Below, one piece after another: positions 1 to 34,834 of a stretch of DNA of 34,834 nt (position 1 is its first letter; each line of letters opens with the position of its first letter). The notes beneath the pieces were generated by a model that searched no databases, was not told where the DNA came from, and saw only the letters and a list, made by a program, of their open reading frames with translations. The DNA lies in assembly GCA_903893135.1 (NCBI GenBank), contig CAITLA010000171.1, positions 1 to 34,834 on the forward strand. The letters are read 5' to 3'. The translations under genes and the position numbers were made by a program. The stretch is from an uncultured Syntrophaceae bacterium (GTDB lineage Bacteria; Desulfobacterota; Syntrophia; Syntrophales; UBA2185).

Positions 1-170
1 ATGTTGATTGAGGCGCCGAGGGATACGACGGATCGGGACCATCCGTAATCAATAGACATGGGCTTCACAAAAACGCCGAAGGAGTAGCGGGCCCCGTAAC
101 TGATGCTTGAAATCAGAAACGCCCCCATGACCACATACCAGCCCCAGAATATGCTTTTTTTTTCTTTCAT
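1..170 (-). CDS. MFS transporter, N-terminal part (runs off the window)
   Basis: The reverse strand from the ATG at 168-170 is open to the window edge and gives about 56 residues. It begins with a short lysine-rich cytoplasmic stretch, then FWGWYVVMGAFLISS, a first membrane helix, then YSFGVFVKPM and a GWSR turn. This pattern is typical of the first two helices of major facilitator transporters of the monocarboxylate/OFA-like group, which move small organic acids across the inner membrane. Most of the protein is missing, so the substrate cannot be called. No strong ribosome binding site is visible; a purine stretch lies upstream. It follows the PPC-domain gene on the same strand after about 80 bases and could be co-transcribed with it. 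Confidence 0.8.
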   Translation of the reverse strand, partial: MKEKKSIFWGWYVVMGAFLISSISYGARYSFGVFVKPMSIDYGWSRSVVSLGASIN

Positions 171-251
171 GAGACAGTTTCTTTTTTCTCAAGCGTAACG
201 CACATCTTTTTCACCCTGCGCCTTCAGTCGGCACGGTATCTGAAGTTGGCG

Positions 252-695
252 TCACGGATTCAGGAGTTTAAATCCCGATGCCGGCTCCAGCAGACGAAGG
301 CCGGTGCTGTCCAGAAGTTCAAAAAGAATGATCTCCATCACATGCCATACCCTGACACCCTGGCGAACGCAACCGGTGGTCGTATCTGCCCTCCTGCCGC
401 AGGCCATGTGCATGTGCAGGAGAGGCTTGCCCTCATCGTCGGGAAATACAGTTCCCACACCCGCTACTTCATGGACGTTCTGCAGAATGTGCGTCATGGG
501 CTCTATAGGCAGTGTTCGGCCCTCCCTGGGACCGACGACAAGTGTACTGCCTTCGTCTGCGCAGCCGAGAACAATCAAGGTAGCAGCGCTTATGGACTGC
601 TGCGTGGCGAAAATTTCGATGGCCTCATGCACTACGTCTCCATCCTCGAGCCTGATAACAAATATGCGGCCTTGTTTTGCCTGTGAGTATTTCAT
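252..695 (-). CDS. PPC/DUF296-domain protein (PCC domain family)
   Basis: A 147-residue protein consisting almost entirely of one PPC (DUF296) domain. The bacterial members are small trimeric metal-binding proteins of unclear role; in plants the same fold is attached to AT-hooks. Visible features are the early RLEDGDVV strand, the central GPREGRTLP region, and HMHMACGR, which matches the family's His-x-His metal-site motif. A further histidine usually follows in a Gly-His pair; here that place appears to read TTGC, so cysteine may replace it. Start: ATG at 695 with GGAG about ten bases upstream. The MFS gene follows on the same strand. Family assignment is good; biological role unknown. Confidence 0.75.
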   Translation of the reverse strand: MKYSQAKQGRIFVIRLEDGDVVHEAIEIFATQQSISAATLIVLGCADEGSTLVVGPREGRTLPIEPMTHILQNVHEVAGVGTVFPDDEGKPLLHMHMACGRRADTTTGCVRQGVRVWHVMEIILFELLDSTGLRLLEPASGFKLLNP

Positions 696-963
696 TAAAA
701 ATTCATCTCCTCGCTCTTCAATCTTTTACGACTAATAAAACTATCCCTGATATTCTTCTTATGTCACCTTGCTTTTTCCCGGGGGAAGAATAAGGAAAAT
801 GACCTTGCATGTCAAAGAGTTTCTCATGACAACTTGCGACTCAGGCTCATCTGTGACTGCCTGAAATCTACAAATGAAGATTGCTGTAGGAAGAATGTAA
901 GCCGGAGATTCATTATAATCTTGAATCTGAAATGACGGGCGGCGGAAATTGAGCCATTGAGAC

Positions 964-1009
964 AAAAAAAGGGTGGATGGTAAAGGAGGGAAAAAGGAAC
1001 CATCCACCC
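964..1009 (-). terminator. Rho-independent terminator-like hairpin
   Basis: A perfect 10-bp stem (GGGTGGATGG at 971-980 with CCATCCACCC at 1000-1009) encloses a 19-base loop. On the minus strand it is followed at once by seven T residues (964-970), the classical layout of an intrinsic terminator. It lies upstream of the PPC gene and downstream of the second hairpin at 1076-1115, so it could end a short minus-strand transcript covering both hairpins. The long loop is atypical for a plain terminator. Confidence 0.5.
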
Positions 1010-1075
1010 GCTCGCTATATACACTGAAAGGGATCAAGAATGCTGACCCCCCTCTCAGAATCTGTGGAAAGGGGG

Positions 1076-1115
1076 TCGATGGATGGCAAAGGAGGGAAGG
1101 GAAACCATCCATCGA
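1076..1115. repeat. Second hairpin of a pair with near-identical loop
   Basis: A perfect 11-bp stem (TCGATGGATGG at 1076-1086 with CCATCCATCGA at 1105-1115) encloses an 18-base purine loop, CAAAGGAGGGAAGGGAAA. The hairpin at 971-1009 shares the GGATGG stem base and the AAAGGAGGGAA start of the loop. A further GACCCCC/GGGGGTC pair (1045-1051 with 1071-1077) lies between them and shares its last two bases with this stem, so the two folds compete. On the plus strand the loops carry GGA triplets, as CsrA-binding RNAs do; on the minus strand the set ends in a T-run. Confidence 0.5.
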
Positions 1116-1138
1116 TCTTAAAAAAATTACAGGCAGAA

Positions 1139-1369
1139 CTAAGTCACGTCGGTAAAAAAATCAGGAAGAAAAAATGTTACGCTTTGGTCACCAAACCTTA
1201 ACTCGTCTTCTCTTTTTTCCGGGGGTTGTTCTCTCGCTGTCGTTTTTTCTATACTGCCGCTTTTTTCTTCCGATATGAAAAACTCATATACAAAGCCAAA
1301 TTCTGAATGTGACAGCGTCTCTTCCTGATCGGCGCTCTGTGAACTCTGTTTCTTCTCCTCCTTTTTCAT
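1139..1369 (-). CDS. Possible small charged hypothetical protein
   Basis: A 76-residue frame starting MKKEEKKQSS, rich in Glu, Lys and Ser, with no recognisable domain and no membrane segment. No good ribosome binding site precedes the ATG; the sequence upstream is AT-rich. It could be a real small cytoplasmic protein or a chance frame over purine-rich DNA. The two hairpins at 971-1115 lie directly downstream on the same strand. Kept as low confidence because nothing else accounts for the stretch. Confidence 0.2.
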   Translation of the reverse strand: MKKEEKKQSSQSADQEETLSHSEFGFVYEFFISEEKSGSIEKTTAREQPPEKREDELRFGDQSVTFFLPDFFTDVT

Positions 1370-1400
1370 TAACCGTTTTATTTATATACTATGAGTCCAG

Positions 1401-1482
1401 CGAGACCCCTGAGCAATGCCTTTCATGAATTATTTCATCAGATTAAAATCTCAAAGGTATCTTCCTGCCTATTGGGGTCTCG
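1401..1482. repeat. 82-bp segment bounded by a 9-bp inverted repeat
   Basis: CGAGACCCC at 1401-1409 is matched exactly in inverted orientation by GGGGTCTCG at 1474-1482. The AT-rich interior has no coding potential. The arrangement could be a small non-autonomous mobile element or a long-range RNA stem; no target-site duplication is evident at its edges. Confidence 0.3.
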
Positions 1483-1655
1483 TTAGCTTATACTTGAGCA
1501 AGATAAGTGCCAAAACTTGAGATTGCCGGGAGAGGAAATTTACGCTACATAAGATTATCTTTTAAATACAAGGGATTACTAATATTCCAAATGGTAATTA
1601 TTCCATCAATATGGCAGCAAAATAATAAGATATCGACGCGGGCACTCGACAAATA

Positions 1656-1759
1656 GTGCGATTTATGCACGGACATAAACCCCTACAGTTGGCGAATGCA
1701 GGAACAACTGGTGTTCTATCTTCTGTGCATATATAGCACGCTATGTGCTTAATACGCAC
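1656..1759. promoter_or_regulatory. Cluster of four 15-bp dyads with 7-base spacers
   Basis: Three copies of GTGC-N7-GCAC occur at 1656-1670, 1725-1739 and 1745-1759, with a related GAAC-N7-GTTC at 1702-1716. All have the same 4-7-4 geometry. The last two GTGC dyads are 20 bp apart centre to centre, close to two helical turns, as expected for adjacent dimers on one DNA face. No gene or clear promoter lies inside the cluster, so the regulated target is not evident. Operator array is an inference from symmetry and spacing. Confidence 0.4.
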
Positions 1760-1880
1760 ATATACGCAGTTCCTTTTGAGAAGAATGAAAAACGTATACT
1801 GATCCGCAAGAGCCATAGCGGTTGACATGCCATAAGTGCATGCGCCTGGAAATTCTCTTTTCTTCTAATTTCTGAATTCC

Positions 1881-1988
1881 TCACTTACTATACCGGTTGA
1901 CAGTTAAACAAGAGACTATCATTTTTGTCACGCCCAAATTCTCATGTTTGGTGGCTTTCGGCGCGTCTCTTTCAGCCTTCTGGATCAT
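1881..1988 (-). CDS. Possible 35-residue small protein
   Basis: A short frame begins MIQKAERDAPKATKHE. It has AGGAG (1998-2002) nine bases before the ATG at 1986-1988 and ends in TGA at 1881-1883. The frame stays open for some codons upstream of the ATG, so it may also be the tail of a decayed longer gene. No domain or membrane helix is visible. Support is the ribosome binding site only. Confidence 0.2.
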   Translation of the reverse strand: MIQKAERDAPKATKHENLGVTKMIVSCLTVNRYSK

Positions 1989-2956
1989 AGTCGCCAACTC
2001 CTGGATGCAGACGCCGGCGGGCGGCTTGAGTCTGCATTATCTGGAGAGATAAAAGATACGATCTGGGACTAACTGTTTCAATTGACCTCCTCCTCGAAAT
2101 CCGAACTGATTTCAGGAGTTGTCAGTATCCTTGTTTGACTTGGGCGTGTTTGTCAAAATCAGTTTCATTTTTTACTTACGAAATTCTGCCTATTACGGAG
2201 AGTTTATCTGGATCGGGAAGCCGGAAATGGTATGCCTTTCGCATTGGGTTGATATGTTTCAGATAATCTTCCTTGAAATATCAATGTCCAGGCTGACTTT
2301 CTTATATTATTTAAATTATTCATGGATTCCTTTGCCTAAGATTAATGCAAAGAGCTTAAAAGCATCAATAATTGATGGTTTTTATGATTCATCAACATGG
2401 TCATCAACAATCTTATCAACAAGTTTGTTCATCCCTGTTGCGGGCGCTCTCCGATGGTGCGTCATTGCTTGTTTCCAGCAATGGCCTCTCCCGTAATGAC
2501 CGCCTGCAGAGGAAAGCCGCGCTACGTTTCTGCCTGTAGAGAACTCACGCCGCTTTCAGAGCGACGATGCAGCCAAGACAGGCTCTGCAAGGATCCACAG
2601 CATGCATCTCCGAAGATCCTTATCAGGTAAGGCTTTCATGCGTCTCCGGTTGAAAATTATACGGATGAACGAAATGGAACAACGAGACTATAGAAATTCA
2701 TAAACAAACATTCTATCTGGAATTAAAGATAATCGGAGAGCATCAATTGTGTGTGGCTGGTTTTTCGGGATGAACCATCCGTCATTGAGACAGTTCTCCA
2801 TAATTGCCTTGCACGATCACTCTTTCACTTTGCCGCGAAATCGGGAATCTGAATCTATGAATGGTCGGAAATTCGTTGTGGAGCTTTGTATTTGGATGCA
2901 ATGAGACTAAAATGGCGAGGTGCGGGATATTAACGGGACTCGAACATGTCAGGAGT

Positions 2957-3238
2957 TCATCTAATATATCTTTTCAGATCACGATAGAAGTTTTCGTGTG
3001 GTCCAAGGGAAACCAACAATAACTCACGCTCATCGAATTCATAAGCCAGGAGAAAAAGTTTTTTGCCAGCCTTGAATTTGTGTACATGGATTCCCGTGAG
3101 GTCCCCTTTTTTTGGCTCGCCCGATTTAGGATTTTTCTGTAGGTTTCTTATTTCCTGATCAAGCTCCTCAATCTCTATCTTATTGAGATGTTTCGTTTGC
3201 CTTGCGGATAATGGAGATTGGGAGACTTGCCTGGTCAT
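2957..3238 (-). CDS. Type II toxin, RelE/ParE-like
   Basis: A 93-residue basic protein of usual size for the RelE/ParE superfamily, whose members either cleave mRNA at the ribosome or poison gyrase. Features seen: an N-terminal helical pair (IEIEELDQEIRNL), the GDLTGIHVHKF strand turn, a KLFLLAYEFDERELLLVSLG beta core, and a C-terminal HENFYRDLKRY helix. The ATG overlaps the antitoxin stop by four bases (ATGA), with GGAGAAGGG just before it, so translation is probably coupled. Its partner is the ParD-like protein at 3235-3462. Cleavage versus gyrase activity cannot be decided from sequence alone. Confidence 0.8.
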   Translation of the reverse strand: MTRQVSQSPLSARQTKHLNKIEIEELDQEIRNLQKNPKSGEPKKGDLTGIHVHKFKAGKKLFLLAYEFDERELLLVSLGPHENFYRDLKRYIR

Positions 3239-3462
3239 TTCCCTTCTCCAAATGCGTAAGGCGTTTTTTGCCCACTCCTCAACTGAGCCCGTCCGATCAG
3301 TATATCTTTAATGAAAGACATGGGCAGATCAGGATTCTCCTCGGCAATTTTTCCAAGCTTAGCCCAATATTCTATCTGACCGGCAAGTGATCTGTTTTCT
3401 ATATTCGCATGAACCGCTGCACTTGCGGCAAGGTCCTCTGATATTTTAACAGCCTTTGGCAT
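3235..3462 (-). CDS. ParD-like antitoxin
   Basis: A 75-residue protein starting MPKAVKISEDLAASAAVHA, then NRSLAGQIEYWAKLGKIAEENPD, matching the ParD-like antitoxin family. The first part should form the ribbon-helix-helix DNA-binding dimer that represses its own promoter; the C-terminal PYAFGEGK tail would contact the toxin. It is the first gene of a two-gene operon and overlaps the toxin by four bases. A GGGGGGTGAT purine stretch lies about six bases before the ATG. A sigma-70 promoter sits at 3499-3527. Confidence 0.8.
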   Translation of the reverse strand: MPKAVKISEDLAASAAVHANIENRSLAGQIEYWAKLGKIAEENPDLPMSFIKDILIGRAQLRSGQKTPYAFGEGK

Positions 3463-3498
3463 TCTTTATCACCCCCCATTAATTTATGCCTGGAAAAT

Positions 3499-3527
3499 AT
3501 TGTATTGCATAAAGATATATATTGCAA
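3499..3527 (-). promoter_or_regulatory. Sigma-70 promoter of the ParD/ParE-like operon
   Basis: On the minus strand TTGCAA (3522-3527) is followed after 17 bases by TACAAT (3499-3504), a good -35/-10 pair about 36 bases before the antitoxin ATG. The hexamer TGCAAT occurs twice within the promoter as a direct repeat, which may be the operator for autorepression by the antitoxin. Confidence 0.6.
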
Positions 3528-3681
3528 CCAGAATAATTTGCCGTTTTCCGGAGTTCATCCACTCGTCGATTCTTTCCTGGAGACACGCTCAATAATGACT
3601 TTATCAATGAGAGCACCCTCTCAAACAGATGACAACATCATTCAGACTTAAGCAGATCATGTTGAAGATATAGGTAACCCG

Positions 3682-4344
3682 TCACTTGTCTTTGCCAGAG
3701 ATCTTAGTTTTCTTCAAAATCACCCGCGCCGGAGCGCCGTCAGAATCCAGAATCTTCATGGGAAGACATATCATATCGTAAAGGCCGGGCAGAGCCTTGG
3801 TGAGATCAAGCCCCTCAATAACGAGAATCCCTGCGCTCAGTAAAGTTCTGTGAACATCCGGGCCATTTTTTTTGTATCCGCCGACGGAAAGATAATCTAC
3901 GCCAAGAGTCTTGATGCCGCGGGAGACAAGGAATTCTGCCGCACCCTTTTCTATGTAAACGAAGTCTTCGCTAAAAGTATCTCTATAAAGTATTTTGTTT
4001 ATCGAGTTTCGTGTTCTCAAAAGGATCCTCTCACCTTTCTTAATTCCGTGTCCGGCAAGTTCCTTTTCTTTGATGGTATCCGCGTCTGCAATCTCGATGA
4101 TCCTCGCAGGGCCTATGAACGAATCGAGCAATATCTGGTCAACACCCTTTGCGCCTTTGATAAAATGCACCGGGGCATCGACGTGAGTGCCGGAATGAGC
4201 GCCCATCGTTATCTTTGAAAGGTTGACGGTATCGCCTTTGTCCATCTCGCGCACACGCTCAATGGAAAAAGGAGGGTCACCCGGCCAGTGCACCATATTG
4301 GATTTCAAGGTGAGGGAAACATCGATCCATTTATTTTCTTTCAT
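3682..4344 (-). CDS. Cyclase-family metal-dependent hydrolase (kynurenine formamidase-like)
   Basis: A 220-residue protein of the cyclase/KynB fold, a group of metal-dependent amide and ester hydrolases that includes bacterial kynurenine formamidase. The diagnostic metal-site motif HSGTHVDAPVHF lies at residues 50-61, preceded by HWPGDP near residue 19. The chosen start, ATG at 4344, has AAGGAGA upstream; the frame runs further upstream into rpiA but that part resembles nothing. No other kynurenine pathway gene is present, so the true substrate is open. It follows rpiA after 34 bases on the same strand, so the two are probably co-transcribed. Fold call strong, substrate weak. Confidence 0.85.
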   Translation of the reverse strand: MKENKWIDVSLTLKSNMVHWPGDPPFSIERVREMDKGDTVNLSKITMGAHSGTHVDAPVHFIKGAKGVDQILLDSFIGPARIIEIADADTIKEKELAGHGIKKGERILLRTRNSINKILYRDTFSEDFVYIEKGAAEFLVSRGIKTLGVDYLSVGGYKKNGPDVHRTLLSAGILVIEGLDLTKALPGLYDMICLPMKILDSDGAPARVILKKTKISGKDK

Positions 4345-4378
4345 CGTATTATAAATTCTCCTTCTCTGCTTTGCCCGA

Positions 4379-5110
4379 TCAGTCGCGATCGAGATGGCAC
4401 AAACCGCCTTTCCCGGCGACAATGACATCCGTGGCAATACCTATAAACAGCCCGTGTTCGAGAACCCCCGCACGCGCCTTCAAATCGGCAGCCATTTTAG
4501 CAGGATCGCTTATGGGACCAAAATTGGCGTCGAGAATGATGTTACCATGGTCGGTTTTGAAAAGTTTTCCATCGCTTTTCCTTCTTGGCTTCACTTCAGC
4601 CCCAAGTTTTTCCAGGAAAAAAATATGGGACTGCCATCCGAAGGGGGCCACTTCAATGGGGACGGCGCACCGCATGCCGAGGACTGGTGACATTTTCGAT
4701 TCATCTACGATGATGATCTCACATAGGCTCGCCTGGGCGACGATCTTCTCTCTCAACAGGGCGCCGCCGCCGCCCTTTATCAGGTTAAGGTGTTCATCGA
4801 CCTCATCGGCTCCGTCGATGGTAAGATCGATGACGGAGTGCCTGTTCAGGGTGGTAAGGTGAATCCCCAATCTCCGCGCATCCTCGAACACCTTCCGGGA
4901 ACAGGGCACACCGCGTATGTTTTGCAACGCTCCTGAACGGATCAGATCTGCAATTCGTTTTACTGCAAAAAAAGCTGTGCTGCCATGACCTAAGCCCACG
5001 ATCATGCCCGATTGCACAAACTCGACGGCGCGGTGCGCCGCCTGCTCTTTCAGTCTTGAGGTATCAGATCCCACTCGTGAACTCCTCCTGCCTTTCAGAG
5101 GCTGTGTCAT
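4379..5110 (-). CDS. rpiA: Ribose-5-phosphate isomerase A
   Basis: Interconverts ribose 5-phosphate and ribulose 5-phosphate in the non-oxidative pentose phosphate pathway, in the cytoplasm. At 243 residues it is close to the usual RpiA length. Seen: the phosphate-binding loop GLGHGSTA (about 39-46), catalytic DGADEVD (about 99-105) and KGGGGALLREK (about 112-122). The loop normally reads GxGTGST; here histidine replaces the first threonine. Start: the ATG at 5110 has AAGGA close upstream; an in-frame ATG at 5128 lacks a ribosome binding site. A dispersed-repeat-like sequence lies just upstream (5132-5250). The cyclase-family gene follows in the same operon. Confidence 0.93.
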   Translation of the reverse strand: MTQPLKGRRSSRVGSDTSRLKEQAAHRAVEFVQSGMIVGLGHGSTAFFAVKRIADLIRSGALQNIRGVPCSRKVFEDARRLGIHLTTLNRHSVIDLTIDGADEVDEHLNLIKGGGGALLREKIVAQASLCEIIIVDESKMSPVLGMRCAVPIEVAPFGWQSHIFFLEKLGAEVKPRRKSDGKLFKTDHGNIILDANFGPISDPAKMAADLKARAGVLEHGLFIGIATDVIVAGKGGLCHLDRD

Positions 5111-5131
5111 TATTCCTTCTCTTGTCATTTC

Positions 5132-5250
5132 GGTGAGCCGAAGCCCTGAGCGTAGCGAAAGGGGCGGGGAGAAGTCCTTGTCCCGAGCGAAGGGAGGGAT
5201 ATTAAAGACTCCTCCCGGAGTTTACCCTGAGTAAAACGAAGGGGTCGATA
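5132..5250. repeat. Dispersed short-repeat element upstream of rpiA
   Basis: The stretch holds three imperfect copies of a CCCTGAGCGTAGCGAAAGGG-like unit: CCCTGAGCGTAGCGAAAGGGG, CCCGAGCGAAGGG and CCCTGAGTAAAACGAAGGGG. A small ACTCC-TCCC-GGAGT hairpin lies between them. Similar GAGC-GTAGCGAAGGG sequences are, from general knowledge, scattered through many bacterial genomes between genes. It sits where the rpiA promoter would be expected. The AT-rich bases from 5250 to 5420 show nothing else. Confidence 0.5.
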
Positions 5251-5424
5251 TGACACCTTAATAATGAAATAATGTACTAAGGATTAATATAGACTTATTT
5301 TTAAAAAATAAAAATAGATAAATTCGCGAAGTGTTACGTGGTACATAGAGGACATGTGGTGATCCTGTCTCAAATTGCTGTTTGAAAGATGGATCGAGAT
5401 AGTCGTAATCAGTTTCTTTTTTTG

Positions 5425-5433
5425 TGCTATAAT
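5425..5433 (+). promoter_or_regulatory. Extended -10 promoter of the response regulator
   Basis: TGCTATAAT is a perfect extended -10 element (TG-N-TATAAT), about 29 bases before the regulator ATG. No convincing -35 lies 16-18 bases upstream, as is common for extended -10 promoters. This suggests the regulator is made from a housekeeping promoter, separate from the sigma-54 promoter behind it. Confidence 0.5.
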
Positions 5434-5461
5434 AATGTAAGATGCGGAAGAAATTTAATGA

Positions 5462-6814
5462 ATGATGGAAAAGTCCGAGTCACCCTTAAACATACTGATT
5501 GTCGATGACGAGCTGAACATTCGCAAGACCCTCTCGGTCTGCCTGGAGACGGAGGGACACAGGGTTGTCGCTGTCAGTAATTACGAGGATGCCCTTTCTG
5601 AAAACGCCCGCCGTTCCTTTGACGTGGCTTTTGTGGACCTGCGTCTCGGGACACAGAGCGGTCTCGACCTCATCCCTGCGCTTCTTTCCGGATCACCATG
5701 GCTGAAGATCATCGTCATCACGGCCTACGCATCAATCGAGACGGCCGTACAAGCAATAAAGCGGGGCGCTTCGGATTATATCCCGAAACCATTTACTCCT
5801 TCCCAGGTAAAACTTTGCATAGGGAAGGTTGCAGAGGTCCGTTCCCTGGAGCAGCGTGTTGACGCCCTACAGGCGGATCTGAGCCGCATCAACCCCGAAG
5901 TGGACCTCAGCACAACAAGTCCCATCATGCAGCGGGCCATCGAACTTGCAAAGCAGGTGGCCCCGACGGACGCCATCGTCCTTCTCACAGGAGAGAACGG
6001 AACCGGGAAAAGCATTCTTGCCCGGGCAATCCATGGATGGAGCAAACGGGCAAATAAGCCTTTCGCAGAGATCTCATGCCCCGTACTTTCCGCGGAGCTT
6101 CTGGAGAGTGAGCTTTTCGGGCATGTGAAAGGGGCCTTTACAGGTGCCGTACGAGATCATCTGGGCCGGATCGCCTTCTGTGAAGGAGGGACGCTATTCC
6201 TCGACGAGATCGGTGATCTTCCGCTGTCGGTTCAGCCAAAGCTTTTAAGGTTCATCCAGGAAAGGGAATACGAACGTCTGGGCGATCATGTGACCCGGAA
6301 GGCGGATGTCCGCCTGATTGCGGCGACCAATATGGATCTGGAAGAAGCCTCCAGGAATAATCGTTTCCGCGAAGACCTCTTCTATCGGCTGAATGTTATC
6401 CAGATAGAGATCCCGCCTCTCCGGGAACGGCCCGATGATGTCTTGGGCCTCGCCCGGAGACTGCTCATCTTCTTTGGGAGAAGTCATCACTGTGCTCATC
6501 AGCGCTTCAGCGACGAGGCGCTGCAGGCGCTCCGCCGTTATTCCTGGCCGGGAAATGTGCGTGAGCTGCGAAATGTAATCGAACGAGCCTCCATACTCTG
6601 CAGGTCGGAGTTGGTCGGAGTCGAATATCTGCCGGAAAAGCTCCTTACTGCCGAAGACCGTCCCAAGCCCGGGGACCCTGTTTCTCTCGACAAAATAGAG
6701 GAGATGCACATCCGGCGCGTCCTTGCTTCTGCGAAATCATTGCAGGAAGCCGCCGATATCCTCGGCGTTGATCAGGCAACCCTCTGGCGTCGTCGCAAAC
6801 GTTATAACATCTGA
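5462..6814 (+). CDS. Sigma-54-dependent response regulator (NtrC family), likely Kdp regulator
   Basis: A 450-residue enhancer-binding protein. Receiver domain, residues about 8-125: acidic pair D15/D16, phosphoacceptor D59 in FVDLRLG, T88 and K109. AAA+ domain, about 150-390: Walker A GENGTGKS (177-184), the sigma-54 contact loop GAFTGA (224-229), Walker B GGTLFLDEIGD (242-252). C-terminal Fis-type helix-turn-helix, about 425-450, ending ATLWRRRKRYNI. Such proteins oligomerise on upstream sites and use ATP to open RpoN-polymerase complexes. A sigma-54 promoter and two dyads lie 40-150 bases downstream, before the kinase and kdp genes; the inferred role is activation of that operon. Two ATGs (5462, 5465) share a weak GGAAG site. 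E. coli instead uses the OmpR-type KdpE, so the gene is not named kdpE. Confidence 0.92.
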   Translation: MMEKSESPLNILIVDDELNIRKTLSVCLETEGHRVVAVSNYEDALSENARRSFDVAFVDLRLGTQSGLDLIPALLSGSPWLKIIVITAYASIETAVQAIKRGASDYIPKPFTPSQVKLCIGKVAEVRSLEQRVDALQADLSRINPEVDLSTTSPIMQRAIELAKQVAPTDAIVLLTGENGTGKSILARAIHGWSKRANKPFAEISCPVLSAELLESELFGHVKGAFTGAVRDHLGRIAFCEGGTLFLDEIGDLPLSVQPKLLRFIQEREYERLGDHVTRKADVRLIAATNMDLEEASRNNRFREDLFYRLNVIQIEIPPLRERPDDVLGLARRLLIFFGRSHHCAHQRFSDEALQALRRYSWPGNVRELRNVIERASILCRSELVGVEYLPEKLLTAEDRPKPGDPVSLDKIEEMHIRRVLASAKSLQEAADILGVDQATLWRRRKRYNI

Positions 6815-6854
6815 AGAGCGTACTTCTCTCCCCCATTTCCCTTCCGAAGACCAA

Positions 6855-6867
6855 TTGCACTTTGCAA
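6855..6867. promoter_or_regulatory. Upstream activator dyad 1 (TTGCA-N3-TGCAA)
   Basis: TTGCACTTTGCAA is a perfect dyad with a 3-base centre at 6861, about 115 bases before the inferred sigma-54 start. It matches the second dyad at 6887-6899. Position and symmetry suit an NtrC-type enhancer site for the regulator encoded just upstream. Confidence 0.55.
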
Positions 6868-6886
6868 GACATGTATTGCCTTCTTC

Positions 6887-6899
6887 TTGCTAAGTGCAA
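6887..6899. promoter_or_regulatory. Upstream activator dyad 2 (TTGCT-N3-TGCAA)
   Basis: TTGCTAAGTGCAA repeats the first dyad with one imperfect base pair. Its centre at 6893 is 32 bp from the first, about three helical turns, so two dimers would lie on the same DNA face. Seen as a long inverted repeat, 6855-6868 and 6886-6899 match at 13 of 14 positions. Confidence 0.55.
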
Positions 6900-6949
6900 G
6901 GCACACAGGACTCCAAGAGTTTAAATACCCCGATAATTGCAGTATTTTT

Positions 6950-6965
6950 TGGCATGCCGGTTGCT
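6950..6965 (+). promoter_or_regulatory. Sigma-54 (RpoN) promoter of the kinase-kdp operon
   Basis: TGGCATGCCGGTTGCT matches the consensus TGGCACG-N4-TTGCW at every fixed position but one. The invariant GG (6951-6952) and GC (6963-6964) have the required 10-base spacing. The inferred start site near 6976 leaves a leader of only about 16 bases, containing the kinase ribosome binding site (AGAAGGAG, about 6978-6984). Confidence 0.8.
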
Positions 6966-6991
6966 ATAGAAGCAACAGAAGGAGAGAAAAT

Positions 6992-8842
6992 ATGTTCAGC
7001 TTAAGACAGAAATTATTTCTCGGGTTCGGAGGTCTGCTTCTGATCATTGCATTGACCGGCATACAAAGCGTCAGCAAAGTGACGGATCTGGGCTATGCAA
7101 TCGATGTCATTCTCAAGGAGAATTATCAGAGCGTACTCGCCTGTCAGAAAATGAAGGAATCCTTAGAGAGGATGGATAGCGGATCCCTTTTCATCTTGTC
7201 CGGCTATGAGAAGGAGGGAAGAGAAGCCATTGACGGGAATCTTCCGGAGTTCGACAAGGCACTAATGATAGAATTGAACAATATCACACTCCCCGGCGAA
7301 GGTGAGAGCGCAGCCCATCTTCAGGAACTTTTTGCAAGATATAAAGCCACGATTGAAGGCCTGGAAGACAGGAACACTACCCGCGACAGGCGGCAAGATA
7401 TTTATTTTTCTCAGCTCTTCCCCTTGTTTCGGAACATCAAGGACACGGCGGATCAGATCCTCAACATGAATCAGAAAAACATGTACGACGCCAACGAAAT
7501 TGCGCGCCACAAGGCGGCGAAGGCGCGCGAACAGATGTATTTTCTCCTGATTCTTGGCGCTGTCTTGGCCATCGCCTACGTATTCCTAATTGGCAAATGG
7601 ATCCTCCGCCCGATTGAACGTTTGACGCAGTCTGCTGAGGAGATCAAACGAGGTAATCTGGATCTCATAGTTAAGACCGATACCCGTGATGAAATAGGGC
7701 GACTTTCAGAGGCATTCAACGCGATGGCTGCAAGTCTTCGGGAAGTCCGCCGCAGTGATGAAGCAAAACTTGTCAGGATTCAGCACTCGACACAGCAGAC
7801 ATTCGATAATCTTCCGGATGCCGTGGCAATTCTCGACTTGGAGGGAAAGGTGGAGATGGCAACGGAAACAGCCGGAAATATCTTCGGACTGAAGCGCAAT
7901 ATCCAGATTGAAAGCATACCTTTCAGATGGATAACCGATCTATACAGAAATGCCCTTAAAGAAGGCGATCACGCCTCGTCGAAAGAAGACGCGACAGCTG
8001 TTGTACAGCACTTCGTCAACGCGGAGGAGCATTTCTTCCGGCCGATGACCGCCCCTATCTTGAATAATAGAAGGGAGCTTATCGGCATAATCCTTATCCT
8101 CAAGGACGTCACGGATCAACTGGAGCAAGACGAACTAAAAAAAGGCGTCATTTCTACGGTCTCACATCAGTTGAAAACGCCTCTTACGTCCATTCGCATG
8201 GCCATTCATCTCCTCCTCGATGAAAAGGTCGGGCCCCTTACTCCCAAGCAGCAAGAACTCTTGATTGCGGCCCGGGAAGATAGCGAGCGCCTTCACAAGA
8301 TCCTTGATAATCTGCTTGATATCAGCCGTATAGTATCCGGCAAAATGGCTATGGAGTTTCATGCGGTCCCGTCTCAGCAAATCATCTCGGAGACTGTTGA
8401 ATCTTTCCGGGGAGCGGCCCTCGGCTACGGTGTGAAAATTCACACAATACTGCCCGGTGACCTGCCCGAGGTCTGGGCTGATACGATGCGGATCGGGCAT
8501 GTTTTCGCCAACCTCCTGTCTAATGCCCTGAAGTACACCGCCTCCGGTGACACAGTGACTGTAACCGCACAGGTTGATGAACAACAGGTTGAGTTCTCCG
8601 TTTCGGATACCGGTAAGGGAATACCCGAGCAGTATCTCTCCAGGATCTTCGATCCATTCTTTCGTGTTCCGGGGCAGGAAGCTGATACGGGCACCGGCCT
8701 GGGGCTTTCCATAGTCAAAGAAATTGTCGAGGCACACGGAGGATCTGTCACCGTAAAAAGCCGCACTGGTGAAGGAACAACTTTTTCTTTTAAGCTTGGA
8801 AGGGCCGATAAAATTGCGGCGGATGCGAGCGACAGGCCATGA
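6992..8842 (+). CDS. HAMP-PAS sensor histidine kinase of the kdp locus
   Basis: A 616-residue inner-membrane kinase. Membrane helix 1 about 8-25 (LFLGFGGLLLIIALTG), extracytoplasmic sensor domain to about 188, helix 2 about 190-212, HAMP about 212-265 (RPIERLTQSAEEIKRGNL), PAS-like region about 280-380, then the H-box VSHQLKTPLTS with phosphorylated His392. The ATPase boxes follow: NLLSNALKY, DTGKGIP and GTGLGLSI. The frame is open from 6887, but the ATG at 6992 is chosen because it has AGAAGGAG upstream and the sigma-54 promoter lies inside the longer version. It should phosphorylate the regulator at 5462-6814. The sensor domain resembles neither KdpD input domain, so the signal (potassium, turgor or other) is unknown. 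Its stop overlaps the next small gene. Confidence 0.9.
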   Translation: MFSLRQKLFLGFGGLLLIIALTGIQSVSKVTDLGYAIDVILKENYQSVLACQKMKESLERMDSGSLFILSGYEKEGREAIDGNLPEFDKALMIELNNITLPGEGESAAHLQELFARYKATIEGLEDRNTTRDRRQDIYFSQLFPLFRNIKDTADQILNMNQKNMYDANEIARHKAAKAREQMYFLLILGAVLAIAYVFLIGKWILRPIERLTQSAEEIKRGNLDLIVKTDTRDEIGRLSEAFNAMAASLREVRRSDEAKLVRIQHSTQQTFDNLPDAVAILDLEGKVEMATETAGNIFGLKRNIQIESIPFRWITDLYRNALKEGDHASSKEDATAVVQHFVNAEEHFFRPMTAPILNNRRELIGIILILKDVTDQLEQDELKKGVISTVSHQLKTPLTSIRMAIHLLLDEKVGPLTPKQQELLIAAREDSERLHKILDNLLDISRIVSGKMAMEFHAVPSQQIISETVESFRGAALGYGVKIHTILPGDLPEVWADTMRIGHVFANLLSNALKYTASGDTVTVTAQVDEQQVEFSVSDTGKGIPEQYLSRIFDPFFRVPGQEADTGTGLGLSIVKEIVEAHGGSVTVKSRTGEGTTFSFKLGRADKIAADASDRP

Positions 8843-8922
8843 TTGATCTAATCTATATTACAACTGCCATCGTTTTTTTTGGAATTTGTGTTTTTTACGC
8901 ACGACTTTGCGGGAGGCTTTAG
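8839..8922 (+). CDS. 27-residue single-helix membrane peptide upstream of kdpF
   Basis: A complete small frame, ATG at 8839 to TAG at 8920-8922, encoding MIDLIYITTAIVFFGICVFY followed by ARLCGRL. It is one hydrophobic helix with a basic tail. The ATG overlaps the kinase stop by four bases (ATGA), the classical sign of translational coupling, and kdpF begins three bases after its stop. From memory, similar tiny frames ending in a basic R-x-C-x-x-L tail lie before kdpF in other genomes, usually unannotated. It may be an extra subunit or assembly factor of the Kdp pump. Composition, coupling and position support it; function is inferred. Confidence 0.65.
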   Translation: MIDLIYITTAIVFFGICVFYARLCGRL

Positions 8923-8925
8923 GGT

Positions 8926-9009
8926 ATGGTTGATATCATTGTTCTTATGATCGGATTGTTTCTGATCGTCTATCTCTTTTTTGTAATACTTCGTCCTGAA
9001 AAATTTTAA
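8926..9009 (+). CDS. kdpF: KdpF, small subunit of the potassium-transporting ATPase
   Basis: A 27-residue peptide, MVDIIVLMIGLFLIVYLFFV then ILRPEKF, ending in the RPEKF tail typical of KdpF. KdpF is a single-helix subunit that stabilises the KdpABC complex in the inner membrane. GGGAGG at 8911-8916 lies nine bases before the ATG. It sits between the 27-residue peptide and kdpA, its normal place at the head of kdpABC. It is short enough to be missed by automatic gene calling. Confidence 0.9.
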   Translation: MVDIIVLMIGLFLIVYLFFVILRPEKF

Positions 9010-9055
9010 GTTTGCTCGCAATATCTCAAGTTGCTTAAGGATAGGAGAAGTTAAC

Positions 9056-10858
9056 ATGAACATTTATGGCTGGATTCAATTGCTCATATTTATTGGCCTC
9101 CTGTTCTTACTAACAAAGCCGATAGGGGTTTATCTAACGCAGGTCCTGGATCCTCAGGGCAAGACCTTTCTCGACCCTGTGCTTCGCCCTATCGAAGGGT
9201 TGTTTTATCGACTTTTCAGACTGGACACCAAAAAGGAACAGGCCTGGCAGGAATATACCATATCTCTTCTTGTCTTCAGTCTGGTCGGGCTTTTGTTGAC
9301 CTATGTTATCCTCCGAATTCAGCATCTCCTGCCTCTGAATCCCCAGGGGTTCGGACCGGTCTCCGAGCACTTGGCCTTTAATACGGCGGCCAGTTTCACG
9401 ACCAATACGAACTGGCAAAGCTATGGTGGAGAGTCCACCCTCTCTTATCTTTCACAGATGGTCAGCCTCGTTATCCATAACTTCACCTCCGCAGCCGTCG
9501 GAATCGCAGTAGCTGCGGCCTTCGTGAGAGGTATCGCCCGGCATTCGGCTCGTACCATCGGCAATTTCTGGATCGATCTTGTCCGCGTCAATCTTTATCT
9601 GCTATTGCCGATTTCCCTTGTCTATGCCCTGTTCCTCGTTTCCCAGGGAATGATCCAGAATTTCAAGCCTTACGATACAGCGCAACTTCTGGAAACTGCC
9701 GTCATTCAGGTTCCCACGAAGGATGCCGCCGGTCAGGAAATCATTGATACTCAGGGAAAACCGGTAATGGAGGAGCATAAAGTTGCAACACAAACGATAG
9801 CGCAGGGTCCAGCAGCATCCCAGGTGGCGATCAAGATGCTGGGAACCAACGGGGGGGGATTCTTTAATGCCAATGCCTCTCACCCATTTGAGAACCCGAC
9901 ACCTCTATCCAACTTTTTGCAGATCCTTTCCATATTTCTTATTCCGAGCGGTCTCACGTATTATCTGGGCCGGATGGTCAAAAACCAGCGGCACGGATGG
10001 ACCGTTTGGGGAGTGATGCTTGCGCTTTTCGTGGCAGGAGTTCTGACATGCTGGTGGTCGGAAGCAGCGGGAAACCCCAGAATGCATGCCCTGGGCGTTG
10101 ATGCCGCCGGAGGGAATATGGAGGGCAAGGAGGGTCGTTTCGGCATATTCGGCTCTGCCCTCTTCGCCACTGTGACTACGGATGCCTCATGCGGAGCTGT
10201 CAACGCGATGCATGATTCCTTCACACCACTGGGCGGCTTGATCCCGCTCTTCAATATTCAGCTGGGGGAAGTCGTCTTCGGCGGCGTGGGAGCCGGGCTT
10301 TACGGGATGCTTGTTTTTGTCATCCTGACTGTGTTTCTGGCGGGACTGATGGTCGGGCGTACTCCCGAGTATCTCGGCAAGAAAATCGAAGCCTATGACG
10401 TGAAGGCCAGTGTATTATACGTGATGGTGCCCGTTTTTTCCGTCCTGGGATTCACCGCCTGGGCCGCGGTGAGCGAGTGGGGCCTGGCCGGCCTCAATAA
10501 TGCCGGCCCTCATGGTTTTAGCGAAATACTTTATGCATTCTCATCTGCCGTGGGCAATAACGGGAGCGCCTTCGCCGGGCTCAGTACCAATACTTACTGG
10601 TACAATACGACACTCGGCATTGCCATGCTTCTGGGCCGTTTTTTCATGATCGTCCCAGTGCTGGCCTTAGCCGGCAGCCTGGCGCAAAAGAAGCAGGTTG
10701 CTCTGAGCGGCGGCACTTTCCCTGTGTCCGGGGTTCTCTTTGCCCTGCTTGTGCTTGGTACCATTCTCATTGTTGGCGCCCTGACGTTCCTGCCGGTACT
10801 TGCGCTGGGCCCCATTGTGGAACATTTCTTAATGGCGGGATCACAAATTCTCTATTGA
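9056..10858 (+). CDS. kdpA: Potassium-transporting ATPase subunit A (channel-like subunit)
   Basis: A 600-residue integral membrane protein, slightly longer than E. coli KdpA. It forms the potassium-selective path of the Kdp pump. The four pore-loop motifs are visible: TNTNWQSYGGE near residue 116, GTNGGGFFNANASHPFENPT near 263, TDASCGAVNAMHDSFTPLGG near 375, and GNNGSAFAGLS near 500. A hydrophilic insertion (about 215-245) precedes the second motif. GGAGAAG lies five bases before the ATG. kdpB follows after 12 bases. High-affinity uptake at low external potassium is the established family role. Confidence 0.97.
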   Translation: MNIYGWIQLLIFIGLLFLLTKPIGVYLTQVLDPQGKTFLDPVLRPIEGLFYRLFRLDTKKEQAWQEYTISLLVFSLVGLLLTYVILRIQHLLPLNPQGFGPVSEHLAFNTAASFTTNTNWQSYGGESTLSYLSQMVSLVIHNFTSAAVGIAVAAAFVRGIARHSARTIGNFWIDLVRVNLYLLLPISLVYALFLVSQGMIQNFKPYDTAQLLETAVIQVPTKDAAGQEIIDTQGKPVMEEHKVATQTIAQGPAASQVAIKMLGTNGGGFFNANASHPFENPTPLSNFLQILSIFLIPSGLTYYLGRMVKNQRHGWTVWGVMLALFVAGVLTCWWSEAAGNPRMHALGVDAAGGNMEGKEGRFGIFGSALFATVTTDASCGAVNAMHDSFTPLGGLIPLFNIQLGEVVFGGVGAGLYGMLVFVILTVFLAGLMVGRTPEYLGKKIEAYDVKASVLYVMVPVFSVLGFTAWAAVSEWGLAGLNNAGPHGFSEILYAFSSAVGNNGSAFAGLSTNTYWYNTTLGIAMLLGRFFMIVPVLALAGSLAQKKQVALSGGTFPVSGVLFALLVLGTILIVGALTFLPVLALGPIVEHFLMAGSQILY

Positions 10859-10870
10859 GGGACAAAGCTG

Positions 10871-12892
10871 ATGGCTGTCAAGGCACGTTCTATCTTTGAT
10901 CGGGAAATTATATCGCAGGCAGTAGTTCACGCCGTGAAGAAAATGAACCCGGTCAACATGATCAAAAATCCGGTCATGTTCGTCACCGAGGCTGGGGCAT
11001 TCATTGTGAGCGCCGGGCTCTTTTTCCGGCCGGCGACTGAAAATCTTGGTTTCAGCATACAGATCGCCCTGTGGCTCTGGTTCACCGTATACTTCGCCAA
11101 TTTCGCGGAGGCCATGGCCGAAGGCAGAGGCAGGGCGCAGGCGAATGCTCTGCGCAAGACGCGGACACATACGATAGCCAATCGTATCCGTACCGATGGC
11201 TCTGTGGAGAAAATTCCTGCCGACCAATTGCGAAAGGGAGAGATGTTTTTCGTCGCCGCAGGTGAAATAATACCTGCCGACGGAGAAATAACCGAGGGGG
11301 TCGCCACGGTTGATGAATCGGCCATTACAGGGGAGTCGGCGCCCGTAATCAGAGAGGCCGGCGGTGACCGAAGCGCCGTTACCGGGGGAACAAAAGTCCT
11401 GTCGGATTGGATCAGAGTCCGTGTGACGGCAAACCCCGGCGAGAGTTTTTTGGACCGCATGATCGGACTCGTTGAAGGAGCCAGACGCCAGAAGACGCCA
11501 AACGAGATAGCCCTCACGATCCTCCTTGCGGCCCTGACCATTATCTTCCTCGTTGTCATTATGACGCTGAAATTCTACGGGCTCCATTCAGGAATATCGT
11601 TTTCTGTCACTGTGCTGGTCGCACTGCTTGTCTGCCTGATTCCCACGACCATCGGCGGCCTTTTGAGCGCCATCGGCATAGCGGGCATTGACCGAATGGT
11701 GCAGAGGAATGTCCTCGCTATGAGCGGCCGTGCAGTTGAGGCCGCAGGCGATGTGGACGTGCTGCTCCTCGACAAGACGGGAACAATCACTCTTGGCGAC
11801 CGTCAGGCTACTGAATTCATTCCCGCCCCGGGCGTCACAGTGGACGAATTGGCTGATGCGGCACAGTTGTCCTCACTTGCCGATGAGACGCCTGAGGGGA
11901 GAAGCATAGTCGTTCTGGCAAAGAAATATGGGCTCAGGGGCCGTTCGATTACAGACATGCCCCAGGCAAAATTCATCAATTTCACGGCGCAAACGCGCAT
12001 GAGCGGCATCGATTTGGAAGGCCGCCAAATCCGGAAGGGCTCAACGGATGTCATGCAGGCGCTTGTTGGAGGGCACTTTTCCGTGGAGGTTCACAATGCC
12101 ATCAGCCGGATCTCCCAGTCGGGCGGCACGCCTCTGGTCGTCGCTGCCGGCAAGCGTGTTCTGGGTGTCGTCCATCTAAAGGATATCGTGAAAGGGGGTC
12201 TCAGAGACCGGTTTGAACGATTCCGGGCAATGGGAATCAAGACCGTAATGATCACAGGAGACAACCAGCTGACAGCCGCCGCTATTGCGAAGGAGGCAGG
12301 AGTGGACGACTTCATCGCCGAAGCCCGGCCCGAAGATAAGCTGGCGCTGATTCGAAAGGAACAGGCGAAAGGACACCTTGTTGCCATGACCGGTGACGGC
12401 ACAAATGACGCACCCGCCCTTGCACAGGCCGACGTGGGGGTTGCCATGAATACGGGTACGCAGGCAGCGAAGGAAGCAGGCAATATGGTGGATCTTGATT
12501 CCAACCCCACGAAACTGATCGAGGTCGTTGAAATTGGAAAGCAGATGCTCATCACGCGGGGAGCGCTCACGACCTTCAGCATCGCCAATGACGTAGCCAA
12601 ATACTTCGCCATCATTCCGGCCATGATTGTCGGCTCGTTTCCGGTTATTGACCCTTTGAACATCATGCGGCTTCAATCTCCGGCGAGCGCCATCCTGAGC
12701 GCCGTAATTTTCAACGCGCTCATCATTATTGCCCTTATTCCTTTGGCGCTTAGGGGAGTGAAATTCCGGCCTGTCGGTGCCGCTTCAATGCTGAAGCGCA
12801 ATATTCTCATCTACGGCTTGGGAGGCATCATAGCACCTTTCCCCGGAATCAAAGTAATAGATATCATTGTTAACGCCCTTCATCTCGCTTGA
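10871..12892 (+). CDS. kdpB: Potassium-transporting ATPase subunit B (P-type ATPase)
   Basis: The 673-residue catalytic subunit; it hydrolyses ATP to drive potassium import through KdpA. Seen in order: N-terminal helices, the actuator-domain TGES (153-156), the phosphorylation motif DKTGTIT with Asp301, the nucleotide-binding domain, [10 protein letters not shown], and the hinge [21 protein letters not shown] region, then C-terminal helices. The length is normal and all catalytic motifs are intact. GAGG overlapping the kdpA stop serves as ribosome binding site. kdpC starts 17 bases after its stop. Confidence 0.97.
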
Positions 12893-12909
12893 AGGGGGGT
12901 TTTGCAACC

Positions 12910-13491
12910 ATGAAGAATCTGTTCAAAGAAATCCGCATCTCCCTCGCAGCCACCCTGCTTCTGGCGATACTTTTATGCGGTATTTACCCGGCCCTGGTCT
13001 GGGTGGCGGCACAGGCCATTTTCCATAACGAGGCAAACGGGTCACTCATCATCAAGAACGGCCGCATTGTGGGATCAAGCCTTCTGGCGCAGAGATTTAC
13101 CGGCGCAAAATATTTTCATGCCAGACCATCGGCGGCAGGCGCCGGTTACGATGCAGCCAACTCCGGCGGCAGCAACCTCGGCCCTCTTTCAAAGAAGCTG
13201 ATTGACGACACAGGGCAGCGTGTCCGCGACTACCGTGCAGAGAACAACCTTCCTCCCGAAGCCACGGTACCCGCAGATGCGGTGACTGCGTCGGGAAGCG
13301 GCCTTGACCCACATATCGGCTTGGAGAATGCAGTGATTCAGGCAGCCCGTGTTGCCCATGCGCGAGGACTGGGTGAGGAAAGCGTGCGCAGCAAGATCGC
13401 GGCCCGTACGGAAGGGCGCACTCTGGGAATATTCGGTGAACCCCGGGTGAACGTCCTGCTCTTAAACCTGGATCTGGATGGGGGTAAATAA
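12910..13491 (+). CDS. kdpC: Potassium-transporting ATPase subunit C
   Basis: A 193-residue protein with one N-terminal membrane helix (about 9-32) and a periplasmic domain. KdpC binds KdpA and is needed for pump assembly and function. Family motifs: FHARPSAAGAGYDAANSGGSN about 73-93, and a later ASGSGLDPHIG. The start is the ATG at 12910 with AAGGGGGG about ten bases upstream; an in-frame TTG at 12889 overlaps the kdpB stop and is less likely. The kdpD-like gene begins three bases after its stop. Confidence 0.95.
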   Translation: MKNLFKEIRISLAATLLLAILLCGIYPALVWVAAQAIFHNEANGSLIIKNGRIVGSSLLAQRFTGAKYFHARPSAAGAGYDAANSGGSNLGPLSKKLIDDTGQRVRDYRAENNLPPEATVPADAVTASGSGLDPHIGLENAVIQAARVAHARGLGEESVRSKIAARTEGRTLGIFGEPRVNVLLLNLDLDGGK

Positions 13492-13494
13492 AAT

Positions 13495-15177
13495 ATGCCC
13501 GTTGAGAATCGCGCAGATGCTTTCTTGAGGATGATCCGCAGGTCCCAGCGCGGCCACCTGAAGATATACCTCGGATATGCCGCCGGCGTGGGTAAGACCT
13601 ACCGAATGCTCCAAGAAGCGCACCAGCTCAAGGACGAGGGGATCGACGTGGTCGTGGGGCTTGTGGAAACACACGGGCGGGTCGACGTCGCCAAGCTTCT
13701 CGAAGGTCTGGAAATTATCCCCAGGCGGAGGCAGGAATACCGCGGGATTATCGTTGAGGAGATGGACGTTGATGCCATTCTGGCCCGGAAACCACAGATT
13801 GTCCTCGTCGATGAACTGGCGCACACCAACGTGCCGGGCAGCCGGAATGAAAAAAGGTACCAGGATGTCCAGGACATACTTGCACAGGGGATTCACGTCA
13901 TCAGTACCCTGAACATCCAGCATCTGGAAAGCCTCTACGATGTAGTAGAGAAGGCGTCCGGTGTCAGGGTCCATGAACGGCTTCCTGATGCCGTCCTCGC
14001 CGAAGCGGACCAGATCGTGAATGTCGATTTGACCACAGAGGACCTCAGTGAACGTCTCAAAGAAGGAAAAATATATCCTCTCGAACGCATCGAGACGGCC
14101 CTGGCAAATTTCTTTAGAAAATCGAACCTGGAGCAGCTCCGAGAGCTTACCTTACGTGAACTGGCTTCACAGATTGACCAGCGATCCCGTGATGAACTGG
14201 AAGAGGAGGTTCCGGCTACTCCCGATCAGGCAATGGTGTGTCTAAGCTCAAAAGGTCAGAACAGCGAAAAACTGCTCCGTTACGCTTCGCGGCTGGCCGG
14301 ACGGCTTAATAGAAACTGGTACGCCGTCTATGTTCAGACGCCGTCGGAGGCGCCGACTGCCATTGATGCGCAGACACAGCGCATTCTTTCGGGGACGCTA
14401 ACACTTGCCAAGCAGCTTGGAGCCATCGTCTTTACCTTCAAGGGAGATGATATAGTCAAGACCATTCTTCAGTTTGCCAGGGAATACAGGGTCGGTCACA
14501 TTGTAATCGGAAGCCCGAGAAAAATTTCCTTCTGGAAGCAAATGATGGGCGAGCGCAGTGTCGCCGAACGCCTGATCCGCGATGCCAGGGGTGTAACGGT
14601 CGTTGTCCTTGACACGCAGAAACCCGATGTAGTTGCTCCTCTCCCGGTTGAGGAAAAAATCACACAGGAGGAGAATGTCCCTGCAACACGTGAAGCAGAG
14701 GACGGTCGCACACGTTTAACTCAATTCATAACCCGGGGCATGATTGTCATCTGGGAAACGCCCATCACAAAAGATGATTTACTCAGAAGCCTCTCAGATG
14801 CCGCCTGTGAAAACGGAAGCGAAGAGAAATTGAAGGGCCTTAATGCAATCATGGAAAGAGAAGAACAAGGGTCGACATTCTTCAACGAAGGCGTGGCCTT
14901 CCCCCATGCAAGGATTGAGGGACTTAAACGCTCATGCGTGGCCATTGGCTTGACACACGGCGGTCTGTCCGACGTGGTGACGGAAAAGCCCATCGAATGT
15001 GCTTTTTTGATTTTTTCACCGGCGGACATTCCCGATGAACAGATCCAAATACTGGGACTTGCCAGCAAAGCCGCCTTGGACAGGCAGCTCATGGAGACCT
15101 TGCGGTCGGCGAGAACCCCTGACGAGGCCTTTCAGGCCATTCGGGCATGGGAAATTGCGGACCGAACCGGAGCGTAA
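13495..15177 (+). CDS. kdpD: Kinase-less KdpD: KdpD N-domain, USP and PTS EIIA fusion
   Basis: A 560-residue cytoplasmic protein. Residues about 18-225 are the KdpD N-terminal domain: Walker A GYAAGVGKT (27-35) and Walker B LVDELAHTN (104-112). Residues about 245-375 are a universal-stress-protein domain. The four membrane helices and kinase core of E. coli KdpD are absent. Instead residues about 405-555 form a PTS EIIA type 2 (mannitol/Ntr) domain with GVAFPHAR, in which His471 is the expected phosphorylation site. EIIA-Ntr is known to bind KdpD in E. coli, so the fusion may join nitrogen-PTS status to potassium uptake. It could act on the separate kinase at 6992-8842; this is inference. Truncated KdpD proteins are known elsewhere. 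The ATG follows kdpC by three bases. Confidence 0.9.
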   Translation: MPVENRADAFLRMIRRSQRGHLKIYLGYAAGVGKTYRMLQEAHQLKDEGIDVVVGLVETHGRVDVAKLLEGLEIIPRRRQEYRGIIVEEMDVDAILARKPQIVLVDELAHTNVPGSRNEKRYQDVQDILAQGIHVISTLNIQHLESLYDVVEKASGVRVHERLPDAVLAEADQIVNVDLTTEDLSERLKEGKIYPLERIETALANFFRKSNLEQLRELTLRELASQIDQRSRDELEEEVPATPDQAMVCLSSKGQNSEKLLRYASRLAGRLNRNWYAVYVQTPSEAPTAIDAQTQRILSGTLTLAKQLGAIVFTFKGDDIVKTILQFAREYRVGHIVIGSPRKISFWKQMMGERSVAERLIRDARGVTVVVLDTQKPDVVAPLPVEEKITQEENVPATREAEDGRTRLTQFITRGMIVIWETPITKDDLLRSLSDAACENGSEEKLKGLNAIMEREEQGSTFFNEGVAFPHARIEGLKRSCVAIGLTHGGLSDVVTEKPIECAFLIFSPADIPDEQIQILGLASKAALDRQLMETLRSARTPDEAFQAIRAWEIADRTGA

Positions 15178-15230
15178 GGAGCAGTGCTGTGAATTATACT
15201 GCGGCATTTGAAGTTACAAACAGTCCAGCT

Positions 15231-15419
15231 CTAATGGAGGCTGGAGAATAGGAAGTCCAGGGCAAACATAAAGGCGATGAGATACATGAGGGGATGGACG
15301 TCCCGCAACTTTCCGGAAAAGGTTTTCACGAGGACATAGCTGATGAATCCGTAACCGATCCCTTTTGAGATGCTGTACGTTAAAGGAATTGTCAGGATCG
15401 TCAGAAAGGCGGGAAACAA
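15231..15419 (-). pseudogene. 3' remnant of an AzgA/NCS2-type purine permease
   Basis: About 62 residues beginning MFPAFLTILTIPLTYSISKG, then GIGYGFISYVLVK and a VHPLMYLIAFMFALDF helix, ending at a normal stop. This matches the last two membrane segments of AzgA-like adenine/guanine/hypoxanthine permeases, which are normally over 400 residues. The frame continues a few codons upstream (VISAAL) but the other 85 percent of the gene is missing. The break lies near 15420-15440, exactly where a different gene start begins (15431-15475). It converges on the kdp operon end. Not expected to transport. Confidence 0.75.
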
Positions 15420-15430
15420 CGCCGCAGAAA

Positions 15431-15475
15431 TTACTCGATTAATGTTACAGACTGTCGAATCGTGCGTGTCTTCAT
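15431..15475 (-). pseudogene. 5' remnant of an SRPBCC/AHSA1-like gene
   Basis: ATG at 15473-15475 with GGGGGTGA upstream encodes MKTRTIRQSVTLIE then a stop. The KTxTIRQSVT start is typical of bacterial AHSA1-type SRPBCC proteins, small hydrophobic-ligand-binding domains of about 140 residues, where an alpha helix follows. Here the frame ends after 14 residues at the junction with the purine permease remnant. Seen: good ribosome binding site and family-like first residues. Inferred: a deletion joined the head of this gene to the tail of the permease gene. Confidence 0.45.
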
Positions 15476-15496
15476 TCTTTCACCCCCGTAACTCAT

Positions 15497-16261
15497 TCAT
15501 CCTTTTCCGAGCCAGGTGAAACTTTCCTTTTCCACTGCTGATTGATCCACATTCAGTCTGCCGACTTCCGCAAGTGCGGACTCCATCATGGGAGGCGGCC
15601 CGCATAGATAGAAGGATGCCTCTTTAGTGGCCCCGTGCCTTTTTAATATTTGTCCACTCAAGCGGCCCTTCTCATAGAAGACACCGGGGTACTCTTGCCG
15701 GTAGTAGCCCTCCACATCGTCGGCACGGCTGAGGCAGTAAACTACCCTCAGCGTGAGGTCTCTGGTCATTTCCTGGATCTCATCTGTAGCGAAAACATCT
15801 TCCATGGTCTTATTCACCCAGAAGAGTGTCACAATATTTCCCGCCTTGATATTTCTGAAATGCCGGAGGACGCTCAAGAACGGCGTTACGCCCACTCCCC
15901 CGGCCATCATGACTATCTTCGGCTTATTGTCAATATCCTTGCAGAAGAGGCCGATGGGACCCATGCACTTAACCGGTGTCCCCGTCTTCAGATCCGGGAT
16001 GGCAGAGGTGAATTTGCCCGCCTTCTTAATGGTCAGACGCAGAACGGGATCCTCGGGAGCGCCGGCAATCGAGAACGGGTGCGGATCACTGCATCCATCA
16101 GGACTCATGATGCTGAGGGATGCGAACTGTCCCGCCTTTCTGCGAGCAAACTTCTCGTCAGAGCCTTCAAGATAAAGCGAGTGCGTGTCATGGTTTTCAG
16201 GCACTACCTTGACTACGTTCCAGGTGTTCTTTTTGAGTTGATCGGCATTGTTTGTGTTCAT
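15497..16261 (-). CDS. FAD/NAD(P)-binding oxidoreductase (ferredoxin reductase-like)
   Basis: A 254-residue cytoplasmic flavoprotein of the ferredoxin-NADP reductase superfamily. FAD-binding part: the HPFSIAG motif about 61-67. NAD(P)-binding part: AGGVGVTPFLS about 120-130 and CGPPPMM about 220-226. It has no additional iron-sulfur domain, so it must pass electrons to or from a separate carrier. The ATG at 16261 has AAAGGA nine bases upstream; a TTG at 16279 is rejected. It lies 34 bases after pgm on the same strand and may be the last gene of the pgi-pgm unit, although no metabolic link is obvious. Partner and direction of electron flow are unknown. Confidence 0.85.
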   Translation of the reverse strand: MNTNNADQLKKNTWNVVKVVPENHDTHSLYLEGSDEKFARRKAGQFASLSIMSPDGCSDPHPFSIAGAPEDPVLRLTIKKAGKFTSAIPDLKTGTPVKCMGPIGLFCKDIDNKPKIVMMAGGVGVTPFLSVLRHFRNIKAGNIVTLFWVNKTMEDVFATDEIQEMTRDLTLRVVYCLSRADDVEGYYRQEYPGVFYEKGRLSGQILKRHGATKEASFYLCGPPPMMESALAEVGRLNVDQSAVEKESFTWLGKG

Positions 16262-16295
16262 CCTATAATATCCTTTCAAATTCTTTCGGATGTCC

Positions 16296-17981
16296 TCAGG
16301 TTTTCCCTTCCGGAGAAATCGTTTCTGTGCAAGCAGCCTTCAAAGCGCCATTGACTATGGTCTGGGCTTCCTCCAGAATCAGCTTTAGATGGTCCTTTCC
16401 ACGGAAGCTCTCGACGTAGATCTTGTAGATGTCTTCCGTTCCTGATGGGCGCGCGGCAAACCAGCCGCTTTTGGCAATCACCTTTACGCCGCCGATAGGA
16501 GCACCATTGCCCGGCGCATGGGTAACTATGTACTGGATTTTTTCGCCGGCCAGATCTGTGAATGGAACCTGATCGGCTGAGAGTTTTCCCAGCGCCTTCT
16601 TCTGCTCCGGCGTGGCAGGTGCATCAACCCGGTCGTAGAAAGGATCGCCCAACTCACGCGCGAGGTCGCTGTATATCTCGCCTGGGTCACGTCCCATCCG
16701 GGCGGTAATCTCCGCCGCAAGAAGGACCGAGATGATCCCGTCTTTGTCCGTAGCCCATACCGTGCCGTCACGTCTGAGAAATGACGCGCCCGCGCTTTCC
16801 TCACCCCCGAAGCCGAGGGAACCTGCAAGCAGCCCGTCCACGAACCACTTGAAGCCGACGGGCGTCTCGTAGAGCTTCCTTCCCAGCTTTGCGGTGACAC
16901 GATCGATCATCTCACTGCTCACCAGGGTCTTGCCCACCGCCGCATCTGCGCGCCATCCGGGCCTATGCTGGAAGAGGTAGTGGACCATTACCGAAAGATA
17001 GTGATTGGCCGGAAGCAATCCTGCGCTACGCGTGACAACCCCGTGCCGGTCATGATCCGTATCGCAGGCGAAGGCAATATCGAAGCGATCCTTCAAACCG
17101 ATCAAACGCTGCATAGTGTAATGAGATGACGGGTCCATGCGGATGCGGCCGTCCCAATCAAGCGTCATAAAGCGGAAGGTCGGATCAACTGCGTCATTTA
17201 CGATAGTAAGGTTCAGTCCATAGCGTTCCGCAATCGGCCTCCAGTAATTGACCCCGGCGCCGCCGAGGGGATCTACGCCCAGGCTGATTTTAGCGTCGCG
17301 AATGGCGTCCATATCGATAACATTGCATAGATCATCGACATAGGCCCGGATATAATCGTGCCGGTGTGTCGAGGAAGCGCGAAAGGCCTTCTCAAAGGGA
17401 ATTCGTTTGACACCTGTGAGGCCGCTTGCGAGAAATTCGTTTGCCTTTGCCTCTATCCAGCCCGTGACAGCGGGCTCCGCCGGCCCGCCTTCCGGGGGAT
17501 TGTATTTGAAGCCGCCGTCTTCAGGCGGATTATGAGATGGCGTGATTACAATGCCGTCGGCGAGGCCTTTCTTGCGCCCGCGGTTGTACGTGAGAATCGC
17601 ATGGGAAATAGCCGGAGTCGGTGTGTATTCATTTCCCTCGGCAATCATGACGTCCACCCGGTTTGCCGCAAGCACCTCCAGGGCAGTCTGAAACGCGGGC
17701 ACAGAGATCGCGTGGGTGTCTATACCGATAAATAGTGGGCCATTGCTCTTGTGCTGTTTGCGGTACAGGCAGATGGCCTGTGTAACGGCGAGGATATGCG
17801 CTTCGTTGAAGGAATTTTCAAAAGGGTTGCCGCGATGCCCCGAGGTGCCAAAGGCGATCTGCTGCGCAGGAATAGATGGGTCGGGCGTCTCTTTATAATA
17901 GGCAGTAATGAGCTTGGTCACATTGACGAGCATGGAAAGCTCTGCGGGCTTCCCCGCCCTTGGATTCGCTTTCGCCGTCAT
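16296..17981 (-). CDS. pgm: Phosphoglucomutase, alpha-D-glucose phosphate-specific
   Basis: A 561-residue enzyme interconverting glucose 1-phosphate and glucose 6-phosphate, the link between glycolysis and glycogen or cell-envelope sugar synthesis. Seen: GTSGHRG (45-51), the phosphoserine loop TPSHNPP with Ser149, the metal-binding loop with DTDHDRHG, the substrate loop GGEESAG, and the phosphate-binding RPSGTED near the C-terminus. Length suits the bacterial Pgm family (about 546). Its ATG overlaps the pgi stop by four bases (ATGA), so the two are translationally coupled, which suits two enzymes sharing glucose 6-phosphate. Confidence 0.96.
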
Positions 17982-19633
17982 GATCGCCCTCCTTTGAGTC
18001 TGCGATAGCGCCGGATGAGAGCGTTCGTCGAGGAATCATGCTTGAGTTGCGGATCCTTAACGCTTTCCAGCTCAGGGATGATCCGTGTTGCCAGGACCTT
18101 GCCGAGTTCGACACCCCATTGATCGAAGGAATCAATATTCCAGATTGCGCCCTGGACGAAGACGCTGTGTTCATAGAGCGCAACCAGCTTGCCGAGTGTC
18201 TCCGGATCAAGCCTTTCTGCGAGTACGGTATTGGTCGGGCGGTTGCCCTCAAAGACGCGATGCGGCGCCAGCCCCTCCGGCGTGCCTTCTTTTCTGACCT
18301 GGTCCTCAGTTTTGCCGAAGGCCAGCGCTTCGGTCTGGGCAAACAGGTTCGCCATGAGCACTTCATGATGCCGGCCGATGGGATTCAACGTCCGACAGAA
18401 TCCGATGAAATCGCACGGGATCAGTTTCGTTCCCTGATGGATCAGCTGATAGAACGAATGCTGGCCGTTCGTGCCCGGCTCGCCCCAGTAGATCGGCCCC
18501 GTCTGGTAGTTGACTGCGGCGCCGTTTACCGTCACGCGCTTGCCGTTGCTTTCCATAGCCAACTGCTGGAGGTATGCGGGAAAGCGCTTGAGGTACTGGT
18601 CGTATGGCAGGACGGCAACGGTCTCCGCACCGAAGAAATTATTGTACCAGATAGAGAATAGCGCCATGAGCACCGGCAGGTTCTTCTCGAATGGCGCGGT
18701 GCGGAAGTGTTCGTCCATCGCGCGGAAGCCGGCGAGCATGGCCATGAAGTTCTCCTGGCCGATGGCTGTCATTGTCGAAAGACCGATGGTCGAGTCCATG
18801 GAGTAGCGGCCGCCCACCCAGTCCCAAAACCAGAACATGTTCGCCATGTCGATGCCGAACTTCGCCACCTCCTCGGCGTTGGTCGAGACAGCCACGAAGT
18901 GGCGGGCCACAGCCTTTTCGTGATGCAGCGCCTTTAGCGCCCATGCACGTGCGGTGTGCGCGTTAGCCATCGTTTCCAGGGTTGTGAAAGTCTTCGAACA
19001 AATAATAAATAATGTCTCTTCGGGGTTGAGATCGCGGGTGGCTTCTTCGAAGTCCGTGCCATCCACGTTGGAGACGAAACGGAAGGTCAACTCCCTTTTG
19101 CTGTAATGCTTCAGCGCCTCGTAGGCCATGACAGGGCCGAGATCGGAGCCTCCAATGCCGATGTTGACGATACTGTGGACAGGTTTCCCGGTGTATCCCA
19201 TCCACTCGCCGCTTCTCACCCGCTCTGAAAAGACAGCCATCTTGTCAAGAACCGCGTGCACCTGCGGCACGACATCGACGCCGTCGACCACAATCTGCTC
19301 GCTCTTAGGCGCCCTTAAGGCAATGTGAAGAACTGCCCGGTTCTCCGTGACGTTGATCTTCCGGCCCTGAAACATGGACTCTATGCACTCACGGATGCCG
19401 CACTCATTGGCGAGATTTACGAGGAGCTTTATCGTCTCATCGGTGATACGGTTCTTTGAGTAGTCGAGGTAAAGGCCGGCGCCTTCGGCCGCGAGTCGCC
19501 TTCCGCGGGTGCGATCATCGGCAAATAGCGATCGCAGATGCACATTGCCGATTTTCTTGTAATGCTCCGCGAGTGCCTTCCATGCCGGGCGTCTCGTCAA
19601 GGTTTTTGCAACGGGTGTTCTTTTCTTCGTCAT
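17978..19633 (-). CDS. pgi: Glucose-6-phosphate isomerase
   Basis: A 551-residue enzyme interconverting glucose 6-phosphate and fructose 6-phosphate in glycolysis and gluconeogenesis. Typical elements are present: [16 protein letters not shown], the sugar-phosphate loop SKTFTTLET, signature [14 protein letters not shown], the MESNGK region with the catalytic glutamate, [15 protein letters not shown] with the ring-opening histidine, and [11 protein letters not shown] near the C-terminus. The ATG at 19633 has GAGGA eight bases before it; a GTG at 19648 lacks a site. First gene of the pgi-pgm unit. The intergenic stretch to the divergent UbiA gene (about 230 bases) is AT-rich and should hold both promoters. 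Confidence 0.96.
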
Positions 19634-19806
19634 CGTCTTTGTCCTCACAAGTAGATGCTATTCCGGTTTGAGAATTACCAAGAGCATTGATGAAGCTAAT
19701 TATTATGTACCAAATATTTTTTATTAAAAATAGAAAAATCAGCAATCGGGAAACAACTGATTTATCCCCGCATAATGCCTTAATTTATGTCTCCGTAAAA
19801 TATGTA

Positions 19807-19834
19807 TTGAAAAAGTACAAGATTACTTTAACAT
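19807..19834 (+). promoter_or_regulatory. Candidate sigma-70 promoter of the UbiA-family gene
   Basis: TTGAAA (19807-19812) and TAACAT (19829-19834) are separated by 16 bases, about 27 bases before the ATG. Both elements match consensus moderately; the surroundings are AT-rich. It is the best candidate in the divergent region. Confidence 0.35.
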
Positions 19835-19861
19835 TAATGATAAGAGACGAGGTCACCTGCA

Positions 19862-20821
19862 ATGCCGCTCAAGATGAAATTAGTACGGAAAGACGGGAAG
19901 CCCTTAGGCAGCGTCGGCACATGGATTCAGGCGTTCCGCCTGCATTACGTGCCCACCAGCATCTTCCCTGCCCTCCTGGGAAGTGTCATCGCGTGGGCGG
20001 CATTAGGGAAATTCAATTTATTGTATTTTGTCCTAGTCATCATCGGCGTGACGGTGCACCACATAGGCCTCAACATGATCGACGATGTCTTTGATTATCT
20101 CCATGCCGTGGATCGCTCGCACGGTAAACAGAAGAATCCCTATACAGGAGGGAGCGGGGTTCTGACGGGCGGACTCCTTCCCGCCGACTACGTATTGGCG
20201 GCAGCGATTATCTGTTATCTCATAGGAATCGCCATAGCCATCTGCCTGACCATCCTGGTCGGCTGGCCAGTACTCTTATTCGCGGCCATTGGCGTTTTTT
20301 CCTCTGTTTTCTACACCATGCCGCCCATTAGGTACGGCTACCGGGGCTTCGGCGAATTGAGCCTGCTCATCAATTTCGGCCCTGTCATCTGTCTCGGTGC
20401 CTTCTACGTGCAGACGCGATCGATTGCCTGGGAACCCTTTATCATTTCACTTGTCCCCGGTTTTCTCATGTGGTCCATGATCGTCATCAACGAGATACCC
20501 GATTATGAGGAGGATCGCGAGGCAGGCAAGCTGAACCTCGTTGCCCGTCTGGGGAAAAGGCAGGGTGTAATATTATATGTTGCTGGACTGGTTTGCGCTT
20601 ACGCTACCGTGTTCCTGTCGGCTTCCTTTGGAGTCACCTCATTTGGTGTCCTACTGGGGCTTCTCACATTGCCAGTTGCATACGATTCATTCCGAATACT
20701 AAATAAGAATTACATGGATAAAATAAAAATGGCCCCCGCTAACCTCGCCACAATAAAAGTGCATGCCCTAACACTTTCCTGTCTTATCATAGGGTATCTG
20801 GCAACGGGAGTTTTGTCGTAA
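19862..20821 (+). CDS. UbiA-family prenyltransferase (MenA-like)
   Basis: A 319-residue integral membrane protein with about eight helices. UbiA-family enzymes attach a prenyl chain to an aromatic or other acceptor. The first aspartate-rich motif is NMIDDVFDYLHAVD (N71 to D84); the second lies in INEIPDYEEDREAGKLNL, about 205-222, followed by ARLGKRQG. The overall pattern is nearest to 1,4-dihydroxy-2-naphthoate prenyltransferases of menaquinone synthesis, but no other men gene is nearby and the acceptor cannot be fixed. GAGGT lies eight bases before the ATG. Single gene, divergent from pgi. Confidence 0.85.
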   Translation: MPLKMKLVRKDGKPLGSVGTWIQAFRLHYVPTSIFPALLGSVIAWAALGKFNLLYFVLVIIGVTVHHIGLNMIDDVFDYLHAVDRSHGKQKNPYTGGSGVLTGGLLPADYVLAAAIICYLIGIAIAICLTILVGWPVLLFAAIGVFSSVFYTMPPIRYGYRGFGELSLLINFGPVICLGAFYVQTRSIAWEPFIISLVPGFLMWSMIVINEIPDYEEDREAGKLNLVARLGKRQGVILYVAGLVCAYATVFLSASFGVTSFGVLLGLLTLPVAYDSFRILNKNYMDKIKMAPANLATIKVHALTLSCLIIGYLATGVLS

Positions 20822-20926
20822 AAAGTTTCTGCCGGTCTGCCACCTTACCAGTTAGCCGATTTCAGCTACTTACTCTTCAGTATCTAAGATTTATCACGAC
20901 TACAGGCTGGCCGAACCATGGTGTGA

Positions 20927-21349
20927 TTAAGCGGGTTCCAATGACAGTTTGATCCTTTTTCCGTCAATCTCAAGAGTGGTCTTGGAAAAGGTATATTTAC
21001 GGATTATCTTGCCATCCTTGAAATGCATCACGTCGACACCGCGCCTTCGCTCAGGCTTTCCCCGGTATCCTTTTTCACCTGAAGGCCAGTCCAGGGTCCA
21101 CTGGAAAAGAACTTTTTGATTGCCCTCATCAATGAAGGTGTCTTCTTCGGTGAAGCGGAAACCACCATGATTCTTGAACCACGGATCCCAGGCCTGGTGG
21201 ATCGCCTTCTTGCCCTGTGCTTTGCCGCCCGTCCAGTTTTCGAAGATGGCGTCCTCGTGAAAGAGGTCCATGACCCTGTCGAGATCATGAGCATTCCAGG
21301 CCTCATACCACCGGGCCAGAGCATTTCTGATTTCCTTTGCGGTAAGCAT
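20927..21349 (-). CDS. SnoaL-like/NTF2-fold protein
   Basis: A 140-residue protein with a cone-shaped NTF2 fold typical of the SnoaL-like group: WYEAWNAHDLDRVMDLFHEDAIFEN at the N-terminus, a central FQWTLDWPSG strand, and RRGVDVMHFKDGKIIRKYTF near the C-terminus. Such proteins include small isomerases, dehydratases and many of unknown role; no catalytic set can be read here. GGGGAGG lies nine bases before the ATG. The next gene on the same strand (21403 onwards) is upstream of it, with about 50 bases between. Confidence 0.8.
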   Translation of the reverse strand: MLTAKEIRNALARWYEAWNAHDLDRVMDLFHEDAIFENWTGGKAQGKKAIHQAWDPWFKNHGGFRFTEEDTFIDEGNQKVLFQWTLDWPSGEKGYRGKPERRRGVDVMHFKDGKIIRKYTFSKTTLEIDGKRIKLSLEPA

Positions 21350-21402
21350 AAATCTCTTCCTCCCCGTAACGCATTGACAAGGGCTGGAGATGAAACAGGC
21401 CC

Positions 21403-21788
21403 TTACTTTTTACCCACAGGCTTTACCTTTTCTGATTCATATTTCATTCTATCCGTATCCATTGGACGATAGCTTTCATCTTTGTAGTTGTAGAATTTTT
21501 CAATAATAACGGAAATGTTGCCGGTAAGTGCACTGAATACGAGAGAAACTAACGCTATTATGAGCAGCCAGAAGAGAGTCCTTCTTCTTCTTTTTTTTCT
21601 TCTTCTTCTATCTTCCCCTCTTCTATCTTTTCTTCTTCTATCTTCTCCTCTTCTATCTTCCCCTCTTCTATCTTCTCTTCTTCTATCTTTTCCTCTTCTA
21701 TCTTCTCCTCTTCTTTCTTCCTCTTCTTCTTTATATAATCCCATATTACTGCTTCTTTAACGATGTTTTGCTCGACCTGCGAGTCCAC
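21403..21788 (-). CDS. Low-complexity membrane protein split over two frames
   Basis: Two overlapping frames together look like one gene. The first (GTG at 21788, MDSQVEQNIVKEAVIWDYI) runs into seven EE[E/G]KI repeats and ends at 21558 as GLSSGCS. The second carries, after the repeats, a membrane helix TLFWLLIIALVSLVFSALTG and a charged tail ending at 21403; alone, from an ATG at 21744, it reads as arginine-rich repeats. One extra A in the A8 run (T at 21591-21598 on the plus strand) would join the sensible N-terminus to the helix. The frame also extends upstream of the GTG (YGNSQFDFNLTT) with no clear ribosome site. It may be phase-variable, decayed, or a sequencing slip. Function unknown. 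Confidence 0.45.
21600..21735. repeat. 15-base tandem repeat tract (purine-rich on minus strand)
   Basis: About seven tandem 15-base units of the form GAAGAGGAGAAGATA on the minus strand. Units vary between GAG, GAA and GGG at the third codon, giving a higher order of three units (45 bases: EEEKI-EEEKI-EEGKI). One strand is pure pyrimidine over long runs. Whole-unit gain or loss preserves the frame, but the adjacent A8 run does not. Confidence 0.75.
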
Positions 21789-22055
21789 AGTGGTCAGGTT
21801 GAAATCGAATTGAGAATTACCATATGTAAACAGTACTTTTCACAGTGGGAACGAGTTGCTCAACAGAGGTCTTCTATGTCCTGAAAGAAGCCCAGGTGCT
21901 GATTGAGCAATGGCTGTTGAAATACAGCACTATGGGATCTCACATCTCGTTAAAATATCACCCCTTGGCACCGAAAGCCCGGTTGCACTGAGAAACAAAA
22001 AAAAGAATCACTATAATTTTACAGGTGGTACATGTTTCGGGGGGTAGGTCAGTGT
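21789..22055. other. Unassigned stretch between two small membrane protein genes
   Basis: On the minus strand short open pieces occur in different frames, including one that leads into the GTG at 21788. None is long enough to identify. It may be the decayed 5' part of the repeat-bearing gene or an old insertion scar. No promoter or terminator was recognised. Confidence 0.3.
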
Positions 22056-22352
22056 TCAGCGTTCGCGAAGTGCTTTTCTGACTTTTTCCATTATCCCTTT
22101 GTCGTTCGCGATTCCATACTTCTTCTCGATTCCATCACGATCCTCGTCGGTCAACTTTCGTCCCAAAGCCCTCTCTGCCTCCGTAACAATGGCGCTATTG
22201 ATTATTCCCTGTTCAAAATCAGGAATCTTCCCGACGAGAAAAAATAAGATCCCCGCGATCAGGAAGCACACGATCGTCAATACCCCGCAGAGCATCATGG
22301 TTTTTTTGAGGGATCTTTTTGATTTCCTTTTTCTTTTCCTGACGTAAGGCAT
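22056..22352 (-). CDS. Small single-helix membrane protein, unknown function
   Basis: A 98-residue protein. The first 18 residues are very basic (RKRKRKSKRSLKK), then one membrane helix about 19-42 (MLCGVLTIVCFLIAGILFFL). An acidic, helical soluble part follows, containing LTDEDRDGIEKKYGIANDKG. The basic N-terminus should stay in the cytoplasm and the C-terminal part lie outside. An AAGGAA lies upstream of the ATG at rather long spacing. No family is recognised. Coding character and composition suggest a real gene. Confidence 0.55.
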   Translation of the reverse strand: MPYVRKRKRKSKRSLKKTMMLCGVLTIVCFLIAGILFFLVGKIPDFEQGIINSAIVTEAERALGRKLTDEDRDGIEKKYGIANDKGIMEKVRKALRER

Positions 22353-22504
22353 AAGGACGCGCTTCCTTTTTAACGTGTCCGAAACGAGAGAGGACTCGCA
22401 ATCCTTTTTTGCAAGGGAGAGATTGAATTGATAAGGATTGCTTTTTTACGGTCGAAGTATATGAAAATGTCTCTTGTGTGTCAAGAAACAATAGACACAA
22501 GATG

Positions 22505-22537
22505 GTTAGGCGCTAACAACATTTCAGATTGAAATGT
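22505..22537. repeat. Two adjacent short palindromes
   Basis: GTTAG-GCG-CTAAC (22505-22517) is followed one base later by ACATTTCA-GAT-TGAAATGT (22519-22537), an 8-bp perfect stem with a 3-base loop. Neither is followed by a T-run, so they are not simple terminators. They lie in the 380-base gap between divergent genes and may be regulator sites for the GDSL gene downstream. The rest of the gap shows nothing assignable. Confidence 0.35.
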
Positions 22538-22733
22538 AGCGTGGACAGTAAAAAATAAGGATTAACGCTTACAGGAAGTATTCAGTTATGCTCAATAAAG
22601 ATTTTTAGATCTAAAGTGCTCGGTCATATAGCTTTCTTTGGCAGTTCCCAATCGCATAACTTCTGAAATGATGATATTGTGCTTGAGTACCGCGGCATGA
22701 AGCGGCGTTCTATACACCTTATGGTGAAATGCG

Positions 22734-23360
22734 ATGATCACGAAAAGAAAAACGTTGCTGGTTTTCGGTCTGCTGACCATCATGGCAATGGCTGTCCTGA
22801 TAGCTTGCTCTTCCGGCGCCAAGTCACCCCGCCTTGCCAAGGATGCAGTCATCCTTGCATTTGGTGACAGCCTGACCTTCGGAACCGGGGCCACTCTTAC
22901 AGAAAGCTACCCGGCGATCCTGGAAAGTCTGGTCGGTCGGCGGGTGGTTAATTCCGGGGTTCCGGGAGAGGTAACAGGTGAAGGGTTATCTCGTCTACCA
23001 GGAGTGCTTGAGAGAGAGAAGCCTGCACTCCTGATTCTTTGCCACGGAGGCAATGACCTGCTACGTCGTTTGGATCAGAAGCAAACCGCCAACAACTTAC
23101 GGGCAATGATTCGTTTAGCGCGGGCGCGGGGGATAGCTGTTGTTATCATCGCGGTACCGACTCCGGGTATTGCTCTTTCACCCCCGCCCTTTTACCGAGA
23201 GACAGCCGCGGAAATGAAGATTCCTTTAGAAGAGAATGCCTTGACCATGGTGCTGTCAGATGGCGCCCTCAAGTCTGATTATATTCATCCAAATGCCGCA
23301 GGATACCGTAGGCTGGCCGAGTCGATTGCAGCCCTTCTAAAGAAGAGCGGTGCGGTCTAG
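22734..23360 (+). CDS. GDSL-family esterase/lysophospholipase lipoprotein (TesA-like)
   Basis: A 208-residue SGNH hydrolase. The N-terminus KRKTLLVFGLLTIMAMAVLI followed by AC with Cys25 is a lipoprotein signal, so the mature protein should be anchored on a periplasmic membrane face. Catalytic blocks: GDSLTFG with Ser46 (block I), Gly in NSGVPGE (block II), GGND with Asn107 (block III) and SDYIHPN with Asp182/His185 (block V). TesA-like relatives hydrolyse acyl esters, thioesters and lysophospholipids. GGTGA lies before the ATG. Transcribed alone. TesA of E. coli is periplasmic but not a lipoprotein, so the anchor is a difference. Confidence 0.9.
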   Translation: MITKRKTLLVFGLLTIMAMAVLIACSSGAKSPRLAKDAVILAFGDSLTFGTGATLTESYPAILESLVGRRVVNSGVPGEVTGEGLSRLPGVLEREKPALLILCHGGNDLLRRLDQKQTANNLRAMIRLARARGIAVVIIAVPTPGIALSPPPFYRETAAEMKIPLEENALTMVLSDGALKSDYIHPNAAGYRRLAESIAALLKKSGAV

Positions 23361-23448
23361 TAACCCCGATTGAGGGACGATAACAGTAGCGTAGAGCGCT
23401 GGCACGGGAGCTTTGTCATAACAGGTTTCATTTGAGATCTACTTCCCA

Positions 23449-23495
23449 AGCAGATATCAGCCGTAGAGCTTCTTCAGCAGCCAGGCGGTCCTTTG
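23449..23495. repeat. 47-bp direct repeat, copy 1
   Basis: This stretch matches 24380-24426 at 45 of 47 positions in the same orientation, and a CTTCCCA heptamer precedes both copies. Copy 2 is the 3' end of the iron-sulfur flavoprotein gene; copy 1 is a detached duplicate lying 931 bp away, beyond the hypothetical gene at 23504-24247. Confidence 0.85.
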
Positions 23496-23500
23496 ACCTA
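23457..23500 (-). pseudogene. Detached 3' end of a flavoprotein gene
   Basis: The minus strand encodes GQRTAWLLKKLYG followed by a stop, nearly identical to the last residues (GQRTAWLMKKLYG) of the iron-sulfur flavoprotein at 24388-24954. Homology stops directly next to the stop codon of the hypothetical gene at 23504. It is either the tail of a lost tandem paralog or the displaced original gene end after insertion of the intervening segment. Confidence 0.7.
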
Positions 23501-23503
23501 CGA

Positions 23504-24247
23504 TCATGCAGCGGATGAAACCGTCTGAATCGGCTGGATATGGTGCACTTCAATAGCGACCAAGGTTGGTCCCGGCATGGGCCTGTTGCCGAACAGCAGC
23601 GGCAAAACCCGCCTCCGTGTCGGAGCCTTGATCCCGCCGAATGTCCGGTAATCTTCACAGAGATGGGCCGCGTGTGCCCAGTTGCCAACGACCTCTGCTG
23701 TGTAATCGAGACGTCGCAGCAAAAGCTTTTCATCAAAATAGAAAATCTGGTGTTTGGAGTGGGTAGGGATGTCTTCAGGAAAGGTTACGCGCAGTCGCCT
23801 GAACGGAGACAATTCTCCTGGTAGCGGTTCGAGCTCTTCAACGGTAAAACCTTTGCGCATGAGCAGAAATGGTGTTGTAAGATAGTTCCATGTCGCATAG
23901 CCGGCAAAGTAGATAAAATCAAGATCGTCCCAAAAAAACTGGTGCCTGAGCCCTCTGAATGCATTTCGTGGGGTCTTGCGCCGCACTAAAATTTTCCCAC
24001 TGTTATCGACAATGCGGACCTCGTCGTTGCCGATAAGCTCTGCAGTTTGGCCCGGCTGTGGGTAATCGAAAAAAGTGAATCGGGATTCGCGGGTATAGGC
24101 CCACATGCGAACGTGCCTTAAAACCGGTCTTCGCTTTACGGTGAACAGGAACCCGCCCGCAGAAATTTCGGCATCGAGCGCTTCAAGACTTTGCCAGTAG
24201 TCCCTCCCGCCGTGAGCTTCGAATATTTCCTGTAGTATTTTCATCAT
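23504..24247 (-). CDS. Hypothetical protein bracketed by direct repeats
   Basis: A 247-residue soluble-looking protein, rich in aromatic residues and arginine, without signal peptide or membrane helix. Visible stretches include GGRDYWQSLEALDAEISAGG, FTFFDYPQPGQTAELIGNDE, DLDFIYFAGYATWNYLTTPF and LRRLDYTAEVVGNWAHAAHL. The alternating hydrophobic pattern suggests a large beta-sheet fold of lipid-carrier or lipocalin kind, but I cannot name a domain. Two adjacent ATGs (24247, 24244) lack a clear ribosome binding site. It lies between 47-bp direct repeats that copy the 3' end of the next gene, so it may have arrived as a small insertion. Coding is convincing; function unknown. Confidence 0.7.
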   Translation of the reverse strand: MMKILQEIFEAHGGRDYWQSLEALDAEISAGGFLFTVKRRPVLRHVRMWAYTRESRFTFFDYPQPGQTAELIGNDEVRIVDNSGKILVRRKTPRNAFRGLRHQFFWDDLDFIYFAGYATWNYLTTPFLLMRKGFTVEELEPLPGELSPFRRLRVTFPEDIPTHSKHQIFYFDEKLLLRRLDYTAEVVGNWAHAAHLCEDYRTFGGIKAPTRRRVLPLLFGNRPMPGPTLVAIEVHHIQPIQTVSSAA

Positions 24248-24379
24248 TTTCAGAGAGATTATATATGAGTATAGCTCTATCGAACATGTTTAACAACCAG
24301 ATTCTATCATTAAAGCTGCAACGTTAATTGGAGCGACCTGAGCTGTAAGGCTTTTTTTCAAGATCGCCAATCTTCCCAG

Positions 24380-24426
24380 AGCAGATATCAGCCGTAGAGC
24401 TTCTTCATCAGCCACGCGGTCCTTTG
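24380..24426. repeat. 47-bp direct repeat, copy 2 (gene 3' end)
   Basis: Covers the last codons and stop of the iron-sulfur flavoprotein gene plus eight bases beyond. It is the partner of 23449-23495, with two mismatches. A direct repeat at a gene 3' end with a foreign-looking segment between the copies resembles the attachment sites left by integrative elements, although no integrase is present. Confidence 0.8.
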
Positions 24427-24954
24427 CCCCAGGGTCTGCGCGGCCTGGATGCCTTCCTGGTCTTTTTCCACCTCGCCCTTGTCTCTGGCAACGCTCATCG
24501 CCCGACCGGCGATGACAAGCTCGTTGCTGAGGAAGAAATGGTTCATCGTTTCGACTGTATGCAATCCGCCGCTGCGACGCAGACAGGATACGGCAGCCCC
24601 GACTTTGTTCTTGTGCATCCTCCCATTTGCCAATCCGACGAAGCCCGCCCGGTCGATCAAGGCCTTCATCTCCGCTGTCACATCCTGAAAATAGGAAGGT
24701 GATCCCAGAACGATACCCTGAGCAGTTGTCATCTTTTCGATATACTCGTTCGCCGCATCGTTCTTAACGGCGCACCGCTGGTCCTTATTCTCGAAACACT
24801 TGTAGCAGGCAATGCAACCGTGAATCGCCTTTGCCGAGAGCTGAACGAGTTCCGTTTCAATACCCTCTTTCTCGATTTCCCGTAAGAGATAGCCCATCAA
24901 CGTGGTGGTATTGCCGTCTTTCCTCGGACTGCCGTTGAAGCCGATAACCTTCAT
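24388..24954 (-). CDS. Iron-sulfur flavoprotein (NADPH-dependent FMN reductase family)
   Basis: A 188-residue flavodoxin-fold protein. The FMN phosphate loop GSPRKDGNT lies at residues 8-16, with GSPSYFQDVTAEMKALIDR forming the second flavin-binding part. Between them a compact cysteine cluster C47-X2-C50-X2-C53-X7-C61 matches the [4Fe-4S] motif of archaeal and bacterial Isf proteins. These move electrons between ferredoxin and small acceptors, often in oxidative-stress defence of anaerobes. The start is the ATG at 24954 with AGGAGGG upstream; the longer frame to 25062 overlaps the DUF2889 gene and is rejected. It is 35 bases downstream of the DUF2889 gene. Its 3' end is duplicated at 23449-23495. 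Confidence 0.88.
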   Translation of the reverse strand: MKVIGFNGSPRKDGNTTTLMGYLLREIEKEGIETELVQLSAKAIHGCIACYKCFENKDQRCAVKNDAANEYIEKMTTAQGIVLGSPSYFQDVTAEMKALIDRAGFVGLANGRMHKNKVGAAVSCLRRSGGLHTVETMNHFFLSNELVIAGRAMSVARDKGEVEKDQEGIQAAQTLGQRTAWLMKKLYG

Positions 24955-24989
24955 ATCCGCCCTCCTTTCCATAGTGAGGTGATGCCGAC

Positions 24990-25544
24990 TTATTTTTTTC
25001 GGTCTCTTTCGATTTTTTCTTTTATAAAATTCATGAGGGGCCCATCTTTGCGCCATGTCCAACAGGTGTTCTCAAGCAGATTGAGCATATCTGATGTGAA
25101 TCTGGGAGATTCCTGCAGTTTGTAAGCAGCGTATCCCTGAATTGTTGAGGAACCCATTGATGTTAAAAGCGCCACCAGATGGTTGCACCCCTCGCCACTG
25201 CCTACCAGCGCCTTTACCCTTGACGTAAATCCACGGGTAATCCTTAATCCCTTGACAGGCTCCAGGCTGTTGATGGTCTCCAGACATTCCTCACGTGGAA
25301 CAGTAGGCATCTCCACATGCAGATCCTCAATCTCAAGAGTCGTCTTGTTAACGAGCATATGGATGATCATCTGATGCAACAGGCCGGGCGATCTTTTTTC
25401 ACCTGTGGCCAAATGATATTCCTGCAATCGATGATCCGCAAGACATCCCTCCACGACTAATCTCTGTTCGTCATACTCGTAAGTATTTATCTCTATGGTT
25501 CTCGTGTGATATTTTTTTCCGCGCGGTTTTCCAAACAAGCCCAT
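24990..25544 (-). CDS. DUF2889 family protein
   Basis: A 184-residue protein matching the DUF2889 pattern: HTRTIEINTYEYDEQRLVVE at the start, LADHR, a strand pair with HMLVNKTTLEIEDLHVEMP, then CLETINSLEPVKGLRITRGF and EGCNHLVALL. The conserved Cys and His residues in those last parts may bind a ligand or metal. The family has no established function and is found mostly in proteobacteria. The ATG at 25544 has GAGAAAG upstream. The flavoprotein gene follows on the same strand and may be co-transcribed. Confidence 0.8.
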   Translation of the reverse strand: MGLFGKPRGKKYHTRTIEINTYEYDEQRLVVEGCLADHRLQEYHLATGEKRSPGLLHQMIIHMLVNKTTLEIEDLHVEMPTVPREECLETINSLEPVKGLRITRGFTSRVKALVGSGEGCNHLVALLTSMGSSTIQGYAAYKLQESPRFTSDMLNLLENTCWTWRKDGPLMNFIKEKIERDRKK

Positions 25545-25678
25545 CCTGATCTTTCTCCCATAGGTTTGATTTCAAATTACACCCGCCAAAGAATAGGGGA
25601 TAACGGCCTTATATGTCAATGCAATATCAACGACAGATTACCGTTTGAAGCATTGTATGATTGAGAAAGCACGGATAC

Positions 25679-25729
25679 GGGAAGGGCGGGTATGCACCTG
25701 TAAGCCGCGACGCGGATAGCCCTCAACGA
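25679..25729. repeat. Dispersed palindromic repeat, copy 1
   Basis: About 51 bp beginning GGGAAGGGCGGGTATGC and ending CCTCAACGA, with an internal CCGCG-A-CGCGG palindrome. A copy at 30197-30245 has about 80 percent identity in the same orientation. REP-like intergenic repeats have this size and structure. The two copies bracket the segment from the anion transporter to the small membrane protein genes. Confidence 0.65.
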
Positions 25730-25839
25730 AAATCAAATTCGAATGGTGATGAAAATTGCTAACACCCTCAACTGTCAAGAATAAAGATTTGATCCCAGTC
25801 GCTGACGGATTTCTGTCCATATCGAATTGCTTTCAGAGC

Positions 25840-25908
25840 TTCTACCACACATTAAGATTTTATAATAATCAAAAAAACTACAGAACTCTATATAAAAATG
25901 TGGTAGAA
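25840..25908. promoter_or_regulatory. 10-bp inverted repeat flanking a candidate promoter
   Basis: TTCTACCACA (25840-25849) and TGTGGTAGAA (25899-25908) are perfect inverted copies, 59 bp apart centre to centre. Between them lie a TATAAT (25861-25866) and a TATAAA (25891-25896), both usable as -10 elements. The arrangement suits a repressor that binds both arms, regulating the anion transporter and transpeptidase-like genes. No cognate regulator gene is in the window. Confidence 0.45.
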
Positions 25909-25951
25909 ATACCAGCCGTAGGTCAATTAACTTTTTTGGAAGGAGTTAATT

Positions 25952-27424
25952 ATGAAAGCAGGACAGGATTCCTTCAGCAGGCGCTATGGCCTGATTATCA
26001 GTGTTGTTGTGTTGTTGGGGATCGTTCTAATGCCGACGCCGGAAGGATTAACGGTAGCCGGTCAGAGAATGATCGCTATGCTTATCTTTTCGATAATAAT
26101 CTGGATGACCGAGGCTGTTTCTTACCCGATCAGCGCCGCCATAATCTTAGCGATTATGGTCTTCCTGCTCGGCACATCACCCGATGTTGCCAATCCCAAA
26201 ACCCTTATGGGAACTTCCAAGGGTCTCGCCCTGGCATTGGGCGGATTTAGCAATGCCGCGACTGCATTAGTAGGCGGGGCGCTGTTTATCGCCGCCGCGA
26301 TGATGCAGACCGGCCTCGACAAGCGGATCGCCTTATCCATTCTGTCCAAAATAGGGACTAAGACCAACCGTATTCTGATTGGAGTAATTTTTGTGGGTTT
26401 CGTTCTCAGTTTCTTCATTCCCAGCACAACTGCAAGGGTTGCCTGTCTGGTTCCTATTGTAATGGGGATTATCCTGGCTCTTAATGTGGACAAGAAGAGC
26501 AAATTTGCCGGTGTCCTGATGATCGCAACCGCCCAGGCTGATAGTATTTGGAATGTCGGTATCAAAACGGCTGCAGCACAAAATATGGTTGCCATCGGTT
26601 TTATTGATAAACTTCTTAACAAACAGATTACCTGGCTCGAATGGTTTATTGCCGCCGCTCCCTTCGCCGCGATTATGTCTGTCGTCTTGTATTACGTTTT
26701 GATGAAGGTCATGCCGCCTGACACCGAGGAAATCCCCGGCAGCCAGGAAACTATCGCGAAAGCTTTGGCTGACCTTGGTCCTATGAAACTGAACGAGAAA
26801 AAGCTGTTTGCTGTATCGCTTACACTGCTATTCTTTTGGTCTACCGAAATGATTCTCCACAATTTCGATACTGCCTCTACGACCCTCGCTGCCGTGGCCA
26901 TCATGCTGATGCCTGTTGTAGGTGTAATGTCATGGAAAGAAGCACAGGCAAAAATCCCTTGGGGCACTCTGATGTTGTTCGGGATAGGCATAAGCCTTGG
27001 ATCGGCTCTTCTTTCCACGAAAGCCGCCGCTTGGCTGGCTAAAATGATTGTCACCTGGTTTGGCTTACAAACCATGCCTGCCTTGATAATTCTGGCTGTC
27101 TTTGCCGCTTTCCTCATTATCATCCACCTTGGGTTTGCCAGTGCCACCGCTTTGGCGTCAGCAATGATACCGATTGTGATTTCGGTATTGCAGGAGGTAA
27201 AGATGGCGGGTATGAACGTATGGGGCATGACAATGATTTTACAATTCGTGGTGAGCTTCGGGTTTATCTTGCCGGTAAATGCGCCACAAAATATGGTGGC
27301 ATACAGCACAGAAACATTTGAAGTTAAAGATTTCATGCGAACAGGCATTCCTTTAACAATCATCGCCTATCTCGTCATTCTTCTGTTAGGGGCCACATAC
27401 TGGAAGTGGCTTGGATACGTATAA
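25952..27424 (+). CDS. DASS-family anion:sodium symporter (SLC13/CitT-like)
   Basis: A 490-residue inner-membrane transporter with about 11-12 helices, of the divalent anion:sodium symporter family that imports or exchanges dicarboxylates, tricarboxylates or sulfate. Family features: the WMTEAVSYPISAAII helix near residue 50, the FFIPSTTARVACLVP region near 155 corresponding to the first SNT-type substrate loop, and the pseudo-symmetric PVNAPQNMVAY near 450. GGAAGGAG lies before the ATG. The transpeptidase-like gene follows 50 bases later, so the substrate may be a gamma-glutamyl or related compound, but this is inference. Confidence 0.88.
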   Translation: MKAGQDSFSRRYGLIISVVVLLGIVLMPTPEGLTVAGQRMIAMLIFSIIIWMTEAVSYPISAAIILAIMVFLLGTSPDVANPKTLMGTSKGLALALGGFSNAATALVGGALFIAAAMMQTGLDKRIALSILSKIGTKTNRILIGVIFVGFVLSFFIPSTTARVACLVPIVMGIILALNVDKKSKFAGVLMIATAQADSIWNVGIKTAAAQNMVAIGFIDKLLNKQITWLEWFIAAAPFAAIMSVVLYYVLMKVMPPDTEEIPGSQETIAKALADLGPMKLNEKKLFAVSLTLLFFWSTEMILHNFDTASTTLAAVAIMLMPVVGVMSWKEAQAKIPWGTLMLFGIGISLGSALLSTKAAAWLAKMIVTWFGLQTMPALIILAVFAAFLIIIHLGFASATALASAMIPIVISVLQEVKMAGMNVWGMTMILQFVVSFGFILPVNAPQNMVAYSTETFEVKDFMRTGIPLTIIAYLVILLLGATYWKWLGYV

Positions 27425-27474
27425 GCCTCAGGGAGCCTGTATCTTGAGAAAATTTCTCTAAAGGATTGAAGAAA

Positions 27475-29082
27475 ATGCAATATGATCCCTTGTATCATCC
27501 TTATCCGTCCCGGCGAAGCATGGTTTTCGCCAAGAAAGGCATGGTTGCAACTTCGCAGCCGCTTGCAGCCCAGGCGGGGCTGGAGATACTCAAAAAAGGA
27601 GGTAATGCCATTGACGCGGCAATCGCCACTGCAGCTTGTCTGACGGTGGTTGAACCAACTTCCAACGGTATAGGCGGTGATGCTTTTGCCCTGGTTTGGA
27701 GTAAAGGTAAACTTCACGGTTTGAATGCAAGCGGACCTTCACCGCAAAAAATTTCCATCGAGGCGCTAAAAAAAGCGGGACATCAGGAAATCCCGAAATA
27801 CGGAATGATCCCGGTGACTGTGCCGGGAGCCCCTTCAGCTTGGGCTGAGTTGTCGAAGCGTTTTGGCAAGCTTCCCTTTGTGGAAGTCTTAAGGCCCGCA
27901 ATCGAGTATGCGGAGGAGGGCTTCCCGGTATCGCCAATCATCAGCGAGCTTTGGAAAGAAGGCTTTGACAATTATAAGACGGAACAGGCTGAAGAGTTTA
28001 AGTACTGGTTTGAAGTGTTTGCTCCACAGGGAAAACCGCCGGCGGCCGGTGAGATCTGGCGATCACCAAGACATGCGGCCACACTCAAGTCGATTGCGGA
28101 GACCAACGCCGAGGCGTTTTACCGTGGTGAACTGGCAGAGAAAATCGATGTCTTTTTTAAGCAGTACGGGGGATATTTGAGCAAGGAAGACATGGAAGCT
28201 TATCAGCCGGAATGGGTGGAGTCGATAAAAATAAACTATAGAGGCTACGACGTCTGGGAAATTCCACCCAACGGGCATGGCCTGGTGGCATTGATGGCCC
28301 TTAATATTTTGAAAGGATTTGATTTCTCTGCAAAGGAAACAGTCGACACTTACCATAAGCAAATTGAGGCTATAAAACTTGCATTTGCTGATTGCCGGAA
28401 ATATGTTACCGACCCGCGACACATGACCATCAAAGTGGAAGACCTGTTGTCTGATTCTTTCGCGGCAAAGCGGCGAGGCCTTATTGGTAAGCAGGCGCTC
28501 CAGCCTGCGCCTGGCCGCCCTGCCAGTGGCAGCACGGTCTATCTGGCGACGGCCGACTCGGAGGGAAACATGGTTTCCTTCATTCAGAGCAATTATATGG
28601 GCTTTGGTTCGGGTCTGGTCGTTCCGGGAACCGGTATCAGCCTTCATAACCGCGGGCATAATTTTTCATTTAATTCAGCACATGACAATCGTCTTGAACC
28701 GGGAAAGAAACCTTACCATACAATTATGCCGGGCTTCTTGACGAAAGATAACGAAGCAGTGGGCCCATTTGGCGTCATGGGTGGATTCATCCAACCTCAA
28801 GGCCACCTGATGGTAGTGATGAACACAGTCGATTTTCATCTTAATCCGCAAGCGGCCCTCGACGCGCCGCGGTGGCAGTGGGTGGAAGGCAAGACGGTGG
28901 ATATCGAGCCCCTATTCCCGGAATATATTGCCGATGCTCTAAATAGGCGAGGCCACGTCGTCAGACGGGGCGTAGTGGGAGCAACAACCTTTGGTCGCGG
29001 TCAGATTATCTGGCGAAACAGTGAAGGTGTACTCGCCGGTGCGACCGAACCGCGGACGGATGGCGTTGTTGCAGTTTGGTAG
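27475..29082 (+). CDS. Gamma-glutamyltransferase family protein (YwrD-like)
   Basis: A 535-residue Ntn-hydrolase of the gamma-glutamyltranspeptidase family, which splits itself into two chains and then cleaves or transfers gamma-glutamyl or related acyl groups. The large-chain part has GGNAIDAAIATAACLTVVEPTSNGIGGDAFALV (read in pieces), with the GIGGD oxyanion loop. The new N-terminus after processing should be Thr354 in SGSTVYLATAD. GGFIQPQGHLMVVMN and the late PRWQW follow as in this family. There is no signal peptide, so it is probably cytoplasmic like YwrD, unlike E. coli Ggt. The ATG at 27475 has AAAGGA nine bases before it; a TTG at 27466 is rejected. Second gene of an operon with the DASS transporter. 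Substrate unknown. Confidence 0.88.
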   Translation: MQYDPLYHPYPSRRSMVFAKKGMVATSQPLAAQAGLEILKKGGNAIDAAIATAACLTVVEPTSNGIGGDAFALVWSKGKLHGLNASGPSPQKISIEALKKAGHQEIPKYGMIPVTVPGAPSAWAELSKRFGKLPFVEVLRPAIEYAEEGFPVSPIISELWKEGFDNYKTEQAEEFKYWFEVFAPQGKPPAAGEIWRSPRHAATLKSIAETNAEAFYRGELAEKIDVFFKQYGGYLSKEDMEAYQPEWVESIKINYRGYDVWEIPPNGHGLVALMALNILKGFDFSAKETVDTYHKQIEAIKLAFADCRKYVTDPRHMTIKVEDLLSDSFAAKRRGLIGKQALQPAPGRPASGSTVYLATADSEGNMVSFIQSNYMGFGSGLVVPGTGISLHNRGHNFSFNSAHDNRLEPGKKPYHTIMPGFLTKDNEAVGPFGVMGGFIQPQGHLMVVMNTVDFHLNPQAALDAPRWQWVEGKTVDIEPLFPEYIADALNRRGHVVRRGVVGATTFGRGQIIWRNSEGVLAGATEPRTDGVVAVW

Positions 29083-29101
29083 GGATATCTTGATCAAGAA
29101 A

Positions 29102-29151
29102 GGCATCCTCAAACTTTAATTTGTGAGAACCGGCAAGGAGCCGAGGATGCC
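29102..29151. repeat. Long stem between convergent genes
   Basis: GGCATCCTC (29102-29110) pairs exactly with GAGGATGCC (29143-29151), with a smaller GGC-AAGGA-GCC hairpin inside. It lies just past the stop of the transpeptidase-like gene, facing the small membrane gene on the other strand. It may act as a shared transcription barrier, though no T-run follows. Confidence 0.4.
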
Positions 29152-29189
29152 CGTAAACAACGGCGCTCCCCAGACGGTAAAACCCGCCC

Positions 29190-29429
29190 CTACTTCGCCG
29201 CACCCTCGCTTGCTTTTTTCGCCACTTCTTCGGCGGCTTTAGTAACTCTGTTCATCGCGTCACTGGCCTGTTTGGCTTTTTCTATAGCCGGCTGAGCTTG
29301 CTCTGCACCGCCCATCATAACTGTAGCCATCGGTTTGGCGAAATACTTCGCCCAGTAAATCGCAGCAGCTATCATTATTGCGATTATCACAAACAGAACT
29401 ACCTTCGAGATACCTTTATCGTTCTTCAT
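29190..29429 (-). CDS. Small membrane protein with Ala/Lys-rich helix
   Basis: A 79-residue protein: a short charged start (MKNDKGISK), one membrane helix about 10-27 (VVLFVIIAIMIAAAIYWA), then an alanine- and lysine-rich amphipathic helix containing AIEKAKQASDAMNRVTKAAE to the end. GGAGG lies nine bases before the ATG, which supports real expression. No named family is recognised. The soluble helix could form a coiled coil. Neighbouring genes do not suggest a role. Confidence 0.6.
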   Translation of the reverse strand: MKNDKGISKVVLFVIIAIMIAAAIYWAKYFAKPMATVMMGGAEQAQPAIEKAKQASDAMNRVTKAAEEVAKKASEGAAK

Positions 29430-29554
29430 TGTTTTTGTCCTCCGTTAGAACAAGTATATCCCTTCTCAGTATTTTTGGTCAGTATTTGCTTTCGTTTAAG
29501 ATAAGGCATAGAAAGAAGGACATTATGTCTCAATGGCATAGCTGTATCAACAAA

Positions 29555-29779
29555 TCATTCAGTGAAAGAACATTCTTCGGAAACGGTTTGCTCCGATTTC
29601 CGGGAGTCCTTTCGACGAAGAACGTATATCAGCCACAATAACAAGACCCACGCGGGGGCGATGACGAGTGATGGGCGCATCACGTGCGCGGAGCTATAGA
29701 ATAGGTCCGTACCCACAGCCCCGCCGATGGCGATCATCTGGAGTTGGCGGTTTTTCAGGGAGCGCTGCAGATGTTTCAT
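29555..29779 (-). pseudogene. Amino-acid permease with large internal deletion
   Basis: The 74-residue frame starts MKHLQRSLKNRQLQMIAIGG then AVGTDLFYSSA, the first helix of AAT-type amino-acid permeases (about 450-500 residues). It continues after MRPS directly into APAWVLLLWLIYVLRRK, which resembles a last helix and basic tail. The middle is absent. The normally invariant GTGLF helix break reads GTDLF, a further sign of decay. A longer frame to 29815 adds an unlikely N-terminus. It lies 46 bases downstream of the small membrane gene at 29825. Not expected to transport. Confidence 0.65.
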
Positions 29780-29824
29780 AGGCTGCTCTTCATGTAGCTG
29801 GCCGTATAGACACAACTGTTAATT

Positions 29825-30106
29825 TTATTTTTTTGCCAGTTGTCTTGCCCAAAGTGTCAGCCAGATGACAACAAACAGCATCATTCCGACGCCGAGCTTA
29901 TATGCCACCATTCCCCACAGCCAGATAGTACGAATTTCCGGCCATGTAACGCCTGCACCCCAAATGCAAAGTACTCCTGCCGGCTGCCTGCTCATGATCA
30001 GCACATAAGCAAGCCACTGAATCAGCAGGATGCAATAGGCGATTAACAACGTCCACCATCCAGCCACTGCCGCAGACCGCACCTTTCTTGTAAATATTTC
30101 ATCCAT
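29825..30106 (-). CDS. Two-helix membrane protein, unknown function
   Basis: A 93-residue protein with two membrane helices, about 18-38 (WTLLIAYCILLIQWLAYVLI) and 63-88 (LWGMVAYKLGVGMMLFVVIW), joined by a loop with a WGAGVTWPEIRTIWLWG stretch rich in tryptophan. It starts MDEIFTRKVRSAA and ends ARQLAKK. TAGGAG lies eight bases before the ATG. Small proteins of this pattern often accompany transporter genes; here the neighbour is the deleted permease, so it may be its orphaned partner. Function unknown. Confidence 0.65.
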   Translation of the reverse strand: MDEIFTRKVRSAAVAGWWTLLIAYCILLIQWLAYVLIMSRQPAGVLCIWGAGVTWPEIRTIWLWGMVAYKLGVGMMLFVVIWLTLWARQLAKK

Positions 30107-30196
30107 ACTTTATCTCCTATATCTTTTGTTCTAATCTATTCATAAGCGGCAGTTCAGTCAAACGTTCTTTTTTGTGAATATTGTTGGATCAAGGGA

Positions 30197-30245
30197 GGGA
30201 AGGGCGGGTGTGCGCGCGAGCCGCGACACGGCTTGTCCTCAACGA
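30197..30245. repeat. Dispersed palindromic repeat, copy 2
   Basis: Starts GGGAAGGGCGGGTGTGC and ends CCTCAACGA, matching 25679-25729 with a two-base gap and several substitutions. The inner palindrome is weaker here (CCGCGACACGG). It lies beside the AT-rich gene pair that begins at 30272. Confidence 0.65.
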
Positions 30246-30271
30246 TTTACTATTTATTTGATTAACTATAA

Positions 30272-31144
30272 TCAGTAATCTCGTTTAATCTTTTCTTCCA
30301 CCCATTTCAAATTATCATGTGCATTATTATAGGTTCGATCAATCTTTAATGCGGCGGAGAAATGCTTTCTTGCATTTTCGAATTCACCTAGTTGCACATA
30401 TACATAACCTAGATTGTTATGTGCATACTTATCACTAGGATCTATTTTCAAGGCAATCTCTAAACATGTTTTAGCTTTCGTATACGATTCCTTTTTTATA
30501 TAAGCCAGCCCTAAACTATTATATTTTAATTTTAGATCCGATGGTGGCAAATGGGCTGACTTTTCAAATTCAATAATAGCTTTATCATAATTTTTTTCGT
30601 CAAGATAAATAGCACCCAAAGCCATCTTAACAGAACTGTCTGTCTGGTCTAAAGATAAGAGGTAATCCTCTGCTTTGCTTAAAAAATCAACATTGCGCTG
30701 CTTGAGTCCAGCTTGCACAAAATATTGTGCAACACGAAGCTTTGCATAATTTACTCTTTTTCCCTCTGGTTTTAATTCGATATACTTTTCGTAATTCGAA
30801 ATCATTAACGAATAAAATTTGCCTTCTGGAAATTCAGTATCTTCATAGAGCTTACCCAATAAGAAATAAGCCTGTGCATGTCTTGGATATCGTCTAATTT
30901 CTTCATTCAACTCATCAATAGCAAGTCTAATGTTGTGATCCATATAAGCATTTACAGCATTTATATAGTTTGTACTTTCATATTGTAGTTTATCCTCATC
31001 AAGTAAAATGTTGGAGTAATCATTATTATTGTTCTTATTGCTAGTTTTAATGAATTGATAATATAAGTATATCCCGCAGAATATAAACACCACCAACGAT
31101 ATTAATGTTATAACTAATAAATGCCTTGTCCGTAACTTTTTCAT
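30272..31144 (-). CDS. Membrane-anchored TPR protein
   Basis: A 290-residue protein. One N-terminal membrane helix about 9-30 (LLVITLISLVVFIFCGIYLY), an asparagine-rich linker, then TPR units from about residue 60 to 285. Good repeats include AQAYFLLGKLYED, VKMALGAIYLDEKNYDKAII, KYNSLGLAYIKKESYTKAKT and AHNNLGYVYVQLGEFENARK. TPRs hold protein partners; the helical domain is probably outside the cytoplasmic membrane. DNA is clearly more AT-rich than around it. It starts three bases after the stop of the gene at 31148, so they form an operon. A TGATTA/TAATCA hairpin overlaps its stop. Partners unknown; likely transferred. Confidence 0.75.
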   Translation of the reverse strand: MKKLRTRHLLVITLISLVVFIFCGIYLYYQFIKTSNKNNNNDYSNILLDEDKLQYESTNYINAVNAYMDHNIRLAIDELNEEIRRYPRHAQAYFLLGKLYEDTEFPEGKFYSLMISNYEKYIELKPEGKRVNYAKLRVAQYFVQAGLKQRNVDFLSKAEDYLLSLDQTDSSVKMALGAIYLDEKNYDKAIIEFEKSAHLPPSDLKLKYNSLGLAYIKKESYTKAKTCLEIALKIDPSDKYAHNNLGYVYVQLGEFENARKHFSAALKIDRTYNNAHDNLKWVEEKIKRDY

Positions 31145-31147
31145 TTT

Positions 31148-31780
31148 CTATGTTTTTTTATGTTGTCTTATAATTTTCTTATGTTTTCTTATTTTTTTCC
31201 CATGTTGTTTTATGTTTTTAACATTATTCTGAAGCCATCGCTGTCTTTCTATAGAAGATAAATCTACACCCATATCAAAAGATCTTTGCGCATCCTCGGT
31301 TGCATATTTTGGTTTTATTGATAGAGAGCCTTTCTTCCCCCAAGAAATATCTACTGTTTCATCCACATCTCCTTCAGGCTCGACGAGAATATCAAACAAA
31401 CATTTTTTCTTCCTTGATAGGCGAGATAGTGAAAACTCTGCTCGTTCTTTAGGGCCAAAATCACGGTTTTCAACTTTATCCATTGTTTGTATTTTACAGT
31501 CTATAACCCTCCCATTCCGGAATACACCCTTAAAATTCATTTTATCCGCGTGTATATCAGATACATTTTCGAGTTTTCCGCTATAATAGATGATGTATGG
31601 GTGCTTATATTTTGATATTTCGCCAAGAATAGTTGCTTCGTTGAAAAAAAAATCAGCGGCTTTAAGCGAAAATGTACCTATTGAAGCAACGACACCGATA
31701 AAAGCCAATACGACAGAAATTGAAGCTGCAGTAGGAGTAATTTTATGAGCTAATTCTAATATTTTATTCTTTAATGACAT
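31148..31780 (-). CDS. Unknown membrane protein with basic His/Lys repeat tail
   Basis: A 210-residue protein with one N-terminal helix about 17-42 (TAASISVVLAFIGVVASIGT), a beta-rich soluble part about 55-170 (YIIYYSGKLENVSDIHADKM, then LFDILVEPEGDVDETVDISW), and a very basic tail of three 7-residue repeats (IKQHGKK, IRKHKKI, IRQHKKT). The tail could bind nucleic acid or acidic lipids. The middle part resembles a generic beta sandwich, without a named family. DNA is AT-rich like the TPR gene downstream. Located directly upstream of it as first gene of the pair. No function can be assigned. Confidence 0.65.
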   Translation of the reverse strand: MSLKNKILELAHKITPTAASISVVLAFIGVVASIGTFSLKAADFFFNEATILGEISKYKHPYIIYYSGKLENVSDIHADKMNFKGVFRNGRVIDCKIQTMDKVENRDFGPKERAEFSLSRLSRKKKCLFDILVEPEGDVDETVDISWGKKGSLSIKPKYATEDAQRSFDMGVDLSSIERQRWLQNNVKNIKQHGKKIRKHKKIIRQHKKT

Positions 31781-31848
31781 TATAAATAGGGGTCGAGTTT
31801 ATCAAATGATGTATTTGCAATGTTAACATTAAAGCTATGGTCAGGTCT

Positions 31849-32325
31849 TCAAATATCACTTTCTGCCTTCTGTTTCCCCCGCAATCGCCTTATTATTGCT
31901 AGAATAGTACATAACCGGGGGCTGAAGGGGTACAGGCTGAATAAATAGAAAGTAGCCTGCTGTCCATCTCTACACTCTGTGCCCCTCTGTACTTCAGAAG
32001 GTGGATTCTTTATGCAGTTATTCCGATAATTAACAAAGGAACTGGCGGACTCTTTGAATGCCTGGACCTTTGCTTCACGCGTATCGTCAAATGCGATACG
32101 GCCTCTTATCCTCAGCCATGTCGAGTCGTTTCCCATGTCCGAAATCTCGATTTCAGGATTCTGTGACAACTGCCTGTATACGTCTTTGGTCTTGTTGGTG
32201 CAGAAATACAACGCGCCATTCCTCTTCATGATGAAACCGAAGGGGCGAACCCGAGCCTTTGTGCCGTCAACAGTGGCGATGTGAAAAACAGGATTAGCCT
32301 TCAGATACTCAAGAGCGGTAGTCAT
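31849..32325 (-). CDS. Pyridoxamine-phosphate-oxidase-like flavin-binding protein
   Basis: A 158-residue split-barrel protein: MTTALEYLKANPVFHIATVD, ARVRPFGFIMKRNGALYFCT, then TWLRIRGRIAFDDTREAKVQ match small FMN- or F420-binding proteins of the PNPOx-like group, used as reductases or in cofactor sensing. From about residue 105 the expected family ending is diverged: NPPSEVQRGTECRDGQQATF only loosely resembles the usual final strand, and a 35-residue tail (LCTILAIIRRLRGKQKAE) is extra. A frameshift or rearrangement at the 3' end is likely. The ATG at 32325 has GGGAGG upstream; the longer frame to 32364 is rejected. Substrate unknown. Confidence 0.75.
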   Translation of the reverse strand: MTTALEYLKANPVFHIATVDGTKARVRPFGFIMKRNGALYFCTNKTKDVYRQLSQNPEIEISDMGNDSTWLRIRGRIAFDDTREAKVQAFKESASSFVNYRNNCIKNPPSEVQRGTECRDGQQATFYLFSLYPFSPRLCTILAIIRRLRGKQKAESDI

Positions 32326-32427
32326 AGGAACCTCCCGGAAGTTACTTGTAGTAGCCGCAGACAATGATCACGTCACCTAAGTACTGAGTCTTTTGTCCCC
32401 TTTTATCGCTTCATGCCAAGTCCATCG

Positions 32428-32727
32428 TTAAGGCATCTTGAGCAGTCTCTCGCTGCGCCAAACCCGAACAATTCTCACCCGGCTCTTATCATGGCGGTAA
32501 ACGATGCGGAAGGGTGAATAGATGATTTCTCGCAGATTCATAATTCCAAACTCCGGCACAACACGTCCACTTTCAGGAAAATCAGCAAGCCTTTCTACCT
32601 GGGAAATGATTTCCCTCAATAACCTTTCGCCTACAGCAGGGACTTGTTGATCGACATACCAGTTGCGGATTGCCTCCAGATCCTTGACCGCTGATTCAGC
32701 AAAGGTAATTGTTCTTTTTCGCGGCAT
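32428..32727 (-). CDS. RelE/ParE family toxin
   Basis: A 99-residue basic protein: ITFAESAVKDLEAIRNWYVD at the start, LADFPESGRVVPEFG in the middle, then LREIIYSPFRIVYRHDKSRV and VRVWRSERLL, the typical ParE/RelE beta core and C-terminal strand. Family members inhibit gyrase or cleave mRNA. It begins two bases after the antitoxin stop. Full length and intact, so probably functional. The TPR-bearing AT-rich region lies further downstream. Confidence 0.88.
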   Translation of the reverse strand: MPRKRTITFAESAVKDLEAIRNWYVDQQVPAVGERLLREIISQVERLADFPESGRVVPEFGIMNLREIIYSPFRIVYRHDKSRVRIVRVWRSERLLKMP

Positions 32728-32729
32728 GG

Positions 32730-33008
32730 CTATTTGCTCAGTCCAAGACGCTTCTTTACATCCGCCATGCTCATTTCCCGTCCCTCTTCCAAGTCCATCA
32801 ATCCCTGCACAACGCTGCGCAGGAATGCCTGTTCTTCTTCTTTTGCCTCATAATCTTTCAGCGATTGGACAATGGCAACGCCTCTTCCTCGACTGGTCAA
32901 GAGTACCGGTCGGCAGGTTTTGTCTACCTGACTAACAATCCGGCCGGGATTGACCTTCAGATCGCTAATGGGAACGATATCTTCAGAATATTTTACATTT
33001 GATTGCAT
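32730..33008 (-). CDS. Phd/YefM family antitoxin
   Basis: A 92-residue protein: YSEDIVPISDLKVNPGRIVS, QVDKTCRPVLLTSRGRGVAI and VQSLKDYEA form the Phd/YefM DNA-binding fold; the helical tail (LMDLEEGREMSMADVKKRLG) should neutralise the toxin. It autoregulates in this family, with the toxin as co-repressor. AAGGAGG lies before the ATG. A near-consensus promoter lies at 33042-33070. Together with the toxin this is the second toxin-antitoxin pair of the window. Confidence 0.9.
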   Translation of the reverse strand: MQSNVKYSEDIVPISDLKVNPGRIVSQVDKTCRPVLLTSRGRGVAIVQSLKDYEAKEEEQAFLRSVVQGLMDLEEGREMSMADVKKRLGLSK

Positions 33009-33041
33009 GGGCGCCTCCTTAATGGTCTCTGAATGGCACTG

Positions 33042-33070
33042 ATCATAGCACCTGTTAAACGACCTGTCAA
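33042..33070 (-). promoter_or_regulatory. Sigma-70 promoter of the Phd/RelE pair
   Basis: TTGACA (33065-33070) and TATGAT (33042-33047) with a 17-base spacer on the minus strand: a perfect -35 and a one-mismatch -10. It starts about 35 bases before the antitoxin ATG and only 16 bases past the katG stop, so the pair has its own strong start immediately behind katG. Confidence 0.8.
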
Positions 33071-33086
33071 GACGTTTATGCTACGA

Positions 33087-34834
<1,748 letters not shown>

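Follow-up and report, generated by a model that had tools for sequence, protein, structure and literature searches.

Putative sigma-54 control region, with a conserved pair of dyads, before a kinase-kdp operon of an uncultured Syntrophaceae bacterium

Regulation of the potassium importer KdpFABC is usually told as the work of KdpD and KdpE with sigma-70. In the window analysed here, a stretch of 34,834 nucleotides from an uncultured Syntrophaceae bacterium, the kdp genes lie behind the gene of a membrane histidine kinase, which is itself preceded by the gene of an NtrC-type response regulator. This arrangement raises the question of which promoter serves the kinase and the kdp genes, and whether the neighbouring regulator acts on it. 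A preliminary description of the locus had proposed a sigma-54 promoter with paired activator sites in front of the kinase gene. The genome is a 2.96-Mb draft in 313 contigs, and among named genomes the closest to it are metagenome-assembled genomes of Syntrophaceae from a fen.

Genes of the locus and the region between regulator and kinase

The presumed activator is encoded at 5462-6814 (+ strand). Its product matches the Pfam families Response_reg, Sigma54_activat, AAA_lid_14 and HTH_8 and thus has the receiver, the sigma-54 AAA+ domain with a GAFTGA loop and the Fis-type helix-turn-helix of an NtrC-type sigma-54 activator. The GAFTGA loop contacts sigma-54. The translation contains VKGAFTGA, in agreement with the preliminary description, and rpoN is present in the genome (PF04552, E 7.6e-65). 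An extended -10-like sequence, TGCTATAAT (5425-5433), was considered as the regulator gene's own promoter and rejected; it is kept in the nearest relative only.

The next gene (6992-8842, + strand) encodes a membrane histidine kinase with HAMP, PAS, HisKA and HATPase domains assigned by Pfam. This protein includes a membrane sensor region but no KdpD domain. Its stop codon TGA overlaps the ATG of a small open reading frame (8839-8922, + strand; ATGA), as is likewise the case in many relatives. This reading frame sits between the kinase gene and kdpF and encodes a membrane peptide of 27 amino acids, MIDLIYITTAIVFFGICVFYARLCGRL, for which neither Pfam nor NCBIfam gave a match; similar peptides, ending in ERL or ERI, occur in about 25 orthologous loci. 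The genes kdpF (8926-9009; TIGR02115 over the cut-off, PF09604), kdpA (9056-10858; TIGR00680, 724 bits), kdpB (10871-12892; TIGR01497, 1050 bits) and kdpC (12907-13491; TIGR00681, 203 bits) follow contiguously on the + strand, all of them over their family cut-offs. The last gene (13495-15177, + strand) encodes a protein that joins a KdpD sensor domain to Usp and PTS EIIA domains (PF02702, PF00582 and PF00359), here called KdpD'-Usp-EIIA, without a kinase domain; in 39 of 49 relatives the alignment extends through the EIIA part. The genome gives no match to DUF4118, which forms the membrane domain of full-length KdpD, and the control genomes do give matches to it. Since the open reading frames follow one another closely or overlap, and no internal promoter was found between the kinase and the kdp genes, the genes from the kinase through KdpD'-Usp-EIIA are likely to form one transcript. 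This is the simplest reading of the gene layout, and it places the kinase first in the operon, as had been suggested. The regulator gene lies upstream of the operon and outside it.

The gap between the regulator and kinase genes contains the sequence TGGCATGCCGGTTGCT (6950-6965, + strand), a -24/-12 element that matches TGGCAYN5TTGCW without mismatch and departs at one position from TGGCAC; it thus has the GG-N10-GC arrangement close to TGGCAC-N5-TTGCW that is expected of a sigma-54 promoter. It stands 42 nt before the kinase start, and transcription would begin near 6976. Further upstream lie two presumed activator sites, neither assigned to a strand. Site 1, TTGCACTTTGCAA (6855-6867), is recognised by its motif and by its conservation in register, and site 2, TTGCTAAGTGCAA (6887-6899), by its motif, spacing and uniqueness. 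Both are perfect TTGCN5GCAA dyads, their starts are 32 bp apart, and their centres lie about 115 and 83 bp from the predicted transcript start, so that the geometry given in the preliminary description holds.

These elements are rare. On both strands of the window only two exact sigma-54 sites were found, against 0.09 expected from shuffles, and TTGCACTTTGCAA and TTGCTAAGTGCAA are its only two perfect TTGCN5GCAA sequences. When the 177-nt gap was shuffled 20,000 times with preservation of dinucleotides, the promoter arose 5 times, and the spaced pair and the combination of both never arose. In the whole genome, the pair at 6855-6899 is the single perfect one with 17-21 nt between the dyads, and all other matches to a dyad pair in the 32-bp register carry at least two mismatches. 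The second exact sigma-54 site of the window, TGGCACTTATCTTGCT (1497-1512, - strand), has no evident gene start close downstream.

Conservation of the control region and neighbours of the regulator clade

Conservation of dyads and promoter in orthologous loci had been named beforehand as one of the points on which the proposal could fail. Relatives, named genome contigs and the phylum were the sources of the orthologous GAFTGA regulators; copies of more than 90% identity were dropped, and the remaining 94 downstream regions were scored. A pair was counted when two dyads stood 31-33 bp apart with no more than three of sixteen positions mismatched, and a promoter when GG-N10-GC lay 40-120 bp beyond the pair. 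The pair is kept in 73 of the 94 loci, where 1.14 were expected from shuffles, and pair and promoter together in 53 of 94 (0.02 expected). The dyads are spaced by 31, 32 and 33 bp in 19, 50 and 4 loci, respectively, and the promoter is located 39-50 nt before the kinase start in most loci. The titles of the records with pair and promoter include deltaproteobacteria, Aminicenantes, Acidobacteria, Hydrogenedentes, Verrucomicrobia, Lentisphaeria and Latescibacterota; most of these records are metagenome-assembled genomes, and some lineage labels may be wrong. No pair was found in 32 regions around paralogous regulators or in 42 kinase-kdpA gaps of the same operons, both of which served as controls, and a sigma-54-like site was seen in one of these 42 gaps alone, with two mismatches. 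A recognisable pair is lacking in 21 of the 94 loci, including those of kdp-linked paralogs of Chlorobi and of the most distant members.

Between the start of the second dyad and the -24 element lie either 63-68 or 74-78 bp, and distances of 58, 87 and 97 bp occur once each. These values look like a helical-turn periodicity (Rayleigh p about 1e-12). On the regulator tree the two main distance classes need only two changes, so relatedness largely explains this signal, and helical phasing is suggestive rather than proven.

In a tree built from 88 of these regulators together with 16 paralogs, the two groups part with full support. The transporter beside the regulators of this clade varies, Kdp being the neighbour in most loci. 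Chlorobi often have in its place a permease that matches the potassium importer KimA (PDB 6s3k, E 2.7e-66) and in L105 (11490-13568) and L065 (11479-13518) is encoded between the regulator and the kinase; the dyad pair of the Chlorobi KimA loci is located just upstream of the permease gene. Kup adjoins clade regulators in two loci, one of them L146 (10802-12766), TrkH and TrkA are encoded beyond the kinase gene in L142 (1929-3299), with similar proteins in L154, and NhaD follows the regulator in L150 (6073-7359). Automatic scoring misses Chlorobi loci because their -12 element is off consensus, reading TTGA instead of GC by eye in the KimA loci and TTTGT by eye in the kdp-linked paralogs L080, L082, L092 and L098, and because the operator that follows the regulator gene in these paralogs is a variant, TTGAATTTTGCAC with GTGCAATTTACAC. 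The variant possibly reflects divergence of the operator after duplication.

These neighbourhoods suggest that the regulator-kinase pair may be a general sigma-54 controller of K+ import across many phyla, in which a portable operator of two TTGCA-N3-TGCAA dyads about 32 bp apart is kept while the importer behind it changes between KdpFABC, KimA, Kup and Trk types, and in which the kinase-first layout would give a built-in amplification of the sensor. We consider this wider proposal slightly better than an even bet.

Proposed activation of the operon and competing explanations

Because the promoter and the dyads exceed chance expectation and are conserved, and the pair is absent in the controls, control of the kinase and the kdp genes by RpoN and the upstream regulator is supported. 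We propose that the gap between the two genes is a dedicated sigma-54 control region from which the regulator would switch on the kinase and kdp genes, and we give this reading, which is drawn from sequence, a probability of roughly 0.87. When K+ is short, the membrane kinase would phosphorylate the regulator. The phosphorylated regulator would bind both TTGCA-N3-TGCAA dyads, about three helical turns apart, and then oligomerise, and the ring of its AAA+ domains would remodel RNA polymerase with sigma-54 at TGGCAT-N5-TTGCT, 50-60 bp downstream, so that the promoter opens. One transcript from near 6976 would then cover the kinase, the 27-amino-acid peptide, kdpF, kdpA, kdpB, kdpC and KdpD'-Usp-EIIA, the last of which is perhaps a cytoplasmic sensor alongside the kinase. 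The positive feedback proposed in the preliminary description is plausible, since the kinase gene is inside the operon and more kinase would strengthen the response; however, the regulator is not part of the loop, which would act on the sensor side only, and the sign of the feedback would depend on whether kinase or phosphatase action prevails.

Transcription of the kinase and kdp genes could also come chiefly from sigma-70 promoters of their own or from read-through out of the regulator gene, with the sigma-54 site of minor importance. The regulator and kinase genes are indeed co-directional, with a gap of less than 200 nt in which no strong terminator was found. However, a scan of 6814-7000 for the sigma-70 consensus, which a weak promoter could escape, gave no site, no conserved promoter or operator was found between kinase and kdpA, and the sigma-54 region is strongly conserved, which makes this explanation the least probable of those considered. 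Hardly more credible is a real sigma-54 promoter whose dyads bind another protein, such as a repressor or an architectural protein, while the adjacent regulator acts elsewhere. The tie between dyads and regulator is itself predicted from sequence, and a few loci carry promoter-like sites but no clear pair, as this explanation would allow. Against it, the pair travels with the regulator clade, paralogous regulators have none beside them, it stays by the regulator where KimA replaces the kinase downstream, and it exists in a single copy in the genome. Two dyads upstream of a -24/-12 site are, moreover, the usual layout for sigma-54 activators.

An alternative of more weight, although still improbable, accepts the control region as described and replaces K+ limitation as such by another signal, namely turgor, Na+ or some other stress under which K+ has to be taken up. 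It would fit the one clade member beside NhaD and the kinase's own sensor region without a KdpD domain, and several regulators are known to target kdp in D. vulgaris (PMC3333781). The clade's neighbours are, however, K+ importers of several families, and the operon itself encodes a KdpD sensor domain, both of which favour K+ limitation as the signal to which the proposed sigma-54 control region would respond.

Comparison with known systems

The expectation that RpoN control would set this locus apart from the wiring of E. coli is supported as far as sigma-54 control is concerned, but such wiring has a precedent and is known in kind from one sulfate reducer. In D. vulgaris Hildenborough, target mapping assigned to the GAFTGA response regulator DVU3334 the kdpFABC operon to which it belongs itself; there, too, one gene encodes the histidine kinase and another the KdpD sensor, which comes with UspA (PMC3333781). 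The sigma-54 regulome lists DVU3339.1-DVU3337 under DVU3334 with the function potassium uptake, and the only organisms for which it names orthologs are D. vulgaris Miyazaki and S. fumaroxidans (PMC4641369). Going by the published descriptions, DVU3334/DVU3335-kdpFABC resembles the present locus in its GAFTGA regulator, its kdpFABC genes listed under sigma-54 and its separate genes for a KdpD-Usp sensor and a kinase. It differs in that the regulator is reported inside the operon that it controls (DVU3334-3339), whereas here it is upstream and outside; in the present locus, furthermore, the operon opens with the kinase gene, and an EIIA domain is part of the sensor protein.

A literature search of incomplete coverage found sigma-54 control of kdp only in the D. 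vulgaris work and no description of a wide spread, of a paired operator or of a link to KimA, Kup or Trk. Within that coverage, the breadth of the system, its fixed paired operator and the presence of same-clade regulators beside KimA, Kup, TrkH/A and NhaD appear to be new. These data point to a second way of regulating Kdp, through sigma-54, that is widespread, and the portable operator with the exchange of K+ importers behind it is the more interesting part. The operator appears precise enough for targets to be predicted from sequence. The locus also allows a test of split K+ sensing, in which the membrane kinase is one protein and the KdpD sensor, joined to PTS EIIA, another.

The KdpD/KdpE system of E. 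coli shares with this locus the two-component control of kdpFABC and the presence of a KdpD sensor domain. KdpE belongs to the OmpR type and works with sigma-70, whereas the regulator adjacent to kdp here is NtrC-type and not of the OmpR/KdpE type. Unlike the full-length KdpD with DUF4118, the KdpD part found here has no kinase domain. In E. coli, the EIIA-type protein PtsN acts on KdpD as a protein of its own. NtrC and other sigma-54 enhancer-binding response regulators are alike in the receiver, AAA+ and Fis-type helix-turn-helix domains and in the paired dyads upstream of -24/-12. What sets the present regulator apart from them is a clade separate from the 16 paralogs tested, a distinct operator sequence that occurs as a pair only once in the genome, and its K+ importer neighbours.
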